The position numbers and the translations under genes are program-made. The notes under the pieces are model-generated. The model made no database searches and was not told the origin of the DNA. It saw only the letters and a list, made by a program, of their open reading frames with translations. From Lachnospiraceae bacterium (GTDB lineage: Bacteria; Bacillota; Clostridia; Lachnospirales; Lachnospiraceae), in the NCBI GenBank assembly GCA_024690825.1, contig JAILOK010000003.1, positions 1-45,675 of the forward strand: a stretch of 45,675 nucleotides of DNA, given 5' to 3'. Of the stretch, positions 1-45,675 are shown piece by piece; position 1 is the first letter of the stretch; each line of letters starts with the position of its first letter.

Positions 1-884
1 GGCGCTTTCTGTCCTTTTTTCTTATTCAGTTTTTTGTACAGCGCATCTTCTTTGTATCCCGAATATCTGATTCTGTATTCCCCTTCGTTATCTCCCGTGA
101 AATTCAGGGGATTCATTTCCCTGAGCATCTCCACAAGATCGCTGGTGTATGTATTGTCTTCGGAATGAAGACCGATCTCATAATCATCCTCATCAGGGCT
201 CTTCTTTTCGCTCTTCTTTTTCTTACGTTTGGTCAGCGTGCTGTCATTACTGTACTTGGCAATCCGATAGTAATGCAGCTGTTCCAAAAGTTCTGTTTTG
301 CTTAGGCTGTGGTCTTCATCGGTAAGTTTTTTCAGCACTTCAAGTATCTGAAGAACCCGTCTGGCCTGTCCGAACTTTTCATGATCAACAGGTGCATCTA
401 CTGAGATCCCCGACTGCGTATCATCCAGGATTGCCCCGGACAGCACCGCATCAAATGAGTCCGCCTTATCCTTTTCTTCTTCAGACGGCGCATGTACTCT
501 TACGACTTTCGGTTCCTGTGAACTCTCTGTTCTTGGAGGCATATGCGTCAATCCCATGGAATTAAACTCAAAATCAAGCTGCTTAGACATCTCTCCGTCA
601 ATATAATATGTCGCATATGTGGTAAAGCTGCCTTTGTCCGTATCATGATTCCTGAGAGCAGCTACAAATCCAACCCAGCCTGCCGAAAAAAGTTCTTCCT
701 CTATCATTTCGGCATTATTGACACCAAGTCCCTGTATCCTGCCCCTCGCTCGTAAATGTATATATTTCGTATAATGCCCAACGAGTGCTTCCCATGCAGC
801 ATTATCTCCGCCCCGGATCTTCTCTATAAGCTTGTTTATTTCTTCGTTACTAAGTCTTTCCTTGCTCTCCATCTCGTTTCCCAT
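1..884 (-). CDS. Sigma-70 region 2-like / WYL-type HTH fusion protein, 3' end off window
   Basis: An uninterrupted reading frame runs from ATG at 884 to the window edge (294 codons seen). Residues about 25-102 resemble sigma-70 region 2: a helix with YIHLRARGRIQ, then AEMIEEELFSAGWVGFVAA, then DKGSFTTYATYYIDGEMSKQL, matching the family's EDLIQEG.IGL..A...FD...G.FSTYA...I pattern. After an acidic linker, residues about 174-205 (RRVLQILEVLKKLTDEDHSL, then SKTELLEQL) look like the winged HTH at the front of WYL regulators, followed by a Lys-rich insert and YRIRYSGYKEDALYKKL. No sigma region 4 is visible in what remains. There is no clear Shine-Dalgarno before 884; ATG at 872 has GGGA upstream and is an alternative start. 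Inference: a transcription regulator that may touch RNA polymerase or promoter DNA through the sigma-like part. The WYL body itself would lie outside the window. Confidence 0.7.
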   Translation of the reverse strand, partial: MGNEMESKERLSNEEINKLIEKIRGGDNAAWEALVGHYTKYIHLRARGRIQGLGVNNAEMIEEELFSAGWVGFVAALRNHDTDKGSFTTYATYYIDGEMSKQLDFEFNSMGLTHMPPRTESSQEPKVVRVHAPSEEEKDKADSFDAVLSGAILDDTQSGISVDAPVDHEKFGQARRVLQILEVLKKLTDEDHSLSKTELLEQLHYYRIAKYSNDSTLTKRKKKKSEKKSPDEDDYEIGLHSEDNTYTSDLVEMLREMNPLNFTGDNEGEYRIRYSGYKEDALYKKLNKKKGQKA

Positions 885-897
885 ATTTTTATGTATC

Positions 898-921
898 AAC
901 AGTAGTCATCCTGTTACTGTT
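898..921. promoter_or_regulatory. Inverted repeat upstream of the sigma/WYL gene
   Basis: AACAGTA (898-904) and TACTGTT (915-921) are perfect 7-bp arms with a 10-bp spacer, ending 14 bp before the ATG at 884. It could be an operator or a 5' UTR hairpin. No convincing -35/-10 pair was found in 885-989. Confidence 0.4.
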
Positions 922-971
922 ATTTAAATATATCCAATAAAGCGTTTTGTTATGGGAAATCTCCGTATCCC

Positions 972-987
972 ATTATCCCGTGATAAT
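972..987. repeat. Short palindrome after the racemase gene
   Basis: ATTATC-CCGT-GATAAT, 6-bp perfect arms, directly behind the racemase stop codon (990-992). It has no T-run on either strand, so it is not a typical intrinsic terminator. It may be an operator or weak transcript-end hairpin. Confidence 0.3.
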
Positions 988-989
988 AC

Positions 990-1679
990 TTATAAAACCT
1001 CATGAATTAAATCATTTATGTGTATTTCAACGCTGTCCAGACACGGAACAGAACAATTCTCCGTGTTCAACAAAAGAGGAAGTTCCGTACACCCCAGTAC
1101 AACTGCTTCAATACCAAATTGATCTTGTATTTTATCTATTATGCTTTGAAACTCTTTTAAGGTGCTTTCCTTAACAATTCCTAATTCCAACTCTTCAAGA
1201 ATTCGTTTTGCCACAAGGTTCCGATCATCTTCATCAGGAATATATACTTCTATACCCGCTTCTCTGAAATCATTTTTCATATAATCCTGTTCCATTGTAA
1301 AAATGGTCCCAAGAAGAAGTATCTTTTTATATCCTTTGTTCTTTACCACTTTGCAGACTGCTTTAGGAATACTGATCAGCGAAACACCGGTATCTCTGAC
1401 TAATTCTTCAAACACAATATGCATAGTCACTGCTGTCAAAGATATTACTTCTGCACCCGCTTTTTTCAGACACTGCACTTTCTCGGAAAGATATTCCTTA
1501 AGAAGGTCATATTTCCCCGAAGAAACATAATCCCATGCTCTTCTGAAATTCAAACTCTCAATAACAATCTCCGGCATCTGTTTTCCATCGGTGATCCTGT
1601 CAATTCTTGAATTCAATTCTTTATAATACATAAGTGTGGATTCAGGTCCGGTGCCTCCAACCAATCCTATTTTTTTCAT
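990..1679 (-). CDS. Aspartate/glutamate racemase family protein with altered first catalytic site
   Basis: 229 aa, the usual length for the YgeA/RacD branch of the Asp/Glu racemase superfamily. The N-terminus IGLVGGTGPESTLMYY is the phosphate/carboxylate-binding GGxGPxAT-type motif. These enzymes use two acid/base residues, Cys-Cys or Thr-Cys. The second is present: C197 in VLGCTELPLL. The first motif, normally CNTxH or TNTMH, reads LTAVTMH here (residues 81-87), so position 83 is Ala and the neighbouring Asn is Val. A two-base racemase would be impaired, and a one-base reaction such as an isomerase or decarboxylase is conceivable. It precedes the sigma/WYL gene and follows the TfoX-domain gene by 12 bp, so the pair may be co-transcribed. 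The substrate cannot be read from the sequence. Confidence 0.85.
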   Translation of the reverse strand: MKKIGLVGGTGPESTLMYYKELNSRIDRITDGKQMPEIVIESLNFRRAWDYVSSGKYDLLKEYLSEKVQCLKKAGAEVISLTAVTMHIVFEELVRDTGVSLISIPKAVCKVVKNKGYKKILLLGTIFTMEQDYMKNDFREAGIEVYIPDEDDRNLVAKRILEELELGIVKESTLKEFQSIIDKIQDQFGIEAVVLGCTELPLLLNTENCSVPCLDSVEIHINDLIHEVL

Positions 1680-1691
1680 AAACGATCCTTT

Positions 1692-2006
1692 CTATTTGGC
1701 CTTCTTTGCTTTCTTCTCGGGCAATTCTGCATACATGCCTTCAAGTAATTCTGCGATCAGATCCGTATCCTCAAATCTGTCGAACACGTGCATCAGTGTT
1801 TTTGAACCTTCATAGGGATAACGCAATTCTGAATCCGTAAGAAGTCTGTCAGACGTAGGAGTTCTCTTTAAAAACAGTTCATTATCGCAAATGTCACCTA
1901 TCAGTTTACCATTAATGTATACAAGATATCCACCCATCATGGATCTTATAACAATATCTCCGGCCGCGGAAAACGCCTCCCTGACATATTCGTTAAATTC
2001 ATTCAA
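1692..2006 (-). CDS. TfoX N-terminal domain protein
   Basis: About 104 aa. The pattern VRSMMGGYLVYINGKLIGDI..NELFLKRT matches the stand-alone TfoX N-terminal domain (in full-length TfoX/Sxy the N-domain is joined to a C-domain; here only the N-domain exists). Start choice: a strong AGGAGG sits 8 bp before TTG at 2006. A GTG at 2013-2015 lies inside that Shine-Dalgarno and is unlikely. The C-terminus is a Lys/Ala tail (PEKKAKKAK), common in this small family. The molecular function of stand-alone TfoX-N proteins is not established; the link to competence in gammaproteobacteria should not be transferred. It lies 12 bp upstream of the racemase gene. Confidence 0.75.
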   Translation of the reverse strand: MNEFNEYVREAFSAAGDIVIRSMMGGYLVYINGKLIGDICDNELFLKRTPTSDRLLTDSELRYPYEGSKTLMHVFDRFEDTDLIAELLEGMYAELPEKKAKKAK

Positions 2007-2103
2007 TACGATCACCTCCTATAAATTCACCAGTTTGTATCATATCAGGCTTAACATGACAGCTGTATATCATGTTTGCTTTATCAGTGAAACATTTTTT
2101 ATC

Positions 2104-2718
2104 CTACATTTCATATCCCAGTTTCATCGGCAGATTATCCCAAAGTTCTGATCTGGAATTATTGGATTGCAATGTTTTTACGACCTCATTATCCGGATCT
2201 GCGTATATGACAGAACCATCGACCTCTCCTTTTTCCGGCCGTATTGTAAATGCAAGCTTCTCCGAATCTATCGAAAACTGTGCATTCACCCCGGGCTTGT
2301 TTCCCCTCGGATCAAGCCTTATCCATTTCCCATGTTCCTTTAGATATACTCCGTTCAGACCATGATAGATCAACACCGGCGCAGTCTCATCATCCAGGAT
2401 CAGCTTTTGGTAGCAGAAACCGGCAGGAACGGATTTACTGCGAAGAATCGCTGACAGCAGATGAGATTTTGCAAAACATATCCCATGGCCTGCTTTCAGC
2501 ACTTCGGATGCCGAACATGTCACGGAATCTGCGCTTATATCAGCCGAATGCGCTATCATGTCCCTGACATATTCATATGCCCTCCTGATAAAATCGGTTT
2601 CGTTTTCTGACGCGCCGTAAAGCCGGTCAGCCAAATATCTGACATCAGTATTGTCAAAGTCGATAATCTCATCACATTTGAGATATTCGTTTATATCTTC
2701 CGAAAATAATGATACCAT
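2104..2718 (-). CDS. Transglutaminase-like (cysteine protease fold) protein
   Basis: 204 aa, no signal peptide or membrane segment, so cytoplasmic. The papain-like triad of the transglutaminase-like superfamily is visible: Cys in GHGICFAKSHLLSAILR, His in LIYHGLNGVYL, Asp in WIRLDPRGN. The N-terminal part (residues 1-50) is a helical lead-in with FIRRAYEYVRDMIAHS typical of the family. Substrates are unknown; members act as proteases, peptide N-glycanase-like enzymes or amidases. The ATG at 2716-2718 lies inside one copy of a 23-bp direct repeat whose other copy ends the quinone-reductase gene at 3413, so its 5' end may have been created by recombination. AAAGGA about 11 bp upstream serves as a ribosome binding site. 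Confidence 0.8.
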   Translation of the reverse strand: MVSLFSEDINEYLKCDEIIDFDNTDVRYLADRLYGASENETDFIRRAYEYVRDMIAHSADISADSVTCSASEVLKAGHGICFAKSHLLSAILRSKSVPAGFCYQKLILDDETAPVLIYHGLNGVYLKEHGKWIRLDPRGNKPGVNAQFSIDSEKLAFTIRPEKGEVDGSVIYADPDNEVVKTLQSNNSRSELWDNLPMKLGYEM

Positions 2719-2735
2719 CAGCTAAATAGTCCTTT
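2713..2735. repeat. 23-bp imperfect direct repeat, copy 1
   Basis: Positions 2713-2735 and 3408-3430 agree at 22 of 23 bases (single G/A difference at 2729 versus 3424). Copy 1 spans the start codon and leader of the transglutaminase-like gene. Confidence 0.8.
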
Positions 2736-2754
2736 TCGTATATCGTTACTTAAA

Positions 2755-3381
2755 TCAATACTTGTCCCAATGAATCCTGGTTTTGATATCAATGTCTTTC
2801 TGCTTGGGAACCGGGGCATTTTTCTGTGGTCTCCCTATCCCTATGAAACAAGGCATATAGTAGTCTTCCGGATAACCAAGAACATCCCGGGCATGCTCAC
2901 TTTCGCTCCCCAGCGGAATACGAAGATTACAACCATATCCCTCTGCCACAGCAGCCAGGAACAGATTTTCGATACTGCACCATATCGATGCAAATCCGTT
3001 AAGATGGGAGATATTCTCCGGGTGAAGTATATCGGTCTTTTGTTTCAGAAGCGGAATAATGATCGCAGAAGCATCGAAAAGCATTCTGTACTGTTTGGGA
3101 ACCGCATTACGATAGCATTCCTGCTGAACATTGTCATCCAGATTCCAGTCTTTTATCAGTTGATCCATATCTTCATCGGATATTCCTTTGGGAACGATAT
3201 CCAATAGGCCGGCTGCAACCTCCCGGTCTTTAACAACGATGTAGTGCCAATCTCTCATATGATCATTGGTAGGAGCTTTCATCGCCGTTGAAATAACTCT
3301 TTCAATAACATCATTCGGTATATCTTCCGCTTCAAAATCCCGAATGGTTCTTCGCTTTTCTATCACTTCATAAAATTCCAT
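2755..3381 (-). CDS. Nitroreductase family flavoprotein
   Basis: 208 aa from ATG 3381, which has GAGG 7 bp upstream. An earlier in-frame ATG at 3441 lies inside the preceding gene and lacks a ribosome binding site. The N-terminus EVIEKRRTIRDFEAEDIP..VIERVISTAMKAPTNDHMRDWHYIVV is the nitroreductase FMN-binding signature (RRSxRxF...APSxxNxQPW); the C-terminal YGCNLRIPLGSE...LGYPEDYYMPCFIGIGRP is the second half of the fold. These dimeric cytoplasmic FMN enzymes reduce nitroaromatics, quinones or flavins with NAD(P)H. It starts 31 bp after the quinone-reductase-like gene, so the two are probably one redox operon. Confidence 0.88.
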   Translation of the reverse strand: MEFYEVIEKRRTIRDFEAEDIPNDVIERVISTAMKAPTNDHMRDWHYIVVKDREVAAGLLDIVPKGISDEDMDQLIKDWNLDDNVQQECYRNAVPKQYRMLFDASAIIIPLLKQKTDILHPENISHLNGFASIWCSIENLFLAAVAEGYGCNLRIPLGSESEHARDVLGYPEDYYMPCFIGIGRPQKNAPVPKQKDIDIKTRIHWDKY

Positions 3382-3407
3382 ATGAGGTCCTCTTTTCTCG
3401 CTTCTCT

Positions 3408-3430
3408 TACCATCAGCTAAATAATCCTTT
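3408..3430. repeat. 23-bp imperfect direct repeat, copy 2
   Basis: Covers the last codons and stop of the NAD(P)H oxidoreductase gene. See copy 1 at 2713-2735. The two copies bracket the nitroreductase gene. Confidence 0.8.
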
Positions 3431-4000
3431 CCCTGTTTCATAAGCCCTTTGAATGTTCATATCCCAGTTTTTCTCTCTGAGCTCATTTTCTCTTGATGTG
3501 TTATCGAAAACTATGAATTCCATCTGCCTGGCACGTCCAAACAGCCTGTCGCCTAGCATGACCCTTTTCATACTGTCAAGGAGTCCAAACTCTTCAAGCC
3601 GCTTGATCGGGTTGCCTGCCGAACACAGGATCATAGCCTTATCAAGTACTTTCATTGTCTTTTCACCATATGCAAATCCATATGACCAGACTCTGTCAAA
3701 CCATCCCACAAGCTTTGCCGGTGCCTCCGTCCAAAACACGGGATAAATGAATACTATTGCATCAGCAGAATTGATCTTTTCCTGCTCCACGCGAACATCA
3801 TCCGAAACATCCGGTGTATTCCTGTAATTGGCATCTCTGAGATATTCCTCTTCTGTCATATCCGATTTGAAATCCATCTTATAAAGATCCGACATAATTA
3901 TCTCATTTCCGGAATCTTCGACACCTTTGACAAAAGCGTCACACATACTTTTTGTAAATGAATTCTCTGACGGATGACAATAAACAACAAATGCTTTCAT
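3413..4000 (-). CDS. NAD(P)H-dependent oxidoreductase, flavodoxin-like fold (MdaB/KefF type)
   Basis: 195 aa. MKAFVVYCHPSENSFTKSM is the flavodoxin-fold nucleotide loop of the NAD(P)H quinone-reductase family; ADAIVFIYPVFWTEAPAKLVGWFDRVWSYGFAY is the family's central signature (P.xW...PA.LKGW.DRV...GFAY). Cytoplasmic FMN/FAD enzyme doing two-electron reduction of quinones. AGAGGTAA lies about 11 bp before the ATG. The 120 bases upstream (4001-4120) hold no gene and I found no convincing -35/-10 pair there. It is followed by the nitroreductase, suggesting a shared role in electrophile or quinone detoxification. Confidence 0.87.
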   Translation of the reverse strand: MKAFVVYCHPSENSFTKSMCDAFVKGVEDSGNEIIMSDLYKMDFKSDMTEEEYLRDANYRNTPDVSDDVRVEQEKINSADAIVFIYPVFWTEAPAKLVGWFDRVWSYGFAYGEKTMKVLDKAMILCSAGNPIKRLEEFGLLDSMKRVMLGDRLFGRARQMEFIVFDNTSRENELREKNWDMNIQRAYETGKGLFS

Positions 4001-4120
4001 TTTTTTCTTACCTCTGAAATTCTCAGTTTTATCGCTGCTCTCCGACTATCTTCTCTATCCGGATTATGTTATACCAATGATCAAACCAGTATCCGCTCTT
4101 ATGAAACACCAAACATGAAT

Positions 4121-4576
4121 TTATCTTTCAACAAGAAATCGGGCAAGCTCAACATCGCCATCTCTTTCAGTCGATTCTATGTGAAATCCGCATTTTTCAG
4201 TATAAAACTCCACATTTTCTTTCTTATCTATGGGTGTCACTAAAGTGAGTCTCTTCCAATCTTCAAGAAGTGTCTTCAAAAATTGAATTGCCTGAGTCCC
4301 TATTCCTTTGCCTTGAAATTCAGGAACGATACACAGGCAGGCAACCTCATATACCCCCTTTTCCAGCATTTTACTCGAAACACAGCCGACAGGTTCATTA
4401 TCGCAAAATATGATATATTTCGGATAATTGCTGATAGACTCCTCCATCATTTCTTTTGTTTTCCCATATCCCGGACACGAACCATATCTCAGATAATCGT
4501 CATAAAAAGATGCATTATAAATATTTATCAATAGCTCTGCATCTTTTAAAACAGCTTTTCTATATTCTATCGTCAT
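4121..4576 (-). CDS. GNAT family N-acetyltransferase
   Basis: 151 aa from ATG 4576, with GGAG 10 bp upstream; the more distal ATG at 4636 lies within the methyltransferase remnant and is rejected. Motif A of GNAT enzymes is plain: VACLCIVPEFQGKGIGTQAI (acetyl-CoA pyrophosphate loop Q-x-x-G-x-G/A), followed by NVEFYTEKCGFHIE (motif B, the F.Y...GF tail). N-terminal MTIEYRKAVLKDAELLINIYNAS is the typical opening. Acetyl acceptor unknown. It is the last gene of the PadR-led group and lies 31 bp behind the methyltransferase remnant. Confidence 0.85.
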   Translation of the reverse strand: MTIEYRKAVLKDAELLINIYNASFYDDYLRYGSCPGYGKTKEMMEESISNYPKYIIFCDNEPVGCVSSKMLEKGVYEVACLCIVPEFQGKGIGTQAIQFLKTLLEDWKRLTLVTPIDKKENVEFYTEKCGFHIESTERDGDVELARFLVER

Positions 4577-4607
4577 AATGTGTAAACTCCGTAAACATTT
4601 GTCTCGC

Positions 4608-5220
4608 CTAAACAACTGAGAGTGACTTTTTCTCAAACATGATATTGTTTACCTGCTCCGTGAGATATAGCTCCGTATCTGTCTCTACCAGATTATAACT
4701 CTCTATTACCGTCTTATCATGTTTCCCGATCACTTCCTCGTAACCGTACGCCGTATCCTTCTTTTTGGGGAATCGTATTGAACTGTCAAAACTGTCTGTG
4801 ATAATTAGACCCTGTCTGCGGCAGATATCTTTCCATTCATCCTTTGTATAAAACTTGATGTGATCGTCCTTCTTAAGTCTCATATAATCGTCAACAAATC
4901 TTTCCGTGTCACATTCATTGGGACACGGATCTGAAATAAACAGTCTCCCACCGTTCTTCAAAACTCTGCTCACCTCTTCGATGCTATGCTCTATATCGGG
5001 AAAATGATGCAAAGCATATCTTGTCACAACCAGATCAAAAGATTTTTCTTCAAAAGGAAAATCTATTCCATCATAACTTACAAATGACAGGTTCCTTATT
5101 CCTTCGGAATCTGCTCTTGTACGGTTTGCTTCGAGAGCGGTATTCACGATATCCAGACCGATCACATCACAACCGGGATTGTTCTTCACAACCGGAATGA
5201 TCAGGCAGATTATGCCTGCA
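4608..5220 (-). pseudogene. Class I SAM-dependent methyltransferase, 5'-truncated
   Basis: The readable part begins around NNPGCDVIGLDIV (post-I acidic Asp of the SAM fold) and continues through SFVSYDGIDFPFEEKSFDLVVTRYALHHFPD (motifs II/III) and EVSRVLKNGGRLFISDP (motif IV/V), to a plausible C-terminus. Motif I (the GxGxG SAM loop), about 40-60 residues expected upstream, is absent. The in-frame sequence before 5220 is antisense-of-frame reading of the preceding flavodoxin gene, which ends at 5230. No ATG with a ribosome binding site exists before the catalytic core. I read this as a methyltransferase that lost its 5' end at a junction near 5220. Translation from a non-ATG codon or by coupling to the upstream stop cannot be excluded, but would give a protein without the SAM loop. 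Confidence 0.7.
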
Positions 5221-5229
5221 TAGGGCTGT

Positions 5230-5976
5230 CTATCCTGTTGTAGGCTTCTTTTTGGAAAACCATCCCCTGAATATGCCGCCCTGTAATACCGATATGATCG
5301 TAAAGAAAATATCCGCACAGATAATGAATGCAAACGACGGGAGCATGATCCTTGTATAATGCTTCCCGTATTCTTTCTTCCTGTTGATACAGATCGCAAG
5401 CCATATATCAAATGTAATTATACCGCATCCCAGCGCCAGAACCTCCAGGATCTGCTTACCGTATACGATCCATGGCCTGATCGGGAAGAAAAATCCTTCA
5501 TTTATAACCGACAGTATCGTTCGCAGCAGCGCTATCCCCAGAAAGACAACAAGCAGGATACGCATAACATTCATCATTACTCCACCGCCAATCCCTAAGC
5601 CTCCACACCATTTTATGCCGCTCCTGTCACAGAAATTCTCCATGATCCGCATCAATGGTTCATTCTGCTTTCCTTCTATAAATCCGTTGTTTGCTATGAC
5701 ATAAATGTTAAAATCTTTATTCCGTTCGCGGCAATATGTTTCCATCTTCTTAAGAAAAGTCAGCAGATGCGAAGGTACCCCGTCCACATAAAGCGGCATG
5801 GAAAATACTACCGTTTCGGCATCTTCTATCTCACCCAGGATGCGTTCATGATCTGCCGGAGTTCTCATTTTTTCTTTCTTCTTTTTTCCCAGAACAAACA
5901 GGCGGGTCAAGTCCATGATGAATCCCGAAGCGCTCAGTCTTTTCTTTGGACTGCAGTCTATAAATACTGTTTTCAT
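5230..5976 (-). CDS. Flavodoxin-family protein with C-terminal membrane segments
   Basis: 248 aa. Residues 1-125 are a flavodoxin-like fold: MKTVFIDCSPKKRLSASGFIMDL (FMN loop), ETVVFSMPLYVDGVPSHLLTFLKKM (the P.Y.....S..L..F.. signature of NADPH-dependent FMN reductases) and YVIANNGFIEGKQNEP. Residues about 135-245 contain three hydrophobic segments (VMRILLVVFLGIALLRTIL; QILEVLALGCGIITFDIWLA; IMLPSFAFIICADIFFTII), so the flavin domain would be membrane tethered. It overlaps the preceding flavodoxin gene by 4 bp (ATGA) and is probably co-translated. Partner and substrate unknown. Confidence 0.75.
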   Translation of the reverse strand: MKTVFIDCSPKKRLSASGFIMDLTRLFVLGKKKKEKMRTPADHERILGEIEDAETVVFSMPLYVDGVPSHLLTFLKKMETYCRERNKDFNIYVIANNGFIEGKQNEPLMRIMENFCDRSGIKWCGGLGIGGGVMMNVMRILLVVFLGIALLRTILSVINEGFFFPIRPWIVYGKQILEVLALGCGIITFDIWLAICINRKKEYGKHYTRIMLPSFAFIICADIFFTIISVLQGGIFRGWFSKKKPTTG

Positions 5977-6464
5977 ATCTCAGTTTCCTCCACATCCTCC
6001 AATGGATCAGAAAAACTTACTTCTATGTCAGATACTCCCCAATTCAAGGCATTCCTCCCCGCCACGAGCTTCCATGTCTCTTTTTCTTTGTCGTTCACAT
6101 CTCCTGTGACATAGATCCTGACGCTGTTGTATCTTCCGTAACGAAGCACATGATGCATCTGCCATCCTCTATAGGTACTCATCGGCGTTGACATTCCTAT
6201 CGAACGGTCCAGAATATTTTTGACCGCAGGACTGTATCCGCCATACCAGTTCTCGGTAACTATCACCAGATCATCAGTCAGTCCGATCAGCCTGCACATC
6301 TCATGCAGCGAATCTTTCATTACACAGGTCGCAGGAGTTTTGGTCCAGCATTTAAAACATCCCTGGCACGGTGCATATCTGCCATCGGCAAATATCACCC
6401 TGTCATATTTCTCTTTTACGGAATCACTCAGCGTTATATCCCGGTCATGGATCAATAGCTTCAT
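5973..6464 (-). CDS. Flavodoxin family protein with Cys cluster
   Basis: 163 aa. Although the N-terminal loop is short (MKLLIHDRDITLSDSV), the middle is typical of NADPH-dependent FMN reductase/iron-sulfur flavoproteins: YAPCQGCFKCWTKTPATCVMKD (a Cys-x2-Cys-x2-Cys cluster) followed by ADD...VTENWYGGYSPAVKNILDRSIG, the flavin-contacting P-x-Y-x-x-S...K.fiDR motif (here W-Y-G-G-Y-S). It may be a redox partner of the membrane-tethered flavodoxin downstream, to which it is joined by ATGA overlap. AAGGA about 11 bp precedes the ATG. Confidence 0.75.
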   Translation of the reverse strand: MKLLIHDRDITLSDSVKEKYDRVIFADGRYAPCQGCFKCWTKTPATCVMKDSLHEMCRLIGLTDDLVIVTENWYGGYSPAVKNILDRSIGMSTPMSTYRGWQMHHVLRYGRYNSVRIYVTGDVNDKEKETWKLVAGRNALNWGVSDIEVSFSDPLEDVEETEI

Positions 6465-6490
6465 TTTATCTTCAATCCTTTCTTCTTAGT

Positions 6491-7219
6491 TTACGGGAAT
6501 ATGCTTCCCTTTCCCAACATCACTCTGATCAATCCGATCACGAACAGATGCGCAGGATAATAGATATAAAAAAACCATTTCATCCCCTTCCACTGTCCTC
6601 TTTCACCGTTATACTGTTTCAGGATCAACAGGGACAGCAGTGCAAACATCTGGATGACCGCATATATCTTATCCATGAAAATGAAATAGACGGCAGCATA
6701 AACAGCAACCCAGATAAACATCGTAAATGATTGCTTTTTGAAGTCGCCACGGTTCAGATATAAATACACCGGGCACATCGCTGCAACCGTGGACCAGTCC
6801 GAAGGAAATGTGATAAAGCATATCAGAATGATAAGCAGGATCTTACACCTTTTAGATATCCGGTCTGTAGTGAAGATGACCATTAAAACCACTGACCACG
6901 CAAGCGACCACATCACACTTGTCATATTGAAAAATCCGTCAGGGATAAACGGTATATCACCTGCAAAATTGTATGCAAAATGTGATATGACAGCAAAAAT
7001 AAATAGTCTTACAATATATTTTTTTACATTACGGGTATAGTGGAATCCTTCTGCAATGAAGAACCACATAATGGGCGCCGTAAGCCTACCTATGATATGA
7101 AGCAGATAAACATACCATATATGTTGAAAGCCCGGAAAAAATAACCATGTCAGATGATCTATTGTCATGGCGATGAATGCAATGATCTTTATCTGATTAC
7201 TGTTAAGCGTTTTATTCAC
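6491..7219 (-). CDS. TraX family integral membrane protein
   Basis: 242 aa with about eight hydrophobic segments. The N-terminal SNQIKIIAFIAMTIDHLTW and HIIGRLTAPIMWFFIAEGF..TRN are the characteristic opening of the TraX family, named after the F-plasmid pilin acetylase and widespread in Firmicutes chromosomes with unknown substrate. Start is GTG at 7219 with AAGGAG 7 bp upstream; it overlaps the PadR gene by 4 bp (GTGA), so translation is coupled and the protein is presumably under PadR control. No conjugation genes are nearby, so a role in DNA transfer should not be assumed; cell-surface acetylation is possible. Confidence 0.82.
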   Translation of the reverse strand: MNKTLNSNQIKIIAFIAMTIDHLTWLFFPGFQHIWYVYLLHIIGRLTAPIMWFFIAEGFHYTRNVKKYIVRLFIFAVISHFAYNFAGDIPFIPDGFFNMTSVMWSLAWSVVLMVIFTTDRISKRCKILLIILICFITFPSDWSTVAAMCPVYLYLNRGDFKKQSFTMFIWVAVYAAVYFIFMDKIYAVIQMFALLSLLILKQYNGERGQWKGMKWFFYIYYPAHLFVIGLIRVMLGKGSIFP

Positions 7220-7773
7220 TGCGTTGCTCCTTTCTTAAGTCTCTCCAGTTCGTTTGCGCAGTTATCACACCATTCATCAAGCATCCTCTCATACATCACT
7301 CCGAAATCTATGGTGAACTTCCAGCACAGAGCTTTTAAAGGATCATCTATCTTCTTTCTGTATCTGTCACTCACCTCTCCTGTCACCTCACTGCCTCTCG
7401 GAAAAACTGTCTCTCTTTTCGCCAGTCTCCTGAAATATGCAATATTTTCATCAATATCGTATTCTCCCCTGAAAAACACCTTCATAAGCATGCCGTTTCG
7501 GATGGGGCTTACAGCCGAGTCATCATTAAGCCACTTTTTTAATTCATTGCGGCCGGACTGCGTTATTGAAAGAACATTTTTATCAGGTCTTCCTTCCTGC
7601 TCCACTTTTGTGACCGTTACCCAGCCATTCTTTTCAAGCACCTGAAGTTCCCTGTAGATCTGGCTGGTCTGCGCATGCCAGAAATGGTTCAATGAATCAC
7701 TGAAGGCCGTCTTGATCTCATATCCGGTCATGTCTCCGTAATTCAGCAGCCCCAAAATACCATGTTTTAGCAT
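7216..7773 (-). CDS. PadR family transcriptional regulator
   Basis: 185 aa from ATG 7773, with AGAGG about 10 bp upstream. Residues 1-75 form the PadR winged helix: LKHGILGLLNYGDMTGYEIK, FWHAQTSQIYRELQVLEKNGW, VEQEGRPDKNVLSITQSGRNEL; the remainder is the Vir_act_alpha_C-like dimerisation helix bundle. PadR proteins are small-molecule or phenolic-responsive repressors. Two copies of the palindrome TTCCACTTGTGGAA overlap its own promoter, which implies autorepression. It heads an operon with TraX, two flavodoxin-fold proteins and further genes. An in-frame extension to 7893 would run through the promoter and is rejected. Confidence 0.9.
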   Translation of the reverse strand: MLKHGILGLLNYGDMTGYEIKTAFSDSLNHFWHAQTSQIYRELQVLEKNGWVTVTKVEQEGRPDKNVLSITQSGRNELKKWLNDDSAVSPIRNGMLMKVFFRGEYDIDENIAYFRRLAKRETVFPRGSEVTGEVSDRYRKKIDDPLKALCWKFTIDFGVMYERMLDEWCDNCANELERLKKGATQ

Positions 7774-7799
7774 TTGAATCTTACCTCTCTGTTTATATG

Positions 7800-7851
7800 T
7801 TCCACTTGTGGAATATGCATAGAGTATAGTTCCACTTGTGGAATATGTCAA
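7800..7851 (-). promoter_or_regulatory. padR operon promoter with two identical operators
   Basis: On the minus strand: -35 TTGACA (7846-7851), 17-bp spacer, -10 TATACT (7823-7828), a near-consensus sigma-A promoter. The palindrome TTCCAC-NN-GTGGAA occurs at 7830-7843 (inside the spacer) and 7800-7813 (at or just after the start point). The copies are exactly 30 bp apart, about three helical turns, and share 19 identical bases. Binding would occlude RNA polymerase; the probable ligand-responsive repressor is the PadR product. Confidence 0.88.
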
Positions 7852-7977
7852 CAAAAAACTTTGAGGTGGCTGCCATATTCTGTTGAGTTGCAAGGAGTTG
7901 TACCACCGGATATAGTGGTAATCTATGAAAGGATTAATTACTTATTTTTCAGCTGTTTTCAGTTCCCGATAAAATTT

Positions 7978-8367
7978 TCATTCCCGCGCTGTTTCTTCAT
8001 CTTTAGATGTTGCATCCGGGTATTCCCAAAAACCGCCTTTATGAAAATTCTCATTTCCCAACGGTTTTGCTGTCAGTTTGAATATCACACACCCGTCCGG
8101 GCAAACCAGTGTCTTTGTGTATTTACTGTCACCGCCAAGATTTTCAAGATCGCCACCGCTCCGCACTGCCTCCATCAGCGGATACAGCATCATCATAGTT
8201 TTAGAACAGATTCCGTATCCTTCCTGATTTACCGGACACCCGTATGTGCAGGTATATTTATCACCGATTTCCTCACCGTTTCTACAATATCTCTCGGTAT
8301 GATCTCCATGAAGAAAGCCTGTAACCTCAACATCAAATTCATACTCTTCTTCATACCATTTCTTCAT
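7978..8367 (-). CDS. TIGR04076-type cysteine-containing small protein
   Basis: 129 aa. Start ATG 8367 has GGAGG 6 bp upstream; the ATG two codons earlier abuts the Shine-Dalgarno and is unlikely. Sequence pattern VEVTGFLHGDHTERYCRNGEEIGDKYTCTYGCPVNQEG (given in pieces) with GICSKTMMMLYPLMEAVRSGG and KTLVCPDGCVIFKLT agrees with the TIGR04076 family as I know it (GHKVGD..., GxC..A...lyP....l..GG, CPD..V.F). Function unknown; the conserved cysteines suggest metal binding or redox sensing. The start overlaps the end of the XRE/desulfoferrodoxin-like regulator by 17 bp, so the two are co-translated and may act together. Confidence 0.65.
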   Translation of the reverse strand: MKKWYEEEYEFDVEVTGFLHGDHTERYCRNGEEIGDKYTCTYGCPVNQEGYGICSKTMMMLYPLMEAVRSGGDLENLGGDSKYTKTLVCPDGCVIFKLTAKPLGNENFHKGGFWEYPDATSKDEETARE

Positions 8368-9055
8368 TGTCATCCTCCAAATCTTTGCCAAACAGCATAT
8401 CTGCCGTCTTTTCCAGCTCCCTGCGTTCCCGCGTGTCATTATATCCGCTTTCCCTGTCATCAATTCCTTTTACCGGATCGATTGAAAACAGTCCGTCGCG
8501 ATTGCAGAAAAAGAAGATCCTTCTGACTCCCCTGATCTTAAAACGTGCTTCGGCACTTCCTTCCGGATATAGTTTCACCATTTGCATATCATCGGATGAA
8601 GCCGCAGCCATAAACGAAATGTAATGCTCCTTTGTCATGCTGTGATCGATCCGCACATAATACTCATCCTCCACACGCTCGATAAAAGCCATATGCCGCT
8701 CATCTGTCGCTTCTGCCTCTAAGGGCACAAGCTGTATGCCGTGACAATGAATTGCCGCCTCCCCCATGCTGTGTATCACATTCCCGCAGACCGGACAGAC
8801 ATAAAATTTTGACCGCAGCATATTTGCGGATACGTTCGCATTATGAATGGTATTGCCCGATATCAGTTCCGTAACCGAGATCCTGAACGCCTCCGCAATC
8901 GGCTCCAAAAGAGTGATGTCCGGAAGTCCTCTTGAATTCTCCCATTTTGACACACTTTTATCACTCACTCCCAGTTTTTCAGCCAGCTGAAGCTGTGTCA
9001 TCCTGTTCTTTTCCCGCAGTTCTTTTATAACTGCTCCCGTAACATATTGATTCAT
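8351..9055 (-). CDS. XRE-family regulator fused to a desulfoferrodoxin-like iron domain
   Basis: 234 aa from ATG 9055 (GAGGTGAT upstream). Residues 5-62 are an XRE HTH (IKELREKNRMTQLQLAEKLG, SDKSVSKWENSRGLPDI). Residues 85-195 resemble desulfoferrodoxin: CPVCGN (C87, C90) with HCHG (C104) recall the N-terminal Fe site, and ERHMAFIE...IDHSMTKEHYISFM supplies H121, H138 and H144, which match three histidines of the superoxide-reductase Fe centre. The fourth region, normally C-N-x-H-G-L-W, reads CNRDGLF (C184, D187), so the last His is Asp. Inference: an iron-dependent redox or oxygen sensor controlling itself and the TIGR04076 gene. A palindrome at 9097-9113 is a likely operator. Confidence 0.82.
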   Translation of the reverse strand: MNQYVTGAVIKELREKNRMTQLQLAEKLGVSDKSVSKWENSRGLPDITLLEPIAEAFRISVTELISGNTIHNANVSANMLRSKFYVCPVCGNVIHSMGEAAIHCHGIQLVPLEAEATDERHMAFIERVEDEYYVRIDHSMTKEHYISFMAAASSDDMQMVKLYPEGSAEARFKIRGVRRIFFFCNRDGLFSIDPVKGIDDRESGYNDTRERRELEKTADMLFGKDLEDDNEEMV

Positions 9056-9090
9056 ATTCGTGATCACCTCTTTCCATAAGTATTGCACAG

Positions 9091-9113
9091 ATTGTAATTC
9101 AGATTTTCTGAAT
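9091..9113 (-). promoter_or_regulatory. Palindromic operator and possible -10 for the XRE/desulfoferrodoxin-like gene
   Basis: ATTCAGA-TTT-TCTGAAT (9097-9113) has perfect 7-bp arms and directly abuts a TACAAT -10 candidate (9091-9096) read on the minus strand. The palindrome fills precisely the 17-bp spacer, but the bases at the expected -35 do not resemble TTGACA, so the promoter may need activation or be weak. Confidence 0.5.
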
Positions 9114-9194
9114 ATGGTACCTACGGAAAGTAGAGAGTTATCATTTTTGGTTTTGGGATTTTTCGAGAGATTTGTCTGTCGATCTTCGATCGCT

Positions 9195-10805
9195 TTACTT
9201 TACGGATTCCTGATGAGCCTTCAGTTCCCTCTTGTTCTCATACATCAGGTGATCTGCGCGGTCAAAGATATCAGATACATTCATGTCATCTCCCGGCTGA
9301 TACTCAGCCATACCGACAGCGATAACAGGACCTTCTTTCTTTTCAAGATTCGACATTACCTTACTTTGAAGTTTATCCATTAGAATCCGTCTTGAAGTAA
9401 AATCCGTACCGCTCAAAAAGATCGCAAACTCATCCCCTCCGATCCTGAATACCGGACTGTGGTCAAACACATCGCAGAGAAGTTTTGCACATGATATGAT
9501 ATATTCATCACCGGCCTTGTGGCCTTTTGAATCATTTATCAACTTCAGATCGTTGAGATCGCAGACAGCTATGGCAAAGGGCAGATAATCCACACCCTTT
9601 TCGATATTTCCCTGCACTGACTGCTCAAGTTCCGTAAATGCAGTCTTGTTCCGTGTTCCCGTAAGCTCGTCGCGCCTTGCCAGCTCCTTTTCCGTATTAA
9701 GAGCCTTCAGATGTTCCTTTTCCTTCCTGACTTCCTCGTCGATATTCTCTATACAGATGATGAAATGACTGCCGTCACTCGCCTTTCTGGCTATCAGTCT
9801 GGTATGCTTGGATTTTTCGTGGACAACGAGCCTGTATTCTATGCTGAAGCGTTTCCTGCCTTCAAGTGCAGTGAGCAGATAATCTCTGTTTATGACAGCA
9901 AGCATCCTGTCCCTGTCCTTTGGATGAATGATGCTTGATATATTTTTTACGGCTTCACCGAAAAAGTCGTCGCCGGATTGATTGACTTTCAGTTCACCAT
10001 ATATATTATTCGAAGTAAATCCCACATATGATGCTGTCACAGTATCCACATAATATATGACATCATAGTTCAGCGCGAGGCTTTCCGCTATCTGCGTGAA
10101 TGTGATCTGATGCTTCTGTTTCTTTATTATCTTTTCCTGCTCCTTTTTCTCATCCTCTTCAACAAAAACATGGACCAGGCAGTTTGCGATAAAACAGCCT
10201 ATCGTATAAAAAGGAACAAACGCATTGAAAGTCTGAAGAACAATGAGCAAAGCCATCACTCCACCTGAAAGACAGACTGCAGCGTAATGAATGCTGTCTC
10301 TTCCGGTGGATCTGATCGAAACAAAAAGGGAATAAACCGTTATAAGGATAAACAGCAGAAACTGGGCAGCCAGGAGAATATATCTTCCCGACTCGGGAAT
10401 ATACTCTGTATCCTCTGTGATGGTGAATATGACGGGATAGAAAAAATTGATGATGAGATGAAGGATCACAAAACCAAAGATACCCCACCCGGCAGCCATA
10501 AAACTCTTTGCCTTGACGCCTTGCTTGTCAAGAAAAGCCACCACATATCTGGTCCATAATAAGACCGACAGGGCCATCGTTCCAAAAAACAGCACAGTAT
10601 CCGCGTAGAGAAGAACCCGTATCTTTAATTCCTCCAGAAAACCCCAGATAATATCAGCAATATAAAAGACCAGTATCGAATTCAGAAACTGGCTGTAGCG
10701 AAAATGCGGTCCCTGTTTGGGCTGTTTTCTGCCGTTTTTCAGTATGTCATAATTTAATATCAGGTGATGGATCACCGCAAGTATTCCAAAACTTGCGTAG
10801 AACAT
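9195..10805 (-). CDS. Multispanning membrane PAS-GGDEF diguanylate cyclase
   Basis: 536 aa. Residues 1-220 contain about seven hydrophobic helices ending in a charged EEDEKKEQEKIIKKQKHQ linker. Residues about 225-345 look like a PAS domain (YDVIYYVDTVTASYVGFTSN ... FSIEYRLVVHEKSKHTRLIAR). Residues about 375-530 are GGDEF: RDELTGTRNKTAFTE, AVCDLNDLKLINDSKGHKAGD, and RIGGDEF at about 454-460 with an intact signature, so it should make cyclic di-GMP from two GTP. The RxxD inhibitory site nine residues before GGDEF is absent (FDHS). GGAGG lies 11 bp before the ATG. It is separated from the sugar permease by a strong terminator. What the 7TM module senses is unknown. Confidence 0.87.
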   Translation of the reverse strand: MFYASFGILAVIHHLILNYDILKNGRKQPKQGPHFRYSQFLNSILVFYIADIIWGFLEELKIRVLLYADTVLFFGTMALSVLLWTRYVVAFLDKQGVKAKSFMAAGWGIFGFVILHLIINFFYPVIFTITEDTEYIPESGRYILLAAQFLLFILITVYSLFVSIRSTGRDSIHYAAVCLSGGVMALLIVLQTFNAFVPFYTIGCFIANCLVHVFVEEDEKKEQEKIIKKQKHQITFTQIAESLALNYDVIYYVDTVTASYVGFTSNNIYGELKVNQSGDDFFGEAVKNISSIIHPKDRDRMLAVINRDYLLTALEGRKRFSIEYRLVVHEKSKHTRLIARKASDGSHFIICIENIDEEVRKEKEHLKALNTEKELARRDELTGTRNKTAFTELEQSVQGNIEKGVDYLPFAIAVCDLNDLKLINDSKGHKAGDEYIISCAKLLCDVFDHSPVFRIGGDEFAIFLSGTDFTSRRILMDKLQSKVMSNLEKKEGPVIAVGMAEYQPGDDMNVSDIFDRADHLMYENKRELKAHQESVK

Positions 10806-10827
10806 ATTCTACAGGTCCTCCATTGGT

Positions 10828-10855
10828 AAAAAAAGGGGCATCCAACGGATGCCCC
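10828..10855 (-). terminator. Intrinsic terminator after the sugar ABC operon
   Basis: Minus strand GGGGCATCC-GTT-GGATGCCCC followed by seven T. Perfect 9-bp stem beginning 20 bases after the permease stop codon. Confidence 0.93.
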
Positions 10856-10874
10856 AATATTATAGCTTATTTTA

Positions 10875-12053
10875 TCAGGCTTTTCCTGTCTTCTTTTCTG
10901 CAAGGATATCAAATACAACAGCTGCAAGAAGGACCACGCCCTTTACTATCCTCTGCCAGTCTGCGTTGACGCCCATGAGAGACATTCCGAGGTTGATGAC
11001 GCCTATGAGAGTTGCTCCGATGACCATACCGAAAATGTTACCTGCTCCACCGTATGCGGAAACGCCGCCGACCACGCAGGCTGCGATGGCGTCCATCTCA
11101 TAGTAGTTTCCTGCCTGTGAATTGGCTGCCTGGAACCTTGCGGTTACTATGAATGATGTTATGGCTGTCAAAACCGCCATATTAAGGTAAGCAATAAACA
11201 TTATCTTCCTTGTGTCCACACCCGAAAGCCTTGTCGCCTCGGCATTACCTCCGATGGTATAGAAATATCTGCCGGCTGTCGTACTGGATGTTATGAAGTT
11301 ATATATGAGCACTATGACTGCAACCCAGATGAGAACTGTAGGTATACCGCCTGCCAGAGCAAGCTTGTAAGCAAAGAGCATGATGGCTGCACAGGCAAGT
11401 ATGGATTTGATGAGAACCATTGTCATACTTTCGGCTTCATAACCTTTCTTTACCTTGTTTGCCCTTCCCATGAATGAGATCACTACTACTGCAATGCAGG
11501 CTATGATTCCGACTATCAGACATACCATGTTCATCTGTCCGACCTTGGTGGCAAAGATCTTGCCGGAGAAGATCACAAGATAACCCTTCTGTGCTGCAAG
11601 TGAGATACTTCCTGTCGTGCTGTTTGCGGAAAGAAGTGCTGTACCCCAGCCTCTGAATGCCAGATATCCGGCAAGAGTAGCGATCCACGGAGGGATATTC
11701 ACATACGCGATAAGGAATCCAAGGATGGATCCGTATACAACGCCTACCAGAAGCATAACCAGAATGGATACTCCCGGATTCAGATGTTTAACCTGCATCA
11801 GTATGCCTCCGATAGAACCCAGGAAACACACAAACGATCCGCAGGAAAGATCGATATTACCACCTGTCAGCATACACATCAGCATACCGGTTGCAAGAAC
11901 AAATACGTATGCGTTCTGTGTAATAAGAGCGTTAAAGTTCATAGCCTGGAACATCTGACCGCCTGTCATCAGTGTAAAGAAGGCAAATATCAGGACAAGG
12001 GCTATAAGCATTGCATTTTTCTTTAATATATTCGTGAAACTTTTGTTTGCCAT
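10875..12053 (-). CDS. Sugar ABC transporter permease, second of a tandem pair (MglC/MmsB type)
   Basis: 392 aa from ATG 12053 (AGGAGGAGTC directly upstream). About ten hydrophobic segments. Family signatures of ribose/galactose/multiple-monosaccharide permeases are visible: TQNAYVFVLATGMLMCMLTG, GNIDLSCGSFVCF, IPPWIATLAGYLAFRG, GRYFYTIGGNAEATRLSGVD and AACVVGGVSAYGGAGNIFG. It closely parallels the preceding permease along its length, so the two arose by duplication. Typical ChvE-MmsA-MmsB systems have one permease forming a homodimer; a heterodimer or two alternative transporters is possible here. Gap to the upstream permease is 16 bp; it is the last gene before the terminator. Confidence 0.9.
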   Translation of the reverse strand: MANKSFTNILKKNAMLIALVLIFAFFTLMTGGQMFQAMNFNALITQNAYVFVLATGMLMCMLTGGNIDLSCGSFVCFLGSIGGILMQVKHLNPGVSILVMLLVGVVYGSILGFLIAYVNIPPWIATLAGYLAFRGWGTALLSANSTTGSISLAAQKGYLVIFSGKIFATKVGQMNMVCLIVGIIACIAVVVISFMGRANKVKKGYEAESMTMVLIKSILACAAIMLFAYKLALAGGIPTVLIWVAVIVLIYNFITSSTTAGRYFYTIGGNAEATRLSGVDTRKIMFIAYLNMAVLTAITSFIVTARFQAANSQAGNYYEMDAIAACVVGGVSAYGGAGNIFGMVIGATLIGVINLGMSLMGVNADWQRIVKGVVLLAAVVFDILAEKKTGKA

Positions 12054-12069
12054 GACTCCTCCTCCCTTC

Positions 12070-13236
12070 TCAACTCTTCTTCTTGTTTGACAAAACGTCA
12101 AAGACGATGGCTACAAGTACAACCAGACCTTTTACAACCTTCTGGTAGTTTGCTTCCACACCAACGATACTCATACCCATGTTGATGACACCCATGAGGA
12201 GAGCACCGATGACTATACCAAATACATTTCCTTCTCCGCCGTATGCCGAAGCTCCTCCGATGAAGCAGGCTGCGATGGCGTCCATCTCATAGCCCTGACC
12301 AAAGGTGGGCTCTGCGTGTGTAGCTCTCGCTACAGTAAGTATACCTGCGAGACCAGCCATGAGACCCATGTTCACATATGCAAAGAAATATACTTTTCTG
12401 GAATCAATACCGGAAAGGTTTGTTGCTTTTTCATTTCCGCCGACTGCATACAGATAACGTCCCATTGTGGTATTTGAAGTGATGTATGCATAACTCAAAA
12501 GGACGATCCCTATCAATATGAGGACGGTAGGTATTCCCTTGTACTGGGAAAGTTTGAAGAACACCCAGATGACCACGATACTGATGATCACGGTCTTCAG
12601 AAGATCACCTGCCAGAGGTCCGACGCTGTAGCCGGCCTTCTTTGCTCCGATCCTTCTTTTGAATACCATGGCCACATATATCACGACCAGAACTATACCT
12701 GCAAGGAAGCAGGTCAGGTTAAATGCTCCGTTTCCGAAAAGATCAGGAATGTAGCAGTCCGCTCCGCCTCCGAAGAGATACAGGAATCCGGTATTATTGA
12801 TACCTACTGCATAACCCTGCAGGACGACATTTGAAAGTCCCCTGAAGGCATACATTCCGGCAAGTGTTGCGATAAAGGGCGGGACCTTCACATAGGCGAT
12901 CCAGAATCCCTGCCATGCTCCGACAAGAATTCCTCCTATGAGCATAACAATGACTGCAACGATCGCAGGGATGTTTTTGCTCATCAGGACAGCTCCGATA
13001 CCTCCCACGAAACACACGACCGAACCAACGGCAAGGTCGATATTACCTCCGGTCAGGATACACAGAAGCATACCTGCAGCAAGCACGAACACATATGCGT
13101 TCTGCGAGATCAGGTTGTTGATGTTCTGCGGAAGCAGCATCTTTCCGCCGGTTGTTATCTGGAAAAAGATGATGACTGCTATGAGGGCCAATACCATCGT
13201 ATATTTTTTAAGAATTTCTTTAATATTTATACTCAT
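12070..13236 (-). CDS. Sugar ABC transporter permease, first of a tandem pair (MglC/MmsB type)
   Basis: 388 aa. ATG 13236 is preceded by GGAAGGGGTGA, better than the GTG at 13245, which lies inside the ATPase gene. Signatures: ISQNAYVFVLAAGMLLCILTG, GNIDLAVGSVVCFVGGIGA, VPPFIATLAGMYAFRG, GRYLYAVGGNEKATNLSGID, AACFIGGASAYGGEGNVFG. Cytoplasmic-membrane channel subunit of the sugar importer, working with the ATPase encoded immediately upstream (the start follows its stop codon after one base). It differs from its paralogue mainly between residues 150 and 215, the region around periplasmic loops that could face different receptors. Confidence 0.92.
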   Translation of the reverse strand: MSINIKEILKKYTMVLALIAVIIFFQITTGGKMLLPQNINNLISQNAYVFVLAAGMLLCILTGGNIDLAVGSVVCFVGGIGAVLMSKNIPAIVAVIVMLIGGILVGAWQGFWIAYVKVPPFIATLAGMYAFRGLSNVVLQGYAVGINNTGFLYLFGGGADCYIPDLFGNGAFNLTCFLAGIVLVVIYVAMVFKRRIGAKKAGYSVGPLAGDLLKTVIISIVVIWVFFKLSQYKGIPTVLILIGIVLLSYAYITSNTTMGRYLYAVGGNEKATNLSGIDSRKVYFFAYVNMGLMAGLAGILTVARATHAEPTFGQGYEMDAIAACFIGGASAYGGEGNVFGIVIGALLMGVINMGMSIVGVEANYQKVVKGLVVLVAIVFDVLSNKKKS

Positions 13237-13237
13237 G

Positions 13238-14776
13238 TCATTCACCCCTTCCCGATTGTAATATGCTGGACATTATCAGCTCCTGGGTCGCTCCTTCGGC
13301 AGGCATCTCACCAACGAATTTTCCTTCGTTCATGATATAGATCCTGTCGCTCATGCCGATGACCTCAGGAAGTTCCGAGGATATCATGACAACCGATTTT
13401 CCGGCTCTGACGAGGTCGTTTATGATGCAGTAGATCTCATACTTGGCACCTACGTCGATACCTCTGGTCGGCTCGTCGAGGATCAGTATATCGGGATCAG
13501 TGAACATCCATTTGGAAAGGAGCACCTTCTGCTGGTTTCCTCCGGAAAGATTTCCGACATGCTGCTCAACGGTCGGAGTCTTGGTGTTGAGTTTTTTCTG
13601 ATACTCAACAGCCACCTGATATTCCTTATCCTTGTCTATGATGCCGTTATTGCTGACACCCTTCATATTTGCAAGGGAATTGTTTACCTTGATGGAGTTT
13701 GACAGAACAAGGCCGTTACCCTTTCTGTCCTCGGTAACATAGGCAAGCTTCGCTTCGATGGCGGCTCTGGAATCCTTGAGAGAAACCTCCTTGCCGTTGA
13801 TCTTGAGCGTGCCGGATATACCCGTACCATAGGATTTTCCAAAAATGCTCATCGCAAGCTCGGTACGTCCCGCGCCCATCAGACCGTAGATACCAACCAC
13901 TTCTCCCTTTCTCACATTGAGGCTGACATTGTCAACGACCTTGCGCTCACTGTAAACAGGGTGATAAACAGTCCAGTCCTTTACTTCCATATTTATATCG
14001 CCAAGCTCGATCTTTTCCCTCTTCGGGAAACGGTTTGTAAGCTCACGACCAACCATGCCGCGGATGATACGGTCTTCATCTATCTGCATGTTGTGGCAGT
14101 CGAGTGTCTCAACCGTGGATCCGTCTCGTATGACAGTGATCTTGTCTGCCACGTAAACGACCTCGTTGAGCTTGTGGCTTATTATTATCATCGTCATGCC
14201 CTGCTTCTTGAACTCGAGCATCAGATCGAGCAGTGCTCTGGAGTCCGTTTCATTCAGGGACGATGTGGGCTCGTCAAGGATCAGAAGCTTGGCATGTTTT
14301 GCCAGAGCCTTTGCGATCTCCACGAGCTGCTGCTTACCTGTTCCGATATCCTTGATCAGAACTCTTGAAGACTCGGAAAGTCCGACCATCTTCAGATATT
14401 TATCCGCCTCTCCATAGGTCTCATTCCAGTTGATGGCGTTCTTTTTTCCTCTTTCATTACCGAGGAACATGTTCTCGCCTATGGACATCTGAGGCACCAA
14501 AGCAAGTTCCTGATGGATGATAACGATTCCCTTATGTTCGGAATCCTTGATATTCTGGAACTTGCAAAGTTCTCCATTATATACAATATCGCCCTCATAG
14601 GTTCCGAACGGGTAGATACCGGAAAGTACGTTCATCAGTGTGGACTTTCCTGCTCCGTTCTCACCGACCAGGGCGTGGATCTCACCTTCCTCAACGGAAA
14701 GGTTCACATTGTCCAGGGCCTTGACGCCCGGGAAGATCTTTGTGATATGATCCATTTTCAGCAATTCTTTTGCCAA
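13238..14776 (-). CDS. Sugar ABC transporter ATP-binding protein (MglA/MmsA type)
   Basis: 512 aa if started at TTG 14776, which has AGGAGG 8 bp upstream; the in-frame ATG at 14806 lacks one. Two fused nucleotide-binding halves as in all MglA/RbsA/XylG proteins. First half: Walker [10 protein letters not shown] (residues 38-46), Walker [14 protein letters not shown], degenerate signature [15 protein letters not shown]. Second half: degenerate Walker [11 protein letters not shown], signature [15 protein letters not shown], Walker [14 protein letters not shown]. Powers the two permeases encoded directly behind it. Length and motif pattern fit the multiple-monosaccharide (glucose/galactose/xylose/arabinose) subgroup, but the sugar cannot be decided from sequence alone. 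Confidence 0.93.
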
Positions 14777-14821
14777 AGCTGCTCCCTCCTCTCTTGATAC
14801 CTTCATATTTTGATGAGCTTT

Positions 14822-14851
14822 AGGTTGTGTTTATCAACCTCTACAAGTATA
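14822..14851 (-). promoter_or_regulatory. Possible internal promoter/operator before the ABC ATPase
   Basis: Minus-strand TATACT (14846-14851) could be a -10 hexamer but its -35 is poor. Directly downstream lies the perfect palindrome AGGTTG-N7-CAACCT (14822-14840), which would cover the start point. It could let the ATPase and permeases be expressed independently of the receptor gene. Confidence 0.4.
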
Positions 14852-14897
14852 ACACGGATCTGCTTCTATTTGTATACTCCTGCCGGCTTTTTCACAG

Positions 14898-14925
14898 AAA
14901 AAATGGGGCGGGCACTGCCCGCCCC
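14898..14925 (-). terminator. Terminator/attenuator between sugar receptor and ATPase genes
   Basis: Minus strand GGGGCGGGC-AGT-GCCCGCCCC, one A, then six T. Perfect 9-bp GC-rich stem 40 bases after the receptor stop. Partial read-through would give the usual excess of binding protein over membrane components. Confidence 0.9.
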
Positions 14926-14964
14926 AAATCTTTTTGATTAGCTAAAATTTGAGAGTCGTCTCAA

Positions 14965-16140
14965 TTACTGAAGCTGATCCTCTGTGTAATATCCGGAATC
15001 AAGAAGGATCTCTTTGTAGTTGTTTGCATCTGCGAATACGGGCTCGCAAAGGAATGAAGGAACAGTGATAACATTGTTGTTGTATGTCTCTGTATCGTTG
15101 ACATCAACAGTCTGTCCTGAAAGGATCTGTCCTGTCATCTTAACAACCTGGCTTGCAAGTGTACGAGTATCCTTGAATACTGACATTGACTGCTTTCCGG
15201 CGATCATGTTCTTTGTATTCTCGATATCGCAGTCCTGACCTGTGATGATGGGATATTTGCCCTTGTAGTTAGCTGCAAGTGCGTTCTCAACACCAAGTGC
15301 AGTAGAGTCGTTTGAGCAAAGCCATACATCGATATCCTTGTCTGTGTAGAATGAAGAGATTCTGTTCTCAGCTTCTGACTGAGCTGTCTCTGTCTTCCAC
15401 TCAGGAGTAGCAACATCGTTGAATGTGGTCTTGCCGGACTGAACTACAAGCTTGCCCTCGTCGATGTAAGGCTTAAGAACATCGTAAGCACCGTTGAAGA
15501 AGAAGCCTGCGTTGTTGTCGCCGGGATCACCTGCGGTGAACTCGATGTTGAAAGGTCCTGCTGCGTTGTCCAGATCAAGAGTATCCTTTACGTATGTACC
15601 CTGAACTGTACCAACCTTGCAGTTGTCGAATGTTGCATAATAAGAAAGTGCTTCGGAATCCATAAGAAGACGGTCATAAGCGATAACCGGGATTCCTGCA
15701 TCCTTTGCCATGTCAAGAGCCTCACCAAGTGAAGATCCCTCGATAGCTGCGATAACGAGAACTGAGCATCCGCTGGAGATCATGTTCTCAACCTGAGAAA
15801 GCTGTGTCTGAACGTCGTTGTTTGCATACTGAAGATCAACTTCGTATCCGGCATCCTTCAGCTCTTTCTCCATGTTAGCGCCGTCCTGGTTCCATCTCTG
15901 AAGATCCTTGGTAGGCATTGAAACGCCAACCTTGTTTCCTGCTCCTGAAGGTGCCTCTGCTGCGGGCTCCTCTGCTGCGGGCTCCTCTGCTGCAGGCTCT
16001 TCAGCTGCGGGCTCCTCAGCTGCGGGCTCCTCTGCTGCTGCGGGCTCCTCTGCTGCAGGAGCTGCTGCGCTTCCGCATCCGGCAAGAAGTGCTGCTACCA
16101 TTGACATTGAAAGAATGGCACTGAGTAACTTTTTCTTCAT
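14965..16140 (-). CDS. Sugar-binding lipoprotein (ChvE/periplasmic-binding type 1) of the ABC importer
   Basis: 391 aa. Signal peptide with lipobox LLAGC (lipidated Cys22), then a low-complexity linker of AAEEP repeats to about residue 67, then the receptor: KVGVSMPTKDLQRWNQDGAN, ISSGCSVLVIAAIEGSSL, AGIPVIAYDRLLMDSEALSY, WLCSNDSTALGVENAL and PIITGQDCDIENTKNMI. These fit the ChvE-like multiple-monosaccharide receptors, whose conserved IAYDRL and TGQDxD segments line the sugar site. The linker holds the receptor away from the membrane and across the wall. It is the first gene of the importer operon; GGGAGGT lies about 11 bases before the ATG. Confidence 0.93.
   Translation of the reverse strand: MKKKLLSAILSMSMVAALLAGCGSAAAPAAEEPAAAEEPAAEEPAAEEPAAEEPAAEEPAAEAPSGAGNKVGVSMPTKDLQRWNQDGANMEKELKDAGYEVDLQYANNDVQTQLSQVENMISSGCSVLVIAAIEGSSLGEALDMAKDAGIPVIAYDRLLMDSEALSYYATFDNCKVGTVQGTYVKDTLDLDNAAGPFNIEFTAGDPGDNNAGFFFNGAYDVLKPYIDEGKLVVQSGKTTFNDVATPEWKTETAQSEAENRISSFYTDKDIDVWLCSNDSTALGVENALAANYKGKYPIITGQDCDIENTKNMIAGKQSMSVFKDTRTLASQVVKMTGQILSGQTVDVNDTETYNNNVITVPSFLCEPVFADANNYKEILLDSGYYTEDQLQ
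15956..16048. repeat. 15-bp tandem repeat encoding the AAEEP linker
   Basis: Six consecutive units, consensus TCTGCTGCGGGCTCC on the plus strand; five of 15 bp and one of 18 bp (an extra Ala codon). The frame is kept, so unit gain or loss changes only the linker length of the sugar-binding lipoprotein. Confidence 0.88.
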
Positions 16141-16283
16141 TTTTCGTTTACCTCCCTATGAAAATGAAAATGTGTTGTCGTACCACATCGGCACGAAACT
16201 TTGTACATGTTGAATGATAACACAACCGTTTTTTTAAAAAAACAGGAAATAATTGCTAATAAATGATCTCCGTCCGGATCGGG

Positions 16284-16324
16284 TATAGCACAAATTTTAC
16301 CCCTCTCCCAAAAAATGTGCTATA
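16284..16324. promoter_or_regulatory. Long inverted repeat between divergent receptor and phosphatase/nuclease genes
   Basis: TATAGCACA (16284-16292) and TGTGCTATA (16316-16324) are perfect 9-bp arms; the pairing extends inward with T and A runs to about 15 bp with two mismatches around an 11-base pyrimidine-rich centre. It lies in the 288-base divergent region 16141-16428, which has no other gene. Candidate operator acting on either promoter. A smaller imperfect repeat (CGTACC/GGCACG, 16179-16195) sits in the receptor leader. Confidence 0.5.
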
Positions 16325-16428
16325 AGCTTCCCGTAAAAAGAAACAGCAAAGCAGAGCCTATACTGATAAACAGGTGATTTTTCGCTGTAAAAGTGATATC
16401 CTACTCTATATTTGCAGGAGACAACGCC

Positions 16429-17505
16429 ATGATAAAGAAAATTCTTAAGATGACCGGGATCGTGATCGCAGCCGTTCTTTTGACTGCAATATCCTATGTT
16501 GCCTATGTTTTCATATCCTACAGCAGGATCCCCGATATGCAGCCACTTGATACATACGGAAAACCATCCGAAGATGCAGTTACGACCGGAACCGAATATA
16601 CCATAGTGACCCAGAACTGCGGATTCGGGGCATATGATCAGGACTTTACATTTTTCATGGATGGCGGAAAACAGTCATGGGCCGATGACAAAGAGACTGT
16701 GATAAAAGATACTGACCTGGCGTCTGAAGAGATACTTTCTCATGACCCCGACTTCATACTTCTGCAGGAGGTTGATACCGACTCAACGAGAAGCTACCAT
16801 GTAAACCAGGTTGAACGGTTTGCTTCTTCTTTTGAAGGCTTTTGCAGTGTTTTCAGCATGAACTATCATTCGGCCTTTCTGATGTATCCTCCGCTGCAGC
16901 CTCACGGCAAATCGAACTCCGGGATACTCACTCTTTCAAAGACAGGCATAACCTCTTCTATGAGAAGAAGCCTTCCCATATCGGAAGGCTTCAGCAAGAT
17001 CCTGGATCTTGACCGGTGCTACAGTGTCAGCCGCATTCCCGTCGATAACGGAAAAGAGTTTATCCTTTATAATATACATGCCTCGGCCTATGGCGGAAGC
17101 GATACCGTGCGTACAGGCCAGATGACGATGCTTTTAAATGATATGAAATCTGAATATGACAAGGGTAATTACTGCCTTTGCGGCGGTGACTTCAATCATG
17201 ATTTCCCCGGTAATTCCAGATCCTGGTTCGGAAGCGGCGTCATGGACAGTGTGGGCTGGGCTCATCCCTTCCCCGTGGATCTGATTCCCGAAGGCATCAG
17301 TCAGTGCCTTGACTATGATGATGACAGGCACATAGCCACCTGCAGAAACTGTGATGTACCCTACGGTCCCGACTGCCAGACCGTGGTAGTAGACGGCTTC
17401 CTCATCTCAGACAATATAAGCTGCACCGAACTTCATAATATCGATGCAGCCTTTATCTATTCCGACCACAATCCGGTGGAAATGAAATTTGAATTGAAGG
17501 ACTGA
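16429..17505 (+). CDS. Membrane-anchored endonuclease/exonuclease/phosphatase-fold protein
   Basis: 358 aa from ATG 16429 with GGAG 8 bp upstream; ATG 16393 lacks a ribosome binding site. Residues 6-31 are an uncleaved signal anchor (ILKMTGIVIAAVLLTAISYV). The rest matches the EEP superfamily: TIVTQNCGFG (Asn of the metal site), DFILLQEVD (metal-binding Glu), NSGILTLSK, ILYNIHASAYGG, GGDFNHDF (catalytic Asp and Asn) and YSDHNPVEMKF (terminal Asp-His pair). All catalytic residues appear intact. Family members hydrolyse DNA, phospholipid head groups or phosphoinositides; being outside the membrane, a phospholipid or nucleotide phosphodiesterase is plausible. It is one of only two plus-strand protein genes and is divergent from the sugar receptor. 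Confidence 0.85.
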   Translation: MIKKILKMTGIVIAAVLLTAISYVAYVFISYSRIPDMQPLDTYGKPSEDAVTTGTEYTIVTQNCGFGAYDQDFTFFMDGGKQSWADDKETVIKDTDLASEEILSHDPDFILLQEVDTDSTRSYHVNQVERFASSFEGFCSVFSMNYHSAFLMYPPLQPHGKSNSGILTLSKTGITSSMRRSLPISEGFSKILDLDRCYSVSRIPVDNGKEFILYNIHASAYGGSDTVRTGQMTMLLNDMKSEYDKGNYCLCGGDFNHDFPGNSRSWFGSGVMDSVGWAHPFPVDLIPEGISQCLDYDDDRHIATCRNCDVPYGPDCQTVVVDGFLISDNISCTELHNIDAAFIYSDHNPVEMKFELKD

Positions 17506-17537
17506 TATTTCAGATAAGGCGCCTGCTCTTTTAAGAG

Positions 17538-18707
17538 TCAGCGCATAGCCTCTGCAAGAGCTTTGAATGATTCCCCGTCTGACGGTTTCCTTGCGGAACG
17601 GATCGTGATCACAGGTTCCGCTATCGTGATATTCTCCATGGCATCAAGATACTCCCTCATCTTTTTTGCAGCCATGGGAGCCCATGAACCATTCTCGATG
17701 ATACCAACCTTGCGGTTCTTAAAATTCTTTATCTTCAGATGATGAAGCAGATCGTTCATCGGAGGAAAGATCTCCAGATCATAAGTGGAAGAAGCCAGGA
17801 TCATCCTGTCATAGAGGAAGGCCTGCTCCACAGCTTCAGAAACATCCTCTTCCGTCAGATCCATGGTGACAACAGTTTCACCTGCTTTCTCCAGTTCCTT
17901 TGCAAACTCAAGCACCGCCTTCTTTGTATTGCCGTGAATAGAAGCATACGGCATGAAGATTCCCTTGCGGTCAGGTATATAACTGCTCCAGGTATCATAC
18001 TTATCAACGATGAAAGCTATATCATCTTTGTGAACCGGACCGTGAAGAGGTGCTATCACGCTGATATCAAGTCCCGCTGCCTTCTTTAAAAGAGCCTGAA
18101 CCTGGGGACCGTATTTTCCAACGATATTAAAATAATAATGACTTGAATCCGCGATCCATTCTTCGTCATTTTCAAGAGCTCCGAAGGTTCCGAAAGCATC
18201 CGCCGAAAACAATACCTTTTCTGTCTGCTCGTAAGTTACCATTACCTCGGGCCAGTGAACCATGGGGGCAGTAAAAAACTGAAGAGTGTGATTTCCGAGA
18301 GAAAGAGTTTCTCCTTCCTTTACCGCACGGAATCTTCCCTGCAGATTGGTTTCAAAAAACTGCGATAACATCTTTCCCGCTGCCGCAGTTCCCACCAGTT
18401 CCATATCAGGATACAAAAGGGCAAGCTTTTCGATATTTGCGGCATGATCCGGTTCCATATGATCTATCACAAGATATGAAGGTTTCTTTTCACCGAGCAG
18501 CTCCTTCAGGTTTTCAAAGAAGGCTTCCGTTCCTCTCGGATCCACCGTATCCATAATGCATATCTTCTCATCGAGGATCACATATGAATTGTATGATATT
18601 CCCTCAACGGGATACTGGCTTTCAAAGATCCGAAGTTCCGTATCGTCAAAACCCGCATATTTTATACTGTCTGATATTTCCGTACGCTTCTTTACTATCT
18701 CTTTCAT
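17538..18707 (-). CDS. fprA: Flavodiiron protein, A-type flavoprotein (FprA)
   Basis: 389 aa, full length. Residues 1-250 are the beta-lactamase-like diiron domain with HMEPDHAANI (H83, E85, D87, H88), FTAPMVHWPEVMVTY (His), LFSADAFGTFGA (Asp bridging iron) and APLHGPVH (His). Residues 255-389 form the flavodoxin domain: GIFMPYASIHGNTKKAV (FMN phosphate loop) and LASSTYDLEIFPPMNDLLHHLKI. Cytoplasmic enzyme reducing O2 to water, or NO to N2O, protecting anaerobes. AAGGAG lies 7 bp before the ATG. It is the last gene of the long envelope operon, 31 bp after the hydrolase, and may also have its own promoter. Confidence 0.95.
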   Translation of the reverse strand: MKEIVKKRTEISDSIKYAGFDDTELRIFESQYPVEGISYNSYVILDEKICIMDTVDPRGTEAFFENLKELLGEKKPSYLVIDHMEPDHAANIEKLALLYPDMELVGTAAAGKMLSQFFETNLQGRFRAVKEGETLSLGNHTLQFFTAPMVHWPEVMVTYEQTEKVLFSADAFGTFGALENDEEWIADSSHYYFNIVGKYGPQVQALLKKAAGLDISVIAPLHGPVHKDDIAFIVDKYDTWSSYIPDRKGIFMPYASIHGNTKKAVLEFAKELEKAGETVVTMDLTEEDVSEAVEQAFLYDRMILASSTYDLEIFPPMNDLLHHLKIKNFKNRKVGIIENGSWAPMAAKKMREYLDAMENITIAEPVITIRSARKPSDGESFKALAEAMR

Positions 18708-18738
18708 CGTGTACTCCTTTTTTATTATGATGTCATGG

Positions 18739-19488
18739 TCAAATACTAAAAAACGACTTCATCACTTTATCAAATACAACCGGCTGGTCGAGGAAGGAAA
18801 AATGTCCCGCACCGGCAAGTCTGACAAGCCCCGAACCTTCTATCATGCGTTCCATGTCCTCACCGTCAGATATTGGTGTTGCCGTGTCGGCAGTGCCCCA
18901 GATGAGAAGGGTTTCTGCTTTGATACCGGGTATGAGATCTTTAAGATCTTCATTTATCGCCCTGACCATGGTCATGCGCATGAGGGGGGAAGCGTTGCGG
19001 TAGTCTGCTGAACCATGGGTCTTTTTGTATTCCTCAAGCCGCTTTTCACTCATGAATTTCTTTGCAACTTTGAAGGCTTTCTGTTTTAATGCCGCCTTTC
19101 CCGAAACCGGGTGCCTGATCCCCGCGGCGTCGATGAGAACCAGTTTTTCCACCTTAAAAGGAAGATCATCCCTGTTCATCAGTTTGATGATGATCCTTCC
19201 GCCAAAAGAGTGACCTGCTATGGAAAGACTGTCTATGCCAAGTTCCCCGATGAATGCTATGACAAAGTCCACGAAGTTGTCCACATCCCAGGGTTCAGAA
19301 GGCTCCGGAGTTCCTCCCGTAAAACCCGGCAGATCGAGAAGGATCACCCTGTATTTAGAAGAAATGCTCTCCGCAACAGGTCTGTAGAGTTCCTTTTTTG
19401 CACTCCACCCCGGAAGGACAAGAACAAAGGGTCCTTCGCTTCCTATGATATCGTATGCGGTTTCGATATTGTTTACGGTTATCGTCAC
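18739..19488 (-). CDS. Alpha/beta hydrolase
   Basis: 249 aa. Nucleophile elbow AGHSFGG (S94), acid in LLIWGTADTATPI, and His in GAGHFSFLDQP form the triad; the oxyanion segment VLPGWSAKKELY precedes them, and VILLDLPGFTGGTPEP is the family D-xP-G-x-G strand. Cytoplasmic, no signal peptide. The start is GTG at 19488 with AGGAG 7 bp upstream, overlapping the D-Ala-D-Ala ligase stop by 4 bp, so it is translationally coupled to cell-wall genes. Substrate unknown; an esterase or peptidase acting on wall metabolites would fit its place but is only an inference. Confidence 0.85.
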   Translation of the reverse strand: MTITVNNIETAYDIIGSEGPFVLVLPGWSAKKELYRPVAESISSKYRVILLDLPGFTGGTPEPSEPWDVDNFVDFVIAFIGELGIDSLSIAGHSFGGRIIIKLMNRDDLPFKVEKLVLIDAAGIRHPVSGKAALKQKAFKVAKKFMSEKRLEEYKKTHGSADYRNASPLMRMTMVRAINEDLKDLIPGIKAETLLIWGTADTATPISDGEDMERMIEGSGLVRLAGAGHFSFLDQPVVFDKVMKSFFSI

Positions 19489-20678
19489 TTTTTGGCTCCT
19501 GAAAACGAAGCTTTGTCCAGGAGATTGGTCTCAAAGGAAAAATTGACACGACGCTCGGCTCTGGCACGCTTCAGTGCCAGATCGATAAGCCTGTCGAGAA
19601 GTTCGCGATACGGCATACCGGCCGCTTCCCAGAGATAAAAAGAAAGAGAACCGGGGATGGTATTGATCTCATTAAGGAACAGTTCATGCGTTTCCTCATC
19701 AAGGATGAAATCAAAACGGACCACACCGCAGCAGCCGAGTACTTTGAATGCCCTTACCGAAAGCTCCTGTATCTTTTTTGAAAGATCTTCGGGAATATCG
19801 GCAGGGATCTTTCTCTGCAGGGACGCCATACCCTTTGATCCCGATCCCGGATCAGAACTTTTGCTGCCCTTTCCGCCGCTTAAATACTTATCTTCGTAGC
19901 TTAAGATCTCTTCTGTATGGAAAGGTTCCTCGCAGGGAGAAGCCTCCGCCTTTTCCATGTCTCCGAGGACCGAGCAGTTTATCTCCCTTAAGTTTTTAAC
20001 TGCTCTTTCAACAAGTATGGTATTTGCAAAAAGAAAGGCGTTGTCAACTGCCTTTACCAGATCTTCCTTTGTGTCCGCCACCATGATGCCGACGGATGAA
20101 CCGGAATTAACCGGTTTTACTATGACAGGGAATTTTAATTTGTCTTCTGTCTTTTTTACCAGACTGTCCATGTCACTGTAATCAGAAAGAGAAAATCTCA
20201 CACAGTCAAGCACTGGGATATCATTGTATCTGAACGCCGTCTTTTGCAGATATTTATCCATTCCGACTGCTGCCGGTGTGACATCACAGCCCACAAAGGG
20301 AATACCGACAGTCTTCAGATATCCCATCAGCGTACCGTCTTCAACATTTGTTCCATGAACCACGGGAAATGCGATATCAACCTCTCTTTTTATATTTCCC
20401 CCGAATCTTTTTACGGGATAATTTACCAGATAAAACCTGTTTTTTTCGTTTATGAGTATCACTCTTTCGGATGATGAAAGAAGGGAAGGAATATTCCTGT
20501 AGGCCTCTATCTCACCCGTCCTGTCCCCAAGATAGAGTTCGTTTTCCTTTGTCATGTATACGGGAATGATCTCGTATTTTTCACTGTCCATGTTTGCCTT
20601 TGCCTGAAGAGCCGATATCACGGACACCTCATGCTCAACGGATCTTCCTCCGAATATAAGTGCTATCCTTATCTTCAT
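19485..20678 (-). CDS. ddl: D-alanine--D-alanine ligase
   Basis: 397 aa from ATG 20678 (GGAG 8 bp upstream; the ATG two codons earlier has only 2-bp spacing). ATP-grasp enzyme joining two D-Ala for peptidoglycan. N-terminal IALIFGGRSVEHEVSVISALQA is the Ddl signature; FPVIVKPVNSGSSVGIM binds ATP phosphates; GVVRFDFILDEETHELFLNEINTIPGSLSFYLW holds the Mg and substrate residues. It is longer than E. coli Ddl (about 306 aa), with an inserted Gly/Ser-rich loop (GGKGSKSSDPGSGSKG) before the C-domain, as in many Clostridia. Immediately behind the MurF-like gene that would use its product. Confidence 0.95.
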   Translation of the reverse strand: MKIRIALIFGGRSVEHEVSVISALQAKANMDSEKYEIIPVYMTKENELYLGDRTGEIEAYRNIPSLLSSSERVILINEKNRFYLVNYPVKRFGGNIKREVDIAFPVVHGTNVEDGTLMGYLKTVGIPFVGCDVTPAAVGMDKYLQKTAFRYNDIPVLDCVRFSLSDYSDMDSLVKKTEDKLKFPVIVKPVNSGSSVGIMVADTKEDLVKAVDNAFLFANTILVERAVKNLREINCSVLGDMEKAEASPCEEPFHTEEILSYEDKYLSGGKGSKSSDPGSGSKGMASLQRKIPADIPEDLSKKIQELSVRAFKVLGCCGVVRFDFILDEETHELFLNEINTIPGSLSFYLWEAAGMPYRELLDRLIDLALKRARAERRVNFSFETNLLDKASFSGAKK

Positions 20679-20680
20679 GT

Positions 20681-22144
20681 TCATTTCTCCTGGTAATTGT
20701 CCGGCAGATCGTTTTCGATCAGAAGCACCTTGTGCTGCTCGCCGGGTATGGAATAAACCCTTGTCAGGGCATCGTTAAAGCTGTCCTCTATATAAAGCTT
20801 CTTTTCGTCAAAGCCTTCCTCTTTTATACCTTTTGCTATGGGTTCGGTGTGCTTTTTCCCCACGAGCAGTATATAATCCGCACTTACCGCTGCCTGTCTG
20901 CCGAAGACTTCATTTAGTTCATCCTCTTTTTCACCAAGCTCCACCATGCCCGGCGTGATAAGGATCTTTACGGCATCCTCGAACATGGACAGAGTATCAA
21001 GGGCAGCCTTTGCTCCGGCCGGATTTGAGTTATAGGCATCATCTATGATGGTGATGCCGTTCTTTTCTGTCATGTTCAGCCTGTGTTCAACAGGGCGGAG
21101 TGTCCTCACCGGGATCTTCAGCTTTTCAAGACTTATCCCCAGGGAATTTGCGACCGCTATGGCCCCCACCACATTCACCACATTGTGTGAACCTATGAGC
21201 TTTGTGGTAAACTGTGCTTTTTCCCCATCGGGAGCTGTCACGGTAAAGGTCGTTCCGTTTATCGATGTCACTATATCATCCGCGTTGTATTTTCCGTTAC
21301 CGACAGTCGAGTAGGTGATGGCTGAAGTGTTCTTATTGTGCTCCCTTATTATCTCGCTGTCATAATTCAGAAAAAGCATGCCGTCCTCAGGAAGTGCATC
21401 GGCAAGCTCGAATTTTGTTTTTGTTATGTTCTCCTGAGTCTTAAAAGATTCGAGGTGCTGGGCTCCGACGGAGGTGATGATTCCGTGCTTCGGATGTACA
21501 ATGTCGCATAATTCCTTAATATCTCCCACATTCCTCGCACCCATCTCGCACAGAAAGATCCTGTGGGTCGGCTTCATGTGTTCATTTATCGTCTTCACCA
21601 CACCCATGGGAGTATTGTAGCTTTCGGGAGTCGCAAGGACTTCAAACTCTGATGAAAGCAGTGTCTCCAGGTAGAATTTCACGCTGGTCTTTCCATAGGA
21701 ACCCGTGATGCCGATGACAGTGAGGTCATCCATCTTTGCAAGCGTCCCCATGGCCTTTTTGATAAATCCGTTCGCTATGGACTTTTCGATGGGTGAATTG
21801 ATGATATTGCTGATGACCGGCAGGAAGGGACCTAGTACAAAGGTATAGACTGCGACAAAGACAAGCAGGGTTACATTGCTGCCGATAAATCTGTTTGCGA
21901 TACAGCAGACCGAAAAGATAAGGACAGTAGTCACAAAAAGACGTACGACCCTGGGCGTATATACCAGGGGCTTTTTTGAGGGTTTCATATCAAAGGGACC
22001 GGTGTAGCAGCGCACACGGTTGGCATTGATCCATTTGACGTGGACCTTGTTTTTATAACCGTTCTGCTGGAACATGTGGATCCCAAAACGGATCATGAGG
22101 TAGGCATATATGGTGATGACGAGCGATATGATCAAAAGCGGCAT
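20681..22144 (-). CDS. MurF-like Mur ligase with N-terminal membrane domain
   Basis: 487 aa. Residues 1-115 contain three hydrophobic segments (about 2-22, 67-84, 91-113) in place of the usual MurF substrate-binding domain. Residues 140-487 are the Mur ligase core: GITGSYGKTSVK (P-loop, K152), NTPMGVVKTINEHM, FLCEMGARNVGDI, SVGAQHLESF, IGSHNVVNVVGAIAVA, RLNMTEKNGITIIDDAYNSNP and GMVELGEKEDELN, all closest to MurF (tripeptide to D-Ala-D-Ala ligase). It would attach the dipeptide made by the next gene, Ddl, to UDP-MurNAc-tripeptide, here at the membrane. Because the nucleotide-sugar domain is missing, a lipid-linked or other muropeptide substrate is possible. Start overlaps the aminotransferase end by 13 bp. 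Confidence 0.82.
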   Translation of the reverse strand: MPLLIISLVITIYAYLMIRFGIHMFQQNGYKNKVHVKWINANRVRCYTGPFDMKPSKKPLVYTPRVVRLFVTTVLIFSVCCIANRFIGSNVTLLVFVAVYTFVLGPFLPVISNIINSPIEKSIANGFIKKAMGTLAKMDDLTVIGITGSYGKTSVKFYLETLLSSEFEVLATPESYNTPMGVVKTINEHMKPTHRIFLCEMGARNVGDIKELCDIVHPKHGIITSVGAQHLESFKTQENITKTKFELADALPEDGMLFLNYDSEIIREHNKNTSAITYSTVGNGKYNADDIVTSINGTTFTVTAPDGEKAQFTTKLIGSHNVVNVVGAIAVANSLGISLEKLKIPVRTLRPVEHRLNMTEKNGITIIDDAYNSNPAGAKAALDTLSMFEDAVKILITPGMVELGEKEDELNEVFGRQAAVSADYILLVGKKHTEPIAKGIKEEGFDEKKLYIEDSFNDALTRVYSIPGEQHKVLLIENDLPDNYQEK

Positions 22145-23289
22145 ATGAACTCCTCTATCCGGGAAAGAGCTTCTTTCAGGTTCTCAATGGAATAAGCATA
22201 AGATATTCGAAGGAAGCCTTCTCCGCAGTCACCGAAGGCCGTTCCGGGAACAACTGCAACTTTTTCCTCTTCCAGGAGGCGCAGCGCAAATTCATCCGAG
22301 GTCATATTGAAACGTTTGATACTCGGAAATACATAAAACGCACCGTAGGGCTCAAAACAGTCCAGCCCCATGCGTTTGAACTCGTGCATGAGGAAACGTC
22401 TGCGTTCGTTATAAGCATTTCTCATTTCCTCCACATCCCTCTCTCCGTGCTTTAATGCTTCGATCGCGGCATACTGGCTCGTTGTCGGAGCGCACATTAT
22501 GCAGTACTGGTGGAGTTTTGTCATCTGGGAGATTATATTTTCAGGTCCGCAGGCATAACCCAGCCTCCACCCGGTCATGGCAAAGGATTTTGAAAATCCG
22601 TTGATGAGGATCGTCCTTTCTCTCATGTCCGGCAGAGACGCTATTGTAACATGACTTCCTTTATAAGTCAGTTCCGAATATATCTCATCACTTAATACAT
22701 ATATGTCATGTTCTTTTATTATCGGAACAAGTTTTAAGAGGTCTTCTCTTTCCATGATCGCGCCTGTGGGATTGTTGGGAAAAGGCAGGATCAGAACCTT
22801 GGTCCTGTCGCTTATGGCTCCGAGGAGTTTTTCGGGCGTAAGGCGGAATTCATCCTTTTCCTCAAGTTCCAGTATGACGGGTTTTCCTCCCGCCAGTACT
22901 GCACAGGGTTCATAGGATACATAGCTTGGCTGGGGGATTATGACCTCATCTCCGGGATTGATCAGGGCACGGAGACCCATGTCTATGGCCTCACTACCGC
23001 CGACGGTGATCAGAACCTCTTCCTTAGGATCGTAGGTAACAGAAGTCTGACGGTTAATATAATTTGAAATCTGGCGGCGCAGCTCCAAAAGCCCTGAATT
23101 GGAGGTATAAAATGTCCTTCCCTTTTCAAGCGAATAGATGCCCTCATCTCTGATGTGCCAGGGCGTGTCAAAATCCGGCTCGCCGACTCCCAGAGAAATG
23201 GCATCCTTCATTTCCGAAACTATATCAAAAAATTTTCTGATGCCCGAAGGCTTCATATCGCGAACTACTGACGCTATGGGATCTTTCAT
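22132..23289 (-). CDS. Pyridoxal-phosphate aminotransferase, class I/II fold type I
   Basis: 385 aa. The Schiff-base Lys is K234 in INGFSKSFAMTGWRLGY; PNNPTGA (N172/N173), LSDEIYSELTY (D201, Y204) and the C-terminal FLRISYAYSIENL (substrate-carboxylate Arg) complete the active site. GVGEPDFDTPWHI is the opening of the AspC/PatA subgroup. Amino donor and acceptor cannot be assigned; aromatic, Asp or Ala transamination are all common here. Paired with an Lrp/AsnC regulator through a 4-bp overlap and followed by MurF-Ddl, so control by alanine or another wall amino acid is plausible. Confidence 0.92.
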   Translation of the reverse strand: MKDPIASVVRDMKPSGIRKFFDIVSEMKDAISLGVGEPDFDTPWHIRDEGIYSLEKGRTFYTSNSGLLELRRQISNYINRQTSVTYDPKEEVLITVGGSEAIDMGLRALINPGDEVIIPQPSYVSYEPCAVLAGGKPVILELEEKDEFRLTPEKLLGAISDRTKVLILPFPNNPTGAIMEREDLLKLVPIIKEHDIYVLSDEIYSELTYKGSHVTIASLPDMRERTILINGFSKSFAMTGWRLGYACGPENIISQMTKLHQYCIMCAPTTSQYAAIEALKHGERDVEEMRNAYNERRRFLMHEFKRMGLDCFEPYGAFYVFPSIKRFNMTSDEFALRLLEEEKVAVVPGTAFGDCGEGFLRISYAYSIENLKEALSRIEEFICRF

Positions 23290-23789
23290 GGTGTGATCAA
23301 CATCCTTTCATCCTCATATTTCTTTGCCAGTATGGTCCCGTTCACCTTATACTTTCTCATTATGAAATGAGTTGCACAGCTGAGGACCGATTCCAGTGCC
23401 GAAAGTTTTTCCGAAACGAACCTGGATACCTCTTTCAGGCTCTGTCCCTCCATGATCACCATCAGGTCAAATCCTCCGGAAATAAGATATACGGAATCCA
23501 CCTCCGCAAATTTGTAGATGCGTTCAGCTATAACATCAAAGCCCTGTCCTCTCTGGGGCGTTACCCTCACCTCTATCAGCGCAGTGACCTTTTGTTCGTC
23601 TGTTTTGTCCCAGTCAATGAGAGTGTGATATCCGCATATCACGCCTTCCTTTTCCATGTCTGACATGGCATTTGCCACATCTGTCTCGTCAACTCCGAGA
23701 CGAACTGCCAGATCGTGCAGGTTTACTCTGCCGTCATGTTCGATGTCCTTTAATATCCTCTGTCTGAGTTCGCTTATTTCGTTCTGCAT
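23286..23789 (-). CDS. Lrp/AsnC family transcriptional regulator
   Basis: 167 aa. N-terminal HTH: RQRILKDIEHDGRVNLHDLA and LGVDETDVANAMSDMEKEGVICGY; C-terminal RAM ligand domain: VTALIEVRVTPQRGQGF, VYLISGGFDLMVIMEG, SVLSCATHFIM. These proteins form octamers that sense amino acids. Located inside the envelope operon between an AIR-synthase-like gene (16-bp overlap) and the aminotransferase (4-bp overlap), so it probably controls this operon or senses the aminotransferase substrate. GAGGGAGA lies about 10 bp before the ATG. Confidence 0.92.
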   Translation of the reverse strand: MQNEISELRQRILKDIEHDGRVNLHDLAVRLGVDETDVANAMSDMEKEGVICGYHTLIDWDKTDEQKVTALIEVRVTPQRGQGFDVIAERIYKFAEVDSVYLISGGFDLMVIMEGQSLKEVSRFVSEKLSALESVLSCATHFIMRKYKVNGTILAKKYEDERMLITP

Positions 23790-24328
23790 TTACTATATGT
23801 CTCCCTCTGTTTTTTTTCGGCTTCTATGCGCGATGCCGGTGTGAGAAACCGTTTTTCTTCTCCGTTGATGAGAAGTCTGTCTCTGTCATTTGTTTCATAT
23901 CCGATGACATAGGCAGCTATATTGTTTAATAAAAGCTCATTTATGACAGGATCCGCCGTTTCACCGTTTCTGATGAACAATATACATCCTGTGCTGTCAT
24001 CTTCATAGGGGTTGATGTCCATTTCGTTCGACAGTTCTATGGTCTCCTGAAATATCGGAATGCCTCTGACATCCACTCTCATCCCAAAGCCTGTCTTTTC
24101 CCCAAACTCCCAAAGTGCGGCAAAGATACCTTCGGGACCGGCTTCAAAATAATCCTCTATGCCCCTTTTGGCCAGAATTTCTATCGTACGGTCTCTGTCA
24201 GCGTGTGGATCATAATCCGGCACGCTTTCAAGAAAACTGTCTGAAAAGTGCTTCAGAAGTCTTTCTCTTTTATTTTTCAGGAGCGTCTGCGTTCCCGCAA
24301 GTCCTGCAAACCCTGTCATTATTATCAT
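23774..24328 (-). CDS. Stand-alone AIR synthase C-domain-like protein (HypE/PurM family half)
   Basis: 184 aa. The sequence follows the C-terminal half of AIR synthase-related proteins: IIMTGFAGLAGTQTLL, ERLLKHFSDSFLESV, GPEGIFAALWEFGEKTGFGM, VDVRGIPIFQETIELSNEMD and INPYEDDSTGCILF, matching the family pattern DIVMTKWAGLEGT..LA and GGIFGALWE.AE..GVGLEVDL..IPI.QET.E.C...GINPY. The ATP-binding N-terminal half present in PurM, HypE and ThiL is absent, and the upstream gene is unrelated VanW, so this is not a simple frameshift. A one-domain version would lack the usual kinase/cyclo-ligase chemistry unless it pairs with a separate N-domain. Begins in the VanW stop codon (ATGA). Confidence 0.7.
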   Translation of the reverse strand: MIIMTGFAGLAGTQTLLKNKRERLLKHFSDSFLESVPDYDPHADRDRTIEILAKRGIEDYFEAGPEGIFAALWEFGEKTGFGMRVDVRGIPIFQETIELSNEMDINPYEDDSTGCILFIRNGETADPVINELLLNNIAAYVIGYETNDRDRLLINGEEKRFLTPASRIEAEKKQRETYSKCRTK

Positions 24329-25980
24329 TGTGACTGTCCGTCATTTGATTGTCCTTCTCCCTGAGCCGTATTTTCGGGAGCAACTTCGGCATCCTGAGGT
24401 GCAGCCGCCTGCTGTCCGGCCAAAGCCGACGCCCCGCCATCGATCGCAACCGACGCGGCCACCGCTTTGCAATAGGCTATGGATTGAGTGGCTATGGCTG
24501 CGCTTATCGCTGACTGTGTCACCGGATTGGATGTGGCGGTTCCCATGGTGAGGGTTGCAGGTACGGCATTGTATTTTGATGAATTTACCTTAACTCTTTC
24601 CTTTTCTTCTCCGTTTACCTTGACGATCTTCCAGAATTCCGATTTATAACCGATGTGAGCTGACTGTCCCTTGGCATAGCCTGCCGGCTGGGAAGAATCA
24701 GCTATCACCTTTTCTCCTACAGGCTCGGTGGTTTCAAGATCGACGCTTTCAAAGGACAGTTTTCTGTTCGGATCTCTTGTTTCCACACCGTAGATAGTGA
24801 ATGTGATCGTTTTTTCCGGACTGGTGTAGCCTTCTATATATATGGGATACTCGAGATTATTCGTAAATTTGAAATCCTTGCCTCCGCTTTCAGCTATCGC
24901 TGCATCGGCCGAATGATCGACGTAGTTTACCACCATTGAGTGATTGTGTCTCTCATCCACCTGCAGTTCTGCTCTCAGGACCGCCTGATAAAGTGTGGTG
25001 CTCACCTGGCATATGCCGCCTCCGAAACTCTCGACTACAACCCCGTTAAGGTAAGAACCTGCCAGAGCATAACCGTTTGCCTCCGTAAACGGGGTTATGC
25101 ATTCAAGCACCGACAGCTGCTCTCCGGGAAATACGGTTCTTCCGTTTACAAGGCTGCATCCGTTTGATACATTTGTCACCCTGTCCTTTCCGGAAGAGGT
25201 GAATTTAGTAGTGAAAGTGCCGAGCACATCCTTTACCTTTGCAAGCTTTTCAGGGTCTCCCTTGGGGTACTCCAGATCAACTTTCATATCAAGACTTGCC
25301 GGCGATCCGTTAAAGGAGGATGCCATATAATCTTCTATTAACTTTGCGGATTCGTTAACATTTATCTTTTTCCCGTTTTGTCCGCCCACCACGGTAAATG
25401 CACCGTCCTCGCGCTTTAATGTTGCATCCTCCGCAGGCGTGTCAAAGGCAGTACTCTGTGTCTCAAGAACTCTTTTTACGGACGAGTCCTTTGATTCGAT
25501 CGTAACGGGATAGACCTTGTTTGTTCTTTTCAGATCCGAGATATCCTTGAAACGCTTGATCACATTGCCCTGTTTGCAAAGACCCATGGCTTCATCTATT
25601 ATCTCTTCATTGGTCCATGATATTCCCAGATCTGCCGCTGTAACATTAACGGCATTTTCTCCGATCTTCAGTTCGATATTTGCCTGTCCAAGACTTTTAA
25701 CATACTGCTCTACAGCAGACTGAGCTTCGGCTGCTGTCATGCCTGAAAGCTCAACCGGACCGGCAAAAACGCCGGCCTTTATTGTATCTGTTGCGGAATA
25801 TGTCTTTTTTTCTTCTATTCCCGTGACTTCGGTGTTATCATTTTGTGTATCCGTGTTTGAAGGACTCTTTGTATGATGTGCACCCGCACCCAGCCCTTCC
25901 AAAACGGACATGCCGTAAACGCCTGTACTCATGCCTGTAATAAGTGCCAGGCATAACAAAACACTTAAAAACTTCTTCAT
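24325..25980 (-). CDS. Exported VanW family protein with PG-binding-4 domain
   Basis: 551 aa from ATG 25980 (AGAGGATCGAT upstream). Signal peptide MKKFLSVLLCLALITGMSTG. Residues about 60-230 form the YoaR/PG_binding_4-type region (GPVELSGMTAAEAQSAVEQY; DLGISWTNEEIIDEAM; REDGAFTVVGGQNGKKINV). Residues about 265-390 are the VanW domain: NGCSLVNGRTVFPGEQLSVL, GSYLNGVVVESFGGGICQVS, STTLYQAVLRAEL, ERHNHSMVVNYV. The C-terminus is Ala/Gln/Glu-rich. VanW proteins accompany vanB glycopeptide resistance clusters but are far more widespread; their enzymatic role is unclear. No vanH/A/X is nearby, so resistance should not be inferred. It leads the main block of the MurF-Ddl operon. Confidence 0.88.
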   Translation of the reverse strand: MKKFLSVLLCLALITGMSTGVYGMSVLEGLGAGAHHTKSPSNTDTQNDNTEVTGIEEKKTYSATDTIKAGVFAGPVELSGMTAAEAQSAVEQYVKSLGQANIELKIGENAVNVTAADLGISWTNEEIIDEAMGLCKQGNVIKRFKDISDLKRTNKVYPVTIESKDSSVKRVLETQSTAFDTPAEDATLKREDGAFTVVGGQNGKKINVNESAKLIEDYMASSFNGSPASLDMKVDLEYPKGDPEKLAKVKDVLGTFTTKFTSSGKDRVTNVSNGCSLVNGRTVFPGEQLSVLECITPFTEANGYALAGSYLNGVVVESFGGGICQVSTTLYQAVLRAELQVDERHNHSMVVNYVDHSADAAIAESGGKDFKFTNNLEYPIYIEGYTSPEKTITFTIYGVETRDPNRKLSFESVDLETTEPVGEKVIADSSQPAGYAKGQSAHIGYKSEFWKIVKVNGEEKERVKVNSSKYNAVPATLTMGTATSNPVTQSAISAAIATQSIAYCKAVAASVAIDGGASALAGQQAAAPQDAEVAPENTAQGEGQSNDGQSQ

Positions 25981-26021
25981 ATCGATCCTCTGTGATGGTA
26001 TAGTAATGAAAGAACTATTTT

Positions 26022-26135
26022 TTAAGGTACATAAAAGAAATTTATGCACACCGGAACAACCATGGCAAGAACAACTATCGCAATTATGATACCCGTTATC
26101 ACCCTTTTGTTCCTGCCCTGAAACCACTTGAACAT
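26022..26135 (-). CDS. 37-residue single-pass membrane protein
   Basis: ATG 26135 is preceded by GGGAGG with 10-bp spacing. The product begins MFKWFQGRNKR (positive) and has one hydrophobic helix (VITGIIIAIVVLAMVVPVCI), ending NFFYVP. The positive-inside rule puts the N-terminus in the cytoplasm. An overlapping ATG at 26141 in another frame gives only 14 codons with 2-bp spacing. It lies 41 bp before the VanW gene and could be co-transcribed as an assembly or regulatory microprotein. No family recognised. Confidence 0.6.
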   Translation of the reverse strand: MFKWFQGRNKRVITGIIIAIVVLAMVVPVCINFFYVP

Positions 26136-26164
26136 TTTTTCATAACCTCCCGAAAGGAAAAACC

Positions 26165-26770
26165 ATGAACCGTTTTCCCTCTGTTTTTATTATAATAGTA
26201 GTTGTTGCTCTCTTTTTCAAGGTGTTTATGAACCGTTCCATGAAAAAATACGATCCAAACGCCGAATTTCTCGAACTTGAAAAGAAAGCAGATATGACAC
26301 CCAAAAAGGATATCGACAACCTTCCTTACATAACTGTGGATCCGTCTTCGCTCCCGCTTGATATACCCACTGAGAACGAGGAAACCAAAGAACATCAGTA
26401 TAATATCCGTTCTCTTGAGGGGAAAAAAATACTGAATTTCACGGGTATATCCAATACGGAACTCAAACTCACCTATGGTGCGCCGAATATCTACTTTCTG
26501 CAGTCATGTGACATGAACTATACCCGTCTGGTGCAGAATATCTCAAGGCTTGCCGAGGATTATATAAACGAAGGACATGAAAACGAGGCAAAGATCCTCC
26601 TTGAATACGGCATAAGCATCGGATCTGATGTAAAAAAGAATTTCACACTGCTTGCGGAAATCTATAATAAAGAAGGAGAAAACAAAAAAATATCCGGACT
26701 GAAAGAAGCAGCCCGGAATATCAATTCTCTGTCCAAAGACGGGATCCTGAGGGCTCTTGACGCCCTCTGA
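26165..26770 (+). CDS. Small N-terminally anchored protein of unknown family
   Basis: 201 aa, ATG 26165 with AAAGGA 6 bp upstream. Residues 4-22 form a membrane anchor (FPSVFIIIVVVALFFKVF). Residues 25-80 are charged and probably extended; residues 85-200 are helical, with RLVQNISRLAEDYINEGHEN, EAKILLEYGISIGSDVKKNF and TLLAEIYNKEGENKKISGLK resembling two TPR-like hairpins. It would face the outside. Divergent from the VanW operon with only 29 bp between start codons, and convergent with greA, 5 bp between stop codons. I do not recognise a family. Confidence 0.72.
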   Translation: MNRFPSVFIIIVVVALFFKVFMNRSMKKYDPNAEFLELEKKADMTPKKDIDNLPYITVDPSSLPLDIPTENEETKEHQYNIRSLEGKKILNFTGISNTELKLTYGAPNIYFLQSCDMNYTRLVQNISRLAEDYINEGHENEAKILLEYGISIGSDVKKNFTLLAEIYNKEGENKKISGLKEAARNINSLSKDGILRALDAL

Positions 26771-26775
26771 TCTTT

Positions 26776-27282
26776 TCAGAATCTGTTGATGGTATCATTG
26801 CTGTCATCCGTTGATTTGTCGATCTCTTTGATCACAACATGATAACTGTAATTCTCGTTTACTTTTATCTTCACGCGGGTTCCGACCTTTTTTCCCATGA
26901 TCGCCTTTCCGATCGGAGATTCGTTTGAGATCATATTTCTGATGGAATTGCCTCTTATGGAAGTAACTATCTTAAAGGTCTGTTCCTCATCATCTTCTTC
27001 AAAATATACTCTGACTGTATTGTTCAGCCCGACCTCGTCTTTTTTTGACTTATCGGATATTATCTCTGCTGTCTTTAACAAACCTTCCAGATAGCTGATA
27101 CGGCTTTCATTTTCATTCTTTGCCTTTTTTGCCGCATAATACTCAAAATTCTCACTGAGGTCACCCTGCGCTCTTGCCTCTTTGACCTCTTTTATCAGTT
27201 GTTTTCTGACATTCAGCTTTCTGTCTTCGATCTCTGCTTCTATCTTTGCAACATCGTTTTTTGTAAGTTTTTCTCTGGCCAT
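26776..27282 (-). CDS. greA: Transcription elongation factor GreA
   Basis: 168 aa from ATG 27282 (AGAGGATTATA upstream). N-terminal coiled coil with the conserved tip GDLSENFEYY (D41, E44), the acidic residues that hold Mg in the RNA polymerase secondary channel and trigger cleavage of backtracked RNA. C-terminal FKBP-like domain ends in ESPIGKAIMGKKVGTRVKI, the GreA/B signature. A slightly extended C-terminus (DKSTDDSNDTINRF) follows. Upstream extension to 27357 would read through the ribosome binding site. It is monocistronic in appearance, with a terminator of the neighbouring ATPase gene at 27342-27367 upstream. Confidence 0.93.
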   Translation of the reverse strand: MAREKLTKNDVAKIEAEIEDRKLNVRKQLIKEVKEARAQGDLSENFEYYAAKKAKNENESRISYLEGLLKTAEIISDKSKKDEVGLNNTVRVYFEEDDEEQTFKIVTSIRGNSIRNMISNESPIGKAIMGKKVGTRVKIKVNENYSYHVVIKEIDKSTDDSNDTINRF

Positions 27283-27341
27283 TATAATCCTCTTTCCAAA
27301 ACCGGGCAGGGAAACCGCCCTTTCTCTCCGTCTTATCATAC

Positions 27342-27367
27342 AAAAAAGCGGGCTCATAAGAGCCCGC
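27342..27367 (-). terminator. Intrinsic terminator after the MsmX/UgpC-type ATPase gene
   Basis: Minus strand GCGGGCTC-TTAT-GAGCCCGC followed by six T, 17 bases beyond the stop codon at 27385. Confidence 0.93.
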
Positions 27368-27384
27368 CTTAAAATCTCATCCGT

Positions 27385-28500
27385 TTAGTTTGTGATCGTA
27401 AGGGTTGTTTCCTTATCAAAGATGTGAATCTTTTCAACATCCATCGCAAACTTAACCGTATCGCCGGGTCTTGCAGTTGTCCTGGGATCGACGCGGGCAG
27501 TGATCGGGAACTCTTCAAGATCAAAATACAGGAAAACTTCTGCTCCGAGAAGCTCATATACCTTGATCGTCGACTCAAATACTGCCTCCTGAGGAAGGGT
27601 ATTGATCGTCATTTCCGAATCATAAACATTTTCGGGACGGATACCAAAGGTTACGGTCTTTCCGTCATAACCTCCTTCAATGAGTTTCTTTGACTTTGCT
27701 GGAGGAAGAGGAATATTATGTCCCGCAACTTTAAGGTTGGCTTTATCTCCATTTACCTCAACAACAGCATCAAGGAAATTCATCTGAGGTGATCCCATGA
27801 ATCCGGCCACAAAGAGGTTGCCCGGCTTCTCATAAAGATTCTGGGGGGTATCAACCTGCTGTACCACGCCGTCCTTCATAACAACGATCCTGGTACCGAG
27901 GGTCATAGCCTCTGTCTGGTCATGTGTAACATAGATGATGGTTGTGCCAAGCTTCTGATGAAGCTTTGCAATCTCTATTCTCATCTGAACACGAAGTTTT
28001 GCATCAAGGTTTGAAAGAGGCTCGTCCATCAGGAATACCTTGGGGTTACGAACTATTGCACGTCCCATGGCAACACGCTGTCTCTGTCCACCGGAGAGAG
28101 CCTTCGGTTTTCTTTCAAGGAGCGCTGTCAGATCAAGGATCTTTGCTGCTTCCTTTACCATCTTGTCTATCTCATCCTTCGGAACTTTGCGGAGTTTCAG
28201 TCCGAAAGCCATATTATCATAAACCGACATGTGGGGATAAAGAGCGTAGTTCTGAAAGACCATCGCGATATCCCTGTCCTTGGGTTCAACATCATTCATT
28301 ACCTTGTCAGCGATCTTGAGCTCACCTGAAGATATTTCCTCAAGACCTGCTATCATACGAAGTGTAGTTGACTTTCCGCATCCTGAAGGTCCGACAAAAA
28401 TGATGAATTCCTTGTCCTGGATCTCAAGATTGAAATCCTTCACGGCTTCAAATCCGTTGGGATAAACCTTGCATACATTTTTTAATGATAAACCTGCCAT
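27385..28500 (-). CDS. Multi-sugar ABC importer ATPase, orphan (MsmX/MsmK/UgpC type)
   Basis: 371 aa from ATG 28500 (AGGAGG 6 bp upstream). Walker A VGPSGCGKST (residues 36-45), Q-loop VFQNYALYPHMSV, signature LSGGQRQRVAMGRA, Walker B VFLMDEPLSNLDAKLR, H-loop THDQTEAM, and a C-terminal TOBE/OB regulatory domain (FMGSPQMNFLDAVVEV; TFGIRPENVYDSE). No permease or receptor is adjacent. In Bacillus and Streptococcus such orphan ATPases energise many CUT1 oligosaccharide importers, so this is probably the shared ATPase. It is transcribed alone, between terminators at 28612-28670 and 27342-27367. Confidence 0.92.
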   Translation of the reverse strand: MAGLSLKNVCKVYPNGFEAVKDFNLEIQDKEFIIFVGPSGCGKSTTLRMIAGLEEISSGELKIADKVMNDVEPKDRDIAMVFQNYALYPHMSVYDNMAFGLKLRKVPKDEIDKMVKEAAKILDLTALLERKPKALSGGQRQRVAMGRAIVRNPKVFLMDEPLSNLDAKLRVQMRIEIAKLHQKLGTTIIYVTHDQTEAMTLGTRIVVMKDGVVQQVDTPQNLYEKPGNLFVAGFMGSPQMNFLDAVVEVNGDKANLKVAGHNIPLPPAKSKKLIEGGYDGKTVTFGIRPENVYDSEMTINTLPQEAVFESTIKVYELLGAEVFLYFDLEEFPITARVDPRTTARPGDTVKFAMDVEKIHIFDKETTLTITN

Positions 28501-28546
28501 ATTTTCCTCCTGTTTATCGTGTTCTTTTTTTGTGCCCAAACGGGAT

Positions 28547-28599
28547 CAGGCGGTTGCGCCTGCATGAATCAGTATAGCAAAGCACGTCATATTTTTCCA
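28547..28599 (-). promoter_or_regulatory. Promoter and leader hairpin of the orphan ABC ATPase gene
   Basis: Minus strand: -10 TATACT (28571-28576), 17-bp spacer, -35 TGGAAA (28594-28599, 4 of 6 consensus bases). Just downstream the perfect inverted repeat CAGGCG-N4-CGCCTG (28547-28562) lies at about +2 to +17, followed by CCC-GTTT-GGG. The repeat may be an operator or a 5' mRNA hairpin. Confidence 0.55.
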
Positions 28600-28611
28600 T
28601 GTTACAAATAG

Positions 28612-28670
28612 ACAAAATTAAACCCGGATATTGGTCAACATTACCATGTTTGCTGACTATCCGGGTTTAT
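28612..28670 (-). terminator. Terminator after the Cache-GGDEF gene
   Basis: Long hairpin on the minus strand: AAACCCGGATA (from 28668) pairs with TATCCGGGTTT (to 28620), with further internal pairing (GTCA/TGAC and ACAT/ATGT), followed by AATTTTG. Its T-tract is interrupted, so efficiency is uncertain. Confidence 0.7.
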
Positions 28671-28699
28671 TTCAATATTAAGCCGCTGTTTTACTGAGA

Positions 28700-31165
28700 T
28701 CAAAAATCCGTGTATCCGCTTCCGGGTACACCCTTAGGCAGATCGTCTGCCGGTTCTTCAACGGTCGGAGACTTTTTTTCTTCCTGTTTTATCTCTTCCT
28801 GCTTTATCTCATTTTTTTCGGAGATTTCCTCTTTTTCTTCCTTTACGGTCTCGGTTTTCTCTTTGTCAGCAGCCGTTGTTTTCTTTGCCGCAGCTGTCTT
28901 CTTTGGTGCTGTTGTCTTCTTTGCGGTTGCTGTTTTCTTTGCTGCAGTCTTTTTGGGCTTTTCCTCCGCAGCACCCTCCGGTTCCGGTTTTACATCCTCC
29001 GGTTTGGACATATCTGTCTTTGTTTCCTCGGTTTTTATTTCTTCCGGTTTCATCTCCGGCGTTTTTGTCTCTTTCTCAGGCTTCGGTACATCGGCCTTTA
29101 CTTCCTCAGTTTTTACTTCCTCAGTTTTTATTTCCTCGGTTTTTGCTTCTTCGGTCTTTGTCTTTTTTGCAGCCGCAGTCTTCTTTACAGTAGTTGTTTT
29201 CTTTGCGGCTGAAGCCGTTTTCTTTGCCGTTGCCGGGGTCTCTTTCTTTTCAGCCGTTGAAGCCGTCTTCCTTGCTGCAGTCTTTTTAGGCTTCTCCTCC
29301 GTTACCTTTGCCTCTTCCACGGGCTTAGGTACATCGGCCTTTACCTCTTCGGTTTTTGCATCTTCAGTCTTTGTCTTTTTTACAGCCGCAGTCTTCTTTG
29401 CGGTTGTTGTTTTCTTTTCAGCCGCAGCCGCTTTTTTTGCCGGCGCTGAAGTCTCTTTCTTTTCAGCCGTTGAAGCCGTCTTCCTTGCTGTCGTCTTTCT
29501 GACTGCAGGTTTCTTTTCAGCTGAATCCTTTTCTGAAACCTTGTTCGTTACTTCCTGCCCTGCTGCAGACGGAACCGGTACCGGCTTTGCTTCCACAACC
29601 GGTGCCTCGGGAACAGTCTCTCTTCCGTCTCCTCTTGAATCAGGTATCTCTCCTGCATTGTTCACGAAACTCCTGTCAAAGAAGGTAAGTCTGTTCTTGC
29701 CGTGTCTCTTTGACTGATATACAGCCTGATCGGCAGCTTTGTAAAGAGATTCAAAAGTTGTACCGTCCTTCGGATACATTGCCGCGCCGATACTTGCGGT
29801 AGCTGAATACTTGACATATTCTCCGGCCTTGAAATTTTTGAAGAAATCAGCAACTCTGGCTGCTTCCCTGTCGCGTACCTCATCTGTCTTGATATCCTTC
29901 AGGAATACGACAAATTCATCTCCTCCTATACGCCCGAATATGTCGGTGGCACGGAACTCCGTAGATATCTTTTCACCAAGGGTAGCTAACACTTCATCTC
30001 CGAATGCATGTCCCATGGTATCGTTGATCTTTTTGAAATTATCAATATCGAGAAGAAAGAACAATCCCTGTTTATCCTTACCCTCACCCTCCAGATAATC
30101 CTGGATATATTTTTCAGTGGAGATCTTATTCAAAAGACCCGTCAGAAGATCCGTCTCGGCCTTGCCCTTAAGCACTTCGCTCTGCTTATTGTAAAGAAGC
30201 TTCGATATCACATTTACGCCTATGATTATCATAAAGAAGAGCGCCATGGAAAGGATGACCCTGACGATCAGGTTTTTCATGACCTTGCCATATCTGTCGA
30301 CCTGTCCCGTTACATACTGGCCATGCACCAGTTCGCAAACATACCAGTTATTGAATTTCATGCTCCTGTAGACAAGATATCTGTCTTCTCCGTTCACGGC
30401 ACAGGTGACCACGCCGCTCCTGCCGTTTTCAAAATGCCTTTCCATCTTGACAACGGTGGTCTCTTCACCAAGTGTAAGTTTGGAATTGTCGATAATGTTC
30501 TCTCCGACATCCAGAAGCTTTTCACCTGTGACATGATCTATGTGTCCGGTGGCGTCTGTCAGAAGGTACTGTGTTCTGCCGCTGAATTTCGAGGAGGTGG
30601 GAAGTGTGTCGAATGTGTCAGTATTCACATACAGGATCACATATCCTTCCCTTCTGTCAGAACCTATCGGTGCAATGACAGGTATAAGGACATCTTCTCC
30701 GTCAGCAAAGAAATCACCTATTCCGGAACTTTCGTATTCGGAAAGCGTCTCATAGAACGGTTTGTCCGATATGTCCGCGGGATTACCGTGGCTGTCATAG
30801 CCCGATCCCTTCTCATCCACAACAACTCCGCCATGAACCAGTATGTTTGATACCGCACTGCCGAGATATTTCTGGGCAAATACCTTGTTTGAAACCCCGC
30901 TCTGGAGGCGCGCCGTCTCTGCCATGGCATCAGCCGTGCTCTGAACTCCGCGCAGCTGAAGCCTGAACTTGTCTCCAAGTTCGGTGGCGTAATTGCTCAT
31001 TTCGTTGTATGTATCAGTCAGGGCACTGCTGGTAATATCTTTGTTTGCTCCGTTCAGGCAAACGATCATGAATATGAGCAGCGCTACAGCGGGCAGACCC
31101 CATTGCATCACGCTCACAGATGTTGAATTATTGCTGTCGCTCTTTTTGAACAAATCTTTCTTCAT
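28700..31165 (-). CDS. Membrane Cache-type sensor diguanylate cyclase with histone H1-like tail
   Basis: 821 aa. TM1 residues 20-37, extracytoplasmic dCACHE-like sensor about 40-295 (GSGYDSHGNPADISDKPFYE; YVILYVNTDTF; DRYLVYRSMKFNNWYVCELV), TM2 about 299-323. GGDEF domain about 336-495: ETDLLTGLLNK, FLLDIDNFKKINDTMGHAFG, GGDEF intact at 414-418, and an RxxD inhibitory site (R405-D408), so a product-inhibited cyclase. Residues about 545-800 are an extraordinary tail in which Lys/Ala/Thr blocks such as AKKTAAAKKT alternate with Glu-rich blocks such as KTEEVKADVPKP, in three imperfect units of roughly 70 residues. Its composition resembles histone H1 and bacterial H1-like proteins (AlgP, PhaF, HctB). 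Predicted topology keeps the tail in the cytoplasm. ATG follows the DUF624 stop codon directly. Confidence 0.88.
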   Translation of the reverse strand: MKKDLFKKSDSNNSTSVSVMQWGLPAVALLIFMIVCLNGANKDITSSALTDTYNEMSNYATELGDKFRLQLRGVQSTADAMAETARLQSGVSNKVFAQKYLGSAVSNILVHGGVVVDEKGSGYDSHGNPADISDKPFYETLSEYESSGIGDFFADGEDVLIPVIAPIGSDRREGYVILYVNTDTFDTLPTSSKFSGRTQYLLTDATGHIDHVTGEKLLDVGENIIDNSKLTLGEETTVVKMERHFENGRSGVVTCAVNGEDRYLVYRSMKFNNWYVCELVHGQYVTGQVDRYGKVMKNLIVRVILSMALFFMIIIGVNVISKLLYNKQSEVLKGKAETDLLTGLLNKISTEKYIQDYLEGEGKDKQGLFFLLDIDNFKKINDTMGHAFGDEVLATLGEKISTEFRATDIFGRIGGDEFVVFLKDIKTDEVRDREAARVADFFKNFKAGEYVKYSATASIGAAMYPKDGTTFESLYKAADQAVYQSKRHGKNRLTFFDRSFVNNAGEIPDSRGDGRETVPEAPVVEAKPVPVPSAAGQEVTNKVSEKDSAEKKPAVRKTTARKTASTAEKKETSAPAKKAAAAEKKTTTAKKTAAVKKTKTEDAKTEEVKADVPKPVEEAKVTEEKPKKTAARKTASTAEKKETPATAKKTASAAKKTTTVKKTAAAKKTKTEEAKTEEIKTEEVKTEEVKADVPKPEKETKTPEMKPEEIKTEETKTDMSKPEDVKPEPEGAAEEKPKKTAAKKTATAKKTTAPKKTAAAKKTTAADKEKTETVKEEKEEISEKNEIKQEEIKQEEKKSPTVEEPADDLPKGVPGSGYTDF
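29238..29277. repeat. 40-bp exact direct repeat in the tail of the diguanylate cyclase, copy 1
   Basis: Positions 29238-29277 are identical to 29451-29490 (40 of 40 bases), offset 213 bp, which equals 71 codons. Part of the larger imperfect repeat unit encoding the H1-like tail. Confidence 0.85.
29451..29490. repeat. 40-bp exact direct repeat in the tail of the diguanylate cyclase, copy 2
   Basis: Second copy of 29238-29277. In-frame recombination between the copies would delete 71 codons of the tail. Confidence 0.85.
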
Positions 31166-31873
31166 TTATTCTTCCCTTATTTCCTCTGTATCAGATTTAT
31201 TGGTATCTCCGGCATCATCCGGCTGTTCTTCCTCTGCCGGCATATAAGTATCAAATACCCCTACCAGTATCCTGGAACAAAGATAAGCGCTTGCCGATAT
31301 ACCGAAACACAGTATCACGGGTATGACCCACAGCCCCCTTCCCGTCATCACTACCGCAAATATCAGGGCGGGAAAAAGAGCATTCGTGACTATCAGAGCC
31401 ACAGTCTTCGGGAAATTTGCTATTCCCATAAGAAAGGCATTTTTTACCGTATTCACCGTGGTGTTGTCAAATCTTGCAAGTATCGGATAAACATATACTG
31501 CTGTCATCAGAAGCAGGAAAAGAAGTATTCCCGTCACAACAAGTATTACATTTGAAAGAGGTATGGGTCCTGCGGCGCGTGTTGTTATTATCCTGAAGTC
31601 AGCCGCAAAGATGAAGATCAGAATCGCTTCAAATATCCAGATAACGGTACTCTGCCTGAAATTCATCCTGAAGGACTTGAAAAAACTCTTCGTCAGATAT
31701 CCTTCTTCATTCCTTACCATCTTTAAGGTCACATAATAGCAGGCCGTAAAAGAGGCTCCCGCCGTGATAACGGGTATGCAGCATAATGTGGTCAGCAGGT
31801 TGATCCAGAATAAACTTGCTATCTTATCCATGAAGCCGAAAAATCCGCCTTCCCCGCTGAAAAATTTCTTCAT
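31166..31873 (-). CDS. YesL/DUF624 family membrane protein
   Basis: 235 aa from ATG 31873; a TTG at 31900 would add nine residues and lacks a better ribosome binding site (GAGGCGG lies 14 bp before 31873, a poor spacing). Five or six TM helices. FMDKIASLFWINLLTTLCCIPVITAG and TACYYVTLKMVRNEEGYLTKSFFKSFRMNFRQS are the DUF624 hallmark. The acidic C-tail (EEEQPDDAGDTNKSDTEEIREE) is cytoplasmic. YesL genes often lie beside carbohydrate importers but the function is unknown. First gene of an operon with the H1-tailed diguanylate cyclase, whose ATG follows this stop codon without a gap. Confidence 0.82.
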   Translation of the reverse strand: MKKFFSGEGGFFGFMDKIASLFWINLLTTLCCIPVITAGASFTACYYVTLKMVRNEEGYLTKSFFKSFRMNFRQSTVIWIFEAILIFIFAADFRIITTRAAGPIPLSNVILVVTGILLFLLLMTAVYVYPILARFDNTTVNTVKNAFLMGIANFPKTVALIVTNALFPALIFAVVMTGRGLWVIPVILCFGISASAYLCSRILVGVFDTYMPAEEEQPDDAGDTNKSDTEEIREE

Positions 31874-31921
31874 TCTGTAACTGACCGCCTCAATCCACAA
31901 ATATCCACACTAACGCTTCAG

Positions 31922-31950
31922 ATTATACACCTAATATCCGTGTTTCGCAA
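31922..31950 (-). promoter_or_regulatory. Promoter of the DUF624/diguanylate cyclase operon
   Basis: Minus strand -35 TTGCGA (31945-31950), 17-bp spacer, -10 TATAAT (31922-31927). Four of six and six of six consensus bases. Confidence 0.78.
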
Positions 31951-31967
31951 CAATTATGACATTGTGC

Positions 31968-32006
31968 ATAATAGTTAAAAATCTATAAAATATTTGTAAC
32001 TATTAT
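31968..32006. promoter_or_regulatory. AT-rich inverted repeat upstream of the DUF624 promoter
   Basis: ATAATAGTTA (31968-31977) and TAACTATTAT (31997-32006) are perfect 10-bp arms; the pairing extends inward to 15 bp with one mismatch and a 9-base loop. It ends 17 bp upstream of the -35 hexamer, where an activator site or upstream element would lie. Confidence 0.55.
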
Positions 32007-32010
32007 CACG

Positions 32011-32038
32011 AAAAAACACCGCATCTTCCGATGCGGTG
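32011..32038 (-). terminator. Terminator of the flagellin/fliS operon
   Basis: Minus strand CACCGCATC-GGAA-GATGCGGTG followed by six T, 12 bases after the FliS stop codon. Perfect 9-bp stem with a GNRA-type loop. Confidence 0.93.
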
Positions 32039-32050
32039 AATATCATATAT

Positions 32051-32506
32051 CTATCTCTTTACGGTATTTAGATTGGTTCTTCCTTTTGCATTGTATGTAA
32101 GTCCGTCATATACCTCATCTGCCCCGCTCATCATCGGAGGAGAATTATCTGTTTTAGCAACCTCTTCAAACGATGCCAGCAGTCTCCTTAAGATACTTTC
32201 GGGCTCTTCAAGTCCCGATACATCCATGCTGTAGGAAACCTTCCTGATGCATTCGAGAACATAATTATATATCCTCATCAGATTTACGGAAATAACATAA
32301 TCATAATTCAGAGCGGCCAGCAGATGCTCCAGACATCTGGAAGCATTCTTTAACTGGATGCGGCACTCTTCCCTGTTGTTGTTTTTCGCGGCTTCTTTTG
32401 AATCTTCAAGATACCCGAGAGCGATCTCGTATGTGATCACTATTATTCCGGTTCGGTTTGCGGAGGTGATCCTCCTGGTATACTCCTGCTTTAATTCCGG
32501 TGTCAT
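32051..32506 (-). CDS. fliS: FliS-like flagellin export chaperone
   Basis: 151 aa, ATG 32506 with AGGAGAGATAACC upstream. The helical pattern RITSANRTGIIVITYEIALGYLEDSKEA, CRIQLKNASRCLEHLLAALNYD, VISVNLMRIYNYVLECI and ESILRRLLASFEEVAKTD follows the FliS bundle (TASPxxLVxMLYDxAI; KAxxIIxEL; LYxYxxxxL; LxELRxxW). FliS caps the C-terminal helix of flagellin in the cytoplasm and prevents early polymerisation. The C-terminus is longer than usual and ends GRTNLNTVKR. Located 45 bp behind flagellin, the expected partner. No fliD is present in the window. Confidence 0.85.
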   Translation of the reverse strand: MTPELKQEYTRRITSANRTGIIVITYEIALGYLEDSKEAAKNNNREECRIQLKNASRCLEHLLAALNYDYVISVNLMRIYNYVLECIRKVSYSMDVSGLEEPESILRRLLASFEEVAKTDNSPPMMSGADEVYDGLTYNAKGRTNLNTVKR

Positions 32507-32551
32507 GGTTATCTCTCCTGTTCTTTCAAGATGCTTGTTTTATCCGGTGTC

Positions 32552-33976
32552 TCACTGAAGCAGCTGCAGGGCCTGCTGAGGGAATTCATTAGCCTGCGCA
32601 AGCATTGCCATTCCCGCCTGCGTAAGGACCTGCAGATTCGTATATTCCGTCATCTCCTCCGCCATATCCGTATCCCTTATCCTTGAATATGAGCTCGTCA
32701 TGGTCTCTGCTGACGCATTGACAAAAGATATCGTGTTTTCCAGACGGTTATCATATGCTCCCAGTTTTGAGCGGGCTGAATTCACATACTCCAAAGCACC
32801 TTTAAGTTTATCTATTCCAAGAGTTGCTCCTCTCATGGTGGTAACATCAAGATCTTCTATGCGAAGCTTTGTCAGGCTCATCTCGGGAATGGAAAGTGAA
32901 AGCACTTCTCCCTCATCGGGACCCACCTGAAGCCTCATAGCTCCCTTTCCCGTGATCTCCATGGTAAAAGGATCCATAAATGTGAGTTTTCCTTCCGCAT
33001 TTTCGGTCAGCCCGTTTTCTTTCTTGATCTTTTCCCTGTCGATCTCAAAGGTTACTTCTGCACCGTTTTTCGATGTAACGGTAACATGATCAATGTCGCC
33101 TACCGTGTAAGTATTAACGCTGTAAGATCCGGCGGGTCCGAAAAGATCGGTCGTCTTTTTGATCCCGAGAGCAGATCTGTCGGTTGCGGAATCAGTAACC
33201 TGATAATCATATTTTACCGTGAAATTCAGTACAAGATCATATCCGTTGTTTGATTTTACCTGGGCTCTTCCGTTTTCAATATTACCTTCCGGCACTGTAT
33301 AGGTTTCAGATATCAGTCTCCCGTCAGGCTGCTCGGCAGATACTGTCACTGTATAATTGCCTGATGCATAGGTTACATCCGACACTTCGGGAAAGGCTGT
33401 TCCGAACACATCGTATACTTCTCCCGTAACACTGTAATTATCAAGCATGTACCCCTTGGTATAGGAAAATACCATGTCATACACGCCGCCCTGTGTTTCG
33501 TCGGAATAATTCTCAACCCCGGCATGAAGCACATTCCTGCAATATCCTTTATTCTCGAAATCTCCGTTCAGAAGGTTCATGCCGTTAAACTCGGCGGTTT
33601 CGCTGATCCTCGTGATCTCCTGCTTGAGCTGGTCAACCTCTTCCTGAACTATCACTCTGTCCGAAGTAGACATTGTTCCGTTTGCTGCTTTTATGGCAAG
33701 TTCACTCATCCTGATGATCATCGACTGCAATTCGGCTACTGCCGATTCAGCTGTCTCAACCACGGACATTCCGGTTGTCGCATTTGTCTTAACCTTATCA
33801 AGCGCTTCTATCTGCGCGCGCATTCTGGCACCTATGGCATAGTTTGCGGGATTGTCTCCGGCGCGGTTTATCTTGAAGCCGCTGGACAGTCTTTCGGAAG
33901 ACACGGAAAGACGTTTTTCGTTCTGCAGATAAGCATTGTTTGTGGTGTAAGCTGTGATATTACTGTTGATCTTCAT
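32552..33976 (-). CDS. fliC: Flagellin
   Basis: 474 aa. The conserved N-terminal D0/D1 segment reads ITAYTTNNAYLQNEKRLSVS, SERLSSGFKINRAGDNPANYAIG, ETAESAVAELQSMIIRMSEL and GTMSTSDRVIVQEEVDQLKQ. The C-terminal D1/D0 segment has NRLENTISFVNASAETMTSS, YSRIRDTDMAEEM and AGMAMLAQANEFPQQALQLL. The variable region, about residues 140-395, carries beta-rich repeats and is larger than in minimal Clostridial flagellins. Secreted through the flagellar export gate without a cleaved signal. AGGAGG 8 bp before ATG; the first 17 bp overlap the end of the large upstream gene, so translation is coupled. It is followed by the FliS chaperone. Confidence 0.96.
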   Translation of the reverse strand: MKINSNITAYTTNNAYLQNEKRLSVSSERLSSGFKINRAGDNPANYAIGARMRAQIEALDKVKTNATTGMSVVETAESAVAELQSMIIRMSELAIKAANGTMSTSDRVIVQEEVDQLKQEITRISETAEFNGMNLLNGDFENKGYCRNVLHAGVENYSDETQGGVYDMVFSYTKGYMLDNYSVTGEVYDVFGTAFPEVSDVTYASGNYTVTVSAEQPDGRLISETYTVPEGNIENGRAQVKSNNGYDLVLNFTVKYDYQVTDSATDRSALGIKKTTDLFGPAGSYSVNTYTVGDIDHVTVTSKNGAEVTFEIDREKIKKENGLTENAEGKLTFMDPFTMEITGKGAMRLQVGPDEGEVLSLSIPEMSLTKLRIEDLDVTTMRGATLGIDKLKGALEYVNSARSKLGAYDNRLENTISFVNASAETMTSSYSRIRDTDMAEEMTEYTNLQVLTQAGMAMLAQANEFPQQALQLLQ

Positions 33977-36746
33977 AGATAAAACCTCCTATAAATGCCC
34001 TGGCTGTAAGATACAGTTCTCTTGTTTCTATCTCTTCGCCTTCCGTGGCATTTACAGACGGTTCAAAAGATGTTCTGTCCGTCCTGATCACTTCCATTGT
34101 GACCGTTCTTTCATTAAACGAGAGCAGGTCTTCTATCCTGTTTTTATTACTGTTAATGTAGTCAAAACCTGTCTTTTGGCTGCATGTCACGATTCCCTCG
34201 GCAGCTGTTTTTGTAAGAGAAAACGAGGCAGCAACACGACCTAAAGTTTCACTCTCAAATAGTATATCGACATTTCCGCGTTTTTCGCCATGCCTTATCT
34301 GAAGATTTATAGATGTCAGTTCTCCGTTTATCTCCACAGGAACCTGATAATTCTCAGTTTCCGAAAGTGTTTTCTGGACTGCTGTGACCCTGTGTCCCGA
34401 CTGGAGTATCCTGATATCCAGCTTTTCTCCCTCGAAGGCCGCTATGATCTCTTCGTTTATCATCTCCTCATAAGCTTCGGAAAACTCCTCGGGTTCACCC
34501 ATCCTTTTGATGACATTATTTCTTGCTTCCTTCAGTCTGGACTCGCTTTTATCCTTTTCTCCCTCAAAGAGTTTCTTCAGGAAAGTTCCTCCCGATCCCA
34601 AAAGGGCGGCAGCCGCATTTATGTTATCAGCCGTTGTCTCTATGCCGTTTCTGTCCAGAAGTCTGTAAATTCTCTCCTCTTCATGCGCGGCATCGGCAAA
34701 TTTCTTTGCTTCCTCTTCATAATACTCATCGGAAAATGCAGTCTCTATCTGGGTGTCGATCTTTAATATCGTTTCATCATCTACTCTTTCAAGTCCGCCA
34801 AATTCATCGTCTATGATATAATCCATATGTCCGTGTCTTGAAGTACGAAATGAACTTAACAGATTTTTCATCGTAAGGGCCGAATCAGAGTTAAGCAAAG
34901 CTCCCACTGCCGCTCCGTCACTTTTTGTTATCTTGTCTATCAGCCTGTAGATTCCGATATATGAAGCCGCTTCTTTTTCGGTTATCTCTCCCTTGTCCCT
35001 TATCTTTACCAGATATTTCGCAAAATCCCTTTGTCCGCCTTCATCCTCATCCTGATATTCCGATAGTTTTCCAATAATGCTGTCTGTATCATGCTGCAAC
35101 GGATTTATGTTCTCACGGATCAGTCTCAGGACATTTTTCGGCGTCAGAAGCTTTATCATGTCATTGATCTTTGCGTCGGCTTCCTTTACTCTTTCGATAT
35201 TTTCCTCATCTATCTCCATACGGCTGTAACCAAGGATCCGGACAGCTCTCCTGTTTTCCTCATTTATCTCCAGTCCTGTTTCCCTTATCAGTTCGTCAGC
35301 ATTGCCGAAAGCTTTTTTGATACTGTCTCCGAGATCAGGTCTTACCTGAGTTCCGACAGCCTCATAAGTCAGGTTCATTTTTTCATACCTGTCCTTAAGC
35401 GCTGCCCCTTCCCTGTGCAGATCTGAAAGTGTAAGGTTTTCCCCCTCTGTGATCCCTTCAAAAAATCTCGTTCCCTCGAAACCGAAAAACGCAGTCTCTC
35501 CGATGAGTTCTGCAGGGGCCTTTTCTATATCTCTTACAACTGTGATAGCTTCTTCGAGAAGATCAAACAGTTCCTTTTCGCTGTTCTTTAATTCCTCGAC
35601 TTCATTTTCCAGTTTTCCCGTATCTATGCTGTAATCGGATCTGACCAGTTTTCTGTTGGCCTCGGATGTCATGGCCAGTTCGGTTTCCTTCAGTTGTCTT
35701 TCAGCTTTTACATTTCTGTAATTTCTGTACAGATATGCATCTTTTGGTCTTTTTCCGTCTGCGATGGCAAGACTCATCTCCCTTATGTCCGGGTTCAGGT
35801 CAATGGATCTGATATCCTTATACAGACGAAGAGATTCTTTTGTCAGCGGGATACCTTCGGCTATTAACTGTCCGGCGTCTTTCACTGTCTCTTCATCATC
35901 CTCAAACCCGGCATCTTTTATCACATCAAGTATCTGTTCCCGGATGGTATCGTTTGCATTTTCTATCGATCCGCTGCCCGCTGCGGCAAGATAAGGCAGA
36001 TCTTCATCATAAAAGTAGCCGGGGTGACGGGAAGATGCTGCATTACCTGTCGAGAACTGCGCCTCGTACAGATTGGATATGGTAGGCTCCATTGCATTTT
36101 CTACCATAAATCCTACAGCTGCGTCTGTAGGTTCTTTTAACATTGAAGCTATCTCAAAAGCCTTTTTAATATCTTTTACATTTTCTTCGGTAACCGGCAG
36201 ATCAGCGTTTTTAAGTTCCTTTTCTATACCTGCATCGTCAGGTACCATGACCTCTCCGGTATCCGGCCCGGTTTTCGGTACATCGGATGTGATCTTTGCA
36301 GCCCTTGTAACGGATCCCGTGATCTCTGACGCTTTGGCCGCTGAAACAGTATCCGTATAACCCGCAACCTGCACACCGGCCTCTGCAAGCTTTACCTTCA
36401 TACGGTCGAGTGAGTTGACGGCATCCTTTACCTGCATCTGTCCGGGTGAATATCCGTTTTCCACCATTTCCTTAAAATCTTTTCCGGACATGGTATTTCC
36501 CATTACAGCCATAAAGTTTCTCTGTAATTTTTCATCGTAGTTTTCCGCTTTTTCAAGTTCGTCCGCTGCCGTTCTGCGTTTTTTGCTGTAAGCATGTATA
36601 TCATCAAGGGCATTTTTTCCGATCTCCGTGAAAACTCCGGATGCACGAAAATCAGAAACATTTACATGTCCCTGTTTATCCGAACCCGAAATTTTCGGAT
36701 ACTGCTCCTCTTTTTTTATATCTGTCTGGGAAAAATCGATCCTCAT
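33960..36746 (-). CDS. Large uncharacterised flagellar-associated protein with FliK-like C-terminus
   Basis: 928 aa from ATG 36746 (GGAGG 5 bp upstream); an extension to 36878 reads across the leader and part of the upstream terminator. No signal peptide. The body is charged and mostly helical, with a recurring phrase of the type x(L/I)P-x-TEEN...: DLPVTEENVKDIKKAFEIAS, GIPLTKESLRLYKDI, GLEINEENRRAVRILGY and NGIETTADNINAAAALL. The last 150 residues switch to beta-rich YQVPVEINGELTSINLQI, LGRVAASFSLTK and NRIEDLL, recalling the C-terminal substrate-switch domain of hook-length protein FliK. It may correspond to the Lachnospiraceae family DUF6240, from memory and unverified. Its stop codon lies inside flagellin, so it belongs to the flagellar operon. 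Confidence 0.7.
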   Translation of the reverse strand: MRIDFSQTDIKKEEQYPKISGSDKQGHVNVSDFRASGVFTEIGKNALDDIHAYSKKRRTAADELEKAENYDEKLQRNFMAVMGNTMSGKDFKEMVENGYSPGQMQVKDAVNSLDRMKVKLAEAGVQVAGYTDTVSAAKASEITGSVTRAAKITSDVPKTGPDTGEVMVPDDAGIEKELKNADLPVTEENVKDIKKAFEIASMLKEPTDAAVGFMVENAMEPTISNLYEAQFSTGNAASSRHPGYFYDEDLPYLAAAGSGSIENANDTIREQILDVIKDAGFEDDEETVKDAGQLIAEGIPLTKESLRLYKDIRSIDLNPDIREMSLAIADGKRPKDAYLYRNYRNVKAERQLKETELAMTSEANRKLVRSDYSIDTGKLENEVEELKNSEKELFDLLEEAITVVRDIEKAPAELIGETAFFGFEGTRFFEGITEGENLTLSDLHREGAALKDRYEKMNLTYEAVGTQVRPDLGDSIKKAFGNADELIRETGLEINEENRRAVRILGYSRMEIDEENIERVKEADAKINDMIKLLTPKNVLRLIRENINPLQHDTDSIIGKLSEYQDEDEGGQRDFAKYLVKIRDKGEITEKEAASYIGIYRLIDKITKSDGAAVGALLNSDSALTMKNLLSSFRTSRHGHMDYIIDDEFGGLERVDDETILKIDTQIETAFSDEYYEEEAKKFADAAHEEERIYRLLDRNGIETTADNINAAAALLGSGGTFLKKLFEGEKDKSESRLKEARNNVIKRMGEPEEFSEAYEEMINEEIIAAFEGEKLDIRILQSGHRVTAVQKTLSETENYQVPVEINGELTSINLQIRHGEKRGNVDILFESETLGRVAASFSLTKTAAEGIVTCSQKTGFDYINSNKNRIEDLLSFNERTVTMEVIRTDRTSFEPSVNATEGEEIETRELYLTARAFIGGFIYEDQQ

Positions 36747-36876
36747 AAACGCCTCCACAGAGAATATTGCAGGATAAGTCCTGCCGGGCGGCGTCCGTGC
36801 CGATACGCATCTTTTTGAGAAATCCCTTTCTCGTATTGAATATATCGGCTGATAACCCGGATTTTTAAAGAGTATC

Positions 36877-36938
36877 AAAAAAGGACGGTTAAGACCGGCT
36901 CACTTTACCAGGTAAAATGAGTCAGGCAAAAACCGTCC
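36877..36938 (-). terminator. Terminator after the glycogen branching enzyme gene
   Basis: Minus strand GGACGGTT (from 36938) pairs with AACCGTCC (to 36883) around an inner stem CTCATTTTACC/GGTAAAGTGAG, followed by six T. Long two-part hairpin. Confidence 0.9.
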
Positions 36939-36954
36939 CTGATATTTCGTCAAC

Positions 36955-38892
36955 TCAGAATTTCAGCACTACTGCCCCAAAAGGAGGAAGTGTAAAGCCT
37001 ATGGAATAAGGCTGTCCGTCCCATGGTGTGTCTTCTGCTTTCAACACTGTCTCTATCTCCGTTCCCGTACCGCCGTATTTTTTCTCGTCACTGTTTAATA
37101 AAAGAGTGTATTTACCGGCCTTCGGAACACCTACCCTGTAATCCGTCCGTTTCATGGGCGTGAAATTTACGACAAAAACAAGGCTGTCTTTTCCTGCCGA
37201 ATTTTTTCTGATGAAGGAATAAAGACTCTTCTCGGTATCATCCGCATTTATCCATTCAAAGCCTTCATTTGAATTATCAAACTCCCAGAGAGCGCTGTAT
37301 TTTCTGTAAAGCTTCAGGAGATCAGAAACAAACAGCTTCATGCCTGCGTGAAGCGGATCTTCAAGGCAGTACCAGTCAAGCTCTCTTTCCTCGCTCCATT
37401 CTCTTTCCTGCGCAAATTCCTGACCCATAAACAGGAGCTTCTTCCCGCAATGTCCGAACATAAATGCATATCCGGCCCTGAGATTGGCAAATTTATCCAC
37501 CTTGAATCCGGGCATCTTCATGAGCATGGAACACTTAAGATGCACTACCTCATCATGACTCAATACAAGGATATAGTTTTCCGACGAGTTATAACTCATC
37601 GCAAAGGTCATCTTGTAATGATTATCCTTCCTGAAATAGGGATCCAGTTTCATGTAATCACAGAAATCATGCATCCATCCCATATTCCATTTAAAGGAAA
37701 ATCCGAGACCGTCATCTTCGGGCCTGCCGGTAACCTTTGGCCAGGCTGTGGATTCTTCCGCTATCATCACTGCTCCGGGGAAAGCTCCCAGAACCTCGGA
37801 ATTTAGATGCTTGAAAAACTCTATCGCCTCGAGATTTTTATTTCCGCCGTATTTATTGGCTACCCACTGTCCGCTCTGTTTGCCATAGTCCAGATACAGC
37901 ATGGATGCAACCGCATCTACCCTGAGACCGTCTATATGAAACTCTCTCATCCAGTAATTCGCATTTGCTATGAGGAAATTCTTCACCTCATTCTTGCCAT
38001 AATCGAATATCTTCGTACCCCAGTCAGGATGTTCTCCTTTTTTAGGGTCCGCATATTCGTAGAGCGGAGATCCGTCAAACATAGCCAGACCGTGAGCATC
38101 TCTGGGAAAGTGTGCCGGTACCCAGTCAAGGATCACCCCGATGCCGTTCTCATGAAATTTGTTGATCATGTATCTGAAATCGTCAGGATTTCCATATCTT
38201 GAAGTAGGTGCATAGTATCCCGTCACCTGATATCCCCACGAACCGTCAAACGGATATTCCGACATGCCCATAAGTTCAACATGCGTATAAGGCATTTCCT
38301 TCAGATACTCAACTATCCTGTCTGTAAATTCCCTGTACGAGTAAAAGCCGTCATTTACTTTCGTGGGATGTCTCATCCATGAGCCCGGATGAACCTCGTA
38401 TATGGCCATAGGCTGCTTATTCATGTCCAGACCTTCCCTGTGTTTCATCCACCTGGCATCTGTCCACTTAAAATGTGAAAGATCATAGGTCCTTGATGCG
38501 GTCCCCGGTCTGACTTCCGCATAATTCGCATACGGATCAGCCTTGTAAAGAACACTGCCGTTCTCGGATACGATATAGTATTTGTAGAGACTGCCCTCCT
38601 GTATGTCGGGTATAAAACATGTCCAGATCCCTATGTCCTCCATCCTTGTCATGGGATTTGCATCAGGTCTCCACTCATTGATATCACCCACAAGGCTGAC
38701 ATATTTTGCATTCGGAGCCCACACAGCAAAAAAGTATCCGTTTTTCCCATCTTCACACGAAGGATGTGAACCCAGTTTTTTGTATATCTCATAATTCCTG
38801 CCGTTTCCAAAGAGATACGCATCCATCTGGCTTATCTCAATCTTCGGGTTATTGATACTCTTTTGAGATTTTTCTGCTTTTGTCATTTTCAT
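36955..38892 (-). CDS. glgB: 1,4-alpha-glucan (glycogen) branching enzyme
   Basis: 645 aa. N-terminal CBM48 (FFAVWAPNAKYVSLVGDINEW), then the GH13 barrel: VILDWVPAHFPRD, DGLRVDAVASMLYLDYG (nucleophile Asp), MIAEESTAWPKVT (acid/base Glu), ILVLSHDEVVH (transition-state Asp), followed by a C-terminal beta domain. Cytoplasmic; cuts alpha-1,4 chains and re-attaches them as alpha-1,6 branches in glycogen. No other glg genes lie in the window. Start ATG 38892 overlaps the TPR/AAA-like gene by 4 bp; the ribosome binding site is weak, so translational coupling is likely. A terminator follows. Confidence 0.95.
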   Translation of the reverse strand: MKMTKAEKSQKSINNPKIEISQMDAYLFGNGRNYEIYKKLGSHPSCEDGKNGYFFAVWAPNAKYVSLVGDINEWRPDANPMTRMEDIGIWTCFIPDIQEGSLYKYYIVSENGSVLYKADPYANYAEVRPGTASRTYDLSHFKWTDARWMKHREGLDMNKQPMAIYEVHPGSWMRHPTKVNDGFYSYREFTDRIVEYLKEMPYTHVELMGMSEYPFDGSWGYQVTGYYAPTSRYGNPDDFRYMINKFHENGIGVILDWVPAHFPRDAHGLAMFDGSPLYEYADPKKGEHPDWGTKIFDYGKNEVKNFLIANANYWMREFHIDGLRVDAVASMLYLDYGKQSGQWVANKYGGNKNLEAIEFFKHLNSEVLGAFPGAVMIAEESTAWPKVTGRPEDDGLGFSFKWNMGWMHDFCDYMKLDPYFRKDNHYKMTFAMSYNSSENYILVLSHDEVVHLKCSMLMKMPGFKVDKFANLRAGYAFMFGHCGKKLLFMGQEFAQEREWSEERELDWYCLEDPLHAGMKLFVSDLLKLYRKYSALWEFDNSNEGFEWINADDTEKSLYSFIRKNSAGKDSLVFVVNFTPMKRTDYRVGVPKAGKYTLLLNSDEKKYGGTGTEIETVLKAEDTPWDGQPYSIGFTLPPFGAVVLKF

Positions 38893-41273
38893 TTCTTTTC
38901 AAAATCCTTTTCCCTGATAATGATAAGATCATCTTCGTTGTATCGTTTTGCAAAAAGCACATCCATAAGATGAGACATATTCTTCTTGTTCACATTCCTT
39001 ATGGCATCATCCACTATTGCCTCAACCTCGGCTGCAGTAACCTGATGGTCGGCTGTCTGTTTTTCATCTATCCTGCTGTACAGGGCAAGGATCGCCATTT
39101 CGTCGATCAGGTACTCCTGACTTCTCGCATAATCCTTTGCATGCTGTACTAAAGCATTGTTTGAAAATGTCGGTATCTCTATAGCCACACTGAAAACGCG
39201 GTTAAATACTTCATTGTCCCAGGGCAGATTCCGCAGGGCATTTTTTTCATCCTCAAGGATGACAAGCAGCGACAGCCCGTCTGTAAGAAGCGTATCCAAC
39301 AGTTTTGACACGGTATCCCGCGAAAGTCTGGCCGCCTTTTCCACTACCAGCACATTCCCGTCAAGCGCCTTTAAGGATCTGGCAATATCTTTGGTATTAA
39401 AGACATCGGCGTCTATTTTTGCGACTTTTATCCCCATGTAGGAGTTCTTCTGCTGCTGATCCTTTGCAAGAGACTGGGCCATGGCTATCCTCAATGTCTC
39501 TTCATTTCCGGTAACAACCGCATTTCCCCTCGATCCCGTCATGGAAACACGCGAAAGTGCCTTCAACAGCCTCCCCTCCATTCCGCCCATGGATATGAAG
39601 GGTGCAAATATCTGTCTCTCTTCGGGGGTAAATTCCGTCTTCTCTACGATCTTTTCTTCTTTAGCTTCCCTGCGTTCAGGTTTTTTCTCTCTCTTTTCAG
39701 GTTTTTGCTCCGTATGCGCCGGTTTTTCTTTTCTCTCCGGCCTTTCGGGCCTTTCGGGCTTTTCGGGTCTCTCCGGTTTTGGCATTCTTTCCGGTGCTGT
39801 TCTGTCTGTCTTTCCGCTCTTTTCCGATTCATTTCTCGAAACCTGAAGAGGAGTTATGGTCTCAAAACGACGATTGCTCTGAGCTCTGACCTCCTCCCAG
39901 TTTGCCAGCACTGTTGCCAGATCCATCTGACCGGTGATCTGTTTTTCGATCCTGGCCGGTTCACTGTCCGGAACATTCATGTTCATCTGTCCGTCATAAT
40001 CTTCCTTAAGAAGATTTCTGTACTGCTGCGGCATCCTCGGGAGACTTTCTCCAAATTCAGTTTTCTTTATGACGGTAGGCTTTAATACCTCTTCTGTTCG
40101 GTACAGGGTCTCATTTGTTCTTTCCTGTCTGTAGACGGGAACATCCCTTACTTCCGGAGCCCTTTCCAGATCTTCTACACCGGGCTTGGCATAGGCATCC
40201 TTTTCATTAAATATCTCCGTCATTCCCACATCGGGTTCCGGAATGCTCTGTTCCGGCTGGGTCATGACCTCTCCGGTCTTTTCCTCCAGTTCATCGATAT
40301 TGGCCTTCAATTCTTCCTGGAGATTAATAGTGCTGTATTTGTCAACATTGATATATATCTCATCCTGTGCCGGTTCCGGCTCCGGGGCAGACTGCGCGGC
40401 AAGTTCTTCCAGCTGCCTGTCCGGCATCCTTATGGTAGGTTCGTTCGAAGCATACACATTCCTGATCTCTATAGACATTCCTTCGGGATGTGCCTGCTGC
40501 ATGCCGGGATCATACTCCTGCTGCATTTCCCCGCCATATCCGGCTCCGGTGTATTCCGTCCCGTATGCTTCATTACCGGGCTGATATGTGCCATCCCGGT
40601 AATAGGGATCATTTCCATACATTCCCTGATCCACGGTCTGTCCGCCATAAACATTATTTGCCGGTCCCTGCGAAAGATCCGCTTCAGATACAAAGGATGC
40701 TTTCAGTTCTTTTGCCTTCTCAACATACGGACCCTTCACAAACCAAAGGATTATTTCGTCGCACGCATTGAGACATTGCTGTGACTGTCCTGTCTGGTAA
40801 TAAAGATAAGCCAGCTCATAGGCCCATTTTTCAAGAAAATCCCCAAAATAGTTCTTCTTGAATTCCTCAAGAACTTCTATCATTTCGGAATATTCCGCAC
40901 CTGTGGCCTTCAGTATCTTGTAATGAAGGATATAACGGCCGGGGTCATTGGGCGAAAGCCTTACAAATTCCTTCAAATACTTTATGGCATATGCATACTG
41001 GTCAAGCTTTGTCGCGATCTCACACAGATCATAAACGATCTTCCTCTTGATGGGATCATCAGGATCCCTTTCGTAAGCAATCGTCAAAACATTGAAGGCA
41101 TCGCCGTATCGTCTGTTTATCTTATATACTTCGCTGACCATCCTGAGTGTACGGACACTCTTTTCCGTACGCCAGTCTATGGTATCCGCTATTTCAAGCG
41201 CCTCACCGAACTCATCTCTGTCAATCAGCGAGATGATCTGGTTAACGCGCACTTTCCTCTCGTACTTATCCAA
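38889..41273 (-). CDS. TPR protein with disordered middle and degenerate AAA domain
   Basis: 794 aa from TTG 41273 (GGAGG 5 bp upstream); TTG 41285 in the same frame lacks one. Residues about 1-200 are TPR-like (EALEIADTIDWRTEKSVRTL; YGDAFNVLTIAYERDPDDPI; YAIKYLKEFVRLSPNDPGRY). Residues about 215-545 are disordered, first Gly/Tyr/Gln-rich, then Pro/Glu/Arg/Lys-rich (ERPEKPERPERPER). Residues about 555-790 follow a CbbX/SpoVK-type AAA fold, but the Walker A loop reads VVTGNEETLRI without the Lys, and Walker B reads NVLVVEKAARLS where VLFIDEA is normal. It should not hydrolyse ATP. LPWDNEVFNRVFSVAIEIPTF matches the arginine-finger region. Lies between rsmA and glgB. Inference: a scaffold protein. 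Confidence 0.72.
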   Translation of the reverse strand: MDKYERKVRVNQIISLIDRDEFGEALEIADTIDWRTEKSVRTLRMVSEVYKINRRYGDAFNVLTIAYERDPDDPIKRKIVYDLCEIATKLDQYAYAIKYLKEFVRLSPNDPGRYILHYKILKATGAEYSEMIEVLEEFKKNYFGDFLEKWAYELAYLYYQTGQSQQCLNACDEIILWFVKGPYVEKAKELKASFVSEADLSQGPANNVYGGQTVDQGMYGNDPYYRDGTYQPGNEAYGTEYTGAGYGGEMQQEYDPGMQQAHPEGMSIEIRNVYASNEPTIRMPDRQLEELAAQSAPEPEPAQDEIYINVDKYSTINLQEELKANIDELEEKTGEVMTQPEQSIPEPDVGMTEIFNEKDAYAKPGVEDLERAPEVRDVPVYRQERTNETLYRTEEVLKPTVIKKTEFGESLPRMPQQYRNLLKEDYDGQMNMNVPDSEPARIEKQITGQMDLATVLANWEEVRAQSNRRFETITPLQVSRNESEKSGKTDRTAPERMPKPERPEKPERPERPERKEKPAHTEQKPEKREKKPERREAKEEKIVEKTEFTPEERQIFAPFISMGGMEGRLLKALSRVSMTGSRGNAVVTGNEETLRIAMAQSLAKDQQQKNSYMGIKVAKIDADVFNTKDIARSLKALDGNVLVVEKAARLSRDTVSKLLDTLLTDGLSLLVILEDEKNALRNLPWDNEVFNRVFSVAIEIPTFSNNALVQHAKDYARSQEYLIDEMAILALYSRIDEKQTADHQVTAAEVEAIVDDAIRNVNKKNMSHLMDVLFAKRYNEDDLIIIREKDFEKK

Positions 41274-41329
41274 AACTTCCTCCAAAACGACATGAAGTCA
41301 TACTTTTTAAGTGTAACATACGCCTATTC

Positions 41330-42187
41330 TTATGTCAAAATATCCGCCAGCGCGGCAAACTCTGAAAGAGAAAGTTCTTCTCCCCTTACGGACGGCTTTT
41401 TCCCCAGTTTTTCTATCGCGTTTTCTATCTGTTCCTTCGAAAGATCAAGACCGGCATAATTTTTCAGACCGTTTACCAGTGTCTTCCTTCTCTGATTGAA
41501 AGATCCCCTGATAAGCTTAAACATCAGCTCCTGATCCTTTGCTACAACGGGTTTTTGTCTGTATACTTCGAGTTTTAATATGACCGATCCGACATTGGGC
41601 CTCGGTATAAAACAGGACGGACTTACCTGTGCCGCCACGACAGGGTTGGAATAATACCTGACGGCCAGTGAAAGAGATCCGTAATCCTTTGTCCGCGGAT
41701 CTGCCTGTATCCTGTCAGCCACTTCCTTCTGTATCATCACAGTCACGCATTCAAAAGGATATTCCGACTCAAGGATATACATCAGCACAGGCGTGGTGAT
41801 GTAATAAGGAAGATTTGCCACAACCTTAACGCTTTTGTATCCATCTGCTTCCTCAAGGAGCTCTGTAAGACTGCACTTTAATATATCCTGATTAATGAGG
41901 GTCAGGTTGTCATATTCAGAAAGCGTATCCTTCAGTACTGGTATGAGTTTTCGGTCTATCTCTACCGCAATGACCTTTCCTGCTCTTTCACACAGGATCT
42001 GGGTTAGAGATCCGATTCCCGGTCCTATCTCGAGAACCAGATCGTCTTTTCCTATCTGCGAGATCTCCGCTATCTTTCCCAGTATGTTCGGGTCTATCAG
42101 GAAATTCTGACCGTATTTTTTTTGCGCCCTTATCCCGTATTTTTCAAGTACCGCGCCCGTAACAGCGGGATTTCCCAAAAAAGCCAT
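41330..42187 (-). CDS. rsmA: 16S rRNA dimethyladenosine transferase
   Basis: 285 aa. KKYGQNFLIDPNIL is the KsgA/RsmA opening; LEIGPGIGSLTQIL binds SAM; VANLPYYITTPVLM is the catalytic NLPY motif; RPNVGSVILKLE and FNQRRKTLVNGL complete the family. It dimethylates two adjacent adenines near the 3' end of 16S rRNA during small-subunit maturation; loss gives kasugamycin resistance. The stop-to-start distance from tatD is 2 bp. The arrangement tatD-rsmA is common in Firmicutes. Confidence 0.96.
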   Translation of the reverse strand: MAFLGNPAVTGAVLEKYGIRAQKKYGQNFLIDPNILGKIAEISQIGKDDLVLEIGPGIGSLTQILCERAGKVIAVEIDRKLIPVLKDTLSEYDNLTLINQDILKCSLTELLEEADGYKSVKVVANLPYYITTPVLMYILESEYPFECVTVMIQKEVADRIQADPRTKDYGSLSLAVRYYSNPVVAAQVSPSCFIPRPNVGSVILKLEVYRQKPVVAKDQELMFKLIRGSFNQRRKTLVNGLKNYAGLDLSKEQIENAIEKLGKKPSVRGEELSLSEFAALADILT

Positions 42188-42189
42188 GT

Positions 42190-42978
42190 CTATCGTATCC
42201 CATACAGTTGTTTTGCATTATCAAAGGTTATCCTGCAAACCTCTTCAAAAGAAACACCCTTGATTTCGGATATTTCCCTTGCAATATATGGCAGGTTGAG
42301 TGATGAATTTCTCTCTCCCCGGAAGGGAACCGGTGAAAGATACGGACAGTCAGTTTCAAGAACTATCTTTTCCAAAGGTATATCTTCCACTACTTTTTTC
42401 AGTTTCTTTCCGTTCTTAAAGGTAACGACCCCGCCTACTCCGATGACGAAACCAAGTTTTATGTACTTAAAAGCCTCTTCCGAAGAATAAGAAAAACAGT
42501 GCACAATTCCGTTTTTCCTGTCTGTGCGCCTGTCATATTCATCCTTTAATACTCTGTATGTATCTGCTGCCGCCTCCCTGCTGTGAACCACCAGGGGGAG
42601 ATCAAGCTCTTTTGCAAGTTCTATCTGTCTTCTGAACCATTTTTCCTGGATCGGTTTATCCGGATAACCTTCCTGCAGATCAAAACCGGCCTCTCCTATC
42701 GCCTTTATCTTTTCATTTGAAACGGCAATCTCTTTTATCGCGCGGATATCATTCTCACCAAGATCCGTAATTCCCTCGGGATGCACTCCCAGGGCGCCAT
42801 ATATATAGTCATACCTCAGTGTCAGTTCATTTGTGGTCTTTACCGAAGCCATATCTGCAGCGATATTCACCACATATCTTATGCCTGCTTTGGGAAGTTC
42901 GTTTTCCAGAATTTCTTCCCTGTCGGGATCAAAGCGTTCATCATCATAGTGCGCATGGGTTTCAAATATCTCCGTCAT
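42190..42978 (-). CDS. tatD: TatD family metal-dependent hydrolase (DNase)
   Basis: 262 aa TIM-barrel hydrolase. Metal ligands visible: THAHYDDERF (His-x-His), GEAGFD (Glu), LVVHSREA (His), IVHCFSYS (His), VLETDCPYLSP (Asp). Family members are 3'-5' exonucleases or DNA-repair nucleases in the cytoplasm. Overlaps the end of the AI-2E transporter gene by 17 bp and is followed at 2 bp by rsmA, so all are one transcription unit. Confidence 0.93.
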   Translation of the reverse strand: MTEIFETHAHYDDERFDPDREEILENELPKAGIRYVVNIAADMASVKTTNELTLRYDYIYGALGVHPEGITDLGENDIRAIKEIAVSNEKIKAIGEAGFDLQEGYPDKPIQEKWFRRQIELAKELDLPLVVHSREAAADTYRVLKDEYDRRTDRKNGIVHCFSYSSEEAFKYIKLGFVIGVGGVVTFKNGKKLKKVVEDIPLEKIVLETDCPYLSPVPFRGERNSSLNLPYIAREISEIKGVSFEEVCRITFDNAKQLYGIR

Positions 42979-44131
42979 TTTTCTTTATCGCCTTTGCAGC
43001 CTTTTTTGCGGCCTTTCTCTTTTCCAGTTTTTCCAATATCCAATCCTCATATACGAAATCACAGATCGCGGCAAGCGGAATGGCAAGAAGGATGCCGACG
43101 ATCCCGAACATCTTTCCGAAAAGGATGATGGCTATCAGTATCCATAATGACGACACCCCCAAAGAAGATCCGAAGAGCTTGGGTTTGATGATATATCCGT
43201 CGACCGTCTGTATGATCACGGTAAATATTATGAAAAGAAGCGCGTCCCAGGGACTTGCAAACAGAAGAACAAATGTCCCTATGAGGCAGCCTATGATAGG
43301 TCCGAAGGTAGGTGCCAGATTAGTCACGCCCACGATAACGGACACCAGAATTTTATAGTTCATTCCCGTTACCATCATAAAAAGGAAATTTGCCACTCCT
43401 ACGATCAGCGCGTCAAGGATCTCTCCTCCCATGTATCTTAAAAGGATCTTGTTGCATTTTTTCCAGAATATCGCCGATTCCACATATCTTCTTTCCGGTA
43501 CGAGAAGCCTCAGAAGATGTTTTGCGCCTTTTATCATCTGCTCCTTGTCTGCAAGAAAATATATGGCAAAGATGAAGGCCAGTATGGCATTGAAAACTCC
43601 CTTGCCTATGTTCATGGAGGTATTTATTATGCTTCCCACATTGTTTGGAATATTTTTTGTAAGATAATTTATGATCGTGTCACTGACATTTGTAAATTCC
43701 GATATATCCAAATGGAAATGCGCTGCCTGCTGCCTTAAGGAATTCAGAATCTTTAAGAGCGAGTTCGCGTAATTATCAAAGTTGTTGACAAAAAGTGCGA
43801 TGTTTCCGATGATCTGGGGAATGATCGCAACAAGCAAAAGAGTTACTATCGCGATAACGATGATTGCCGTAAGCAGTATCCCAAGTGAACGTTTGAGTTT
43901 TTTTGACTTTATCTTTGAAAAAACAATATGCTCAAAGAACCCCAGCATGGGATTCATCACATATGCAATCACCACTCCTGCTATCACAGGTCTTAAGTAT
44001 CCAAGCGCAACATTTATGAAATTCAAGAAAATGGGGAGGTTCATCAGCATTACGAATAATAATACCGCGCTGCATGTAGCTATCGTATATGCCACCCATC
44101 TTTTTTCCAGCCAGTTTTTATCAAATTTCAT
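42962..44131 (-). CDS. AI-2E family transporter
   Basis: 389 aa with seven or eight TM helices. LRPVIAGVVIAYVMNPML is the N-terminal family signature; FAIYFLADKEQ, GVTNLAPTFGPIIGCLIGTF and DGYIIKPKLFGSSLGVSSLWIL are the conserved C-terminal stretches of the AI-2E/YdiK/YtvI family. Some members export autoinducer-2; others are Na+/H+ antiporters, so the substrate is open. The charged C-terminus (EKRKAAKKAAKAIKKNDGDI) is cytoplasmic. First gene of the tatD-rsmA-TPR/AAA-glgB unit. Confidence 0.9.
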   Translation of the reverse strand: MKFDKNWLEKRWVAYTIATCSAVLLFVMLMNLPIFLNFINVALGYLRPVIAGVVIAYVMNPMLGFFEHIVFSKIKSKKLKRSLGILLTAIIVIAIVTLLLVAIIPQIIGNIALFVNNFDNYANSLLKILNSLRQQAAHFHLDISEFTNVSDTIINYLTKNIPNNVGSIINTSMNIGKGVFNAILAFIFAIYFLADKEQMIKGAKHLLRLLVPERRYVESAIFWKKCNKILLRYMGGEILDALIVGVANFLFMMVTGMNYKILVSVIVGVTNLAPTFGPIIGCLIGTFVLLFASPWDALLFIIFTVIIQTVDGYIIKPKLFGSSLGVSSLWILIAIILFGKMFGIVGILLAIPLAAICDFVYEDWILEKLEKRKAAKKAAKAIKKNDGDI

Positions 44132-44154
44132 GTTCTGTATCCCCGTTATTTGTG

Positions 44155-44171
44155 AGCCGCTTTAAGCGGCT
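44155..44171. repeat. Perfect palindrome between the acyltransferase and AI-2E transporter genes
   Basis: AGCCGCTT-T-AAGCGGCT, 8-bp arms. No T-run follows on the minus strand (CACAAATAACG), so it is a weak candidate for a terminator. It could be an operator or leader hairpin for the transporter operon. Confidence 0.5.
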
Positions 44172-44176
44172 TGTCT

Positions 44177-45232
44177 TCAATCTTTTATTTTTTTTGCCGC
44201 AACCAATATTTTACCTATTTCATATGCTTTAATCAATACGAATTCCGCTGCAAGTACAAAAAGGACGGTCATCAGATTAAAAACGATATTCTTTGCTCTC
44301 GGTATATACTCCGTGAATTTAAACGACAGCACCTCCGAGCAGTAAAGAATGTAGAAATTGATATGAGTTATCATCACAAAAAGAGAGTTCCTCCCGTAAA
44401 ACCTTATGACAGGGAAAGATCTTCCCGTATCAGAAGCCATTGAAATGAAGATCACTCCCATACTTCCGATAAGTGCATTTACAAAATAAAGCGCAGGATT
44501 TCCATATACTCCGAAATGCATATCGACGATGCCGTTAAAACCATGAATAAAAACCAGAATTACCAAAAGTGCCGCTCCCGCTGCCGCCAAAATAACCCTT
44601 CCGGGTTTTATTCCGGCGAAAAGACTGTAAAGAAGGTTCCCGGCTGATACAAAAAACGCTGCAGGAAAAAACCTGACAAATGCAACAACAAGATGATCAT
44701 TGGTGTGTCCAAACAAAATACACGCCGTACATGCCGCTGCAAGAGTGATCATGACCGTAATGAATGCGGAATACCGTTCCGATATTTTCATTGCAGCCTT
44801 CATTGTAATAAAGAACAGAATGTCCCCGAAAAATGCTGTCGGAAGAAACCACAATACCGAATTTCCGTAAAGAACAGCCGTATCGTATACATTCTGAGGA
44901 AGACATCCGAAGGGATCACCGTTTCCCGTAATATAAAAATAGATTATATCTATCACCGGAAAAAGAACCGAAAAGATAAGGTACGGAAGCATGATCCTCT
45001 TCATTTTTTTTACAACTACAGTTTTTACATCTCTTTTCGTCTCATTTGTGACACATGCAAGCATTCCGGATACAACAAAAAAAAGCGGCATATGGAAAGA
45101 AACTATATAATTTCTTATACCAGGGTCCACATACTCTATATGTGCCGTTATAACAAGGAGAATTCCGATCCCCTTTGCAATATCAAAGAATCCAAGACGT
45201 TTTTTTTCCAAAACAGGCATTTTTTCTTTCAT
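44177..45232 (-). CDS. Acyltransferase family (type 3) integral membrane protein
   Basis: 351 aa from ATG 45232. About ten TM helices. RLGFFDIAKGIGILLVITAH is the signature with the catalytic His, and IVSFHMPLFFVVSGMLA follows, both standard for the OafA/NodX acyltransferase-3 family that O-acetylates exopolysaccharide, peptidoglycan or teichoic acids. Because the predicted promoter -10 lies only 7 bp before ATG 45232, the message may be leaderless; ATG 45220 (four codons later) is an alternative start with a short leader. An extension to 45289 would run through the promoter. Surface-polymer target unknown. Confidence 0.85.
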   Translation of the reverse strand: MKEKMPVLEKKRLGFFDIAKGIGILLVITAHIEYVDPGIRNYIVSFHMPLFFVVSGMLACVTNETKRDVKTVVVKKMKRIMLPYLIFSVLFPVIDIIYFYITGNGDPFGCLPQNVYDTAVLYGNSVLWFLPTAFFGDILFFITMKAAMKISERYSAFITVMITLAAACTACILFGHTNDHLVVAFVRFFPAAFFVSAGNLLYSLFAGIKPGRVILAAAGAALLVILVFIHGFNGIVDMHFGVYGNPALYFVNALIGSMGVIFISMASDTGRSFPVIRFYGRNSLFVMITHINFYILYCSEVLSFKFTEYIPRAKNIVFNLMTVLFVLAAEFVLIKAYEIGKILVAAKKIKD

Positions 45233-45239
45233 GATTCGA

Positions 45240-45268
45240 ATTATAGATACAATAATTGCCTGTTGCAA
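45240..45268 (-). promoter_or_regulatory. Acyltransferase promoter with no room for a leader
   Basis: Minus strand -35 TTGCAA (45263-45268), 17-bp spacer, -10 TATAAT (45240-45245), then 7 bp to ATG 45232. Predicted start point is at or next to the A of the start codon. Its -35 lies 10 bp from the -35 of the divergent tRNA promoter. Confidence 0.7.
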
Positions 45269-45278
45269 GAAAAAGTGC

Positions 45279-45307
45279 TTGCATACCAAAAAGTTATATA
45301 ATATAAT
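45279..45307 (+). promoter_or_regulatory. tRNA-Lys promoter
   Basis: Plus strand -35 TTGCAT (45279-45284), 17-bp spacer, -10 TATAAT (45302-45307); start point expected near 45314, about 15 bases before the tRNA. Confidence 0.8.
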
Positions 45308-45328
45308 ATCACTTGCGTTGTGCAGGAT

Positions 45329-45401
45329 GCGCTTCTAGCTCAGTTGGTAGAGCACCTGACTCTTAATCAGGGTGTCCAGGGTTCGAGTCCCTGGAGGCGC
45401 A
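45329..45401 (+). tRNA. tRNA-Lys (anticodon CTT)
   Basis: 73 nt cloverleaf. Acceptor GCGCTTC pairs with GAGGCGC (one G-T pair), D-arm with AGCTCAGTTGGTAGAGC, anticodon stem CCTGA/TCAGG with loop CTCTTAA (anticodon CTT), T-arm CCAGG-GTTCGAGT-CCTGG, discriminator A. CCA is not encoded. Confidence 0.96.
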
Positions 45402-45408
45402 CTGAAGT

Positions 45409-45446
45409 AAGCATCGGTTCCGAAAAACGGAGTTGATGCTTTTCTT
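45409..45446 (+). terminator. Terminator after tRNA-Lys
   Basis: AAGCATC (45409-45415) pairs with GATGCTT (45435-45441) plus inner TCCG/CGGA around AAAAA, followed by TTCTTTC. Confidence 0.75.
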
Positions 45447-45460
45447 TCAAGAAAATATAT

Positions 45461-45506
45461 CGAGGTGTGGCTCAGTTTGGTAGAGCGCTACGTTCGGGAC
45501 GTTGCG
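45461..45506 (+). pseudogene. Truncated tRNA-Pro copy (5' half)
   Basis: Bases 45461-45504 match the first 44 bases of the intact tRNA-Pro at 45543 with five differences, keeping the CGG anticodon loop TTCGGGA, then diverge. Variable loop, T-arm and 3' acceptor are missing. Downstream bases extend the anticodon stem instead: GCGC-T-ACG / CGT-T-GCGC. It cannot form a functional tRNA. Confidence 0.85.
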
Positions 45507-45542
45507 CCAAGAGCGCATCCTACAACTTAATAAAATTATCAT

Positions 45543-45616
45543 CGGGGCGTGGCTCAGCTTGGTAGAGCGCCACGTTCGGGACGTGGAGGTCGCAGGTTCA
45601 AATCCTGTCGCCCCGA
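45543..45616 (+). tRNA. tRNA-Pro (anticodon CGG)
   Basis: 74 nt. Acceptor CGGGGCG/CGCCCCG, D-arm GGCTCAGCTTGGTAGAGC, anticodon stem CCACG/CGTGG with loop TTCGGGA (anticodon CGG), T-arm CAGG-TTCAAAT-CCTG, discriminator A, no encoded CCA. The remaining 45617-45675 is T-rich, starting with TTTTTCTTCAC and containing TTTCTAAC twice; no gene is seen there. Confidence 0.96.
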
Positions 45617-45675
45617 TTTTTCTTCACAATTTCTAACTTTTTTCTAACCTTTTCCGTTTATTTCCACATTTATTA

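Follow-up and report, generated by a model that had tools for sequence, protein, structure and literature searches.

A Lachnospiraceae Cache-GGDEF diguanylate cyclase with a long, block-charged and predicted disordered C-terminal tail

Introduction

Cache-GGDEF diguanylate cyclases carry a Cache-like sensor flanked by two membrane helices and, after it, the GGDEF domain. It is not settled how a cell that has many cyclases confines each c-di-GMP signal to one place. In other proteins, such as chemoreceptors with their C-terminal pentapeptide and the SSB tail, a disordered linker is followed by a short conserved C-terminal end.

Lys-rich, H1-like C-terminal tails are familiar from AlgP and PhaF of Pseudomonas. 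According to one study, AlgP has Lys/Ala-rich repeats that are predicted to be disordered and associates with polyphosphate granules, and the net charge is +55 for AlgP and +35 for PhaF, each taken as a whole protein (PMC9239181). In the open-access literature, which takes in few subscription papers, no diguanylate cyclase that combines a Lys-rich C-terminal tail with the nucleoid was found and, judged by titles, neither was a paper on any Lys-rich diguanylate cyclase.

The gene analysed here lies in a 45,675-nucleotide stretch of a Lachnospiraceae genome (contig JAILOK010000003.1, assembly GCA_024690825.1), referred to as the window. A preliminary description proposed that it encodes a membrane diguanylate cyclase with a histone H1-like cytoplasmic tail, which could tether the enzyme to the nucleoid. 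The tail resembles those of AlgP and PhaF in being Lys/Ala-rich, and that of AlgP in being predicted disordered, but whereas theirs are strongly cationic KPAA repeats, that of the cyclase alternates Lys-rich with acidic blocks for a net charge of +10, sits on a membrane enzyme and ends in a conserved peptide.

Domain architecture of the cyclase

The gene and its folded domains are placed as follows.
28700..31165, reverse strand: whole gene, for a membrane-bound diguanylate cyclase of the Cache-GGDEF type whose C-terminal tail is predicted to be disordered (821 aa, ATG start)
30338..30955, reverse strand: Cache-like extracytoplasmic sensor domain, residues 71-276 (Pfam dCache_1, below cut-off; well predicted by AlphaFold)
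29690..30160, reverse strand: GGDEF domain, residues 336-492, with I-site R405xxD408 and signature GGDEF at 414-418 (Pfam)

The open reading frame occupies exactly 28700-31165, and the assignment of its product as a membrane diguanylate cyclase holds: hydropathy identifies two membrane segments, at about residues 16-44 and 295-326, with the Cache-like sensor between them, and the GGDEF domain (PF00990) scores 132.2 bits against a curated cut-off of 23.8. The sensor region is a membrane-flanked alpha/beta domain that is confident in the AlphaFold model; dCache_1 (PF02743) matches it at 34.2 bits against a cut-off of 45, and only eight of its positions (Gly, Pro, Tyr) are conserved at 75% or more among 65 sequences. 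In an alignment of 65 cyclases chosen from 87 listed homologues, that of the window included, the signature residues G414, G415, D416 and E417 and the inhibitory-site residues R405 and D408 are invariant in every sequence. Given this invariance, the initial wording "apparently active, product-inhibited" is a fair description, and the gene product is predicted to make c-di-GMP, with an intact product-inhibition site.

Solved GGDEF structures match the cyclase both by sequence profile and by fold; the fold search with the whole model has GGDEF-containing structures among the matches listed and did not pick out the sensor. The AlphaFold model, built with 65 sequences (mean pLDDT 71.3, pTM 0.49), is well predicted over about residues 20-495, and nearly all of residues 500-821 have a pLDDT below 50 and are devoid of secondary structure. 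In having a Cache-like sensor with a membrane helix on either side, a GGDEF domain and two intact sites the protein is like other Cache-GGDEF cyclases; it is unlike them in having 326 residues after the domain, where 76 of the 82 homologues placed in a tree have no long tail and end at most 31 residues past it.

Distribution of the tail among homologues

Strong matches to the cyclase occur in 25 of the 99 genomes searched, the window's own included. Among the best 80 of 576 relatives, which were kept as loci from the scan of genome contigs, a tail of the same kind is found besides the window gene only in three orthologues (L009, L010 and L011), all of the same genus, and it follows from their tails that the one in the window is no assembly error. 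The tail of L010 is identical to that in L038, a Lachnospiraceae metagenome-assembled genome from water-buffalo rumen. The sister L012 (= L074), 66% identical in the domain part, is tail-less and stops 17 residues past the domain.

In the tree of 82 rows (L038, L074, L015, rows below 200 bits and rows with a core shorter than 440 residues being omitted) the four tailed proteins make up the clade {L001, L009, L010, L011}, which is supported at 100/100, and L012 joins it at 100/100. Far from it lies a second tailed clade, {L072, L076}, also at 100/100, whose tail is charged but different, with about 180 residues and a shared C-terminal end KFSFFS. The tree is most simply read as two separate tail gains, that of the first clade being recent and confined to one small clade of one genus.

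Gene context

Two neighbours of the cyclase gene recur across its family.
31166..31900, reverse strand: DUF624/MusI-like membrane protein, directly upstream and probably co-transcribed (Pfam DUF624, 61 bits)
27385..28539, reverse strand: sugar-importer ATPase of the UgpC/MsmX type, 160 nt downstream (497.8 bits with NCBIfam UgpC, cut-off 432)

The DUF624 protein scores 113.7 bits with NCBIfam MusI_fam, below the cut-off of 160, and nothing relevant on MusI was found in a literature that was open-access and mostly without subscription papers. Counted over listed homologue loci that have 700 nt or more of flanking DNA, with an adjacency limit of 400 nt, DUF624 is directly upstream in 71 of 79 loci, a UgpC/MsmX-type ATPase adjoins downstream in 55 of 73, and both flank the cyclase in 48 of 68 (L038, L074 and L039 were dropped as duplicates; other near-identical loci may remain in these counts). 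A further four loci (L040, L045, L049 and L071) have a UgpC relative 3.3-3.6 kb downstream. This context is common to both tailed clades, L072 and L076 keeping both neighbours, and to the tail-less sister, and in its ancestral role the cyclase can do without the tail. The genome has no close copy of UgpC other than that in the window, the next two matches being 49 and 45% identical over part of the protein. In Bacillus subtilis a DUF624 gene adjoins YesU, beside a rhamnogalacturonan acetylesterase gene (PMC6120924), and MsmX-type ATPases work for several sugar importers (PMC7658222). The conserved gene order suggests that the cyclase is tied to carbohydrate uptake.

Membership of a flagellar operon was considered for the cyclase family and rejected, FliS being upstream in only seven of 87 loci (L001, L009-L012, L038 and L074); in the window a terminator-like hairpin (32038-32017) lies between FliS and DUF624. 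A promoter-like site at 28599-28571, before UgpC, falls inside a stretch that is conserved among five loci, and UgpC may therefore be transcribed apart from the cyclase; promoter-like sites of this kind are no commoner than in shuffled sequence. The same pre-UgpC stretch, with its TATACT box, can be recognised in tail-less L074 as well as in the four tailed loci, and for this reason an origin of the tail by read-through past an ancestral stop is not favoured. By one measure the spacers are alike, at 158 nt for the window gene and 152 nt for L012 and L074, a comparison that is no proof against read-through since alignment next to the stop is poor.

Composition and charge of the tail

The tail was divided into the following parts, the limits of the Lys-rich blocks being set by eye.
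28703..29680, reverse strand: predicted disordered tail, residues 496-821 (AlphaFold pLDDT and composition)
29642..29680, reverse strand: conserved tail start FDRSF[V/I]NxAGE[I/V]P, residues 496-508 (10 of 13 invariant in four orthologues)
29363..29518, reverse strand: Lys-rich block 1, residues 550-601, net +12
29150..29290, reverse strand: Lys-rich block 2, residues 626-672, net +12
28868..28960, reverse strand: Lys-rich block 3, residues 736-766, net +11, no acidic residues
28703..28753, reverse strand: conserved C-terminal peptide with the end DDLPxGxPGSGYT[D/E]F, residues 805-821 (13 of 17 invariant in four orthologues)

The 326 residues include 70 Lys (21%), 53 Glu, 49 Ala and 47 Thr, and the low-complexity part, which begins at about residue 550, is close to the 255 or so residues of Lys/Ala/Thr-rich and Glu-rich blocks first described. 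There are 76 Lys/Arg against 66 Asp/Glu, which gives the net +10. The three Lys/Ala/Thr blocks, of net +11 to +12, are separated by acidic blocks. With limits drawn by eye the acidic stretches have net -3, -10 and -8 and total 142 residues, and the basic blocks total 130. Given the near-zero net charge and the charge blocks, the tail is a blocky polyampholyte and not an H1-like polycation. Of the proposed likeness to histone H1, AlgP and PhaF there survive the Lys/Ala-rich composition and the predicted disorder, and the charge argues against the rest, as does the H1-like HC2 profile (PF07382), which does not match the window tail. The tail lacks KPAA, matches no Pfam family at E up to 10 and returns nothing from a PDB sequence search at E up to 1. 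HC2 does match the tails of L009, L010 and L011 (27.6, 17.5 and 17.7 bits), in each case under its cut-off of 40; these weak matches look compositional, given that the L011 tail has a sub-cut-off match to an unrelated family too.

Charge segregation was measured at three scales. With 20-residue windows the value of L009, L010 and L011 is reached by none of 500 shuffles each and that of the window's own tail by 25 of 500, so that the patterning of the latter only mildly exceeds chance. With 40-residue windows the shuffles reaching the observed value are, per 500, 27 for the window's own tail, 4 for L009, 15 for L010 and 0 for L011, and with 5-residue windows segregation is not above that of shuffles in any of the four tails. 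In the second clade the observed segregation is reached by 235 of 500 shuffles (L072) and 50 of 500 (L076), so that hardly any patterning is seen there.

Evolution of the tail

Tandem repeats of 15, 18 and 36 nt are present in the tail DNA. Lys-rich blocks 1 and 2 are covered by a direct repeat of 185 nt, the copies of which are 82% identical at an offset of 213 nt. The best internal 90-nt repeat is 87, 90, 98 and 97% identical within the four tailed genes respectively, against 67-73% for the best 90-nt repeat match between genes in five of the six pairs; the sixth pair, L009-L011, reaches 88%, but there the match sits in the unrepeated tail start. That repeats are more alike within genes than between them indicates that the modules were amplified separately in each lineage.

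Basic and acidic stretches nevertheless alternate in all four tailed orthologues, the tails of which have net charges of +10, +5, +4 and +8 and lengths of 326, 320, 339 and 307 residues. Invariant positions among the four number 153 of 157 in the GGDEF domain, 198 of 259 in the sensor, 10 of 13 in the tail start, 67 of 296 in the tail middle (a rough figure, the alignment there being partly arbitrary) and 13 of 17 in the last 17 residues. Over the GGDEF domain dS is 0.57-1.97 and dN at most 0.02; given this high dS the tailed genes are not young copies, and the shared tail pattern is not mere recency. The last 17 codons give dN 0.03-0.19 and dS 0.09-1.29, too few codons for a firm dN/dS, and in one of the six pairs, L009-L010, dN (0.11) is above dS (0.09).

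The DNA pattern GGNWSNGGNTWYWSNGANTTYTRR, written for the C-terminal end, has nine matches in 48 genomes of the genus. Four are the tailed orthologues; in G028 an unrelated frame of 148 residues closes with GTGFWDF, in G011 a frame of 37 residues closes with GSGYSDF, and the remaining three contain in-frame stops as read from the matched letters. A longer C-terminal pattern has three matches in 397 genomes of the family, a set with few congeners: one is the window gene, one a frame of 13 residues in G100, and the third, in G442, has an in-frame stop. Across these 48 and 397 genomes the peptide is not established as a wider motif. Neither this peptide nor the DUF624/UgpC context had featured in the preliminary description.

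Other Lys-rich segments and c-di-GMP genes in the genome

A KK[A/T] repeat pattern has 32 matches in the window's genome against 17 for the reversed control. The survey, made with this one pattern, gave 30 loci, of which eight are within the window gene and 11 others were read, L141, L143 and two matches devoid of loci being omitted. Six of the 11 are Lys-rich segments and five are chance or minor matches. The segments belong to argininosuccinate synthase, a RidA-like protein, an SCP2-domain protein, the FtsK N-terminus, a 110-residue Lys/Ala/Pro protein and a protein with KKTEE repeats. They share the KKT/KKA repeat language of the cyclase tail; four of the six carry 0-2 acidic residues, and those of argininosuccinate synthase, the SCP2 protein and FtsK, which are unrelated proteins, are far more cationic than the cyclase tail, at +0.31 to +0.39 per residue, the first two with at most one acidic residue each. 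The RidA-like tail, with a net charge of +6 over 112 residues, is like the cyclase tail a near-neutral polyampholyte. HC2 matches three of the six proteins, all below cut-off. Since such tails sit on unrelated metabolic enzymes, a Lys-rich tail is on its own no argument for DNA.

Signalling by c-di-GMP in this genome extends past the window gene, with 16 places that match the GGDEF region of the cyclase, 11 EAL matches and four PilZ matches. That the tail might be general to its cyclases was rejected, as the window gene alone of the 16 places has a low-complexity extension; ten end at most seven residues past the domain, four, examined over their first 80 residues, continue, three of them into EAL frames, and in the last a stop interrupts the frame.

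Discussion

The reading we favour, tentatively, is that the tail is a flexible polyampholyte arm which self-associates, presents the C-terminal peptide for docking and concentrates the cyclase. An ordinary Cache-GGDEF cyclase of a conserved Lachnospiraceae locus, made up of the DUF624 protein, the cyclase and the UgpC/MsmX ATPase, would have grown its tail through tandem duplication and slippage of modules that each join a Lys block to a Glu block. The complementary charged blocks would attract each other and, weakly, nearby polyanions, and this attraction may hold cyclase dimers clustered at the membrane; the conserved peptide may at the same time dock on a putative partner protein, and clustering and docking together would concentrate the cyclase locally. 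The proposal is drawn from computed features, namely the domains and gene context, the predicted disorder, the alternating blocks in all four orthologues, the tail ends conserved despite high dS and the two tailed clades. Electrostatic condensation, named among the options of the preliminary description, is supported as one option here too, and the short conserved end PGSGYT[D/E]F behind a disordered linker may be likened to the chemoreceptor pentapeptide and the SSB tail.

The arm has to be set against an origin by near-neutral growth, in which slippage at Lys, Ala, Thr and Glu codons together with duplication extended a permissive C-terminus to little functional effect. The tandem repeats and the 185-nt direct repeat are what such growth would leave, the tail is absent from the sister L012 and from most of the tree, and a mutational habit of the genome at large would fit the Lys-rich tails that several of its unrelated proteins carry, a point that counts against the arm. 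Even so, this explanation is unlikely given that the frame is kept at similar lengths in all four orthologues, that the two ends of the tail have stayed conserved while silent sites diverged strongly, and that two clades of the same orthologous cyclase are tailed. A little further down in probability comes binding of the Lys blocks to a polyanion other than DNA, be it ribosomes or RNA, polyphosphate or the anionic inner membrane leaflet: the block charges would permit it, AlgP offers a possible parallel for polyphosphate, and the membrane surface would by geometry be the nearest polyanion, yet the tail is near neutral overall and its sequence favours none of these ligands over another.

The nucleoid tether, in which the Lys blocks would bind chromosomal DNA in the manner of AlgP and PhaF and so anchor the membrane cyclase, is in our judgement improbable. 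What remains of it are the three strongly basic blocks and the weak HC2 matches of L009, L010 and L011, and the latter look compositional. Against it stand the near-neutral charge of the tail as a whole, the lack of any Pfam match to it, the acidic stretches, which outweigh the basic blocks in length and would compete with DNA, and the finding that argininosuccinate synthase and an SCP2 protein of the same genome bear tails with no more than one acidic residue. The tail is accordingly likelier to be a flexible scaffold or an arm for docking than a dedicated DNA anchor. A broader scenario, as improbable as the tether, would have a cyclase of a sugar-import locus twice evolve a disordered charged arm with a docking peptide and form a signalling hub attached to the membrane, its clustering through charge blocks and partner docking setting local c-di-GMP output, and the arm may then also touch the nucleoid or ribosomes.

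In summary, the tail matters less as evidence for chromosome tethering, to which its sequence gives no specific support, than for a ready comparison: orthologues with and without the tail occur naturally in one and the same gene context, and through them the function of such an arm can be tested.

Genomic setting and tails of the orthologous cyclases

The cyclase lies in a locus conserved in Lachnospiraceae, for which no publication was found in the open-access literature searched, and a large protein of the window adjoins flagellin and FliS.
27385-31900, DUF624, Cache-GGDEF cyclase and UgpC-type ATPase
33960-36878, DUF6240 protein (Pfam, 322 bits)
The DUF6240 protein is retained both in L038, whose cyclase has the same tail as orthologue L010, and in L074, the same as the tail-less sister L012.

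Two orthologous cyclases of a second, distant clade have a different long tail.
L072:3977-6010, orthologous cyclase
L076:3380-5461, orthologous cyclase
One of these tails is PAPA-rich; KKVVKKVVKKVVVKKV is present in both, and both terminate in KFSFFS. The loose DNA pattern for the end of the conserved tail peptide was also matched in a congener, where a 148-residue frame unrelated to the cyclase has GTGFWDF as its terminus.
L150 (G028:C17:29890-29913), pattern match

Other GGDEF genes, Lys-rich segments and repeats

Further GGDEF genes were located in the window and elsewhere in its genome (G000).
9195-10805, second GGDEF protein of the window, 536 aa, without tail
G000:C24:7542-8435 (L003, L165), GGDEF frame broken by a single TAG stop

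The frame facing the cyclase tail was not accepted as a gene, being a mechanical mirror of Lys/Ala/Thr/Glu codons.
28710-29717, plus strand, antisense ORF, 335 aa

Lys-rich segments occur in several other proteins of the same genome.
L122, RidA-like protein
L127, FtsK N-terminus
L137, 110-residue protein
L144, SCP2 protein
L146, argininosuccinate synthase
L120, KKTEE-repeat protein

A further segment built from repeats is the array within an ORF whose product is a ChvE-like sugar-binding protein by a profile match of 456.7 bits, under the cut-off of 460.
15954-16068, 15-nt tandem-repeat array
14965-16140, ChvE-like ORF
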